Below, one piece after another: positions 1 to 64,000 of a stretch of 64,000 bases of DNA. The stretch's first letter is position 1. Each line of letters starts with the position of its first letter. Under the pieces are notes generated by a model, which did no database searches, had not been told where the DNA came from, and saw only the letters and a program-made list of their open reading frames with translations. A program made the translations under genes and the position numbers. This DNA is from Gymnothorax reevesii (taxonomy: Eukaryota > Chordata > Actinopteri > Anguilliformes > Muraenidae): the NCBI GenBank assembly GCA_029721435.1, contig CM056580.1:75355367-75419366 (forward strand), given 5' to 3'.

Positions 1-601
1 AGCCGTTCTTCCCAAAAACAAATCATTTACTTCTGGACAGGACTCAAAGTATATTTTAGTACAGTTTTTTTTTCCCCAAAATGCCCATTAAGCTCCAGTG
101 CACTTCAAGAGGTTTGTTTGTGTTCTGTTTTGTCTGGTCACAAAATCCTGTAAAGAAACACACCCTTGTGGAATCTCAACTGACTTCACTGTCCACAATA
201 CTGCATCACACACAGTATGGTAGAAAATAAACAGACGTGACAATGTAAAAGACTGCAGTTATTCCACGGCATTATATTTTCAGTTAGACTGCAAGAGATA
301 AAAGTCTTGTACTAAATTCAGGATTGTGGACAGCTGAACAATCTCTCGGAGAAGCACTGAGCATCCTGCACCTGTGTTCGGCTGTAACAAAGCCCCTTTA
401 AAGAGAAGTTCAGCAACAAAACTGCTCATCGGCGGGTGTTTTTTTCTTCATCCTAACAAGAAACTTTCCTCACAAAAATATCAGCACAGGTTAAGCCGAA
501 AGAAGAATTTCATTCAGAAGCAAGATGAGAGCCAGTGTAGGTGTGTGTGGTGTTTGCGCATGAATCCGAGTGGGTGTGTGCGCACTGCGGGGGAGGCTCA
601 C

Positions 602-4849
<4,248 letters not shown>

Positions 4850-5699
4850 TTAGGGAGGAGCTGACGGCCTCAACGCAAGCCGGAGCTGGAAGCACATAGG
4901 ACTGGGGGCAGATGCAGAACTCAATGAAACACATCACATACATACATGTACATCATAACATGTACGATACTTAAAGAAGTAATACACAGGACCCAACGAG
5001 CAATTAATTTTATATCACATTCACTGGCGAAAGAGGCTCAGTCATGAAAATTAAAACAATAACAAACAAAAAAAACACGACATGCATAAACGTTGCAAAT
5101 AACTGATTACAGCCAACATTACAGATCCAGATAGCATCACCGCTGAAACTGAATTGAAATAACTGAAGATGGCTAAGCAACAGCTAACGAAAATTATCAG
5201 CATTTAACACAAGCTCATTAAACTAATGAATGGCTATTGCCACGACGATGCGAACAAGTGACTTGGCTAGTGAACTGTCAAAAGCTAAATTACAGCCAGA
5301 CATACCGCCTGGAAGGTAGTGGCGTCATCTTGTGTCAAAGAACTAGAAGTAAATATTGGCCATTCGCTCGACCATTCAGCATACGCGACAACACCTATCG
5401 AAACGGCACCAAGCGCGCAACAAGCTCCATAGGAAAGTCCGTGGATGCAATTATGGCCTAGTCTGTGCACCACATATGGGGAGGTTGGCAGTTAGCTTGA
5501 TAGCTAGCTACATGCAGTAGCAAGCCAACATAAAACATAATTCTTTGTTCAACAATAGATGAAACTATTTAACCGCATCGCCGTCTAAATATGTCTAGTT
5601 ACCAAGCTAGAAGCTGAAGTAAAAGGTTTGAGTAGTAAAGCAATAGCTATAAACCGACGTGATGAATTGAATGCTAGTTAGCAATAGGCGCTTATCGCT

Positions 5700-6080
5700 A
5701 ACGTTACTTACTTTCTCGCGCCTCCGCCATCGATGAAATCACCGATTTCGTGACCGATTTATCTCCATAAAAATCACGTTAAAGCAAAACACTGTCTTTT
5801 AGCCTATAATTTAAAGATAATACCAATATTTCACGTACACTTCGGACTCCACCTTTCCGTCATGTCATCATGGCCATTTTCCTTTTGTTTCACATCCGCG
5901 CCACAAGCTTTCATCCGGAAAACACGGCCTGGATTTTTGTTCACTATAAGAGAACCGACTGATCCCAGGTGATCTCTTCTAGCGCGAGAGCTCTGGTTCT
6001 GTGGGCGGCAGAGAGCGCGAACTTTTGAAACTTGACGGATCGCTTGGTTACTGACTTTCAGTGAGGCTTTCGGAGTGCTA
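5700..6080 (-). promoter_or_regulatory. KANSL3 promoter, CpG-rich
   Basis: CpG density rises sharply here against the AT-rich surroundings. The minus strand has a YY1-like AAAATGGCCATGATG near 5865-5880 and a CCGGAAAAC ETS-like site near 5914. There is no TATA box at a suitable position, as is usual for a housekeeping chromatin-factor gene. No divergent plus-strand gene was recognised. Confidence 0.5.
5712..5760 (-). other. kansl3: KANSL3 non-coding first exon (3' end defined by donor)
   Basis: On the minus strand a GC-rich segment ends in a consensus donor, GTAAGT, with the exon/intron boundary at 5712/5711. The exon contains an ATG (ATGGCGGAGGCGCGAGAAA). The next exon probably begins at 4901 (polypyrimidine then CCCCCAG) or at 4848 (CTCCTCCCTAAG). 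With the first acceptor the upstream ATG opens a short uORF that stops after about 16 codons. With the second it reads in frame into the annotated start and would add about 19 residues. The 5' end of the exon cannot be fixed from sequence. Confidence 0.6.
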
Positions 6081-7220
6081 GGGATGGCAAATTTGAAGCT
6101 TTGAAAAATTTCAATGCATTCAAACCAATGTTTGAAACATTGAAACAATCATGAAGATTTGAAACATTTCAAAACTTGCTCGCTCAACATTGGCATCCAC
6201 TTGCAGAAGCTGTCATTGCAGCCAACAATTATTGTTGGTGTTGATGTGCTTTTCACAAATCCCAAAATATTAGTTTTGACATAGGCACAATCAGACAATT
6301 ATTTAGTCTTTGCACAATATGACTATTTCTTACTGTTATTGTTTGACGTGATGATGGTTCAATGCTACAGCTTGTTTATTCTGCCATGAAATGTTTTCAT
6401 TCATTCACTGAGAATGATTGTGTCAAGTCAGCCCTTTATATATAAATGGACTTGACCATTACAATTGTTCTGATTCTGCCGAGTTGGTATGGCAACTCAT
6501 CGTAATTGTACACATCAATTAAATGTGGTATAAGGATTCATATTCAGAAACATTTTCGCACAAAGATTTTTATTCAGAAATAATATTTGCTGCACATTTT
6601 TTTTGGATGCTGCCGACTTCTCCGCTTTTCTACCATCTTAAATCAATTTACAAGTTTATTTAAACAAAGAAAGAAAGAAACATGCTTAAACTCATTAACA
6701 CATTGGAGAGAGTACCTGGCCAGCTTTAGAAAATCTAGCTATCTATCCATTAGTGGCAGCTGGTGAACTAGCGATAGGGGAAGCTCTAACCCTTCTTAAA
6801 ATCAATGATTGGTCATGACCTGTTTTCAGCCATTCATTTAAATTACCATTACAGAAACTCTAAAAAACTCTCAACATTATGAGGTGAGGTCAGTTTTAAT
6901 TGATAACGCATACCTGTCAACTCTCACATTTGGCGTGAGTTTTAGTGACATTTTTACGTTCCCCTGCTGTAGTCAGCAATTATTCAATCAACGCCTATGT
7001 GAGAGATTCTCGTACAAAATCGAAGTCCTTGTGCATGGAGGTTTATCAGTTTCACATGTGTAACGGTGGATTTCAGCTTTAGTAATTGGAAACCGATTAT
7101 GACACTGGACTCACGCTTTTCTTTACTCGGGGGTGGGAAGCAATGCATGTGTTTTGTTATTGTTTAAATTGTTTAATCAGTCCATCAATCAAAAGAAACT
7201 CGAACACCGAAATAGCCAAT
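6081..7220. other. Intergenic, AT-rich, no feature recognised
   Basis: The stretch begins with a low-complexity TTTGAAA-rich tract (6085-6175) and continues as AT-rich unique-looking sequence. No credible exon, RNA or terminal repeat was found on either strand. Confidence 0.5.
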
Positions 7221-7462
7221 ACAAAAAATAATTAGGTTTTATTACATCAGAAAGTGCAAAGTGCGTGCAGTGCAAAATGTTTTCGGTCACAATCAGACCA
7301 TCCTAAGTGCAAACAGAAAATGGAGAGAGATGCCCTTTTATAGACTGTGTCAAGTTGACGGCAGACTTGTCAATCAAACAGCCTAGTTAGGTTGGAGTGT
7401 TGTCCTGACATTTTAGAGGGCACCATCCACCTAGTGGTGGTTAACAGACAATGGTCTACATA

Positions 7463-7628
7463 TGTGACAGTTGAAGGGTCCTGTCACAGGAAATGTCTCT
7501 AATAAGTACATGCCCTGGCTACCTTGCCAACAAGCCTGGCTCTTTGGCGATGTGGTCAGCGCGCATGACTCTTACCCGGGAATCTAAAGGTTCAAGTCCC
7601 CGCCCGGGCCCTCCTTCAGCCTGCTACA
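7463..7628 (+). repeat. TRIM 5' LTR (166 bp) with tRNA-like segment
   Basis: It starts TGTGACAG and ends TGCTACA. Positions about 7541-7610 read as a tRNA: a D-arm/A-box-like TGGCGATGTGGTCAGCGC, an anticodon-arm-like GACTCTTACCCGGGAATC, and a B box GGTTCAAGTCC. An AATAAG polyadenylation-like hexamer lies at about 7501. Confidence 0.75.
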
Positions 7629-7724
7629 TTCTGGCGTAATTGGCAGGATCTGGGGCATCCTAATGGATGGCAGCATGCGTAAAGCATGGAGCGTGAGGAC
7701 ACGCTCATGAAAGAGGGGGAGAGA

Positions 7725-7878
7725 TGTGACAGTTGAAGGGTCCTGTCACTGGAAGTGTCTCTAATAAGTACATGCCTTGCCAACGAGCCTGGCTCTTTGG
7801 CGATGTGGTCAGCGCACATGACTCTTACCCGGGAGTCTGGTTCAAGTCCCCGCCCGGGCCCTCCTTCGGCCTGCTACA
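7725..7878 (+). repeat. TRIM 3' LTR (154 bp) with tRNA-like segment
   Basis: This is a direct repeat of 7463-7628. Its tRNA-like part (about 7795-7860) has a tighter anticodon arm than the left copy: GACTC and GAGTC can pair around TTACCCGG, and the B box GGTTCAAGTCC is kept. Confidence 0.75.
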
Positions 7879-8329
7879 CATAGATATACAATAATGAAAA
7901 ATAGATAAGAAAAAAAGGAGAAAGTAAATGAATAAATGGATTATACACAATGTAGTGGTACATATGCAGACATGGAGAGTATTAATAAAAATTTAACATA
8001 ATTGTACCAGAAACCAATACCAGTGTGCAAAAACAATATGGACCTACAGAAAACATGTAAAATCAAATTCATCATTTAAACCTTTTGGGTGCAGAGTGCT
8101 TAAGTAAAATATCCACCGCGCTTCGCACTGGAGAAGAGCCAGTGCAGTGCAACTCCTCCTGCGGGTGGATAAAACTCTGTCGATGCCCATAAAAATCATG
8201 AAACATATTAATTGCTTCCAAGTTTTGAAAGAAGTGTATGGGTGCTACGAGCCTTATGTATTCTGGCAGCAGCTTTTTTTTTTTTTACAGAAAACAAAGG
8301 GAGAATGAAAGTTTGAGTTTTCTCATACC

Positions 8330-11300
8330 TTATTGGAACTCATGGATAGACTAAAACAGTCAAAGAGGGATGCCACCAGAAACCCGGACATGGTGTAGAC
8401 GGACCAGTTTTGTGAGAATGACCCTATGTTACGTAGGGAGTTAAGAGACTGGTCCGTGGTGCGGGCAGATAGTGAATTGTAACTCCTAGATGAATGCAAG
8501 GAGGCCATTACGTGGGAGGAGGAAGGTCATGCGAGTTGTGACTGGGGCCATCGTGCCCCAGGTCCGAGTAGTGAAGCACAGGTTGCGTCGCAGTGTGCAA
8601 TTATGTCCGCTCCATCCTGAGAGTTTATAGAGCTGAAAGACCTGGTCCTTAAACAAAAAGCCCAACTGGATATGTTAGCTAGGCTGCAAGGGCCTCCTAA
8701 TGGTAAATCGCCAGCCCCTCTGCCATACAGGGGTGGCAGTTATAAATGTGCCCCCGATGGCAAGCCCATTTGCCTTTGACGTGATAAACCTGCACACATA
8801 GCTACAGCCAGGCTGCTCCCTCAACTCATAACAGTAGACCAACTCCACTTTTTCCCCCTGATGACCCCCCTGTCCAGTTATCAGGCCCCAACCACTCCAC
8901 AAGTCCACCGGGGAACTAGTTATCCCCAGTGTGCAGAGCCACACACTGGGAGGGGATGGCCCTGGCTCTTTGCACTCTCATTCCTATGGTAAGTTAGTCA
9001 AGACTTGTCCTGTGTTACTGTGTTTCTATGAGAGGTGTAGAAGTTTCCTTTCTGATTGACACTGGGTCAATGGTGACCACCATAACCCAGAGTTTCTTCC
9101 AAGAACATTTCTGTCACCTGCAAAAGAAAGATTATAAGTGGATAGGGCTCATTAAGGCTGCTAACAGCTAGATATCCCTCACATTGTCTATACAGAACTG
9201 GAAGAGATAGTGCTGGGGCTGTGTATTCCAGGGCGGGGAATCTTGATTTTAAAAGACCCAGAGAACACTACTTATAAAAATCGTAAACTATTGACACCAG
9301 GTATATTGGGAATGAATGTAATTAGGGAATATTATCAGGTTGAGCAGCACGGTTCCCAGCTCTTTTCATTCCCCTCCACTGAGTTCGGCAGCCCCAGCAG
9401 TGCTGCGTGTGTTACGACACTGAGAGAAGATTAAGGCTATTCTAAATGCATCAAAGCCCGTGAAAGCGAAAGTCTGTGGAAACAACCCGGTCCATCTTGA
9501 AGCAGGGGCCCTTACTATGGTTCCAGTGAAGTGTCCCCAGCTGGAGTCTGCAGAGTTCCTGCTTGAGCCATTAGGTTTTTAAGCTCAGCAGGTGCTTAAA
9601 GGGATAATTATTTATGTCCCCCACACTTAGATGTGGATTATAGGCAGTTGAATGCAAAGACTCTTCGCAACGCGTATCCTCTCCCCGGAATGGAAGAGCA
9701 CTATCTGGATGCACTATACAAGGTGGTTTTCTACTCTAGATCTCACTAGCGGGTACAACCAGGCTGAGTAAGACAAACCAAAGACTGCTTTCTGTACCCT
9801 ATTTGGGTTGTTTGAATTTAATAGGATGCCAATCAGGCTTTGTAATGCACTGGGCACGTTCCAGCGCCTAATGGCGCGCATGTTCAGATATTGCTGCTAC
9901 CAGTCTGATTTACTGTGCCAAGACAATGTAATTATTTTTTCCTCCATTGTGGAACATCTTGAGAGATTAAGAGAAGTGTTTGCTCAGCTGTGAAAACAAG
10001 GGCTGAAGGTCAAACTATCAAAATGCCAGTTCTTCCATCATCAAGTCAGCTACCTGGGGCATGTGGTGTTTGCTAAGGGGGTGTCAACTGACCCAGCTAA
10101 AATCAAGGTGGTAAAGGAGTGGAAATGCCCAGGACATCGGACAGAGTTACGATCCTTCCTTGGCTTTGCAAGCAACCACCGACGATTTGTGGAGGGGTTC
10201 CCGAAGCTTGCAGCCCCATTACATCACCTCGTAAGGAGGCCCAGTGGACCTCGGAGAAAGGTAAAGACCCCTCCGGTCCCTCTGGCAGCTGCGTGGGATG
10301 AAGCTTGCGAGCAGGCATTTCAATCTTTGAAGGAAAGGCTAACCACAGCTCCAGTCCTGGCCTATTTTAGAGGTGGACTCCAGCCACAAGGGCCATGGTG
10401 CAATCGTCTTGCAAGTACATCCAGTGCATCCAGTAGCTTTCGCTAGCAGAGGCCTTAAGCCTGCAGAGAAAAATATGGAGAATTATAACTCCATGGAGCT
10501 TGAACTACTTGCAGTAAAATGCACAGTAACTGAGAAGTTTCGGGAACATTTACTCGGGAACGATTTCACCATTTATACTGATAATAACCCTCTAAGCCAC
10601 CAGCAAACTGCTAAATTGTGTGCAACTGAACAGTGGTGGGCCTCCGTATTGGCACTGTTTAATTTTAATATCGCCGGGGAAAAGTAATCAAAATGCTGAT
10701 GCTTTGTCTCGGCAGTACTTGGAGTGTTTTGCCTTTGGGACAGAGGTCTCGGCACTTAGCCAGTGTTAGCCAGATGCCAGTTGTGGGGTGCCAGTGTGGA
10801 GAAATGGTTGTCTTCCCGAGGCGTACACTTCAGAATCTGAGCCTGTTGCAGGAAGCTGATCCAGTCATCGAGCTAATGTGGAAGTATTATCAAGAGGGGC
10901 AATGTCCAGGGGCAGTAGAACATGCGGGCTTGTCAAAGTCCAGCAGAGTGCTGATTCGTCAGTGGGACAATCTGGTTGAAGAGGAGGGAGTGCTGTATCG
11001 CCTGGATTATGCCCCAAGTGGGGGCCCCCAGACTTTCCAGCTGCTGCTCCCATAGTGCTTAAAGAAGAAGCCCTACGGAGTGTCAATGAGGAGCAGGGAC
11101 ACCAGGGTGCAGAGAGAACACTCCAGCTTCTCCAGAGTCGATGTTTCTAGCTAAGTATGACTAAGGATGCCGAACGATGATGGCAACAGTGTCAGCGATG
11201 CATGTTGGGAAAAGTGGTTCAACCTAAAGTCCGTACATTCTGGGGCACGTTGCAGGCGACACAGCTAAATGAGATCCCGGCCATCGATTTTTATCATTTT

Positions 11301-12290
11301 AGAACCAGCCAGTGATGACAGCAAGAATGTTTTGATTCTCACTGATATTTTTACTAAGTACTCACAAGCCATCCCTACTAAGTACCAGAAGGCACCCACC
11401 ATAGCACAGGCATTGGTGCAGCAATGCTTCCACCGGTTCGGTCCCCATGCTCGTATGCACAGATGTACAGTATTCAGAAGACTTAAACCACGCCGTATCA
11501 TAATGGACAGTGTGAATGGTTCAACCGTACTCTATGCGACTTGCTACGCACGTTACCAATTGCTGAAAAGTGACACTGGCCACACCATCTGTCCCAGCTG
11601 ACTTCTGCCCATAATGCCACTCCCCATCAGACTACTGGGCATACTCCATATTACTTGATGTTTGGCCACCACCCATGGCTACCGGTGGACTTCTTGCTCG
11701 GGACTGGGGAAGCTGCAGCAGATGCTGACACTTTGGTGGAGTGGGTTTTGAAGCAGCAACAGAGTGTAAGGATGACTCAAGAACATGTCAGACAAAGATC
11801 AGAAGAACTGGCAAGGTGGCGGAATTAGAGCCATAATGACCAAGTAAATGATGCTGGTTTTAAAGAAGGGCAGCTTGTTTATCTGTGGAACCATGCTCAG
11901 AGACATAATAAAATCCAAGACTACTGGAATCCCTGCACTTTTCTGGCACTGCATTGTTCCTCTGGAAATGTATATACTGTGGTTCCTGCTGCCGAAGGTG
12001 GACCAGTTCCGAAGGTGCATCGGTCTGAGATGCGGGCTGTTCCTGATGGGTTATAGCCCAAGGGTGGACAAAGCACCCCCTCAGTCAGAGGAGCTGACCT
12101 GCCGAGTACATCCCCAGCACTTGAGGAATGTGCAACTGGAGATGATGTAGTCTGGCACACTGAAGAGGAACCCGAATCCATACCACCTAGGGTTCCAACT
12201 CCTGTGGAAATGGACATTATGCTTGAGGATGTGGCCCCAACCTTGTGACATTCAACAAGATCCACAGCAGGCCAGCATTCCAATCCCCAC
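8330..12290 (+). pseudogene. Decayed Ty3/gypsy gag-pol
   Basis: Plus-strand fragments in the correct gypsy order are readable through many stops and frameshifts. Gag runs from about 8330 (ELMDRLKQSKRDATRNPDM), with a zinc-knuckle-like remnant near 8735-8800. Aspartic protease with LIDTGS lies near 9030-9115. Reverse transcriptase follows at 9640-10350 (LSPGMEE-like entry near 9680, FNRMPIRLCNALGTFQRLM at 9815, RSFLGFASNHRRF at 10150). RNase H is at about 10370-10690 (YTDNNPLSH) and integrase core at 11090-11800 (VLILTDIFTKYSQAIPTKYQ). The YxDD box reads as CQDN-like text, so catalysis is lost. The copy is old and dead. Confidence 0.85.
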
Positions 12291-12624
12291 CAACTCCCCC
12301 TAGCTGTCGCTAGTGGGAATAATGAAGGACCATGAGATTTTGGGGGTGAAGAGGCCAGAGTGTAAGTTGTCTTCGTCGGGTCGCTGATTCATTTGCAGGG
12401 GGTAGATTGTAGCACGGGGGACTAGTCGAGGTAGGGAACCTTTACATAGTTTCTTTTAATTCTCACTGACTTGCCTTACGTCACGGAGGGGTATTGGGAT
12501 AGGGCATTAAGTTGGCTTTGGCAAGCACATGTATGGACACTGGAGGTCCTTAGGCGAGTAGCTGTTAATTTCTGGCAGTGTTTGGCATGCAGCAGCATTT
12601 TGGGTGCTGTCTCCACCTGTGAGG

Positions 12625-12915
12625 GAGAAGCGGTAGCGCAGTGGTCAAGTAGGCTTGATTTGTAAGGTCCTGAGTTCAAGCCCCGGCCACGGCCTTTGCA
12701 GTGTGTTCTTGGGCAAAACACTTTACTCCCACACTCCACCCAGGTGTTTAAATGGGTACCAGCAAATAGGCAGGGACACTTGTCTAAGAGCTGGGGGTAG
12801 TACCTGCGATGGACTGGCATCCCATTCAGGGGGAGCAGCAATGCTCCTAGTCGCTTCATGCCATGGAAACTGGGGTTAAGCACCGGCCCGATGGGCCACT
12901 AGGCTTGCACAGGCT
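12625..12915 (+). mobile_element. tRNA-derived SINE
   Basis: The head is tRNA-like, with an A-box-like TAGCGCAGTGGTCAAG at about 12632 and a B-box-like GAGTTCAAGCC near 12670. The body follows with GGTGTTTAAATGGGTACC and a conserved-looking tail, GCGATGGACTGGCATCCCAT. It is an insertion in the gypsy LTR. The subfamily was not determined. Confidence 0.7.
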
Positions 12916-13261
12916 TACTTCTTCTCCATCTGTAAGGTATGTCTGAAACACACAACTTTTCTTGATTTTGGGTTTTATACATGTTTGGAGCGCTAAGCTA
13001 GCAATTGGTTGAGTGGACACAGACAGGGTTGTTTTGAGTCGCCTTCCCAACAGTCCAAACAGTGCTAATGAGCTACTGCAAAGCGACACTAAGATCACTG
13101 AGTGTGGAATGAGGTATGCTATTCGACACACCCGCTGAATTGCTGTGTTTTCGGTTGTTTAGTCTGTGACAAAATTTTATGATTATTTTTCTTTGCCAGC
13201 ATTTTGCTGGTTATAGGGTCAGCAAAAAGGTATGTTTGAAACCAGGTGTGGTTACCTGTCG

Positions 13262-13560
13262 ACACTAGCCTGCTAATATTAAGCTGCTAAGCTTCCATGC
13301 AGTGAAAGCACTGTGACTTGTTGATCGTACGCTATTTATTTTATCATGTAAACAATGGTTTTACTAGTCTAACTCTGCTAACATCGAGCCATTAAGTTCC
13401 AATTCGGTGAAAGCAATGTGATTGTTACTAATTGGACGACATTTAACTGATTATGTGAGCAATGTTTTCATTTGCCTGTCCTAGCTCTGCTCTCGCTAAG
13501 CTGCCACATTCCCATCCAGGAATGCACCATGTTATTTAACTGATCATGTAAGTAATGTTT
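13262..13560. repeat. Degenerate ~115 bp tandem repeat, about 2.5 copies
   Basis: Units share TCTGCTAACATCGAGCCATT-like starts, a GTGAAAGCAATGTGA-like middle and ATTTAACTGATTATGT/GATCATGT-like ends. They are strongly diverged. Confidence 0.5.
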
Positions 13561-14251
13561 TGAGCTTAAGCTAAATCATGTTTTATATGAAAAAGTTATG
13601 AGTGTTGTTGTTTAATAGATTCAGGCAGCTATATTGTTAGCTGCTGTTCTCCTGAGTGTTTTTATGTATAGGTGCTGCTTTTGCACTGTTTATGATTTAC
13701 TTTCTCCTCTAGCCAGTGGGCTGTCGGTTACCTGTGATGGTGGATGTATTGTGAGCCATAGGTCAGAGGTTTTTTCCTGTATTTTTTTTTCACTTTTTTA
13801 ATATTCCCTCCTTTTCCCCCTTCCTCGATTAGCCTTAGTAGTGGTCAGGTCCATGGAGTAGCGGGCCGCTGGTTGGCCGGTTTCCTTATACGCAGATTCA
13901 CTCACGACTGATGTCTGCAGTGTTGTGCCATTCCGTGTGAGCCATTGAAAGTACCCGAGTGGCGCGTCTGCAGTGCTGTGTATCTTGAACTCTCAGCATG
14001 TATTGCTGCAAGGTTGTGTGTACTTGTTCACATGTGGTATTGAGACTTAAGTCTCCCCTTTGTGTTTTCTCTTGGTGGGCCCAAATGATTTAACCTATGG
14101 CTGTACTTCCCCATGAATTCATGCACTCTTATTTTAGGCCAACCAAAGCGACACATTCAAATTATTTACAGTAAATAAAGTTGTATTTTTATACTTTAAA
14201 AAAGATGCCTGTGCTTGTATAATTACTGGGACAGAATTCCCCTCGCTCTGA

Positions 14252-15345
14252 CATTGATTGTTCTATCTTGGCTCAAGGGGTAGAGTAATAAGCACATATT
14301 TGGCAGGGGTTATATTAACAAGACCAGGTACAACCTAGTATATGGCTGGGCCGCCAAGTTCTGTCTGAGAATGTGCGCCCAAATAAAAGGGCGCGCATTG
14401 ACAATATTAAATATTAATCTGAAATTATAAACCTCCCTTCTCCCTCCTAAGGGGGCGCCCCCTTTTAAAATCATTCTGGCAAGTAAAAAGCTAAAAAAGT
14501 GGAGGTTTGGTATGTAATTCTTTCCCTTTCTCTGAATCCCATCTTCCGTTTCAGCATTTTTTACATTTAAAACAAATAACCTCTTCCTGTTGCACCCTAT
14601 GAACCATCGGTGCAGAGGGACGTGACTTTGTAAGCCTAGCTAGCCACCATGTGCCGTTTTATGAGCTACTCGAGGTCTGCAGTCCCAAAGATAAACAAAC
14701 AATCCTCGGACAAAATCCTAAATTCGAATGAAGTGATTCATTACATTATAAAGGACTTACTTTTTTAATTCAATCAACTAACTTTAACGAATGTAACTTG
14801 TCACTTCTGCCAACAGAAATACATCCAGGCAGCTGGTTAATCACATAAAAGGCATAAAATAATGATAGCCTGATAATCGTTCCATTTGGGCTCATCACCA
14901 GCATTCTTAAAATGCTCCAAAACTGGCGATTTTATTTTCATTTTTTTTACTGTGGATACGTGAAAGCCATTCTCAATCTTTCGGTAACGAGTGCATTCTC
15001 TCAAACATAAGCTGAGGCTGGACTTGTCGCGATGACTGTGCCCTCTGGGTGGTATTCCTTCATGGCCCAGGAATTCAGACGATGTGAATAAATTTTACAA
15101 CACTGTCCCAGTGGTATGTTGATTCCTAGCAGCAAACTCCGACAGCATATGTGCTGATTAGTTACTGAAATCATAGTGAAAACATGTAATAAATCAGAGT
15201 GCGGGCCTGACAACTTATGCTAACCAAGTTTTTCTTTCGCTTTTCCCAGTTGCTCAATCCCCCCTGCACAAACTAACTGTCACCGTAGTTGTGCAGATAA
15301 ATCAAAGAATACCGTCGGTTTCTTTTGTAATGTAGAAAGAAGCCA
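14252..15345. other. No gene recognised
   Basis: The sequence is AT-rich with GGGGGCGCCCCC near 14451-14462, a short GC palindrome. No splice-bounded reading frame or transposon terminus was recognised. Confidence 0.4.
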
Positions 15346-15349
15346 CTAG

Positions 15350-15794
15350 ATGGCAGTATTGACCTTTTTTTTTGTTAAGCCCAGTCTGGAGCTAGGTTTG
15401 GGCATGTCCTGGGCATGTCTGAGACGGAAAGTCCCAGAGAATAAAAAAAGTCTAAAAGGTGGGAGGGGGCTGCAAAAGACTATATAAGGAGAGAAATTGA
15501 GAGAGTAAAGTAGTAGGAGAAATTGCAAGGAGAAGGACACATTTGACCAGACCTGTCACTCTTTTCAAGACCTGTAAAGCTTTTTATGGATTTTTGCCTG
15601 TGTTGGAGCATTTTCCTCACCCGGAACATCACCAAGCAACCCAACCAAAGGGACTGTAAATATTTTTTTTCTTGTATATATCAATCTTGGTCAGTAGAGT
15701 GGATAGTAGATTAGTTAAAAGTCTTTGTTTAATTATATGTGTTTAAGTTTTAAAATTGTGTCTGACATCCCTTGCTGTCATAAATGTAATAACA
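15350..15794 (+). mobile_element. Probable solo or 5'-terminal LTR with TATA box
   Basis: A TATATAAGGAG TATA box lies at about 15481, followed by purine-rich leader sequence. The segment runs to TAATAACA, which is followed at once by AATTGGGGCCATAAC, a plausible primer-binding site. Only this end was found, so the outer border is uncertain and the rest of the element is absent. Confidence 0.4.
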
Positions 15795-16498
15795 AATTGG
15801 GGCCATAACACCTTTACACAATGCAACTTTTGCCATTTTTCAAACAAACCTCAATGAAAGGATCTGTCAAATCACATCGTGCCAAATTTTCTTCCAGGAA
15901 ATGCAATGCTTGGTTGGAAGGATCTCAAGTGCACGGCAGTGCTAAAGTCAATGATCCACTGCTGCTCCTCTTCACCGGAGCGGCAGGCTAACTGGTGCTC
16001 AGTGGAAGCTATGGCGGCGACAGTATTGCTGCTTAATTCTATCATCTGTAATGTTATTTTCATCACTGTTCTTGCGTCCACGAGCAAGTGTTTGTATCAG
16101 TTACTTTAGTTTTCCTTTAAATATTGTTTGGAGGGGAAAAACACATCCCTCTCTGCTTGCTGTGATTCGCCGTTTTCACTTCCCACTGTTTGTGTCAGCG
16201 CCTTCTGCTTCCTTGAGAAAGCGAAAGTGTTCCCTCGATACACAATTACATCGATTCCCTCGACTACATTAAAAATGCAAAAAAAAAATTCAATCCAGAT
16301 TTTTTAAACAAAAGTTTTTAGACATAGATTGTACAAAACAGTTTTAACCCAGCTCATGTTTGTATTTTTCTGTCTTAATTTTTCTGTTTAAAGTCACTGT
16401 TACATTGAGAATGCTTTAAGTCTGCAGCCGCCATCGGCAAGTGCTGCTAAGGGAGGGGCGCCCTTGTACATGTGAACATATTAAATACGAATGATGTC

Positions 16499-16672
16499 AA
16501 TGCCCGGCCAGCCAGCCTGCCAGCCAATCGTCGGCCAACCAGTCGTAGGAAGTTCTTCCCTGCCTGCCGACCAATCACTGAACAGCCAGCCAGCCAATCG
16601 TCAGCCAACCTATCATTTAAGTTCTTCCACGCCGGCTGACCAATCGCTGAACTTCTTCCCAGCCGGCCAGCC
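16499..16672. repeat. Minisatellite-like CCAGCCAGCCAATCG repeat
   Basis: Several imperfect units share GCCAGCCAATCGT, GGCCAACC and GAAGTTCTTCC. The reading frames across it are artefacts of the repeat. Confidence 0.6.
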
Positions 16673-17844
16673 AAATGTTAAACTTGATCACTCAGGCAGT
16701 TAGTCACTCACTCAGCGATATTCACGTTTATAGGGGCCCAAAAATACTGAAACCTTGTGCAGCAATAGGGTGTAATAATAGGACTGTGCTATCTATTTTT
16801 TCTTTTCCCAAGGATGTAGACATAAGAAATAAATGAGCAACTGTCATATTAGATTCCAGCTTAACAAGTTTGAATGAACTAGATAATGTTCTTTTGATTT
16901 GCAATACCCTTGAAGCTTGCTAATGGCAATTACAGTAATTGGTAAACGCCCAAGCTAGGCAGCTAACTCATATTCATAACGCTTAATATAGTTAGCGGCG
17001 TGGAAAAAATGCCCGAAGAAGCAAAGTAAAATGAAATATAGAAGCATCATGCAGATATAAGACAGATGCATGTACACTTGCAATCAAAATTACTCAACCC
17101 CCATTGCAAGTTAGGTTTACTGGCAAAATTTCCAAACTTTCAGCAGTTTGCAAAGAACATATCAAGCAAGAACAATTTAAATAGCTCAACACAACAGATA
17201 TTACGAGTGGTTTCTCCAAATTCAACTCAAAATGTTGACAGTTGCTTATATACTTTTGTATATTCCAACATTTACTGCAAGCAGAACTCTCAAAATACTT
17301 CTGTAACCAAGCCCACTCAGGAGAAAAGAAGTGCGACCAATTTCTTACAATGGGGGTCTATTGGGGATGAGAGGTCTTCCTTACTCTAGTGTCTTTGGTT
17401 TGAACGTCGGTGTCACAGCTGCCAACAGAGATTATCTCGCTGAAAAAATCTTAGCTAGGAAGCATATGAAATTTGATTAGAATTTGTTTGCTGATTTGAC
17501 CAATTATAGTTACATCTATGTGATTTGGTCATCTTGATGTTGTTCTGAAGCTGGAGCTTTACTCTTGGTGAATGGATTGCTGGCTAACATGAGCAAATAT
17601 TAGCTTGCAAGCACATTGGTGTACGAAACAAAACACATGCCGTGGTGTGCCCTTGTACGGGAGGTGTCTGCCTGAAATGTGAACACAACTCGACTGTACT
17701 GAGCTCATTCTCTGTAAACACCGATAAAAGAACTTTCGCTACGTTAGATATTTGCCTTGCGCTATTGGAGCATCCACAAGGTTCTATGAATGATGATTGA
17801 ATGATGTGATGATGTGTTTTCAATTGTGATACCTGTAATATTTC
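16673..17844. other. No gene recognised
   Basis: AT-rich sequence with no recognised exon or repeat terminus. A 107-codon open frame at 17066-17389 has no family resemblance and looks like chance. Confidence 0.4.
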
Positions 17845-18290
17845 TCCTACTAACGTCTTACTGTCTGGTTGCACTAGCTCGGCCCTTCAATTAGTGCAGA
17901 ATGCTGTAGCTAAGGTTCTGACCAGGACTAAGAAATATAATCACATTAGCCCGGTGCTCAAAAATCTTCATTGGCTGCCTGTAAAATTCAGAATTGAGTA
18001 CAAAATACTACTACTAACTTACAATGCTTTAATTGACTTGGCCCCGGAATATCTTTACAGTCTTCTCATTCCTTACTCCCCACTAAGATTACTTTGTTCA
18101 CAAGGTGCTGAATACATGAGAATTCCAAATATATCTAGAAATTCAATTGGAGACAGAACATTCTCTTACATAGAACCAATTTTATGGAACAATCTCCCAA
18201 GACAAAGTCGGGCTTCAGACACACTCTGTGTCTTCAGGAGTAGGCTGAAAACTTATCTTTTTAGTCAAGCCTATGATTAGTTCATGATTA
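17845..18290 (+). pseudogene. L2-type LINE reverse transcriptase, C-terminal fragment
   Basis: The plus strand reads LLSGCTSSALQLVQNAVAKV, followed by HISPVLKNLHWLPVKFRIEY, LAPEYLYSLLIPY and FRSRLKTYLFSQAYD. This matches the C-terminal tail of teleost L2-like reverse transcriptases. The catalytic domain is absent, as expected of a 5'-truncated LINE. The 3' tail may extend to about 18480. Confidence 0.8.
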
Positions 18291-18745
18291 GTTATGTATA
18301 AACATTTATTTGGCTCTATAGGGACTGACTATAACCTTGTTTTATGATAGGTTCACAAGATATTGGAAGCCAGTGTTAAGTAATCCATGTGGAACCAGTG
18401 GCACTGAGCATGCATTAACGGTGCCAGTGGGGCTTGCTACCGCCTTAGTCACCGGGAAGGTCCAAACGGTACTACACCGAAAAAAGAAAACCTTGGGTAA
18501 ACTTTAAAAAATTGAAGCAATCAATCACACCTAATTTTGAGCATTGGCTCCATGCAAATAATTAATTCATTCATTATACTCAAATAAAAAAAAATTGGTT
18601 GAGCCATAACCATAAACTAGAGAGTTTATTTTAAATTAGTAAACTCATCATTTTCAACTCATGTAATGACAAAAAAACACATTCAGTGAACAACAGCACT
18701 GTTTTACATTTTTCAGTGTAGTGTTTAGAAACCCCCTCCTTAAAT

Positions 18746-21230
18746 TGCCACCTTATCGTGGTGGAGGGGTTTGAGTACCTGAATGATCATAGGAGCTATG
18801 TTGTCTGGGGCTTATTGCCCCTGGTAGAGTCTCCCAGGGCAAACAAGTCCTAGGTGACAGGCCAGACGAAGAGAGGTTCAAAACTCCCCTAATGAATGAA
18901 CCGTAAACCAAGCATGTTCACGTCGCCCGGATTGGCGTCACCGTGACCCCACTCTGGAGCCAGGCCTGGGGTTGGGGCTGGCAGGCGAGCGCCTGGTGGT
19001 CGGGTCTCTGCCCACAGAACCCGGCTGGGCACAGCCCGAATGTGCGACGTGGGCCCGCCTTCCCGTAAGCCCATCACCCGCGGGAGGGTTCAAAAGGGGC
19101 AGATGCCTTGTGCTTTGGGTGGCAGTCGTGGGTGGGGGCCCTGGCGACCCAATCCCTGGATGCAGAAACTGGTTCTCGGGACATGGAATGTCACCTCACT
19201 GGTTGGGAAGGAGCCTGACCTTGTGCAGGAGGTCGAGCGATGAGGCTAGAGATAGTCGGGCTCACCTCCACACACAGTCTGGGCTCTGGAACCCAACTCC
19301 TCGAGAGAGGCTGGACTCTCTTCTATTCTGGGGTTGGCCGCGGTGAGAGGCGGCGGGCTGGTGTGGGTTTGCTTATAGCCCCCAGCTTAGCCGCCATGTG
19401 TTGGAGTTTTTCCCGGTGGGTGAACGAGAAAAAACTTGGGTATGGGAAAAGTTCAGGGAGGCTATGGAGGAGGATTATTAGTCGGCCCCGAAGAGGTTCT
19501 GGCAAACTGTTCGGCGCCTCAGGAGGGGAAAGCAGTGCCCTGCCAACACTGTTTACAATGGAGGTGGGGAGCTGTTGACTTCAACTGAGGATATTGTCGG
19601 CTGGTGGAAGGAATACTTGGAGGATCTCCTCAATCCCACTGACACCCCTTCCATAGAGGAAGCAGAGGCTGGGGACCCAGAGGCTGATTCATCCATAACT
19701 CTGGCTGAAGTCACTGAGGAAGTTCAGAAGCTCCTTGGTGGCAAGGCACCGGGGGTGGATGATATCTGCTCTGAGTGCCTCAAGTCTCTGGATGTTGTAG
19801 GGCTGTCTTGGTTGACACGCCTTTGCAACATCGCGTGGCAGTCGGGGACAGTGCCTCCGGACTGGACAGTGCCTCCGGACTGGCAGACCGGGGTGGTAGT
19901 CCCTCTTTTTAAGAAGGGGGACCGGAGGCTGTGTTCCAACTATAGGGGGATCACACTCCTCAGCCTCCCGGGTAAAGTCTATTCCAGGGTGCTGGAGAGG
20001 AGAATCTGGCCGACAGTCGAACCTCGTATTCAGGAGGAACAATGCGGTTTTCGTCCTGGTCGTGGAACGCTGGACCAGCTCTATACCCTCCGCAGGGTGC
20101 TTAAGGGTTCATGGGAGTTTGCCCAACCAGTTCACATGTGTTTTGTGGACTTGGAGAAGGCATTCGACTGTGTCTCTCGTGGCATTCTGTGGGAGGTGCT
20201 TCGAAAGTATGGAGTCCGGGGCCCTCTACTAAGGGCTGTGCGGTCTCTGTATGACCGGAGCAGGAGCTTGGTTTGCATTGCCGGCAGTAAGTCAGACCTG
20301 TTTCCAGTGCATGTTGGACTCCAGCAGGGCTGCCCTTTGTCACCTGTTCTGTTCATTATTTTTATGGACAGGATTTCTAGGCGCAGCCAGGGGCCGGAGG
20401 GAGTCCGATTCGGGGACCAGTGGATCTCATCCCTGCTTTTTGCAGTTGGCTCCTTCGAACCTGGACCTTCAGCATGTACTGGGGCGGTTTGCAGCCGAGT
20501 GCGAAGCAGCTGGGATGAGAATCAGCACCTCCAAGTCCGAGGCTATAGTTCTCGACTGGAAAAAGGCGGCTAGTCCCCTCCGGATTGGAGGAGAGCTCCT
20601 GCCTCAAGTGGAGGAGTTTAAGTATCTTGGGGTCTTGTTCACGAGTGAGGGAAGGATGGAGAGTGAGATTGACAGACGGAACGGTGCAGCGGCAGCAGTA
20701 ATGCGGTCGTTGTACCGATCTGTTGTGGTGAAAAAGGAGCTGAGCCGAAAGGCGAAGCTCTCAATTTTCCAGTCAATCTACGTTCCTACCCTTACCTATG
20801 GTCAGGAACTTTGGGTCATGACCGAAAGAACAAGATCTAGGATACAAGCGGCTGAAATGGGTTTCCTCCGCAGGGTGGCGGGGCGCTCCTTTAGAGACTG
20901 GGTGAGAAGCTCTGTCACCCGGGAGCTCAGAGTAGAGCCGCTGCTCCTCCACGTCGAGAGGAGTCAGTTGAGGTGGCTCAGGCATCTATATTGGATGCGC
21001 CCTGGACGCCTTCCTGGGAAGGTGTTCCAGGCATGCCCCACCGGGAGGAGGCCCCGAGGAAGACCCAGGACACACTGGAGGGACTATGTCGCTCGGCTGG
21101 CCTATGAACGCCTCGGGATACCCCCGGGAGAACTGGAGGAAGTGTCCAGGGAGAGGGAAGCCTGGGCATCTTTGCTTAGACTGCTGCCCCCGCGACCCGG
21201 CCCTGGATTAAGCGGAAGATGATGAGATGA
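18746..21230 (+). mobile_element. Non-LTR retrotransposon (jockey/I-superfamily type), internally deleted
   Basis: The element opens with a characteristic fish LINE 5' text (TTATCGTGGTGGAGGGGTTT at 18751) and ends in a GATGA-rich simple repeat at 21213-21230. The endonuclease start (LGTWNVTSLVGKEPDLVQEV) is kept at 19170-19240, but most of the endonuclease is deleted near 19420. Reverse transcriptase and a C-terminal domain follow. I do not assign the clade firmly (Nimb/I-like is one possibility). Confidence 0.8.
19575..21222 (+). pseudogene. LINE reverse transcriptase lacking its FADD active site
   Basis: Frames at 19575-20573 and 20251-21222 carry LLGGKAPGVDDICSECLKSL, VVVPLFKKGDRRLCSNYRGI, CGFRPGRGTLDQLYTLRRVL, MCFVDLEKAFDCVSRGIL and GLQQGCPLSPVLFIIFMDRI. 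A normal copy would then reach the catalytic FADD. Here LLFA runs straight into other text at about 20440, because a short deletion removes the FADD box and shifts the frame. The C-terminal part (LRVEPLLLHVERSQLRWLRH) is intact. An 18 bp tandem duplication lies at about 19847-19882. The enzyme cannot work. Confidence 0.85.
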
Positions 21231-21399
21231 GTGTGTAGAAACTCAAAGTACTCTAGCAGCCTGGTGTAAGTGTAGGGCCCCTGTGCTGCAAGAAGTGGAT
21301 GGAGGGGTGTTAACTGTTTCCTGATGAGTTGCTCCTAAATCTTTACTTAGCACATGACACAGGACTGTATTCTTATTAATATGCAGTCGTTTTATCCAA

Positions 21400-21885
21400 T
21401 GCCTCACCCCCCTTTTTTCTGTGTCTCTTTCCGAGGATCTTCTCCCTCCACTACCCTGAGTCCTGGACCAACAAAGCCCTGTCCCTCACCATGAGCTCTG
21501 ACTGCTGCTGTCCTGCTGTCCTGATCCGGTCCTGATCCAGTTCTGCACCATCCTCAGCATGCCACTTCCTGGAGCTACCAATGCCACTGTTCAGATGGAC
21601 TTGCCATTTTATTCTATTTTGCGTTATCTTGTTATTAATTAGCTAGCACGTGGAGGATGGGCCTCCCCACCACCAGGTTCCTCCTGAGATTTCTTCCCAC
21701 TGGGGAGTTTTTTCTCACCACTATTTGAGGATTTTTCTCCCTACTGGGAGTTTTTTTTGCCTCATTTGCTGTAGGGGGGAATAGGCTGGGCATTGCCCTT
21801 TCATTTATTTAATCTCTCACTGTACAGCGTCTTTGTGACAGTCTCTGTGAAAAGCGCTATACAAAATAAATTTAATTGAATGGAA
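21400..21885 (+). repeat. Dispersed LINE-tail/SINE-type repeat
   Basis: It contains GGAGGATGGGCCTCCCC, CTCCTGAGATTTCTTCCCA and the tail AAAAGCGCTATACAAAATAAA, typical of teleost LINE 3' ends and their SINEs. A second, shorter copy lies at 62700-62965. Confidence 0.65.
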
Positions 21886-22050
21886 TCGAATATTGGTTCA
21901 TTGTGCGCATGAATTTTTGGTATATTATGTGGACTGGAGTGTTTTGTCTGTTTGTGCCAACTAACAGATGAACAAAATGCCACACTTTTGCACTATGCTT
22001 CTTTTCAGTTTGGAGTAGTATCTTTGTGTTTTGTGTCATGGCCTTTTCAA

Positions 22051-22267
22051 CCCTTTAACTGCCTGCTCAGCCTTTTGGCAGAGCACATTTTGAGTCACTA
22101 TTTCTAATTGAAAGATGTGTTGAACTTACCAGATCAGATTTTTCTCAGCATTAAAGACTGCAAATGATTATTGGAGAAGGCTTCATCAGGCTAAGTTCAA
22201 CACATCTTTCAATTTAACACAGCGACTCAAACTGTGCTTGACCAAAATGGAGCAGGCAGTTAAAGGG
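22051..22267. mobile_element. Palindromic MITE, piggyBac-like
   Basis: Terminal inverted repeats of about 75 bp start CCCTTTAACTGCCTGCTC and end GAGCAGGCAGTTAAAGGG. The left flank is TCAA; after skipping the hAT-like MITE inserted at the right edge, the right flank is also TCAA (within GGGTCAAAAATGG). That fits a diverged TTAA-type target duplication. There is no coding sequence. Confidence 0.65.
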
Positions 22268-23420
22268 CAGTGGCGGTCCTACAGGAGGGGCGAATACATG
22301 TCCCTTTTAGTCCTGGCTAGATCTCAATCAATTTCCTTTATTGATGTCTTTTCCATTTATTGTAAGTGGCAACTGAAGACACGGTTTCTCTCCACATGCG
22401 ATCTAACAGCGATCAAATCGCGGGTTAAATTCAGTACAGTGGCGGAACAGAGAAATGGGTTGCACAAAACAGCCGTAGAAAACAATTATAAATCCTGACC
22501 TGTTCTCAGTCATCTTCATGATTAACAAAAGATTCACTCCGACAGCGCGCTGCATTTAACAGGTGCTGCTTTTTCTCCCCAATTAGGTAAGAGGACAATC
22601 ATTCATCTGGACCTGTATTTGCTGTATTTAAATCTTCGTTATTCAAAATTGCATAGCCTACCTGTCGACTCTCGCTAATTGCTTGAGCCGGACGCTTTTT
22701 ATAACCTCGTGCCGAGTGCCACGGTTTTTTCTTTTTCTTTAATCAACCCACGAAATACCGAGAGTGAGAGTCCGCGTTTCATTGGAACACGGACCAGTTC
22801 AATCACGCGAAGCATTGGCCAATTAATAAGCAAATTATTTTCCTGCACTGAATTTAGCCAATGACTTCATCGCTGTTAGATCGCATACGGTGAAAAACCG
22901 TGCCTTCAGTTGCCGATTACGATAATAATAATGCATCAATTTTATATAGCGCTTTTTTGGACACTCAAAGACGCTTTACAATGGAGGCATTATTCATTCA
23001 CACTCTGATGGTGGTAAACTACGTTTTTGTAGCCACAGCTGCCCTGGAGCAGACTGACGGAAGCGTGGCTGCCAGTATGCGCCTACGGCCCCTCCGACCA
23101 CCACCAAACATTCACACACAGCCATACAGGAGGGAGGGAGGATTCCTATATTGAATGTTTTGGATGGGTGGGGGAAACCGGAGTACCCGGAGGAAACCCA
23201 CGCGAACACGGGGAGAACATGCAAACTCCACACAGAAAGGCCCCAGGCCAGATTCAAACCCACGGCCTTCTTGCTGTGAGGCAGTAGTGCTAACCACTAT
23301 GCCACCATGCCGCCCACAACTGGAAAAGTAACTGGAAAAGATGTCAATAAAGGAAAATGATTGAGATCTAGCCAGGACTAAAAGGGACGTGTCTTTCCCC
23401 CTCCTGTCGGACCGCCACTG
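22268..23420. mobile_element. hAT-like MITE with ~190 bp inverted repeats
   Basis: It starts CAGTGGCGGTCC and ends GGACCGCCACTG. The arms pair for about 190 bp (for example TTTTAGTCCTGGCTAGATCT in both). Flanks are TTAAAGGG (22260-22267) and TTAAGGGT (23421-23428), consistent with an 8 bp duplication that lost one A. It lies on the right end of the piggyBac-like MITE and carries a SINE in its right half. Confidence 0.75.
22920..23315 (-). mobile_element. tRNA-derived SINE
   Basis: On the minus strand the head GGCGGCATGGTGGCATAGTG, the B-box region GTGGGTTTGAATC, the body TGTGTGGAGTTTGCATGTTC and the tail AAAGCGTCTTTGAGTGTCC plus AAAAAGCGCTATATAAAAT are in order. The element ends in (ATT)n at 22920-22935. 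It is full length and nested in the hAT-like MITE. Confidence 0.85.
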
Positions 23421-23429
23421 TTAAGGGTC

Positions 23430-24620
23430 AAAAATGGTTGACTCCCACCCCAAATCAATGTGCTGATGAAAGCATGAAACGGAGATGATGTTCTCAGAAA
23501 ATGTATGCATATGCCTACAGTGTGCACCTGGGAAGAGCAAATTAACTGAGAACAAGTTGGTCTTCATACTTTTTTTTCCATCTCATTCACATTCTGCAAC
23601 ACTTTATGGCTGTCTTGGGAGCCTGACTGGATCAATAAACTTGAAATTTTCCAGTATATGTTATAATACAATAACATAATACCTCCTTTCCTACCCATTG
23701 CACGCACAATACTTCAGTGGCCAAGCCTTCTTATCCTGAAAAATATGCTTAGCCAATGCCATTTTTCACCAATTCAAAAACAATATCATACTTGGTGAAG
23801 CTTTCCCATTCTGACAGAAGCCGAAAGAAGCACTGCTGATAGCAACCAGCAGATGGCACTAAATGCCCTCAATCATGATGCCAACAGCCGAGAAACCGCA
23901 ATCTCTGGCAGTCACAACGAACATTCCCTCTATCTAATCAAGGAAAAACAACGTTTTCTAGCTCTGGTTCCGCGCGTGAACAGACGACGAAAAGTTGGAA
24001 AAATTGACTCATCTCTCATTGTTGGACTCTTGTGCGTCTCAGCTGTCAATCCACAGAATAAGTCTACGGGGGGATTGGAGGAGGTGGTGGCGGTAGTGCC
24101 GCTGCGGGAGCAATTGCCACCGCAATTCGGTTAACAAACAAAAACACAAACATACAAACCAAACCAAAAACTTGCCCTCTCCCTTTTTGGGTGGTAATAA
24201 TTGTTTTAAAGGGAAGCTCTGGGCCCCACCACTCTTCAGTCCTAGAGACACCCGGTAAGTTCTGAAAAAAAATTATCTTCAATAAATTAAACGATAATTC
24301 AAAAGTCGCACTTTGTCTGTGCTCAAGTTGTCCTTTTTTAAAATTGAAATTAGTTTGCTGATCTTAAACATTTGAACTTGACAAAAATGGGAAAAATAAA
24401 GGAAATTAGGAATTGGGCTATTTTTTCCCTGCAGCGCCGTATGTCTATCACAGTCGGTATTGCATGGCTGGGTTTTTACATGTGGCCAGTTGTAATAGTA
24501 ACTGTGGCAGCAGTAAACAAAAAATATTTCAAACTGTTGACCAGAGATCCAAAATATATTTTATCACTGTTGTCATTAAGTGTCATTTGGTTTTTGTAAT
24601 GAGAAGTTGACATTGTTTGG
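23430..24620. other. No gene recognised
   Basis: Mixed AT-rich sequence. A 93-codon plus-strand frame at 23853-24134 has no family resemblance and no splice-site support. Confidence 0.4.
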
Positions 24621-24629
24621 GTTGTCTTG

Positions 24630-24750
24630 AGTCATAAATTTTTATGACATTAACATAATGTTTATGACACATTTATGACTGTGTCATGTAACAGTTATGA
24701 ATGTGTCATGTCAATCTTTTTATGATACCTTTAAGTAAAGTGTAACCCTT
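24630..24750. repeat. TTATGACA-rich repeat
   Basis: Alternating direct and inverted TTTATGACA/TGTCATGT motifs occur in about 120 bp. The type is common at the ends of fish MITEs. Confidence 0.5.
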
Positions 24751-24779
24751 ATGTTTCAAGTAGCTAACAAAGATCTTTT

Positions 24780-25020
24780 CATGGAGGATCCAAAGAGGTT
24801 AAATGTGCAGGGATTAAGTCTGCCTGTGACCATATATGGAGGTACACTTCTTCTCGTTGATTGCCTGATTACAATCCCTGCATTGCAACTTGTTTATTTT
24901 TGAGGGTGAATGTCCTGTAAATGTTCACTCCCTTTATTCTTCCACTGTCCTGGAAAAACCTCCTTAATAAAACAAACAATTGGCTTACAATCATGGTAAG
25001 TATTTTGGAGCCTCAAACAC
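24780..25020 (+). pseudogene. Paralogous promoter/exon-1 fossil of the MSMB-like gene
   Basis: This segment aligns with 37370-37590 upstream of the intact MSMB-like gene. Shared text includes TGCAGGGATTAAGTCT, AACTTGTTTATTTTT, GAGGGTGAATGTCCTGT, and TTACAATCATGGTAAGTAT, in which ATG (24993-24995) directly abuts a GTAAGT donor. The acceptor-like CAG of the intact copy reads GAG here (24910-24912). No matching exons 2-4 were found before 37 kb; LINE and transposon debris follow. It is probably the broken remnant of a tandem duplicate. Confidence 0.6.
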
Positions 25021-25238
25021 AGTTATTTTCGTGTCATTTGAAAACAGAATGTTGTGAACTGAATCAAAATTATTTCAAATTTGTACCTTTGTGATTTTTT
25101 TAACAACTGTAAGCAGCCCATTATGTATAACCAGACATGGCATAGCTAACAGTTTTCCACTCATTTCTTGATCCACTAGGTTAAGTTTAGCAAATTTTTA
25201 CCCACCAGTAAGCACATGTGAATCTCATGTAAGATAGC

Positions 25239-25790
25239 ATGCTATGGTTTCTATTGATAAATGGAGGAAATAACAGTTTTTCTTTTTGGAAGAAATTATC
25301 TGTGGCTGAAAGATCTGAAATATTGCGCTATAAAATAATTGGTGAGATGATAGATGACAAAATTAGCTGGAAACCTCACATGTCCAAGGTAAATTTATTA
25401 GAAGCATTTCTGTCCTGGCTAAAACAAAGAACATTCAAGATCTCAAATCACCACACATTCTTCACAGTTCACCTGTTTTACCGTCTCTTAATTACTCTGC
25501 GGAGGTTTGGGGAAATACTTACAAAAGCTGATTACAACTGCTTTTAATATTTCAAAACAGAGCCATGAGAATAGTTCATAATGCTGGTTGTCAGGAACTC
25601 ACCAATTTATTAATCTTCAAGTCTAAAACTTAAAAATTCTTTGACCTTGTGGAATTCAAAACTGCACAAATTATGTAGCCTATTAAGAAAGGAATAGTCA
25701 GCTGCAAGAATATATTCTGAAAATATTATTTGAAAAAGAAGTGGGTTATAATTGAAGAGGGGAGTAAAATTTGAGACCTCTTAGTGTTTG
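25239..25790 (+). pseudogene. Non-LTR reverse transcriptase C-terminal fragment
   Basis: Plus-strand pieces read IIGEMIDDKISWKPHMSKV and, after a frameshift, a tail ending FDLVEF and KLHKLC-like text. This resembles the thumb region of fish LINE polymerases (the GVIIDDKLSWKPHI type). Several frameshifts and stops are present. Confidence 0.6.
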
Positions 25791-25799
25791 TACTAAGAT

Positions 25800-27000
25800 A
25801 AAATTTTTTTCTATTTCTGTCACGTCGGTACCAGGCAGCCTGGTGACCACGTCCCCATCTGCAATCAACTCTCCACTTCCTCGTTCAAACTCGGCTGAAT
25901 ATTGATTACATTAACTTGTCTCCTTCCCTATGCACCATGTTCTCTTCACTTTGCCACCACCAGTGTTCATAGCTCCTGCGTTTCCTAGTCTCACGATTTT
26001 CTCGCGTTTTTAACTTACCGGCCCCAATGGGCTGTACATCAATTGGCTGTACATCTGTCTATAACCGCTGTCTAATCAGCTCCTGCCTTTCTACATAGTA
26101 TTGTCCAGTCTGCTTTAGACAGATCACGGGAAGGCGGTTTCGGGATACCTGATGCCCCTTTGGACTGGGCTTTGGGCGTTTTCTTTCGTGGCAGAAACTT
26201 TGCATTCCTGTGCCACTGTTGACCTTGGTCCTCTGTACAGTTCTTCACACACACAGAGACACATTCTGGGTAAATAGGATAATGAGCTTTGGGGTATTGA
26301 CATAAAAGATGTTTTAAGCAGTAAAAGATAGTAATGATACAAAAGATCTTTTGATAATAATACTGATGATAATAAGATGATAAGAATGCAAAGGATGTTG
26401 AGTATTATTCCACAACTGTTAATCATTTGTTTTATTGTAGTAGTTGATATACGTGTCTGTAATATTGATCGTACGTTGTGACGTTGATAACTCATAGAAG
26501 AGTATTAGGTCAGTGCTGGCTTGCTGCAGTGAAAGCTAACCTTAGTAATGTTATTTCTGTCGGCCTACTTCCTATTGAAATTACGTTAGCATTAGCCTCT
26601 AAATGCTAGTTTGATATAGCATTGATTCTATTTCCATTCCATTCCATTGATATAGCAAAGAATATCCTATACCTTCTGTACATGTACATACATTGTCATG
26701 TACATTTTGACAAGGTTCAGTAACTGAAAATTACCCATAAAGAGGGCCTTTGTTTTCCCATCAGGCCACCTAGTTATAAGATGGCATTGGGTTCAATTTG
26801 AAGTACTCATCAAGTCCTTTCATTGAAGACTAAGAAATCAAATACCAAAGTGTGCCCACATGCTGAAAAGCGGGCACCAAGTGGGCGTGTCCGGCGAAAT
26901 TGCCCGGAAAGGGGTTAATACTGGGCCACTCCCAATGAAGATATGGAGCAACTCGACCTCCCTAGGAAACCCTTTGTAGGTGCTATCATAAAGACAAAAC
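25800..27000. other. No gene recognised
   Basis: AT-rich intergenic sequence without a recognised exon, repeat terminus or RNA. Confidence 0.4.
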
Positions 27001-27002
27001 TA

Positions 27003-27170
27003 CAACTCCAATTCTGAAATAGTTGGGAAAGTGTAAATTGTGAATAAAATCAAAATGCAATGACTTTCAAATCACACCAGCCAGTATTTTATTCACAATA
27101 GAAGAGACACAACATAGCAAATGTTGAAACTAAAATTTTACAATTTTCACCTTAAAATTAGCAAATTTCA
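27003..27170. mobile_element. One-ended Tc1-like terminal fragment
   Basis: ACAACTCCAATTCTGAAATA followed by GTTGGGAAAGTGTAAATT matches the terminal repeat style of the Tc1-like element at 30766-37227. The opposite terminus is missing nearby. Confidence 0.5.
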
Positions 27171-27260
27171 AATTTGATGGCCGCTACAGGCCTGTTTACT
27201 ATGGTGTAGCATCCCGTCTTCTTCTTCATCTGAGATTCTGGCTTGCTGCATTGTGTATGG

Positions 27261-27430
27261 CAGGGCTGCCCAACCCTGTTCCTGTAGAGCTACCATCCTG
27301 TAGGTTTCTGCTCCAACCCTAATTCAACACACCTGATTCAGCTCATTAGCAGCTCATCAAGATCTGTAACTGGGAAAGCAGGTGGGGTTTGCTATGGTTG
27401 GAGTAATAACCTTCAGGATGGTAAGCTAGC
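27261..27430. mobile_element. hAT-like MITE, right end decayed
   Basis: It begins CAGGGCTGCCCAACCCTGTT, typical of a common fish palindromic hAT-like MITE, with internal CACACCTGATTCAGCTCATT. The right arm keeps only a diverged CCTTCAGGATGGTA. Confidence 0.6.
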
Positions 27431-27489
27431 AATTAACTGGGGGTAGGTGGTTGTTTTATCTGTATTCTTGCAGTCACTTGCTAATCGCA

Positions 27490-27795
27490 TGCTGGGCTCT
27501 GCACCCCTAGTCATTGCTGGCTATCATTCCCCCCCCCCCCCCCCCCAAAAAAAATGCAGGGCTTTGCAGCCCCTAGCCATTGCTGGCTATCATCATGCAA
27601 AAAAAAAAATGCAGGGCTTTGTAGCCCTTAGCCCTTACTGGCTATCATCATGCAAAAAATGCAGAACCTGGCAGCCCCTAGCCATTGCTGGCTATCATCA
27701 TGCAGCTCAAAAAAAAAAAGCAGGGCTTTACAGCCCCTAGCCATTGCTGGCTATCATCATGCAACAAAAAAAAAAAAAAAATGCAGGGCTATTCG
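27490..27795. repeat. Minisatellite, about 5 units of 60-65 bp
   Basis: Each unit has TGCAGGGCTTTGCAGCCCCT, then AGCCATTGCTGGCTATCATC and a variable homopolymer of C or A. It is followed by a LINE/SINE-tail-like AAAGTGCTATATAAATAAAA at 27837-27856. Confidence 0.75.
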
Positions 27796-27869
27796 GGGAT
27801 TAGGGATTAGTCTGGGCTCTTCCCTTTTCTCTATGTAAAGTGCTATATAAATAAAATTTAATTTAATTC

Positions 27870-29280
27870 TACTTATGCTCAACGCATATTAAAATCTTTC
27901 AAGATTTCACTCGAGTCTCTCCTGATTGAACTATAGTTGCAAACTGATAACAATAGGCCCATTTAAGAAAACTATTGTTATGACCACTCAGTCACTACCG
28001 CATGTGTGCTCACGTGTTGCACAACTGAAAGCGCTCCTGGTTGACTTATTTGCAGTAATTCTGACTGGTATGCTTGTGTTACTTTGGTTAGCAATCAAGG
28101 TGGTAGTTTTGTCTTAATGTTACTTGATCGTATCTGCCACAGTTGAAGCTAAGTGGAGAGGTGTTGTATCTGTCTAAGTTGGGCTGATAAGGCTGCAATT
28201 CGTGGAACGGTCGTTTTACTTATCCGGGGTCAGCTGGGCACTTTGCCGTCGTGCGCCCTGGCAAAAAAACGCTATTTGATTTACCGCTGGATACCATTCA
28301 TTTACCATTGAGAATGTTCGTAAGCATGGGCTAACTCTGATGCTAAAGCTGTGTCTGGTATAACAAACCATTTCTCTGCATTGCCGTGGCGGAATTTTAT
28401 CCCCTTTAAAGAATGTTTGGCAAATTACAAGCTGATAAAGTGAAAACTGGATTCAGAATTTTTCCCGGTACGAGTTACCGATTCTTGAACTCCACACAAG
28501 CAGTGCTTTCGCCCGTTTGCGTGTTTCTGCTATGAGCTCTTTTAGTAACTTGCTGTCGTAATTGTTTCGTTTTGGAAGAAATGGTTATCATGAGCTTATA
28601 GCAAAGTATCATCCAGAAAAGTGGGTATATAACAGTACAGCTACAACCGCATGCATGCAAGGGGAGACAGTACAATACTGCGTTTTAGGCTCAGCCGAAC
28701 TGTCCTCTGCCTCCACTGCTGATGTGCTTGGCCACACTAATGGCGGCGCAGGCCGTTGCTGCTAGTTACTGAGGCAGTCCAGTGTTTAGACACGTGGCTA
28801 TTGCAAGTCACGTATGGGCACATACTATTGTGGGAGGTTGGCGAAGCAGGTAAGACATCTGTAAAGGAAGGTAACCAACACTAACGATAAATGCTTAAAA
28901 GGTGTAATTTCTCTGAGTTTCTTCTGTGTTTTCCCGAATACAAGTTCTTCAACTGCAGAGCGGTGCACTTCATTCAGCGCCTCAGTAGTGAGACATGTGG
29001 CGGGGGGGCAGTTTGCTATCATGGTTGAGTCGCTTGAATTCCTTTATGTTCTTATACAGTTGGCTTTTAATTCTCTAGAACTTTTCTAATAAACAGTAGC
29101 ATCCCATACGGCACACAAACAATTTGCTTGAGGAATTTACAGCAGTATTTACGGAAAGAACACGAAGGAACATTGAGTCGGCTTTTTCCATATACACATA
29201 TTTTCTTTCATTGGTCCGATACTTATGATAAATACAAAACAAATGTCATTATCAAAAAGTTGTGTTTTTTTGAGTTTCTG
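27870..29280. other. No gene recognised
   Basis: Unique-looking sequence; no splice-bounded reading frame or transposon terminus was identified. Confidence 0.35.
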
Positions 29281-29700
29281 TACCCGTGTTAGGATAGGCT
29301 TTTGGGGCGCGGAGTGTGTTTTAGTAGGTGCTTAGGGATTGTACTGACAATGACATTTAAGGGGCGTGGTTTTGGTTGATGCGTAGCCTCAGCCGGGCTT
29401 GATTAGTTAATGAAGCACGGTCGGCAAGGAATGAAATGCTGTGAGAGACCTAACACACCTGAGACGCCGAACAGAGTAGACGCTGGAGGACTGAAGCGAC
29501 GGTGGCTTTTTGTATAGTCGGACCCCCTATTTTTCACACTTCCATGAACTGTGCACTTTTTTTAAACTCCTTTTTAAATTGAACGCTGAAAGTAAACAGC
29601 GCGGACTGGCAGATAGCCGAGTGGCAAGAGGACGCCGGCGGAGTGAGCTGGCCGTGCGGCACACGGAGTTCGGAGTGTTGATAACCTGGCTGGGGTGAGT
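29280..29700 (+). promoter_or_regulatory. GC-rich segment ending in a consensus donor (possible promoter/first exon or LTR leader)
   Basis: CpG content rises. The segment holds GGGGCGTGG (GC/KLF-type box) near 29360 and ends GGCTGGG followed by GTGAGT at 29695-29700. It could be a non-coding exon or the leader of an LTR element. No coding match or second LTR was found. Confidence 0.25.
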
Positions 29701-31094
29701 AATCCACCAAAATCCCCCAACCCCTTTATGTTAGGTAAGATACATCTATTCACCCAGGAAAGCCCAGGTCTCACTCTCACGTCAATTGCAACACGTAGGG
29801 AAAGAGAGAGCTTTAAACTAAGGGCAATGTTTGGTACTGTGCTGGCTTCTGTTGTTGGGAAATAGTGAGCCTAGGATAGTGCAGGACCGTAACAACCCGC
29901 GTTATTATATTATTAATATTTGAATGGGGAAACCCATAAGGATTATTAAACAAATCAGAATGCTTGTTAATTATTTTGAGCAATGACATTCCCTCAAGGA
30001 ACTCAAAACCTGACTCAAGTGCGCAGCCATCAGGGCAGCAAACTACATAAGACGTCTGCAACGAAGGCTAAGTTTTGTCCGGGCTGCCAACTTCTCAGAA
30101 AACCTTGAAGTGAGACAGGAAAAAAAAAAAAAAAAAAAACTGTGTACATCAGCAGGCAATGAGCCATCCAGGGAAGTCTAGGTGAATGCTTCCCCGGAAG
30201 AAACTTTTGTGCAAATTGAAGTAAATTGCGTAAAATTTTTGCACTTTGAGAACAAAATAAAAAGTCAAAATTGATAAAGATCTGTACTCCTCTAAATAAT
30301 TGTGTGCTGTAGTAAATAATGTCAGAAACCCATTATATAGATATGAATGGTGATGACTGGGGGGAAAAAGTCACATCCCTAACGCATGGTAAATGAGACT
30401 TTAACAGCTTAAAACCTAAAACAAATATTGGACACTTTTGACCCATGAAAGACATAAAGTAAGTGGTTGCCTGTGTTGAAATTGTTTACTTTTAGTAACC
30501 AACTCCTCCTTTTGGCCTACATCAGTTGTCAGTTTCACAGAAAGTCTTCCGGCTCATTTTAGCATTTTGATTTTATGGTCATGGACTGAGATACTTCTTG
30601 CAAAAACATTATTTTTTGGGTTAATTTTTAGTAAATTCCACAATGACATGACACCAATACTCAAAACCCAAGCATTTCTTCGGAGAAATCTTTGATATCA
30701 GTTCATGCTCCGGTTGTTGTAGATGACAAATCTGTTTTCAGACCATTTTTTGCAAATGTAAAGCACAAACCCCAATTCCAATGAAGTTGGGATGTTGTGT
30801 AAAACATTACAAAGACAAGATATGTAATGTTCAAACTGATAGCCTTTGTTTTTTTTTTTAATCGCTCATTTTGGATTTGATTCCCGCAACAAAAAAAGCT
30901 GGGATAAGGGCAGCAAAAGACTGGGAAACATAAACGTGAAAGAAAAGGGCTACGGCGTTCAATATATGTTAAATATCAATAATTAATTGAAGGTGGTCTT
31001 TTGACAGAGTCGGGAAAATACTTCAAAGCATTAAAAAGCAAAATTTCCAAGGCAACTCTTCATAAGTTAAAAAGTTTTTATTAAACAGCTAGTT

Positions 31095-31165
31095 CATATT
31101 CGAACTCACAGAACCAACATGTTTCGGCCACAATAGGCCTTCATCAGGGTAGAGAAGGTCACATG
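31095..31165 (-). ncRNA. Hammerhead-ribozyme-like motif of the Penelope element
   Basis: The minus strand reads CTACC, then CTGATGA (31147-31141), then GGCC-TATTGT-GGCC forming stem II, then GAAAC (31125-31121), then ATGTTGGT. CUGAUGA and GAAAC are the invariant hammerhead core. ACC before the core can pair with GGU after it (stem I). Stem III would be only about 2 bp, as reported for Penelope hammerheads. An A lies between the core and stem II. Confidence 0.65.
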
Positions 31166-31360
31166 TGGACTGTCTAGATAAGAGACTATTCCGATTCGTC
31201 AGCTGTGTAATTAGATCGAAAATCGCAGCCCAACAGCTCGTCAGCTGAAAGATTCCATCAATGAAATCAACTTGCGTTATCACCTGTATTCTGCAGAAAT
31301 CAGTGTCCCAAAATATCCACATGTTAAAATAAATGCATGACATAACCAATTAAATAACTA

Positions 31361-32296
31361 GAAAAGCACTCAGAGAGCGCAGACCTCCGCCAAGCACAGC
31401 ATTTCCCTCCATATTGCGACTTCCACCATAGATATTAGTCTTACATTTATTTTATCTTCATTTTTAGATTCCTTGACCATGAAAACATGGCAATTTCATT
31501 CATAATGCTGTATCAATATTAGTTCCACAGCGTCTTGGCTGTTTAAAAATGTCTGTTGCATGTTTCTAGCTTCATTTGTTTTTTTTCTTATGATGCAACA
31601 TTTCCCCTCATGTTGTGATTTACACATAAATATTAGTCCTACTTTTATTTCATCTATATTTTCAGATTCCCTGACCAAGAAAACATACCATTAGCAACTG
31701 AATTCATAATGATATCAATATTAGTTCAGTAGTTATTCACGAAAATCAAATTTTCCGTAATGGTGGTTTTCTTCTGGATCTAGTTCCCTGGCTTTTGAAG
31801 ATACAGCAAATCCGGTGACACCTTCCTAATTCTGCAATATCTTGGCTATATAATGGTGTTTGTCGCATGTTTGTAGCTTCATTTGTTCTCTTCCTATAAT
31901 GAAAGTTCCGAAGGTCCCCTACTTTCGTATCCTGGATCATAGTATCATAGTAACCGGAATTATTTAATTTTCAGGATCAGTCTTTGAAATATTGTAGAAC
32001 ATGTTCGAAACTTGTCCTATATATTTTTTCCAAGTGCCCTGACCATTTTTGGTGGAGTTATATGCATAAATGTTGAAAATGGCCCTATCTCCCAATGTTA
32101 AAGAATCCTTTAAAAAATTCCTGGATCCAGACGGAGATCTAGATCACTTCCAAAATCTAATCATTTCTTCCTTATACCAATCTGTACAATCCCTGAAAAT
32201 GTCATCAAAATCTGTCCATAACTTTTTGAGTTATTTTGGAAACCAACAGACAAACAAACAAACCCTGGCAAAAACAAACCTCCTTGTTGGAGGTAT
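31361..32296. mobile_element. Repeat element inserted in the Penelope 3' region, with ~200 bp internal repeats
   Basis: It starts GAAAAGCACTCAGAGAGCGC then AGACCTCCGCCAAG, and ends AACCTCCTTGTTGGAGGT; the two ends are partly complementary (CCTCCGCCAAG and CTCCTTGTTGGAGG). Inside, ATATTAGTCTTAC/ATATTAGTCCTAC blocks recur about 200 bp apart. The ACAGACAAACAAACAAACC run near 32250 is typical of a common fish repeat. Confidence 0.55.
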
Positions 32297-32551
32297 TTTG
32301 TACATAAATAGTTCAAACACATCCCAAGTTTTTTTAAATAACGTGCAGAATATGCATCACAGAGAGAAAGCTAATTTATCAAACTTTAAAATAGTCATGT
32401 ATAGGTCAATAAATACACATGTATTCAATTAATGATTGATTAATTGGAATATTAATTGATTATTTAATTATTTTTATAGCAAAGCCACCGTGTCCAATGA
32501 GTCATTTAGACCAGGGAAAGTCGTTGCCTGCAACTTATAGGCTAGATCCAC

Positions 32552-32812
32552 CTACTTTCTTTTTTTATTTAGAATCCTCTGCCTATCCCCTCTTCGATGG
32601 GTCAAAGGCACACAGTCTATACTGATGGCTGTAAATGAAGCAGAATTATCACGAATATCCTTACTATGCTTCGCCATCGCGTAATCACTATTGCCAATTT
32701 TGATTGCATATTTGTGTTTTGCCAAACGATCCTGTGCAGGGCGTTTTGTTCGACCCACATATAAGGCGTCACACATGGAGCAGCACAGTATACCACATGC
32801 GTCGTCTTGCAA
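32552..32812 (-). pseudogene. Penelope GIY-YIG endonuclease domain
   Basis: The minus-strand frame contains CDALYVGRTKRPAQDRLAKH followed by KYAIKIGNSDYAMAKHS. This matches the Penelope form of the GIY-YIG nuclease (LYVGRT for the YIG half, then the Arg helix and the downstream His). It is the C-terminal end of the element's protein and nicks target DNA in active relatives. Upstream it is separated from the polymerase by frameshifts. Confidence 0.8.
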
Positions 32813-33506
32813 TTAATAAATTGACCTGTAGTGTATGTGTGTTGCTCACAGGATGTGTAAATCCTTTCGAGCGGACAACTACATCACATTGTTTGCAATG
32901 TCCACATCGAAGTGCCTGCGGGCGCTTTAGGTAACCAGAAGGTTTGTTCATTGGCAGATTAGTACGTAGCTATCTACCTATCACCAAGGGTGGGAGACCT
33001 TCAAACAGAAAATAAAGGAGGGTCAGGAAAAACGCCACTTAGCGTCTCATCACTTTTAATGAGATTCCAATTTTTCTTGATATTTTGAATCGTACGGGCA
33101 TTGGTGCTATTGCACGTGGAAAACACCACCCTGTCAGATCTCTTTTTAGGAGCTTTCTTTATCAGAAGGGTATCACGTTCCAAAGTAACAGCTCGAGATG
33201 AAGATTTCTGTATTTTTTTCTGCATAGCCACGTTCTTTAAAACGATTATATATTTCTCCCCTTTTCTGTTTAAAATCAGACTCAGAGTCACAAATTCTAT
33301 GTAATCTTTGAAATTGGCCATACGGTATGTTGTTAATTAAAGAGGCGGGATGAAAACTCGTAGCATGAAGCAATGTGTTTTTATGTGCATTTCTCCTGCA
33401 AATGGTGGTGTGTAAATCTCCATTAGACATTTTTAAAATTTCCAAATCGAAGAACTGGATTTTTTCTTTACTGAAATCCAGCGACAGATTCACATTTGCA
33501 TTGGCA

Positions 33507-35017
33507 TTATTCAAATAATGATGAAACTCTCAATTCTTCAACAGTGCCATTCCACCACATGACAATATCATCAATGTATTGTGCCCACCAAATAATATTG
33601 TCAATAAAAACATTGGGAGCGTTAAATACATAATCTTCCTCCCATTCCCCCACGAATAAACAAGCATACCATGGACTGAAACAAGCACTCCATAGCACAA
33701 CCCTTAATCTGTTGGTACACTTGATCTTGAAATGGAAAGACATTATTTAAAGTCCACTCAGTCAGGTTGACCAGGAATTCAGTAGGAGGGTCATGCAGGT
33801 AAGAACAAGTGTCCAAATAATGCCTCAGTGCTGCCAGGCCTTGATCATGGGCAATATTTGTGTATGAGGCTTCAACGTCCAGTGACCAAATCAGGTCCAA
33901 TATTCCTAAACTCTTTAATTTCATTAAGCACCTCTGTTGTGTCTTGCACAGAGGCAGGGAGGGTAACTTGGAGGTATAAAAAAATCTACATATTCAGAAA
34001 TGGGTTCGCTGAGGGTTTCGTTTCCAGAGATCACAGGTCTCCTTGGAGGATCTGTCAGACTTTTAAGGACCTTGGATAACAGGTAAAAGGATGCCATACG
34101 CGGACTGGGGTTAAATAAGAATTGAAATTCCTGGTCAGTAATGTAATTGCCATTTTTAGCTTTTCACAAATTCTCCTTCAATTCTGAAGTTAATGTCGCT
34201 ATGGGATGAACAGTTAAGGGGAGGTAAAAGGTAGTGTCTTGTTGCTGTCGGGTCGCCTCCTTTATGTACTGCCCCAAACTACAATCGCTCCTCCCTTATC
34301 GGCCCTTTTAATTAAAATATTTTTGTTATCCGACAGCTCTTTAAGAGCCTCTCGTTCATTTCTGGTTAAATTATGATGTACAACCACGTTGTTCTTAAAT
34401 AAAACTTTTTTCCACTTCATAGCCTAATTTAGTTTTCTCTCAAAAGTATATAAAGTGGCATTCTGTATTACAGGACAGAAGTATGATTTAGGTTTAAATA
34501 GTGTCGGGGCGGACATAGGTGAGCCACCACTATGATTGATAGAGGTAGTACAATAGGAAGTCATTTTATACCAAGCCTTGAGATGAAGGTTTCTGTAGAA
34601 ACGAAACGGGTCTATTTTTATATCAAAATCATTAGTGAAATGCATGGTAGCAAATGAAAGACCCTTGGACAGTACCTTAACCTGCGTCTCAGAAAGTTGC
34701 ACATCCAACAGATTAATCAGAGTCAGTTGACTCTGTGTAGGGTAATGCAATGGATTTCTTGCGGCCCCTCCTCGGCCTGTTCCTCTGTTGCCCCGGTTGG
34801 TTGCCCGCTTGTCCTTGTCCATCAACAGGTCTTCGGATAAAAAAATCCTATTGGGATTGGTCAATCTCCGCGATGTATCAGAATCCTCCTCCTCACTAGT
34901 GAAGTGAAACGAGACCGTCCGAGGATGCCTGAGTTTAAATTCATGACACTGTCGAGCCCTGGGTCTGTGCCAAACATGCACATTATTATCATTGTAGTCC
35001 TTTTCATCACGCTTCAA
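33507..35017 (-). pseudogene. Penelope N-terminal and reverse transcriptase region
   Basis: The N-terminal frame (34424-35017) has LSETQVKVLSKGLSFATMHF and FRFYRNLHLKAWY, typical of Penelope proteins. Downstream fragments read RRPVISGNETLSEPISEYVD, SLDVEASYTNIAHDQGLAAL and KGCAM. The catalytic box is YIDDIVMWWNG at about 33545-33578. At least three frameshifts and stops separate these pieces. The YIDD motif itself is intact. Confidence 0.8.
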
Positions 35018-35727
35018 TTTGCGAAGTTTGTCTTGAGTGATTTCGCGAACTTATCCACATGTTTGGTGACTTCGATCTCCAATGCAGTCTTCTCCTGCTC
35101 ATTATCGGGCCTGCTAAATTCAGAAATCTTCTGTATCGTATTTTCAATTTCCAGTTGGATATTTACTGTCTTTTAGCTTCCTCGATGAGCAGGAGCATTA
35201 AATCCAGTGAACATTTAGTGAGGATTGCCTCCCATTTATTTTTAAAATCAACCCTGTCCTAAGACCCAAAAGCAGGAAATTTTTTAATTCTGAGGCCAGG
35301 GGGTATAAAGCCCCTCCTCCAATAATCAGAAAATGCAATGGAGTTAAGATCTAATTTACTGTCCTTTTCCTTGAGATGTTTTAAAACAGCATACAAGCCT
35401 TTCAGATCAGAGTTCATCAGGAAGAAGAGTTGCCTCGGACATTTAGCTAATTTATGCTTTAAAAGACTGGGGAAGTTGAGGAAAGCTAAAAAAAAACACC
35501 TGTTTGGAACATTTCCCAGGTGAACAGGTTAATTGGAAACAGGTGAGTGCCATGATTAGATATAACAGGAGCATCCCCAAAGGGCTCAGTTCACAAGCAA
35601 GGATGGGGTGAGGTTCACCACTTTGTGAACAACTGCATGAGCAAATAGTCTAACAGTATAAGAACATTGTTTCTCAATGTGCAATTGCAAGGAATTTAGG
35701 GATTTTATCATCTACAGTCCATAATAT

Positions 35728-36171
35728 TGTAATGGCCGGTAGTATACGGGGGCCAAGCGCAATGACAGAGAGAAAGAGAGAAGCACGAACACCATACAAA
35801 CACAGAGAATAATATAGACTAAACGCAAGTACTCGCGCTTCAGAAAGAATTATAATAGTCCGAACCACAGAAGCAAAGTGAGATAAGGGAGAAGAAACTC
35901 CAATAATTAGAAGATAGAAAGTCATACAAAACCTGACACCAGATATCTTCAGCTATAGTGCGAAGCTAAACACAGACCTCTTATTGCTCAATCTCGTGTG
36001 GCTGTATGCCACTTGTCCCTCTAAGAAGTTATATTGATTCTGGGAAAGCGCTGCCCCAGCTCAATCGACCAGCTGGGTAAAGAATTCGATGGCCCAGGAA
36101 TTTGATACTGTCCTGGGACGAGAGCCGCAAAGAAAAGTCCGAACAACGCGCACACCTCACAAACCATGACA
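35728..36171. mobile_element. Solo LTR, 444 bp
   Basis: It begins TGTAATGGCC and ends CCATGACA. AATAT flanks both sides (35723-35727 and 36172-36176). Removing the segment restores the expected transposase sequence of the host Tc1-like element (CCATAATAT joined to CATCAAAAC). This fits an LTR left by recombination between the two LTRs of an element. Confidence 0.75.
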
Positions 36172-36736
36172 AATATCATCAAAACATTCAGAGAATGTGG
36201 AGAAATCTCTACACATAAAATGCAAGGCCAAAAACCAACCCTGAATGTCGTGACTGTCAGTCCCTCAGACGGCACTGCATTAAAAACCGACATCATTCTG
36301 TAAAGGATATTACCATTTGGGTTCAGGAACACTTCGGAAAAACCATTGTCAGTTAACAGTTCGTCGCTACATCTACAAGTGCAAGTTAAAAGTCAACCAT
36401 GCAAACCAAAAGCCATATATCAACAACACCCAGAAATGCCGCCAGCTTCTCTGGGCCCGAGCTCATCAGAGATGGACTGACGAAAAGCACCTTTTAATGC
36501 TGAAAGGTACATACAGGCAAAACACTGCGAGTAATAGACTGGCCTGCCTGCGGTCCAGACCTGTCTCCAATTGAAAATGTGTGGCGCATTATGAAGTGCA
36601 AAATATGACAATGGAGACTTCAGACTGTTCAGCAGCTGAAGTCGTACATTAAGCAAGAATGGGAAAGAATTCCACCTATAAAGCTTCCACAATTGGTGTC
36701 CTCAGTTCCCAAACGCTTATTGAGTGTTGTTAAAAC
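36172..36736 (+). pseudogene. Tc1-like transposase remnant
   Basis: The plus strand retains a helix-turn-helix-to-catalytic linker segment (SVNSSSLHLQVQVKS-like, frame-shifted), CRQLLWARAHQRWTDEK, and the region encoding DWPACGPDLSPIENVWRIMK with KLPQLVSSVPKRLL. The middle, including the second catalytic aspartate region, is deleted between about 36515 and 36535. Confidence 0.7.
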
Positions 36737-36986
36737 TAGAGCACTCGGCAACCAAGCACATGTATCCCCCAAAGGCCCCCCAGTTGGGCCCAGATGGTCC
36801 CAGAGTACCCAAAATCAATAGTTGTCATGAGCTTACCATAATACATGTCCCTGCAAAATTTGAAAGGAATCGGTGCACTTATGTGGGCTGTAGAGCGTTC
36901 ACAAGAAAATCTCTGCGGACGCAGACGCGGCGGACGCGTGACTAGGCCAAATCCATAGTATCCTCGAACTTCGTTCAGGGGATACA
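36737..36986. mobile_element. Short insert in the Tc1-like element
   Basis: A ~250 bp block, with CTAGAGCACTCGG at one end and CTTCGTTCAGGGGATACAA at the other, interrupts the expected GTTAAAA-GGTGATGT junction. No clear inverted termini or coding content are seen. Confidence 0.45.
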
Positions 36987-37467
36987 ATGAAAGGTGATGT
37001 CACACAGCGGTAAACATGCCCCAATCCCAGCTTTTTTGGAACATGTTGTAAGCATCAAATTCAAAATAAGTGAATTTTTCCAAAAACAAAGTTTGTCAGT
37101 TTGAACATTAAATATCTTGTCTTTGTAGTCTACTCAGTTGAACATGGGTCAAAAAGGATTTGCAAATCATTGTATTCTGTTTTTATTCACGATTCACACG
37201 TCCCAACTTCTTTGGAATTGGAATTTGTACTTCTTGCAAGCTGGCCTTCACATAAAGAGAAAAAAAAAATGTATTTTAAGTTCTTTAGTCTCGGTACATA
37301 GTTGTAATTAAACAGCATGAAAAGGTTTGAGTAGAGAGAATTTAACAGAGGACGAGGATCCCCACAGTATAAACATGCAGGGATAAAGTCTATTATTGAT
37401 TATACAAGGAAAGATAATATTTCTTCAGATTAGCATCCCTCCCCTTAGTAACTTGTTTATTTTTCAG

Positions 37468-37559
37468 GGTGAATGTCCTGTCAATGTTCTGTCTTGAAAA
37501 TCTCCCACACTGTCCAGAAAAACATTCATAATAGAACCAACCATTGGCCTACAATCATG
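37468..37559 (+). other. MSMB-like 5' exon ending in the start codon
   Basis: TTTATTTTTCAG precedes GGTGAATGTCC, and the exon ends ACAATCATG directly before GTAAGTAT. A TATA-like TATAAACATG lies near 37369, so the true first exon may start around 37395, or the CAG may simply be transcribed sequence. The paralogous fossil at 24780-25020 conserves the ATG-donor junction. Confidence 0.55.
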
Positions 37560-40500
37560 GTAAGTATATTCTCTTACAGCCTCTAACACAGGAAGCTTCA
37601 GAATTTGGAGGTGGAATTTGTTGCGTTTCAATCATAATAAAAATTATGTAAAAGTATTTGTTGTATTGCCTTACTGCCACAATGGCAGCACTGAAATTTC
37701 AGAGAAGTTAACATTTTTGGTAAAATGTACATTGTAAGTAAATTATTTTACTGAATTTATCCTATTATTTAGTTACATTACATTGCATCAAGAAACAATC
37801 TGTGTCTGATTGCCAATGCATCGTTGACAAAATTTGGAAACAAGCTATGAAAGGAAAATGATTGAGAACTGGTAAGGGCTTATAACTGGTGTGAAGGGAT
37901 CTTTCTTATTGTGAAAGATATACTTGTGTGTGAAATAGCTGCATTATTGCATAAAAAATTTGAATTTCATGTCATTGGAAAACTGAATGCAATTCAATTA
38001 TTATGAAAATCATTATTTGAATTTGAACTAAATCATTTGAAATCTAATTCTGAAAATAAATAGAACTTTTCGGTTTTTGAAAGAGAAATTTGAAGTGAGG
38101 CTCATGATCAATATACATCTAAAATTCAGGCTGAATAAGCGAACATTCAGCATTCTAAAAACATTCAATTTCTCAATGCATTTAGTTTTTCAAATTCAAA
38201 TTAAATTTATGAATCGATTGCAAAACTGCCGCTGATTGACAGGGTCAGAACTAACACAGACAAAAGGTCAGTACACATTTTATTAATTCTCTTGGTCAGG
38301 CGGTCCAGGGCCTCATTTCTTGATAGCGATTGATAATAGAACTCTAAAAGGCTTCACTACATGCAATCTTTACTTGTGTTTCCCAAAGTAACACTTGCAG
38401 TGGGACTGCGCGCACGGCTGTTAAGGTGCTTTTGGGAAACGAGGCCCAGGTTAAGAACGACTATAGTTTGGATTTGTGGCTTTAGTGTCTGATAAGATAA
38501 TGTCAGATAAAGCTGATTCAAAACTTCCCATTTCCCATTATTCAGCATTAATATCAATATTGTATTCACTGCAGACAGCTGTGGGCTTCCCTGAAATATG
38601 ATCTTCACAACCGCAAACAGAATTTGTTAGCTAAAATTTGCTTTGTCTCAGTATCGACTTTACTCATGGCTGCAACCCCTCATTAATTCTCCCCTCTCCC
38701 CTCCATGATCAGTAATCTTTGTAGAGCTTCAGCTAACTCACTGTTTACCACTTTTGCTCCCACAGTTGAACATATTACAGAGAATTGGGTCCAGGGGTTA
38801 GAGTTACGGTTAAAGTTAGGGAAATCAGCAGTGACTCGCCTAAAAGAAGGTAGTTTAACGGAGATGATAAGGCGTTATGTTAGTTTGGCGGATGGAATCA
38901 AGTGACGACCCCTAAAAATGCAGCCTTCAAAGGATGCAGCCTAGGCTTTGAGATTCACCCCCTACGTTATCGTGCAGGCGGTCTTTCCTGTCCTTTCTCC
39001 CGTCGGCCGCTGACCGCCGGCAACGCAGGCTATCTTCTTCATGACTTCAAGCAGTTGAGTCGCAATTTATAGCAGCAGTACCAATATGCATCACCTGCTG
39101 GGCTTGAAAGCTAAAAAGGCAAAATTCATGCTTTAGGCCGACTATCTTTCCTGCTTGTCCCCTGATGTCTGTTAGAAAAAAAAGGACAGAAAAGTGATTT
39201 TGAAAGACTTACCCAAGATTTACACCATACGTGTATTCGGTTCGTCTCTACCTTGCAGCGTGTTTGATCCATGCTTTGTCGTCCGTCAACACCCATCGGT
39301 TGCGTTTTTACTGCACACCAGGTCATGACGGCTAGAGCAACCAGCCCAATGAGCGAGCCTGATGAGATCATGCAGTAATTCCAGAATCACATGTTATCGC
39401 CCGAGATAAATGATACATGTTGCCTTAAGTGCAACTACAAACAGGCAACAGCCTTTTTTCTTTACCAAAATGATTGTGGAATAGTTGACTTGCTTCGATT
39501 TGTATATTTTTCGAGATTTTGTGCTTCTATCATGGATAAGTAACCATTATATGAATGGATGCCCTTAATTTCCTGTTTGTGTTGGGTTTGTCATTTGTGT
39601 GGAAAGTGTTCTGTCAATTAAGGTTAGCCTCCGTAGCCCACAATACGTATTCATTTTCAAATTTCATGTATTTTGCATGAATTTTAGTTTCAAACTTCAG
39701 CTTGTAATTTAAAAAAAGTGGCAAAATTCAACTTCAGTTCAAAATTTAATATCAGACGGTCTGATAAAAACTCAAAATAATATTCGTATTCAATTCTCTG
39801 CATTCAAATACAGTTTTTCGAGGGCCTGATAACTTACAACATACTTATTCGTCGAATTTCACACCTATCATTCGAATTATTTATTCATTCATTATTTTAC
39901 TTTCCAACTCATGGACTTGGTTTGTCAAGAAATGTAATTAATTGAGGCATTTTGCCTTCTTCGTGTAGACACGACCGTTAATTCCGCTTTGCTCAGTGTC
40001 ACTGTATCATAGTGCCCTCTGCTGGCGATTCTACACGAGTCAGATGAGGTAATCGGGCAGAGGCCGTATAGCTTCAAGCCCTTATCTCTATTATACTTTT
40101 AGACCCCAAAATTAAAGGAATTGTAAATTCCACTAATGCCTGCCAGTGGAAAGAAGGATGAAATACTTTATTATTTTTATTCTTTTAAATTATAGTATTT
40201 GGGCAAATGTCTAATTCATCCCTTGTTATTTGAGATTGTGATTTCCACTTCTCGTCCCATTCTGCATGTGCAGAAGTATTTAGCTGTGGCTTTGCTCCTC
40301 TGCTCTCTAGTGGACCTTCTCCATGGTGCCTGTTACCAGTTGGCCCCGTTAAAGCCAGGTAATACTTTATAATCAACGTGTATCGCAAGTCATTGTAATT
40401 GCATTCTGACAAAGAACAACTGGGATGATAAATAGTGAAATGAACTGAGTGAAAACACTGAGAAAACACCCCTATGAAAGAATACAGATTAGTATTTCAC

Positions 40501-40867
40501 CCTAGATTTTGACCGCTGGCAGTTTGTGGCAATGCTGTGTCTGTTTAGGTGAAACCGAGTGCGTGGACCTCGTGGACCGTACCAGGCATGCCCCTGGCTC
40601 TTCCTGGACAAACTCTGCCTGTCAGGACTGCACCTGCTCAGGGTGCTGTGACGCGTATGTACAGTATAAAATATGCTTAATACTATAAGCAACCCAATCG
40701 AATACCCTCTTCTGAAAGGTCTGTTTGCGATTGGTAGGTTTCAGAGGCCCACGTCTATTCCCGAGGACTGCATGATGGAGTTCGACAAGGAACTGTGTGA
40801 ATACAAGGTGTTCAAGAAGACTGACACTACAAAGCCCTGCAAAGTTTTAGGTGCAGTCGGGAAGTAA
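37557..40867 (+). CDS. msmb: Beta-microseminoprotein-like secreted protein (107 aa, 4 coding exons)
   Basis: The exons are 37557-37559 (ATG only), 40274-40358, 40549-40654 and 40738-40867. Introns are about 2.7 kb, 190 bp and 83 bp, all GT-AG and phase-consistent. The protein starts MKYLAVALLLCSLVDLLHGA, a clear signal peptide, and then holds ten cysteines: CYQ, TECVD, ACQDCTCSGCC, EDCMM, ELCEYKVFKK and KPCK. Count, spacing and size match beta-microseminoproteins (human about 114 aa), small disulphide-rich secreted proteins of seminal plasma and mucosa with unsettled function. The family's conserved ELCEYKVFKK-type stretch is present. The ATG-only exon is the least certain part. No defect is seen. 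Confidence 0.85.
37600..40270 (+). other. MSMB-like intron 1
   Basis: The intron is AT-rich. It holds a decayed MITE at about 38310-38452 (GGGCCTCATTTCTTGAT at the left, TTTTGGGAAACGAGGCCC at the right). Otherwise there is no recognised element. A 66-codon frame at 38705-38905 is not supported as a gene. Confidence 0.5.
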
Positions 40868-41006
40868 AGAAATAATGCAATCAAATTGGTAAAATTGTCT
40901 TCTGTGGACAAATGTTGAGAGTAAGCATGCGCGCAAAAACAGTCATACAATGCATCTGGTTTATCAAATGTAATTGAGATGTGCATGCGAAATTAAATCT
41001 ATCTAA

Positions 41007-41012
41007 AATAAA
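41007..41012 (+). terminator. Polyadenylation signal of the MSMB-like gene
   Basis: A canonical AATAAA lies 140 bp after the stop codon, in an AT-rich 3' UTR. Confidence 0.6.
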
Positions 41013-41556
41013 ATGTTTAATGGAGTAAAAAGAATAGTTTGTGTGCCTGAAGTATTTGTCTGATGTGCTTTTTGAACTTTAGTTTAAAATTAAGGGATTA
41101 AATTATGGATGTGTCTAGATTTTTTTTTTAAATTCCTTCAGATAATTGTTGAATTTGCAACTGCAGCAGATGTACATCCAATATTACTTTCAGCCCTGAT
41201 CTTATTGGCCCATCAAGGAAATGCAGTCATAGTGCTTGATTGATGACTTTAAATAACATGAAGCAGTATTGTCACAGTCCTCTGCAGCAGCCTCTTTCTT
41301 GGAACTTAAATTATTAGCCCAGTTTCCACAGAACAAAATCCTGACATACAGGTGTTTCTATGCTGCAGCCCTCCCGGTCCTCTCCTTGACTCTAAGCAGT
41401 GAACAACTGTGTGCAGTTAACTGGCTTGAATGGGAAATGAGGCAGACTGCATTTCCATCCATCCACAGACTTTGAAATTAATCTAACCTGCATAGCTGAC
41501 TCTAAAAACCCAAAAGAAACGCATTCAGGCATGGGGAGATTAACCTTTGAAATTTT

Positions 41557-42873
41557 TGTCCGGTCTGGACAGGTTTTTCCAGGATACATGCTCCCTCCAG
41601 ACCCAAAAGCCATTCTACTTTTTCCATTCATTGCACTTGATTACGGACCTCTAGCACCTATACTAAATAAGACTTCCCAATTTTAGCTACCACTCCACAC
41701 TCTTTGTCTGGCTTTTGCCTCCGTGGCTTGTGTCTAGCAGACCTCAGTTCTCATTGTGTTTCTTGAATTTGGATTTCTGAGTTCCGATTATAGCTTTGTC
41801 TGTTTCTTTGTAATTCCAGCCCCAGTTTCCAGTTAGTATTCTTATTATCCCGCCCTGCGTAAAATGGAGGGGGATTTAGGCATTGCCCCGTCTGTCGGTC
41901 TGTCTGTCCGTCCATAATCATTTTTCCGGAGCAGAACTCAGAAACTATGCAAGATATCAGCATCAAACTTGGAACACGTGTTCTATGTATAGTCTACATG
42001 TGCCTTTTGCTACTTTGGAAATTTCTGGATTCCTATTTTAGTCATTTCCATGAAAATAAATCTGGACTCAGCGCAAATAAGACTGCGTTCATTTGTGAGC
42101 AGAACTGAAAAACTGTAAGACATCAGTACCAAACTTTGTACATGTATTCCATATATAGTCTAGATGTGCCTTTTGCACTTTGGAAACTTCAGGATTACAA
42201 TTTTTGCCATTTCCATCGAAACAAATCTGGAGTTAGTGCATATCAGGCTTACTTCGTTTTCGGAGCAGAGCTCAAAAACCGTTCAATATATTTTACTGAA
42301 ACTTTGCATGTGCATTACCCACATACTGAAGTGGTGCCTTTTGATATTTTCAGATTTCTGAAGGAAAAAAAAAAAAAAAAAAAAAACATTTCCAAGGAAA
42401 CAAGTTGGATTTGGACTCTGTACAGAGATAGGTTTGTTTCCAAAGCAGAACTCAAAAACCGTTCATTATATATTTCTGAAACTTTGTATGTGCATTACCC
42501 AAGTACTGAAAGGGTGCCTTTTCATATCTTCAAATTTCTGAAATGGCTCATACTCAGGGATGGGTTTGTTTCCGGAGCAGAACTAAAACACTGTTCGTTT
42601 ATGACTCTTGTTTTATTATTGCCTTTGTCAACATTTGGTTCATAGTCTTTGGTAGGTGTGGCCAGGACAAGCTTCCAGGTAATTCCACTGGTTAATCACC
42701 TCAACATTCTTGTTTGAATTTCTTTGAAAGTGTAGGATTGACATGACTTTCACAAATAATCAGGGGCCGGGGGGATATGTCATCTTCTGATGACTCGTCT
42801 TGTTAAGTCTTTCTATAAAGCCTTCATTTAGACTCCCTCCTCAGTCTCGTTCTCCTACTTCCTGAGCCAACTG
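41557..42873 (+). repeat. 5' LTR of the non-autonomous element, with inserted tandem-repeat block
   Basis: LTR sequence is continuous at 41557-41850 and 42780-42873. Between them lies an unrelated repeat block. Removing that block gives an LTR of about 390 bp. Confidence 0.6.
41850..42780. repeat. Inserted block of diverged ~165 bp tandem repeats
   Basis: A GAGCAGAACTCAGAAAC-like motif recurs at about 41932, 42098, 42262, 42441 and 42575. Each is followed by AAACTT-GCATGT-like and GTGCCTTTTG-like text. A 24-base A tract lies at 42366-42388. The open frame at 42136-42645 is a product of the repeats (AELKNRS-ETL-VHYP occurs twice). The left end carries GTCTGTCGGTCTGTCTGTCC. Confidence 0.65.
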
Positions 42874-43202
42874 TGACAGGAAGCCAGACCACAAACCGAT
42901 GAAACAGGCCTCCAATCTCCTGTTCCGATCCCGTCACAACGCCTGGTAATGTGACCCTGAGGGTGTTCTGCCGCCCTTCTCCTGTGACCCCACGAGGGTG
43001 TTCGGCCACTCAATCCAGTCCCCCGGCTCAGAGAGGACTGCCGCTACCTGCCCCCGGTCCAGCTCCTGTTCTCTTTTCCCCAGTCTCCTGTTCCATACCT
43101 GTTTGCTCTCAAGGACCCTGGACCCTGGAGAGTGGCTCCCCTGAAGGGCCGGAGGGGGTAATGTCAGGTCTGGACTGGGTTTTCCAGGTGATGTTCCCCC
43201 TT

Positions 43203-44819
43203 GTAAAACCCCAAAAGAGCAATAACCAAAAGGCGGATATTGCCCGGGTTGAAGGCCTCAGGTATTCTCCTAGTCTAACTTTAATTAGAGCATTCTTCTG
43301 GCTGGTGTGAATCACAATATAATGGATATTTTTCACCGTCCGAGGACGGGGCATGAAAGCGCAATGGTTACGATCGATCTGACTCCATAGAACAAATAGA
43401 ATACAAAATTTGGTTATATCCTCGTTAAAAATCTGACTCCAAATTAGAATTAGAATTGAAACAGCATGCGTGAATCTCAGGGCAGTTACGCACCCGAACT
43501 CTGTCTGCGAAAACCATTGTCACTAAGCAAAACACCCCCTAGGGTTAAAATAGGCGTCACTGCCTGGTCTAATTCGACAATACTTCCATTGGATAGAGGA
43601 GACTGTCACGGTAGCAACATCAGGCAAATAGCTCTGAGTATGAACGTACCACGAACCTAGGTTTATGTATATCAAAGGGCCCCTTAGAAAGGTTAACCAA
43701 TAGCTAAATCTTAAGAGCCGATAATTTCATAACCCCTAAATAGGTAGAACCCAATCTCAATCTAACTTAGAAGTATCGCTACCTACACATGTCTTGGTAG
43801 GAGTCTCCCCTTAAGTCCCAATCGCAACAAGGCCAGAAAGAATATACAATGAGAACACGCAAGCTGGAAAAGGAATAACAATAATTTAATTCACCAGGTA
43901 GGCACAACTTGAATCAAACAAATCAATGATAAACCAATTACCGTTACATATAATTTAGAAGGATTTAGAGTATTTTCATACCTGGAAAAGATGAATGACC
44001 ACGTGGAACTAAAGTCGCTCCACGTGGTCGGGGAGAATTCACACGCTTCCCCGCTCCGGAACAAGGTGACATGTGACCCCTCCCCAACTCACCTAAGCTC
44101 GTCAGATGTTGAATAAAAAAGGACAGGACAGGACAGAATAAGAGACAAGAAAAGAAGAGAAGCCCCGCCCCCTTTGGATCTCGTACCTTTAAAGACTCCA
44201 AACCACGCCTCCGAAAAAGGTAGAGGGAAGGTTGGCCGAATCAGAGTTTTACTGGCCTAGGCGATAAGATAATTTGCACAGGGAGACTAGGGTAGTTGCT
44301 TGAATGAATCTTACAAACGAACCATAATTCCAAGGGAAATGAAACATGTTCCATTCAACTCCTTGGACTCCCCCGAGAATAAAGAGACCAAACATGATAG
44401 GAATGTGTGCTAAAATGATGCAGTTGTCATGGAAAAGCCTTAAAATGGAATATTATAGCCCAATAGTGTGATAAATATATGAGAGGTTCCTTTTAGGATA
44501 TTAAACATAATCAAAATATGAATTTGATAGAGGTTTAAGTTGTTTTAAGCCAATTGAAGTAGCTGTGCTTTAACTTCAATGAAACCAGTGAATTTGAGTT
44601 CCAGAGATGCTGGGCCTGCTAGACTTGATGGCTCCCACCACCCGCCGTGGGGAACAAGGATGCTACTCTCACCGGCAGGCTGTAGGATTGTAAAAGTTAA
44701 CTGCTCGCTCTGGATTGTGTCAGATCACCCAAACATTCAGATTTTACCAGCGTAATGAGCATGTGTTCCAACACTAGGATTTTTGACCCATGTTTTGAGC
44801 TAAATCAAATATTCAGGTT
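43203..44819. other. Unidentified insertion with a CACGTG hairpin
   Basis: This ~1.6 kb block separates two parts of the 3' LTR. On the minus strand it looks promoter- or leader-like: a GC-rich stretch, a GTGAGT donor near 44085-44096, and an 11 bp perfect stem at 43997-44029. No coding or terminal-repeat evidence identifies it. Confidence 0.4.
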
Positions 44820-44936
44820 CTACACCCTTCAGACCCAAAAACCACTCCACATTTCCCATTTATCCCACTTGATTACCTATCTCCGGCACCTGTACCCGAT
44901 AAGACTTCCGTATTTTAGCTAACACTCCACACTCAG

Positions 44937-45948
44937 GCTGCGACCGAATAGTTAAAAAAAATTATGGCCTATCCTCCAATTCTGAACCACTTTTCTTTAA
45001 CCTTTTATGGAAAATTTCATAAGGTAAAGGAGTAAAAGGGAATTCCTAACAACTTAGGAACACAACCGTGGTAATTAGAGAATCTGAATGCACTTACACA
45101 AGGCAATATGATCATAAGTCCCCTGCCCATCATAAATGTTTCTTTACCCGATTGGCCAGAAGAATGGTTGCTACTTTAAATATTGCTCCAGGGTAGAATG
45201 GTGGGATAGCGTTATTTCCTCTCTTTCCTAAAAGGACGGTTCGGTGTACCAATAGACTGTATGAAAAATGGATGCAGCACCTGGGTCTGAAAAGTGAGGT
45301 CAATGCGGAAGGCTCTAAAAATTGCATTCCATTTAATGGCCAGCAGTTGGTGACATAGGTGGTTACAGAAAGAGGTTCAATGCTATAGAAGTTGATGAGA
45401 AAATGACCCTACTTTCCCACCCTATATATTATTTCAAAAATGATTTTCCACATTATGGTATCTATCGCAGGTTTCGAGTCTCCTTCATGATGTCCATTTT
45501 TGTGAATTACGTTCCAAAATAGACTAGAATAAAGGATAAAACCAGAATATGCTTTAGGGGCGTGGTTATCCTTTGGTCTTCGACAGATACGGTCAGATCC
45601 ACCTCTTGCTCCTCCTTGGATCTTCAATTCGCGCTCTTGTCCAATAGGAATCACATCCGGTTTCAAAATGACAAAATGGCGCAATTCAAATTGCCAAAAT
45701 CAAGGCTTCCTGAATAGTATGCTGAAATCAATGGGTGACGTCACTATTGCTTTGTCCATCTTTTTATATAGTCTATGGGTGTACCCTATGCAAAAGGTGG
45801 TAAATTGAGAAGCACTGAGACACCTTTCCTTATAATATCAAGAATTTGAATACACTTATCATGGCTGTCATGTAAGTATTTCCGGATCAGTTTTTAAAGG
45901 TTAGGTACTTTCCTAGCCAAAAAAGACTGTTCGGACGCAGCCTCAGTC
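44937..45948. mobile_element. MITE/DNA transposon with AGGCTGCGWCCGAA termini
   Basis: It begins AGGCTGCGACCGAATAGT and ends CTGTTCGGACGCAGCCT, an inverted pair typical of a common fish DNA transposon family. It interrupts the 3' LTR exactly between CCACACTC and the continuing CGGTCTGGCTTTTG text. No transposase was found in its ~1 kb. Confidence 0.7.
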
Positions 45949-46192
45949 GGTCTGGCTTTTGTCTCTGTGGCTTGTATTTTGCAGACCTCATTTCCCTTTG
46001 TGTTTCCCAAATGCTGAATTTGGATTTCTGCCTGAATTCTGATTACTTCTTTGTTTTTTTTTTCTTTCTTTCTTTGCTCATAATTCCAGCCTTGGTTGCC
46101 ATTCTGTATTTTCTTGTTCAGTCTTTCTATTAAACATTAGTTTAGATTCCCTCCTCAGTCTCATTTTCCTTGCTCCTGAACCCCTCGACAAT

Positions 46193-46405
46193 TATAGAAC
46201 ACTTGATGAATAAATGCACCCCTCAAACGCATCGTCTATACTATGATTGATTATAGCTTACTGTAATCAAGAGTAATAGTTTAAATTGACTAAAATTGAA
46301 TAAATTGAATATTCCATTCAAATATTACAAAAGTATTTTAAATCAATAACATTCAGTGGGCTTAAGAGTAATTGGCACCCAGACTGAAAATGAACAAAAA
46401 ATACT
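46193..46405. other. Short spacer, AT-rich
   Basis: No feature is visible between the LTR end and the Tc1-like element. Confidence 0.4.
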
Positions 46406-46406
46406 A

Positions 46407-48011
46407 CAAAACCCAAAACCAGTGAAGTTAGCATGTTATGTTAATCATAGATTAAAACAGAATACAATAATTTGCAAATCCTTTTCAACTTATATTCAAT
46501 TGAATACACTGCAAAGACAAGATGTTTAATGTTCAAACTGAGAAACTTTTTTTTTTTTTGCAAATAATCATTAACTTAGAATTAAAAGGCAGCAACACAT
46601 TGCAAAAAAGTTGGCACAGGGGCCTTTTTACCAATTTGTTACATCGCCTTTCCTTTTAACGACACTCAGTAAACGTTTGGGAACTGAGGAGATCAATTTT
46701 TGAAGCTTTTCAGGTGGAACTCTTTCCCATTCTTGCTTGATGTACAGCTTAAGTTGTTCAACAGTCCGGGATCTCCGCTGTCGCATTTTGCGCTTCATAA
46801 TGCGCCACACATTTTCAATGGGAGACAGGTCTGGACTACAGGCAGGCCAGTCTAGTACCCGCACTCTTTTACTACGGAGCCATGCTGTTGTAACACGTGC
46901 AGAATGTGGCTTGGCATTATCTTGCTGAAATAAGCAGGGGCGTCCATGGAAAAGACGTTGCTTGGATGGCAACATAGTTGCTCCAAAACCTGTATGTACC
47001 TTTCAGCATTAATGGTGCCTTCACATATGTGTAAGTTGCCCATGCCTTGGGCACTAATACACCCCATACCATCACAGATGCTGGCTTTTGAACTTTGCGC
47101 CTATAACAGTCCGGATGGTTCTTTTCCTCTTTGGTCCAGAGGACATGACGTCCACAGTTTCCAAAAACAATTTGGCATGTGGACACGTCAGACCGCAGAA
47201 CACTTTTCCACTTTGCATCAGTCCATCTTAGATGAGCTTGGGCCCAGCGAAGCCGGCGGCATTTCTGGGTGCTGTTGATAAATGGCTTTCGCTTTGCATC
47301 GTAGAGTTTTAACTTGCACTTGCAGATGCAGCAACGAACTGTAGTTACTGACAGTGGATTTCTGAAGTGTTCCTGAGCCCATGTGGTGATGTCCTTTACA
47401 CACTGATTTCGGTTTTTGATGCAGTACTGCCTGAGGGATCGAAGGTCAGGGGCATTCAATGTTGGTTTTCGGCCTTGTCGCTTACGTGCAGTGATTTCTC
47501 CAGATTCTCTGAACCTTTTGACGACATTACGGATCGTAGATGATGAAATCCCTAAATTTCTTGCAATAGCTCGTTGAGGAATGTTGTTTTCAAACTGTTC
47601 GACAATCAGCTCACGCATTTGTTCACTAAGTGGTGACCCTCGCCACATCCTTGTTTGTGAATGACTGAGCATTTCAGGGAAGCTGCTTTTATACCCAATC
47701 ATGGCACCCACCTGTTCCTAATTAGCCCGTACACCTGTGGGATGTTCCAAATAAGTGTTTGATGAGCATTCCTCAACTCTCTCAGTCTTTTTTGCTACTT
47801 GTGCCAGCTTTTTTGAAACATGTTGCAGGAATCAAATTCCAAATGAGCTAATATTTGCAAAAAATTACAAAGTTTACCTGTTCGAACATTAAGTAACTTG
47901 TCTTTGCAGTGTATTCAATTGAATATAGGTTGAAAAGGATTTGCAAATCATTGTATTCTGTTTTTATTTACGATTTACACAACGTGCCCACTTCACTGGT
48001 TTTGGGTTTTG
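46407..48011 (-). mobile_element. Tc1-like transposon, full length (1.6 kb)
   Basis: It is flanked by TA (46405-46406 and 48012-48013). The ends are CAAAACCCAAAACCAGTGAA and its inverted partner TTCACTGGTTTTGGGTTTTG. Long inverted arms continue with TTTGCAAATCCTTTTCAAC and a second paired block, CAAAGACAAG-TTAATGTTC. Transposase lies between them on the minus strand. Confidence 0.9.
46628..47711 (-). pseudogene. Tc1-like transposase with two frameshifts
   Basis: Minus-strand frames at 46917-47711, 46852-47067 and 46628-46975 overlap to cover the protein. The N-terminus has a helix-turn-helix DNA-binding region (AIARNLGISSSTIRNVVKRF) and an RKRQGRKPTL linker. The catalytic triad is visible as Asp in LRSDVS, Asp in FQQDNAKPHSARVTTAW, and Glu in SPIENVWRIMKRK. 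Frame changes occur near 47050 and near 46975. The copy therefore cannot make a full protein, but few changes disable it. Confidence 0.85.
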
Positions 48012-48345
48012 TACTTAATAATCACATGTATAGGAATTATCATTTTCTACACACAAGAATTCGTGATCATCTAAAAACAAACCGGAGTACTGATCTGAAA
48101 CTGCATTTACTAAGTAGTGCTCAATTCATAGAAGCTTCTTTGCTATATTAAAACTAACATGACAAACAAATGGATAATACTAAAGTAAATGGTTAATATT
48201 CACACAGTTGTGTAGTACAATGTCCAAGGTAATCCTAGTAAATGTCCCAATGCGATGATGGAATGGTCCCCAAGAAGATATCCAAGAAAGTCCATGAATT
48301 TCCATGAAGTACAAGAATTTGAGTCCCTGTGCAGCCGACAATGTA

Positions 48346-49836
48346 TACTGACCAAAACTTCCAACGCAACACTCAGGTTTATTGCAACATGTCATTTTCT
48401 TACGATAAATTTAACAATACATAAGAAATATTAACATTCAAATCAAAAACTCAGTTTTAGAGTCAAGAATAAGGAACAGATTTTTCCTGGTTTGCAATTC
48501 ATTTCATCAGTTGAAGGCGCAATTCTGGATCACCAAAGTCAGTATCTTGTATGGCCTCCTCTGGCGTTACACACAGCCTGGATTCTGTGATGCAGGGAGT
48601 CAATCAAATGCCGAATTTCAGCCTGTGTGATGCGGTCCTATTCTTCCTGGAATGCTTGACGCAACTGTTGGACTGTGGCTGGTTCTGGATCACGCTTTCT
48701 CACCCGGCGATCCAAAATATCCCATAGATGTTCTAGAGGCTTTAAATCTGGGGAATACGCAGGCCAATCATTATTCTGCCTCAGGTAGTCCTGACAGACT
48801 CTGGCGACATGTGGTCTCGCGTTATCCTGTTGCAGCGTTTGGCGATAGCGATGGACGAGTGGAACTGCGACAGGGGTAAGGATGTCGTCACAGTAACGGG
48901 CCGCACTGAGGTTTCCATCGATGAAAATGAGGTCTGTCTTGTGTCTACTGCTTATTCCAGCCTAAACCATCACACTGGGTCCACCCCAGCAGTCATGCTG
49001 CAGGATGGTAACGTCAGTATAACATTCCCGTCGCATACGCCATACACGCAGTCTTCCATCAGAAACACTCAACTTGAACCTTGATTCATCGGAGAGGAGC
49101 ACCCTGTTCCACCTGAGAGCATTCCAGCCCAAATGTGCCCTTGACCATCGCAGACAGACGCAGCCACTTGCAGGAGTCAACACCAAACCACGGCGGGGAC
49201 GTCGGTTGTGCAAGTCGGCTTCACGCAGGCGATTGCGTCTAGTTTGGTTGCTAATCCAGCTCTGGTGACGACCTCTGGTCTGAGCAACAGTGACTGTAGC
49301 TGGCAGGAAGCGATTGCGCAGGTGCTGGAGGTGAATATGGGGATCCTGCCGAGGGGTGGTGACACGAGGTCTGGGGGCACCTGGTTGATCACCGGTGCTT
49401 CCTGTTTCATTATACCGGCTCCAGAGACGTGATATAGTCGACACGTGGGCGCCCAGGTTCCTTGCAACCCGTCTTTGCGATATTCCACCAGTGAGCATAC
49501 CAACGGCTCGCTCTCGCTGATTTTGACCTAGGCGCGGCATGGTCACCCGTTGACTCAGGATAATGCAAAGGAATATTAAAGTTGCCCATTGCTACGGCTA
49601 TTTATTGACCAAATTCTTGAAGGATTGGTCAATAAGTTCTACTCAACCTGACGGGATAGGCAAAATTCTAAACAATGTGCAATCAAGCAGAACGAGCTGT
49701 CCACACGACAAATTCAAAACAATTTTCTGAGCTTTTAAGTTGTAGTTGCTGTATCATGGCACAAAACCAATATCCCATTTTATGTACACCAAATATTTCA
49801 AAATTGTATGTGTTACGTTGGAAGTTTTGGTCCGTG
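48346..49836 (-). mobile_element. Second Tc1/mariner-superfamily transposon, full length (1.49 kb)
   Basis: Ends are TACTGACCAAAACTTCCAAC (left) and GTTGGAAGTTTTGGTCCGTG (right), an inverted pair flanked by TA on both sides. The family differs from that of 46407-48011. A single transposase frame fills the minus strand. Confidence 0.85.
48539..49546 (-). pseudogene. Tc1-type transposase, single frame with two nonsense codons
   Basis: One minus-strand frame runs from MTMPRLGQNQRERAVGMLTG to GHTRY and a TGA stop at 48539-48541. It covers a helix-turn-helix region (GISQRRVARNLGAHVSTISR) and the catalytic triad: Asp in LLSDESRF, Asp in LQQDNARPHVARV, Glu in LKPLEHLWDIL. Only two in-frame TAG codons break it, at 48962-48964 (VMV-stop-AGI) and in EE-stop-DRI near 48626. 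Both sit where relatives have Trp, consistent with single G-to-A changes. No frameshift was found, so the copy is recent. Confidence 0.85.
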
Positions 49837-49839
49837 TAA

Positions 49840-50148
49840 TATAAGAGATACGGGCTTGATGGAATCCAAGATTTGCTGAATAAATGTTGAAATGTGTTCA
49901 AGAACTGCTATATCTAAGATTTTGCCTCACAAGTCCACATGTATTGATATACCCAAAAGACCTCTCCTCAGTCTCCTTGATTTCTGTGTCTGTCTTGAGA
50001 ACCTCCCATAGATATGTAATCACTTCTAGTCTAGAGCCAGTACAGCCCAGTTGTAACTAAAACTTTCCGGAATAGTTAAGCAATATGTAGAATCTTCTAG
50101 ACCATTCCAAAAAGCACTAGACTATTCTACATGTACATATAATAATAC
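49840..50148. other. Spacer, no gene
   Basis: AT-rich sequence between two elements; nothing recognised. Confidence 0.4.
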
Positions 50149-50458
50149 TGTGGCAGTCCTGCCAGTTTGTGTTCAAGTTCATTGTTAAAACTTAGAAAAT
50201 AGCGAAGCAATTCTATTGGCTGCACCTGGGGAGGGGGAAAGAGCCAATTAGGTTCGGGGCGGTGGGTATAAGAGGGCGGAGTTGCCAGCACGAGTGTTGG
50301 TGAATACTGTGTTATTAAGAGAAATGAGTTTATTTGCGAGAGATGAAGAAACAACCCTTTTAAGGGCCGAACAGCAAATAAAGCGAAGCCTGCCCCGGAC
50401 GATGCGAGAACAGCTATTCCTGCCTCAGTCTCAGTCCTTCAGTAGCGAGACTGCTACA
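50149..50458 (+). repeat. Gypsy 5' LTR
   Basis: It runs from TGTGGCAGTCCTGCC to GACTGCTACA, with a TATA-like GGGTATAAGAGG near 50266 and an AATAAA at about 50378. Confidence 0.85.
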
Positions 50459-50469
50459 TTGGTGTCAGA

Positions 50470-51140
50470 AGTGGGATTTGAAGAAATACGCCGCAAGATC
50501 GCGCGCATCGAGGGAGAAGTGAAGACAGGGCTGCACGCGAAAGCAGACAGACACTACTCGATCTCGATCCAACTGAACAGACTAGCCTGGCTTCACTAAC
50601 CAAAGCGTTCGAAAAGCGATACGGGCAGCGCCAGTCCACCCGGCTACACCGCCAGAGGCTGCTTCTTCACGGCCGCCAAACAGGGGGAACAGTGGGGGGC
50701 CGTAGCCGCCGACCTGCGCTTCCACGCCCGCCAAGGCTACCCCACATTCGGGACGCGTGAGCAAGACGAGCTAGCGCTGCACAGCTTCCTGCAGGCTCTC
50801 ACCCTGGAACAACTGAGGCACCACGTCATGCTGACCATGCCCCAGACGCTCGATGAAGCCCTTCTACAGGCCGAAAGAGTAGAAGACGTCATCAAGGAAG
50901 TGACAGCGACAAGCCCACGGGAGTCACGCCCACAAGTACGCAAAGTGGCTCCAGCTGTCGGGAAACGAGCCGGGTGCGGCGCTGTGAGGAGCCCGCCGCC
51001 CCCAGTAGCCATCCTCCCCAGTTGTGTGCGGCCTGCCGAACCTGAACCTAGCCCGGCCCAACTTGCACCTCTAGCTGAACATCATTCTGCCCTTGTAGGG
51101 GCGGACGAGCAAAAATTCCAGTCTGCCCTTTTTAGGGCGG
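50470..51140 (+). pseudogene. Gypsy gag, broken
   Basis: Fragments in different frames include TREQDELALHSFLQALTLEQ and LRHHVMLTMPQTLDEALLQA near 50755-50880, a typical gypsy capsid C-terminal region. The N-terminal part is interrupted near 50599. No clear CCHC zinc knuckle remains. A short repeat, [20 protein letters not shown], sits at the 3' end. Confidence 0.65.
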
Positions 51141-51581
51141 ATGAGCAGGCTGGGTGGGGCCGTTGGGCTGTACCTAGACTGCCGACTGGACGGCCAACCC
51201 TGCCGTGCGCTGGTTGACACAGGAGCCACCATCTCCCTCGTCCGGCCAACGACGCTCCCCAACGCCACCTGGGAACCGACCGTGACCAGGCTGCAATCCG
51301 TGACCGGCCAGAGGATGGGCATGAAGGGCAAGAAGACAGTGAGTGTGGCTGTGGATAGCCACCTAGCCAAACAGGAGTTCTGGCTAGCAGATATTGGGGA
51401 AGCATGTATCATAGGCCTGGACTTGTTAGCATCATGGGGAGCTACAGTTGATATAGCACAGGCTACACTCACCATCGGCCGAACCACAGTTCCATTGCAC
51501 CAAGCTGCAAAAAGTAAGCGGGCGGCGAGCTCGCCGGGCCTACACAGCCAACACACGGCCCCCCGCCGACCTGCTAGCTAG
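51141..51581 (+). CDS. Gypsy aspartic protease region
   Basis: This frame reads [20 protein letters not shown] near its start, with the DTGA catalytic motif, and ends with [17 protein letters not shown], the flap and C-terminal region of retropepsins. In an active element it matures the gag-pol polyprotein. Its frame differs from those of gag and of the following reverse transcriptase, so it is part of a broken polyprotein. Confidence 0.75.
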
Positions 51582-51594
51582 CCCACCAGCGCCC

Positions 51595-52490
51595 ATGCAG
51601 CACACTAGCCGGACCCCTATCCAGCGCGCCGGCCCCGGGAGCAGCCCCGCCACCGTCCGCCCGTCTCCTTCTTCATGCCCTGCCTCACCCTCAGCTGAGA
51701 CGGCTGAGGCCGTCTGTGAGCTGTGGCGACACAGCTGCAGTGGACTCACCACTTCTCAGTGCCAGCAACTGTACCGCTTGTTGACTGATAACGCAGACCT
51801 TATCGCAGTGCGCAATGAGGAATGCACGCAGACAGATTTGGTGCAGCACACAATTGACACTGGTGATGCCGCATCTATTCGCCTGCGCCCCCATCAGTTA
51901 TCATTGTCCAATCGGCTGGCAGCGGAGGAGAAGGTGAGAGAGATGGCTGCAGCTGGTGTCATAGAGCCCTCAGGCAGCCCGTGGGCGGCACCTGCTGTAC
52001 AGGTACGTAAAAAAAATGGAGAGTGGCGGTTTTGTGTTGACTATCGGCAACTTGCAGTTACCCTCAAAGACGCCTATCCTCTACCACGCATCGACGAAGC
52101 GCTAGACCACATCGCTGGATCCAGTTGATTCAGCTCGCTGGACCTCCGCAGTGGATACTGGCAAGTGAGGCCAGCTCCTAGTGCTAAAGCTAAGACCATG
52201 GGGGGGGATTGTGGAATTTTCGGGTAATGCCGTTCGGCCTTTGCAACGCTCCGGCGACCTTTGAACGGCTCATGGAAAGAGTGCTGTCGACCGTCCCTCG
52301 AAGTCGCTGTGTCGTGTACCTAGACGACCTCTTGGTGCACGCCAGCAACTTTGAGCAAGCCCTTGAGAATCTAAGCGATTCGACTGCCTGGGCTACGGTT
52401 GAATCCCCGGGAGTGCCAGCTTCTCCGGAGGGAGACGGCCTTCCTGGGGCACCTCATAAGCGAGCGAGGGGTGGTGACCGACCCGATTAA
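51595..52490 (+). pseudogene. Gypsy reverse transcriptase, interrupted
   Basis: The N-terminal frame (51595-52128) includes [20 protein letters not shown] and [20 protein letters not shown], and ends at a TGA where relatives have Trp (IAGSS-stop-FSSLDLRSGYWQV). A frameshift near 52200 (run of G) leads to NFRVMPFGLCNAPATFERLM and the intact active site VVYLDDLLVHA at about 52314. A further frameshift near 52385 joins the next frame. Confidence 0.8.
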
Positions 52491-54177
52491 GGTAACTGCA
52501 GTGTCAGAGTGGCCGACACCGGCGGACGTGGGCGAGCTGCATAGCTTCCTGGGGCTGGCAAGCTACTATCGGCGCTACGTGCGGGACTTTGCCTCCATAG
52601 CTAGCCCTCTCCACCGCCTCACTGACAAGCACCAGGCCTTTAACTGGCCCGACGAGTGTGCGGCAGCCTTCGCACAGCTCAAGACAGCCCTCACTCAGGC
52701 CCCAGTGCTGGCGTACCCGGATGTCTGCCAACCCTTCATCGTGGACACTGACGCTAGCAATACAGGCGTGGGGGCGGTGCTATCACAGGCGGACAGTGAG
52801 GGGGAGTGTGTAATCTCCTACTACAGTCGTGCTCTGAGCCGAGCTGAAAAGAACTACTGCGTCACATGCCGAGAGCTGCTGGCCGTCATCCTAGCCATCC
52901 GTCACTTCCGCCCCTACCTCCAGGACACCTCCTTCCGCCTGCGCACTGATCACGCCTCACTCACGTGGCTCCTGCGGTTCAAGAACCCGGAAGGGCAAGT
53001 AGCACGGTGGTTAGAGACATTACAAGAGTACAACTTTACAATTGAGCACCGTGCGGGCCATCTACATGGAAATGCTGATGCCCTATCACGGCGCCCATGT
53101 GCCGAACTGAACTGTAAGCCATGTCAGAGAATGGAGGACCGGGACCAACCTGAACCACAGGTGTTGGAGGTGCGGGGACTAGAGGAGGCGGAAGGGTGGC
53201 TGCCGTGGGAAAATCAGCAGCTGCGGGAGGCGCAAGAGGCTGAAGCTGTTCTGCAACAGGTGAGGGGCTGGCTGGAGGCTGGCGCATTTCTGACCTGGCC
53301 GGAGATCTCAACTGGGGGGCTGGAGCTAAAGGCGTACTGGGGGCAACAAGGGAGCCTGGAGCTGCGAGACAGGCTGGCGTATCAGCGGTGGCGGGCTCCT
53401 GGCCGGGGCAACGACCTGCTGCGTCTACTAGTGCCTCACTCATTATGCTTGCAAATCCTTGGACTGGTGCACGGCTCGGTGGGGGTGGGCCACTTTGGGG
53501 TCAACAAGACCTTGCATCGTCTTCGGCAGCATTTCTATTGGCTGAGCTGTCGCCGAGACGTTGAGCTTCACGTTCACTGCTGCGATACCTGCACGGCCCA
53601 CAAGGGTCCTGGCGAGACTTCACACTGCAGCGCAACGTCGTGGGGGCGCCCATGGAGAGAGTGGGTGTCGATGTTCAGGGGGCCATTCCCCACCCCTGAG
53701 TCTGGCAACCGGTACGTCCTAGTGGCGATGGATTACTTCACCAAGTGGCCCGAGGCATACGCTATTCCTGACCAGAGCACTGAGACGGTGGCCAGCCGCC
53801 TGGTGGAAGAAATGTTTGCCCGGTTCGGAGTCCCAGGGGAGCTAAACAGTGACCAGGGGCGGAACTTCGAAGCCAAGGTAATGGCCGCTGTCTGCAAACG
53901 CCTGGGCATTGTGAAAACTCGCATCACTCCCCTTCACCCTCAGAGTGACAGATTAGTAGAGCGCTTCAACCGGACACTCGCCACCCAACTAGCAACTCTA
54001 GCTAGCCAACAGCAACGGGACTGGGACCAGCATCTACTGCTGGTGCTGTGGGCGTATCGCTCAGCCGTGCAGGAATCCAGCCTCTGCACTCCTGCCGCAC
54101 TGATGCTAGGACGCGAGCTCCGAACACCCGTCGACCTAGTGTTCGGCCCCCCCCCACTGAGGAGGAGCTCCAGATAG
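52399..54177 (+). CDS. Gypsy pol: thumb, RNase H and integrase (592 codons)
   Basis: A long uninterrupted frame starts in the polymerase thumb (CQLLRRETAFLGHLISERGV, LHSFLGLASYYRRYVRDFAS). It continues with RNase H (FIVDTDASNTGVGAVLSQ, YSRALSRAEKNYCVTCRELL, LRTDHASLTWLLRF, HRAGHLHGNADALSRRP). The integrase has a zinc-binding HHCC (HGSVGVGHFGVNKTLHRL, then CCDTCTAHKG) and a DDE core (Asp in VAMDYFTKWPEAY, Asp in NSDQGRNFEA, Glu in LVERFNRTLATQL). The frame ends at 54177. It has no start of its own and is the downstream part of a broken polyprotein; the ATG is incidental. Confidence 0.85.
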   Translation: MNPRECQLLRRETAFLGHLISERGVVTDPIKVTAVSEWPTPADVGELHSFLGLASYYRRYVRDFASIASPLHRLTDKHQAFNWPDECAAAFAQLKTALTQAPVLAYPDVCQPFIVDTDASNTGVGAVLSQADSEGECVISYYSRALSRAEKNYCVTCRELLAVILAIRHFRPYLQDTSFRLRTDHASLTWLLRFKNPEGQVARWLETLQEYNFTIEHRAGHLHGNADALSRRPCAELNCKPCQRMEDRDQPEPQVLEVRGLEEAEGWLPWENQQLREAQEAEAVLQQVRGWLEAGAFLTWPEISTGGLELKAYWGQQGSLELRDRLAYQRWRAPGRGNDLLRLLVPHSLCLQILGLVHGSVGVGHFGVNKTLHRLRQHFYWLSCRRDVELHVHCCDTCTAHKGPGETSHCSATSWGRPWREWVSMFRGPFPTPESGNRYVLVAMDYFTKWPEAYAIPDQSTETVASRLVEEMFARFGVPGELNSDQGRNFEAKVMAAVCKRLGIVKTRITPLHPQSDRLVERFNRTLATQLATLASQQQRDWDQHLLLVLWAYRSAVQESSLCTPAALMLGRELRTPVDLVFGPPPLRRSSR

Positions 54178-54540
54178 GTGAGGCTACCTATTACCACCAG
54201 CTCCTCGAAGGCATGCGAGTGGCACAGAACTTTGCTCGGTAGGCTCTGGAAACTGCGGGCCTACGCCAAAAGCGGCACCACGACAACCGTTGCCGCGGGC
54301 CAGCTTTTGCTGCAGGGAGTCCGGTTTGGGTCTACTGCCCGAAACGCCAGAAAGGCCTATCTCCCAAACTACAACCACACTGGCGCGGCCCTGCAGAAGT
54401 GCTGCACAGACTGGGAGAAGTGACCTACAGGGTGCGTATGCCTGACACCAGGCGGGTGGTGGTCTTACACCAAGACAGGCTGGCCCCCTACCAGCCTCGG
54501 GCTGCCAGCCCCGCCCCCAGCGCCGTGACACAGCATCCTG
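54150..54540 (+). pseudogene. Gypsy integrase C-terminal tail
   Basis: After a frameshift the expected C-terminal text continues: EEELQIGEATYYHQLLEGMR, a stop, then SPVWVYCPKRQKGLSPKLQP and LHRLGEVTYRVRMPDTRRVV. No chromodomain is recognised. Confidence 0.65.
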
Positions 54541-54696
54541 AGCTTACCAGCAGGCAGTCAGCAACGGACACCAGGACATTTTGGGGACTTCGTTGTGGGG
54601 TAATGTTTTCTTTATTTTTTTTGTTGTTGTTTTGTTGCTTGGGAGGGTTGGTTGTTGTGGGGTCGTCGGGGACAGTGACCCCTTAGGTGGGAGCAA

Positions 54697-55007
54697 TGAG
54701 GCGGTCTTGCCAGTTTGTGTTCAAGTTCATTTGTTAAAGTTTAGAAAATAGCAGAGCAATTCTATTGGCTGCACCTGGGGAGGGGGAAAGAGCCAATCAA
54801 GTCCGGGGCGGGGGGTATAAGACGGCTGAGCAACCAGCACGAGTGTTGATGAATACTGTTTTATTAAGAGAAATGAGTTTATTTGCGAGAGATGAAGAAA
54901 CGGCCCTTTTGAGGGCTAAACAGCAAATAAAGCGAAGCCCGCCCCGGGCGATGCGAGAACCACTATTCCTGCCTCAGTCTCAGTCCTTCAGTAGCGAGAC
55001 CGCTACA
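54697..55007 (+). repeat. Gypsy 3' LTR
   Basis: It runs from TGAGGCGGTCTTGCC to GACCGCTACA. It aligns end to end with 50149-50458. Confidence 0.85.
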
Positions 55008-55144
55008 ATACTAATACTAATGCTAATAATGCTAATAATAATAATAACAACAACAATTCGACATGGTCTACAACATCCCCCACCGATTGTGTGCTTCTTA
55101 TTTTCGAAGTCCAACAAGGCCTTTATGGTCTGAAGCTACACATA

Positions 55145-56942
55145 GGGCTGGGCGATATATATATCGATATAATTTTTAAGCGCAATGAAAGTAACTGCCT
55201 CTATGGGGCAGACGGACGAGTTTGATTATTAACTTTTCTATGCCACATACCTTTAATTTAGTGTTGAACTAACATCAGAGGCCATTTGAAATTCTTCCGG
55301 TAAGAAAAGTGCGATTTGAAGTCTGCTAATTACCAGCGAGGTTGGATAGCCTCTATCGCCTTGGCATAATTAGCTCACCTTAAATCAATTCCCGCTTACT
55401 TTGTATAACTTGCAATCAAGCCATTTATTCAGCCAACTGGCCAATGAAAATCTAAATGTGGCCTATAATGATTACGAAGAGATAGAGAAGCCCACAAACC
55501 TAACCAGGCTGAGATCAGATTAAAAGAATGTCAATCTGAATAAATGGCAGACCTCTGAATTCCGCCTCTCATCGTGAAACTTAAACGTATTATGCAAGAG
55601 GATTTCTTACAAATAAAATCACGTTAAGATTTGACATGATTTTTTTAGCGTTTTAAAATATATGCGAAGCGGAAAACGTAGTGTGAAGCATATTGAACGT
55701 GACATGTAAATTGTTGTCGTATTTGCACACAATTGCCAAATCCAAACACATTCAGGCTAAGTGCTGAACCAAGCAACGTGTAAAGGTATTCAAAATCATC
55801 GTCCTCTACTCAACAATTGCTTTCACCCCCTTCCCATTTACTTTTAACTAATTTGCAATCATGCAGTTGACAATTGATTCGCTCAGTCAACAATTTAAAT
55901 TGGTAGACAGTCTATTTTATTTCGACATCATGTTTGTTTGTCGTATTTTGAAATTGAAATGGCCATGAAACATGCGTTGCCTGAATGCGTTTGGTACATT
56001 ATTTCTAGTTTCATATTTGGCCTCAGTGTGAGAATGCGTTTACAATTTACATGTCACGTTCGATACACTTAAACAAAATGTTTTCTACCTTCACTGTAGG
56101 CAATTTATACGCTCAGAAGTTACCAGAATCAAGAGCTATGCATGACTTTATTTCAAATTACTCCTGTTCAGTTATTAATTTGGTGCATTCGTCTATTGCG
56201 TGCAATGCGAAAATAATTTCTCACATTCACGTTCTACATGCTTCACAAAATGTTTTCCACTTCGCGTATATTTTTAAGGCAGTTGCTACGGGTAGGAGAG
56301 TTCTCCAATGCATTTCAATGTAGAGAGGTTTCAAACCCTACCCCAGCCGAACCCTTCCCATAATCCTTATCCTAATCCCTTGAAGTCGGCTGCCATACCA
56401 ATAAGAACAGCCGTATCTCTATACACTGCGTATTTTTTAAACCTTTTAAAACCACGGCCATCTTAATTGATTTTATTTTTTCCAAAATCTTTTTATCAGT
56501 ACGTAAAAATGCAACAATGAGAGCTGAATTCAGAAGCCTGATATTTATTCAGATTATTGACATTCTTTCAGTCTAACACCGTAGCGGGTTACGTCTATCT
56601 GCTTCTCATTATGTGTTCTAAAATAATTATAGGCCATATCTTGGTTTTGATCAGTCAGTTGGCTGAAAAAACGGCTTGAGTGCAAGTTAGGCAAAGTACA
56701 CGGGAATTGATTTAAGGTGAGATAATTATGCCATGGCGATGGAGGCCGTCCAACCTCGCTGGTAATTAGCAGACTTCAAATCGCACTTTTCTTCCCGGAA
56801 ACACATCAAATGACCTCTCATGTTTGCGCCACGCGGCATTAGGTATAGAAAAGGTAATAAGCAGCCTCGCCTGTCTGTCCCATAGTGGCAGTTACTTGTA
56901 TTGCGCTTAAAAATGTCGCGATAGATATATCGCCCAGCCCTA
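55145..56942. mobile_element. 1.8 kb fold-back element with very long inverted arms
   Basis: It starts TAGGGCTGGGCGATATATAT and ends ATATATCGCCCAGCCCTA. The arms pair imperfectly for about 570-700 bp (for example TTTTTAAGCGCAAT, GTGCGATTTGAAGTCTGCTA and AAATCAATTCCCG have inverted partners). Inside, a second set of inverted matches, GCGAAGCGGAAAACGT and ACGTGACATGTAAATTGT, extends the fold nearly to the centre. There is no transposase. Near-identical 14-base repeats (CTGAAGCTACACAC and CTGAGGCTACACAC) flank it. Confidence 0.75.
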
Positions 56943-57085
56943 CCTGAGGCTACACACCAAATTTGGTTGTCCTATCTGTAATAGTTTCTGAGAAAAGTTG
57001 TCCCCTTTCTCTCGGACAGACGCACGCACGGACGGACGGAGGTTAAACCTATATCCCTCTCACACTTCGTGTTGGCGGGGGATAA
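56943..57085. repeat. Host repeat of the fold-back insertion
   Basis: CACCAAATTTGGTTGTCC, the ACGGACGGACGGAGG run and GTTGGCGGGGGATAATAA form a common fish repeat. Its left half (about 55070-55140) lies on the other side of the fold-back element. Confidence 0.45.
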
Positions 57086-57749
57086 TAAAAAAACTTACAA
57101 GACCTGACAAGCCTACTGACATTTGAGATTCTAGGTCTTTTGGACATCACTGGGGATGCTACTCCCTTTTGCCGTCACATCCAGCTCATGTTTGTTGTTC
57201 CACAAAATGTTAAAATTCATCCAATTCTTTCATTGTTTACAAGACAGGTGATTATCATCTGGTTAATGGCTATTGTCTGCTCTTGAATGGTTGTTGAGAG
57301 CTATACACACGCTTAAAATCAAAGTATTAAGGGCGTGAAAAAAGCTAAGCATCAGACTCGACCTGACATGCCATTAATTACGGCCTTCGTGGATTTTTTT
57401 TCCTTCATTTGGGAAGAGGCTACCCTGCTATGACCAAACATCTTAATTTTCAGAGCTTTATTTGGCGGTTTCTTTGTTCGGTATTCCAAAATCACCACTC
57501 TTCCCGGCGACACCATTACTGCTTTCACATCTCCTCTGTCTTCCCATTTTCAAATTTCTCAACTGGATGGGCATGAATTAAAAAAAGATGTGCTTCAACG
57601 TCATGTACAGCTGCCGTCATTCCTACAACTAATATCTCATTCATTTTCATCCTCCCTTCCTTTTTTTATACTCCCTCCCACGTCGTAATCGGCTTTATCC
57701 ATGACCCGAACTAAAGAAAGAGAAAAAAAAACATACATTCATTTCACAT

Positions 57750-58810
57750 AAAATTTTGGATACCCAGCCAAGTGACGGTGATCTTGGGCGGTATTTCAGT
57801 GACGTCAGTTTAGGAGCAATGTCCGCCTCTTAATGTTACACGCTGGTGGCCGATGACCGCAAATATTAAACTGGCATGAGACAGTATCGTTAACTGGTTG
57901 TAACTATACACACGCTTGTATCGCCCATACGTTTTTGAAGCCAAAAGCGGCAACTAATGTTACAAATAACTGAAATGATTGACTGAACGGTTGGACTGCA
58001 CATCGGAGGAGTCTCAGCGCAACGTAAACATCATCAGGTAACGCAACAACCTGGCGAGCTTCACTGCTGCTGGCCTCGATTTGCGCGTCCTTTCACTGCA
58101 AAATGTGACACTTTACCAACCGAGTGAGTTAATCTCGTTATTTCATGCGCATGTAGACTAGTGACCTTATTTAGCTAGCTAGCTATTTGGCTAATGAATT
58201 GGGTGTTTCGAAATGTAACGATAATGGATTCGTCTACATCTCTAAAAGGGAACGTGGTTTACTTACATCTGCATGGACAGACCTAGAAAAATTCGTCCAG
58301 TATACGAGCTGTCAGTTGGCCGGTTTGCCAGCTGGTTAGTAGCCCGGCCACGTAGCATGATGGTCCTGGGCAGGGCTAGCTAGTTAGACTAGCTGGCTAA
58401 CTTACTTGGCCACGGATTTATTGTGATCAGCGAGATGGTCTTCAGTTGTTCACTAACGCCGCTTTCACACTGAACGCGAAACAAATTTTTCGCACGACAG
58501 GTTACAGTCAAAGTCATCGCAAATATGCGCATTTACTTTGTATGTGACCTGTCGCGCGAAAAATTCGTTTCGCGTCCGGTGTGAAAGCAGCTTAACGCTC
58601 GCTATTGGCTGACCAGGTAGCTTTTTGCTACTTATTACTGACTTAACTCTGCTCACTCTTAGCTGGCTGGCTCCGACGTGAGATACTGTGAGCGTGTGTT
58701 ATACGTTGCCATTTCATTTACCTTGTAAGACGTCAGCATCTTTTCTCGCGTGGCACTCGCTCCCCGGCCAACGTTAGTCACCGGGGAGTCGGTGGTTAGT
58801 GACGTCACCA
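57750..58810 (+). promoter_or_regulatory. GC-rich promoter-like region with two CRE octamers
   Basis: Perfect TGACGTCA cAMP-response elements are at 57800-57807 and 58800-58807. CpG density is high compared with the flanks. A possible non-coding exon ends CATCATCAG before GTAACG at 58038. It may serve a plus-strand gene whose next exon starts at 63981. Confidence 0.4.
58457..58592. mobile_element. Palindromic MITE (PIF/Harbinger-like)
   Basis: GCCGCTTTCACACTGAACGC and AAACAAATTTTTCGC pair with GCGAAAAATTCGTTTCGCGT and GGTGTGAAAGCAGC over about 55 bp. TAA on both sides suggests a 3 bp duplication. It lies inside the CpG-rich region. Confidence 0.6.
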
Positions 58811-59073
58811 GCTAACAGTCATATTGGCTGCTGAGCGAGGTCATGACAGCCTTCTGTTGCTGCCACTGTCCCTAATCCAGCGATTCTTCTGGGCAAGAGC
58901 CTACCTTAGGTTATTGGTGCACATTTTCAGCGAAGTCCGATTTTCTCCCTCTTGTTGTATTTTACGTTCATGATTGACTTCTTCGGCAAAACCGTCATTC
59001 ATAGGTCGCTGTGTAGCTCTCTAGTTGGCCAGTTGGCATGGATGGAGAGTCGGATAATTTGAATTGGTTTGAC

Positions 59074-59361
59074 CAGAGGTGGGCAGCGAGGGCTGTATCT
59101 GTCCTTGGTTTTCATACCAACTTTTGGCCTTCCATTTCTAACTATTTCTCAAACCTGACATTTCAGGTGTATTTCTTTAAATTATCATGAGTGACCACCA
59201 AAAGACCGTTTTAGTCTGTCTACATAAAACATTTTTCTTCGATCGAATCTTTGCACAAATCTATATTTGTGTATGCAATTAACTCAATTAGTCAGGGTAA
59301 GTGATAGAAATAAAAACCTGCATGCACACCGGCTCTCCAGGACTGGAATTGCCCACCCCTG
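59074..59361. mobile_element. hAT-like MITE, diverged
   Basis: Ends are CAGAGGTGGGCAGCGAGGGC and CCAGGACTGGAATTGCCC followed by ACCCCTG, an imperfect inverted pair. No clear 8 bp duplication is seen. Confidence 0.5.
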
Positions 59362-60691
59362 CACTAGTGTTTCAGTTTTTATTGGGTAGCTTGCTTTATA
59401 GTTACGTAGTGGTTATTGCCCCGGACGTCCCCAGGTCAATATCAGGTAGAGGCAGAGTAATATAGCCGGTGTCCGGTTCAATTTTCTCAAATGTCCAGTT
59501 ATTGAGCCGTCCTAAATTAAAAGTTACGTCCGGGTCAATAGGCCCCACCCGATAAGGTAACTTGGTCACCGTTAGCTTGCTAGCCTGGTCTGTTATGTGA
59601 ATTTTCCACAGCAATGACTTGGTATATATCCATCAACCCATTTGGCTAGCTGCGTTAACATTTATCTTTGGCTCGTATAAGTTCTGATTCTAATCGTGCG
59701 TTTGCTTTGTGTTCCCTCGCAAGCCAAGTTAGCTGGACACGGGTCTGGTCCATGGATCTCCGTCCAGGCGCCAATCTGTGCAGCCGTGCTGTTAATTTGG
59801 CTGAATTAGGTACATCTATGTTTTTAGCGGTTATTTATCAATTTAATCCACATTTTGACATATCTTTGTAGCTAAAACGTAGAAAATAAAAATTCCAATT
59901 CATCATTGTGAAATAATTGAAACAGCTGGGCGAATGGGGAAAATAAGCAGTCAATCAATGGGTTCTTTATCGGTGTAACCGTGTACACATGGTCTCCAAC
60001 ACCTAGATTCACTAAGCAGGCAAATGACAGTGAAACCTGTTTGGTGCCATGTTTATGTTAAGTTGAAGCAAATTATTTTAAACGGAAAGTGAATGCCTAT
60101 GTTAAGCACTAATTTGGAGCTCACTTATTTTCTGTCAGATTAGATCTGTTTAAAAATGCCCCTGCTTGAAATTTCTGGTTATATATAAAATAAACATGTT
60201 GTAGGGTCATTACTGCGCACAAAGATGCGTATCAAAATGTGGCTTTAGATGGTAACTATCTGCGCTAAAATTGAAATGCACCTCATGAGGACAAATTAAC
60301 AGCTTATTAATAGTGGGGTGCAAAAATATGTGCACCCCTGGTTTAAATATCTGTTACAGTTAATCTCCAAGTGATTGAAAGGAAACCTGAACACTAAATG
60401 CTTCAAAGTTAAACATGACACCTTTTTACAAATTTAAAAGCAAGGTTTCTTTTTATTTAAATTTTTCTGAGACTTTAAATGATAAGAAAGGAAAAAAGGG
60501 CCCTGTGCAAAAGTTTGGGAACCCTTTAGGATTATTCCTTTGTTACCTTTTAAAGAAGATGATTACTTAGGCACAGACCCAGGTGATTTACTCGTTATGG
60601 CTTCAGTGAGACTGGTGAATATAACCCCAGGGTTGAACTAGATATTCTGAAGGAACTCCATGCCCTCTAAAGTATCCGACTGTGGTGTCTG

Positions 60692-61770
60692 GTGTTAAAA
60701 ACCATGTGTTCCTCTAAACAGTTGTCCAGGGATGTCAAAATCAAGATAATTCACTTCCACCAACAAGGAGAGGGCTACAAAAAACTCTTGCAACATTTCA
60801 AACTACCCATTTCTACTGTCAGAAACATCATAGGAAAATGGAAAATAAATGTAACAATTGAAGTCAAGGCAACATCTGGAAGACCAAGAAAAATTTCAGA
60901 TAGAATGGCCCGAGATCTGGTGAGAAATACTCAAAAGAACCCACACATCACTGTAAAAGACCTGCAAAACAGCCACTGGACAACAGTCCACCATACCTTA
61001 AACAACAATGACCTACATGGCAGAGTTGCAAGAAAGAAGCCTTTCCTATGACCTCAACACAAAGTTAAGTGTCTGAAGTATGCAAAAGAGGACCTTGAGA
61101 AACCTCAAGCATATTGCAACAGTGTGCTTTGGACTGACAAAACCAAAATTGAACTTTTTGGCCACAACCAAAGAAGGCATGTTTGGAGAAAAAAGGGTGA
61201 AGCATTTGTAGAGAACACGTTGCCAACTGTTAGGCATGGAGGTGGATCCATTGTACTTTGGGGTTGTGTAGCTGCTGGGGGCACAGGCGGGTGGAAGGAA
61301 GAATGGATTCCACCCAATATCAAGACATTCTAGAGCCCTGGTCCTCAAATCGCAGTCCTCAAGGTCCGACACCTGCTGCTTTTCCACCCTCCCTTTACCT
61401 GGGAGTCATGAGATATGACAGTCAGGCCAATCAGGGGTGCCACTTGCCATTTACTCACCTGGGATAAAAGAAAACCTGGACTGAAATTGGGTCTGAGGTC
61501 CAGATTTGAACATCCCTGTTCTAGTGTCTAATGTTCAAAGCTGAGTCCTGAAATTGAAGATGAAGAGACACCGTATTCCAGCAAGACAATGACCCTAAGT
61601 GTACCTCAAAATCCACCATGAAGTACCTCCAGGAAGGATGGATGAAGGTTTTGGAATGGCCATCACAGTCCTCAGGCTTGAATATTATTGAAAATCTGTG
61701 GAGAGATCTCAAACATGCTGTGCATATAAGAAGGCCAAAAAATATTTCTGAGCTAGAGGTGTTCTGTAAG
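60692..61770 (+). pseudogene. Tc1-like transposase, split by a MITE
   Basis: The first frame (60692-61051) has KIIHFHQQGEGYKKLLQHFK and STVRNIIGKWK, a helix-turn-helix domain, then SGRPRKISDRMARDL. After a stop at 61051, SVLWTDKTKIELFGHNQRRH carries the first catalytic Asp. The frame is cut at 61336 by a MITE and resumes with VFQQDNDPKCTSKSTMKYLQ (second Asp) and LNIIENLWRDLKHAVHIRRP (catalytic Glu). The piece then decays. Confidence 0.8.
61337..61518. mobile_element. hAT-like MITE (182 bp)
   Basis: It has CCCTGGTCCTCAAATCGCAG at the left and GAGGTCCAGATTTGAACATC plus CCTG at the right. TTCTAGAG (61329-61336) and TTCTAGTG (61519-61526) flank it, an 8 bp duplication with one mismatch. It interrupts the Tc1-like transposase. 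Confidence 0.7.
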
Positions 61771-62699
61771 GAAGAATGAAATATTACAATAAAATTTTAT
61801 TTATTTTTTTTATCGAATGAAATGTTACAAAGACAAGAATTGAAAGACTCTTAGCTGGCTACAGGAAGCGTTTGCAAGCTGTTATAGCTGCCCGAGGAGG
61901 AGTTACAAAATCTCAGCTGGCAGGGTTCCTAAACTTTTGCACAAAGCCTCTTTCCTTGTTTTATTATTTTGAAACAGTAAAAGTTTAAAATGAAAATAAT
62001 TTTTTCTTTAAAATGTGATGAAATGTGTCATGCTTAACTTTGTAGCATTTAGTGTTCAGGTTCGCTTTCTATCACTTGGAGATTAATTGCATCTGACATT
62101 TAAACCAGGGGTGCCCAAATTTTTGCACCCCACTGCATCCGACGGTTGCACTTGCGGTGGAACCAAAAACCAATATACACAAAGACGGTGGGAGTAAAGT
62201 TTGGCAAACACTCACCAGAATAGTTTAGGCTGAGTCCTCTACCATTCCAATAGCTGGGGCAGCACTGTTGTTCGGGGTAGCGATCACCGCCGCAGGCTCA
62301 TGTGCCCATGATGTAGGCAAAGTAAATTTACTGTGTGACAGAGTTCTGCCTCAGCAGGGCCTGCGGGGTTTGTTTACCCTTTGAAAAATGAAAAATAAAG
62401 TATCAAGTAAATACTGTGGTTATTTGCTAAAGCAATAAAATGACCTTGGCACGGACATGTGGGCGGAATGGCTTGCACGCAAGTTGAATATATATGCTTG
62501 CAAAGAAAGTGTAAGTGGGAATAAAAATTGTTGATTGAGGTTTCCCTCCAAAATGGCAAGCTTGTAACTAGCTTACCTTGTTTTCACTAACTGAAGGACT
62601 GAGGTAAGCGGACCAGCTTCACAGGAATAGTAGATGGGCAACAGACCATTTCTAGTCGTCATGCGAATGGCCAATTAGGATTTGTCTTGTGGGAACTTG

Positions 62700-62965
62700 C
62701 CTGTTAGCATGATGGGACCATCTGAGCCCTGTCCTCACCATGTGATCGCTGGCTGCTGCTGTCCTGATCTAGTTCTGCTCCATCCTTGCCATGCCACTTC
62801 GTGGAGCGACAGATGCTACTGCTTGGATATTTTAATGAGTTTTAATGGACTTTAATTGTACTTTATAATATTACTATTTTATTTTATTATTAATTGGCTA
62901 GCCTGCAGAGGATGGGGTTATCCACTGTAGCTGGGTGCCTCCTGAGATTTCTTCTTCTGAGATTT
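62700..62965 (+). repeat. Second copy of the 21.4 kb dispersed repeat
   Basis: It shares CTGCTGCTGTCCTGATC, CCATGCCACTTC, TTATTAATTGGCTAGC and CTCCTGAGATTTCTTC with 21485-21720, but lacks the 3' tail. Confidence 0.6.
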
Positions 62966-62969
62966 CACA

Positions 62970-63980
62970 TATTAATATATTCAATTTCTCTATGTTGTGT
63001 TTTTTTTTTTTTTGGTGTTTGTGCATTGCCAATCAGGGGTGCCAGTAATTTTGGAGCCCACTTTATAAGATGATACACACTGGGGGGGAGAGGGGGATAC
63101 TTGCCTTGTCCTTGTTAAGTGAGTTTGATATTTTTGCTACTCCGGCATGATTCACCATCGCAGTTGATCATTTTCCCTCAGATTTGTTGTGACATGGCAG
63201 TGTTTGATGATGTTGGCTCATGCTTTGGATAATTACACAGTTGGGCATCACTCACCTAATGTGGACAATGGGAGTTGAGGGGAATTGATTGCGTCACATA
63301 CCCAAAATGAGCAGTTTGCCTCATTTACTTGGAGCCCTCGAGGTCAGAAAGCTTCCAGCTGGGATTCGACTGCTTCATAATAGGTGGTATACGAGGAGAT
63401 ACTGTCCTACCAGCCATAAAATTGTGCAAACGATCACCTATTAAGTGTTTTTGTCTCTTTGAACACTTAACCTATGGCATGTATCTGAGCTGGATTTGCC
63501 CAGAAGCCTTAACCACCATTCTTGAAGTGTTTTTCCTTTTTCAGGACAGAAGTGGGATTCATATTCAAACATGGTGATTGATTGATTTTAATTTTTGCTC
63601 ACATCAGGGCAGTTGTTTGCTTAATCTGTCATGTATTGAACTTTAATAAAATCTTTAGCTGTATAATGGGGAGATGTTTCAAAAACAATTACTGTTTTCC
63701 ATCACATGATTTAAAATGTGTGTTCTTTTGGAAATTATTCAGCTTAAATTATTTTCAACCTGCTGTGATACTGATTGACGATTTCCTTGATTTTGTATCC
63801 CCAGTGCCGTCCATCACTATGCTCTCCTGTTTGCTTAGAGTGCAATATTATTGCCTGTCAGCATTTTTTTTTTTCTTCTTTTATTAACTGTCCAGCCCTT
63901 TTCTGGTTGAATTACTTCATTAGGTTTGTTTTTGATGTATCATTTTGCCCTACATTTTGCTTTCCATCTTGTACTCATAG
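62970..63980. other. No gene recognised; probable intron
   Basis: AT-rich sequence with a T tract at 63000. The 82- and 101-codon plus-strand frames at 63329 and 63582 have no family resemblance. It leads into a polypyrimidine tract and acceptor at 63980. Confidence 0.4.
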
Positions 63981-64000
63981 GGCATCATGAGCCCCCAAGG
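63981..64000 (+). other. Putative first coding exon of a plus-strand gene (cut by window end)
   Basis: TTTTGCTTTCCATCTTGTAC and TCATAG form a good acceptor, followed by GGCATCATGAGCCCCCAAGG. The ATG at 63987-63989 would start MSPQ. Too little is visible to name the gene. Confidence 0.35.

Follow-up and report, generated by a model that had tools for sequence, protein, structure and literature searches.

A probable non-autonomous miniature LTR retrotransposon of the Helenus kind with tRNA-type promoter boxes in Gymnothorax reevesii

Can an LTR retrotransposon of a vertebrate carry, within its own LTRs, a promoter of the type used by tRNA genes? The question is raised by a short repeat unit in a stretch of 64,000 nucleotides of the Gymnothorax reevesii genome (GenBank assembly GCA_029721435.1, contig CM056580.1, positions 75,355,367 to 75,419,366 of the forward strand), which is the whole of the DNA analysed here and is called the window. 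We hold with high confidence that this unit is a complete insertion of a non-autonomous miniature LTR retrotransposon (TRIM) of the Helenus, or TRIMp3, kind in a vertebrate genome. How such an element would be transcribed, packaged and primed is discussed below at lower levels of certainty.

The insertion and its surroundings

Read directly in its one copy, the sequence from 7463 to 7878 is a complete, non-coding LTR-interior-LTR unit of 416 bp (Table 1). The LTR pair and its ends, the target-site duplication, the primer-binding site (PBS), the polypurine tract (PPT) and the promoter boxes are all present, and the insertion carries the hallmarks of reverse transcription primed by a tRNA and of integration by an integrase. 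The original prediction of a miniature LTR retrotransposon with tRNA-type Pol III boxes in its LTRs is supported, down to the 4-bp flanking duplication and the interior of only 96 bp. It also described two direct repeats of about 160 bp with TG/CA ends; the pair and the ends are as described, but the length averages two unequal LTRs.

Table 1. Features of the element, with positions in the window
Feature	Position	Strand	Basis
Target-site duplication, left copy, CATA	7459-7462	.	sequence reading
5' LTR, 166 bp, TGTGACAG...CTGCTACA	7463-7628	+	sequence reading, self-comparison
tRNA-like stretch of 5' LTR, degenerate; limits estimated from the tRNA numbering of the boxes	7538-7610	+	
A box TGGCGATGTGG, 5' LTR	7545-7555	+	box scan
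B box GGTTCAAGTCC, 5' LTR	7589-7599	+	box scan
Interior, 96 bp	7629-7724	+	RNA folding against shuffles
Primer-binding site, 16/18 to the 3' end of tRNA-Ser	7632-7649	+	
Perfect 7-bp hairpin GAGCGTG-AGGA-CACGCTC, candidate packaging signal	7689-7706	+	folding
Polypurine tract GAAAGAGGGGGAGAGA	7709-7724	+	
3' LTR, 154 bp, ends as in the 5' LTR	7725-7878	+	sequence reading, self-comparison
tRNA-like stretch of 3' LTR, degenerate; limits estimated	7791-7860	+	
A box TGGCGATGTGG, 3' LTR	7798-7808	+	box scan
B box GGTTCAAGTCC, 3' LTR	7839-7849	+	box scan
Target-site duplication, right copy, CATA	7879-7882	.	sequence reading

Self-comparison of the window pairs the two LTRs with a BLAST E of about 1e-60. 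Their alignment has 154 sites with 6 substitutions, 5 of which are transitions (K2P 0.040), and 12 gap columns, the difference in length being made up of one 9-bp and one 3-bp block present in the 5' LTR only. Both LTRs of a single insertion are identical at the time of integration; therefore the six substitutions indicate that this copy is not brand new. No second copy of the element was found in the window: at E up to 1 the LTR picks up, beyond its partner, one stretch of 20 bases (19961-19979, E 0.31). At the start of the LTR the first eight bases (TGTGACAG) return inverted in the following 18 bases (CTGTCACA; 7463-7488 for the whole), and in the 3' LTR this inverted repeat has one pair fewer. 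Folding of the first 76 nucleotides of the LTR is only a little more stable than that of shuffled sequences (z -1.12), 24 of 200 shuffles being equally stable.

Pattern scans outside the window covered viral and prokaryotic contigs, and misses in these collections say little about vertebrates. The viral contigs yielded six stretches, in which only the 18-base pattern itself matches the element at E up to 1, and the prokaryotic contigs yielded one match, within a 205-codon reading frame of a bacterial record. All seven were judged to be chance matches.

The element sits upstream of an exon-like frame on the minus strand (2146-2562) that matches the helical domain of KANSL3 (E 8.5e-06; 26 bits at a cut-off of 23), and Tc1-type transposase frames lie around it. 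Two such frames (46917-47717 and 48962-49591) are found within 46405-49591 on the minus strand, and parts of 46405-48016 are repeated at 35-37 kb, mostly inverted. A frame with a DNA-binding domain of the Sleeping Beauty/Tc1 type lies at 60312-62134 between inverted copies of a repeat of about 210 bp that are 80% alike. On the plus strand, a reverse transcriptase (RVT_1, E 1.1e-23) is encoded at 19482-20573, and an overlapping frame at 20233-21222, which has no Pfam match, may continue the same element.

The tRNA-like part of the LTRs and its transcription

Each LTR had been predicted to hold an A-box-like sequence, an anticodon-like arm and a B box. The boxes are borne out: compared with the consensus sequences (TRGYNNARNNG for the A box, GGTTCRANNCC for the B box), TGGCGATGTGG has one mismatch and GGTTCAAGTCC is exact in both LTRs, and the starts of the two boxes are separated by 44 bp in the 5' LTR and by 41 bp in the 3' LTR, which is the spacing of a tRNA. 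A scan of both strands of the window, in which the A box was allowed up to one mismatch and an exact B box had to follow 20-75 bp downstream, gave two pairs on the plus strand, those of the two LTRs, and none on the minus strand. Local alignment to 26 tRNAs resulted in a score of 35 for each LTR, which was attained by 0 of 300 base shuffles for the 5' LTR and by 1 of 300 for the 3' LTR. The best isotype among these 26 tRNAs differs, being Asn for the 5' LTR and Leu for the 3' LTR, and so points to no single source tRNA. By direct reading, both LTRs keep the 3-bp D stem (GCG/CGC) whole and have a reduced T stem. The anticodon-like arm holds for one LTR: its 5-bp stem is complete in the 3' LTR only (GACTC at 7820-7824, GAGTC at 7833-7837), the 5' LTR having GAATC instead.

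To call this part a tRNA-like gene was, however, an overstatement. ARAGORN at default settings reports no tRNA in the element, Rfam finds there neither a tRNA nor any other match, also at E up to 5, and the folding check that had been suggested for the LTRs turned out negative, the tRNA-like pieces being no more stable than shuffled sequences (z 0.73 and -0.14). Therefore the tRNA-like part is a promoter-like remnant and not a tRNA gene, and a functional tRNA gene in the LTR is rejected. With a lowered threshold ARAGORN makes seven calls in 7301-8000, with scores of 28-34. One falls on the 5' tRNA-like stretch (7538-7611, tRNA-Lys(CTT), score 34), two Cys calls with scores of 30 and 28 overlap the 3' stretch, and the other four lie elsewhere, two of them on the reverse strand. 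These calls were given no weight. One of the reverse-strand stretches, which lies outside the tRNA-like parts, scores 34 as well; when introns are also allowed, the number of calls exceeds 250.

Transcription of the TRIM by Pol III is in our view most likely. The element contains no TATA-type, AATAAA or ATTAAA motif, in contrast to a Gypsy element of the same window, which has TATA and AATAAA in both LTRs on the plus strand; the contrast fits transcription by Pol II for the Gypsy and by Pol III for the TRIM and is no proof of it. The stop run TTTT is absent inside the element and first occurs downstream at 8083. This absence is not significant, as TTTT is also absent from 1391 of 2000 shuffles and from 17 of 68 GC-matched stretches of the window; therefore the argument for Pol III from missing stop runs was dropped.

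The alternative that survives best is a TRIM whose LTR drives transcription by Pol II; the tRNA-like stretch would then be the fossil of a SINE insertion and would not act as a promoter. The degeneracy of this stretch, which escapes the tRNA tools at default settings, its reduced T stem and the U3-like sequence that precedes it are all in agreement with such an origin. However, a TATA or AATAAA motif is missing, and the boxes are identical in both LTRs despite 6 differing sites of 154, which is a weak point given so few differences. We consider transcription by Pol II unlikely, while still giving it some weight.

Priming, leader structure and the Gypsy partner

The original prediction also recognised a primer-site-like start of the interior and a polypurine tract, and both stand. 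The PBS begins 3 nt past the 5' LTR, the interior opening with TGGCGTAATTGGCAGGAT, and among the 3' ends of the 26 tRNAs it is matched best by tRNA-Ser(AGA) at 16 of 18 positions, followed by Arg with 12 and Leu with 11. In a control scan of 12,795 places on the plus strand (every fifth base, 8 offsets each) against the same 26 tRNA ends, two sites reached at least 15 of 18, namely the PBS of the TRIM and that of the window Gypsy, each located directly after an LTR. A second Ser-type PBS was not found in the window with up to three mismatches allowed. It could be that tRNA-Ser serves as the primer, with some doubt left by the two mismatches in this one copy. The PPT is a run of 16 purines that directly abuts the 3' LTR; purine runs of this length or longer occur 13 times on the plus strand of the window. 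The RNA of the interior, folded as a single sequence, reaches -33.5 kcal/mol compared with a shuffle mean of -23.5 kcal/mol (z -3.71) and is more stable than all 200 dinucleotide shuffles.

We propose that Pol III would bind the A and B boxes of the 5' LTR and start near 7530-7538. As the element has no TTTT stop, an absence that is compatible with read-through and not significant in itself, the polymerase would read through the interior and the 3' LTR into the flanking DNA. Lying downstream of its own start site, the promoter would be part of the transcript, and each round would give it back to both LTRs. The TRIM RNA would be packaged in particles of an autonomous Gypsy element and copied in trans, with tRNA-Ser priming the first strand at the PBS and the purine tract priming the second strand, and the Gypsy integrase would insert the product, making the 4-bp duplication.

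The window contains a Gypsy element at about 50149-55007, which can be compared with the TRIM. Its LTRs (50149-50458 and 54697-55007) are 90.7% identical in self-comparison, it encodes a protease and, in a different frame, RNase H and integrase domains, the duplication is ATAC (4 bp), and the PBS matches tRNA-Leu at 18 of 18 positions. On account of this tRNA-Leu PBS we rejected the element as the direct partner of the TRIM, and the window yielded no Gypsy primed by tRNA-Ser. The 5' LTR of the Gypsy has the ends TGTGGCAG...CTGCTACA and the 3' LTR has TGAGGCGG...CCGCTACA; the 8-base LTR ends TGTGRCAG and CTGCTACA are common to the TRIM and the Gypsy, both being intact in the 5' LTR only of the latter. 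Such short motifs prove little alone, given their counts in the window: 12 occurrences of TGTGRCAG against 5.7 expected, and 3 of CTGCTACA, all at LTR ends, against 2.2 expected. An inverted repeat pair of about 500 bp (55126-55630 and 56460-56959, 77% identity) directly follows the Gypsy. About 2 kb downstream of the TRIM, a Gypsy-like pol remnant with RNase H matches is found at 9994-10687 on the plus strand; it is uninformative on the partner, because self-comparison at E up to 1e-8 gives it no LTR pair and the window has no second Ser-type site.

The Gypsy-like LTR ends and the 4-bp duplication would also be expected of a recent internal-deletion derivative of one autonomous Gypsy whose LTRs carry the same sequence. 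Yet the TRIM LTR has no match to the LTRs of the window Gypsy at E up to 1, the two elements differ in their PBS, and an autonomous element would be unlikely to have an LTR of 166 bp that lacks Pol II signals. Such a derivative is, in our judgement, quite improbable.

The weakest alternative, two adjacent tRNA-derived SINE copies that merely resemble LTRs, shares with the TRIM a tRNA-type A and B promoter in each repeat, as SINEs in general do, but SINEs are mobilised by LINEs and have no LTRs, PBS or PPT, and we reject this barely credible reading because the tRNA-like part starts about 65-75 bp inside the repeat and not as a head at its 5' end, neither repeat ends in an A-rich or simple-repeat tail, PBS and PPT lie at the inner junctions, and a single 4-bp duplication surrounds the whole unit, which by itself largely refutes a SINE pair.

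Relation to Helenus and implications

The original prediction regarded a tRNA-type promoter in a vertebrate TRIM as an unusual LTR/SINE hybrid. That such a hybrid would be without parallel in vertebrates is not supported: TRIMs with tRNA-derived LTRs were named Helenus (TRIMp3) and reported from fungi, a plant and animals, the vertebrate hosts being the coelacanth, sterlet, paddlefish, zebrafish, other cypriniforms, a catfish and the milkfish (Kojima, 2024; PMC10886601). Among the titles that our literature search listed, no other names a tRNA-bearing TRIM. According to the parts of that paper available to us, which also underlie the comparisons below, Helenus elements range from 311 to 1263 bp, and for most of them a functional tRNA is not expected; those of animals have tRNA-derived LTRs, PBS, PPT and 4-bp duplications, with PBS similarity to Gypsy only; and most Helenus show TRGCY and YGG in box A and GGTTC in box B (PMC10886601).

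The element described here fits the structural definition of Helenus. It is shorter than 1000 bp with two LTRs, it has A and B boxes of tRNA type in short LTRs that ARAGORN at default settings and Rfam do not recognise, and its PBS behind the 5' LTR, PPT ahead of the 3' LTR and 4-bp duplication are those of Helenus. Compared with most Helenus, GGTTC and TGG are present and box A reads TGGCG, one base off TRGCY. The primer sets it apart: the published vertebrate families use tRNA-His, -Leu or -Lys, and among the animal groups with stated primers (wasps, vertebrates and bivalves) tRNA-Ser is given for bivalves only (PMC10886601), whereas the PBS found here matches tRNA-Ser at 16 of 18 positions. 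This is a trait of the known families and not of the kind. The element is probably a new vertebrate Helenus family, as judged against the published descriptions. What may be new is the tRNA-Ser primer, as the tRNA-promoter TRIM itself has already been published, vertebrates included.

Pol III promoters of other small-RNA genes occur in TRIM LTRs as well. Cassandra, a plant TRIM, carries the promoter of the 5S rRNA gene, unlike the tRNA-type promoter seen here, where Rfam at E up to 5 gives no match. Ajax, a nemertean TRIM of 421 or 434 bp, also has a Pol III-type promoter; its sequence is 5S rRNA-derived and its duplications have 5 bp (PMC10886601, in the parts available), in contrast to the present element, which has tRNA-type boxes and a 4-bp duplication.

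A further step is offered tentatively, as we give it somewhat less than an even chance. It could be that an undescribed lineage of vertebrate Helenus moved to a Gypsy primed by tRNA-Ser; within vertebrates, tRNA-promoter TRIMs would then have changed the autonomous element that they depend on, as SINEs do with LINEs, and would have kept only the LTR tips, the PBS and a structured 96-nt leader as their packaging ticket.

Judged by its structure, the element adds to the evidence that LTR retrotransposons of vertebrates may run on a tRNA-type Pol III promoter. With an interior of 96 bp it comes close to the smallest size at which such an element is still recognisable, which narrows what a Gypsy would need for mobilisation in trans to the LTR tips, a PBS, a short structured leader and a PPT. 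If it is true that tRNA-Ser is the primer, this would widen the set of primers reported for vertebrate Helenus in the published descriptions available to us.
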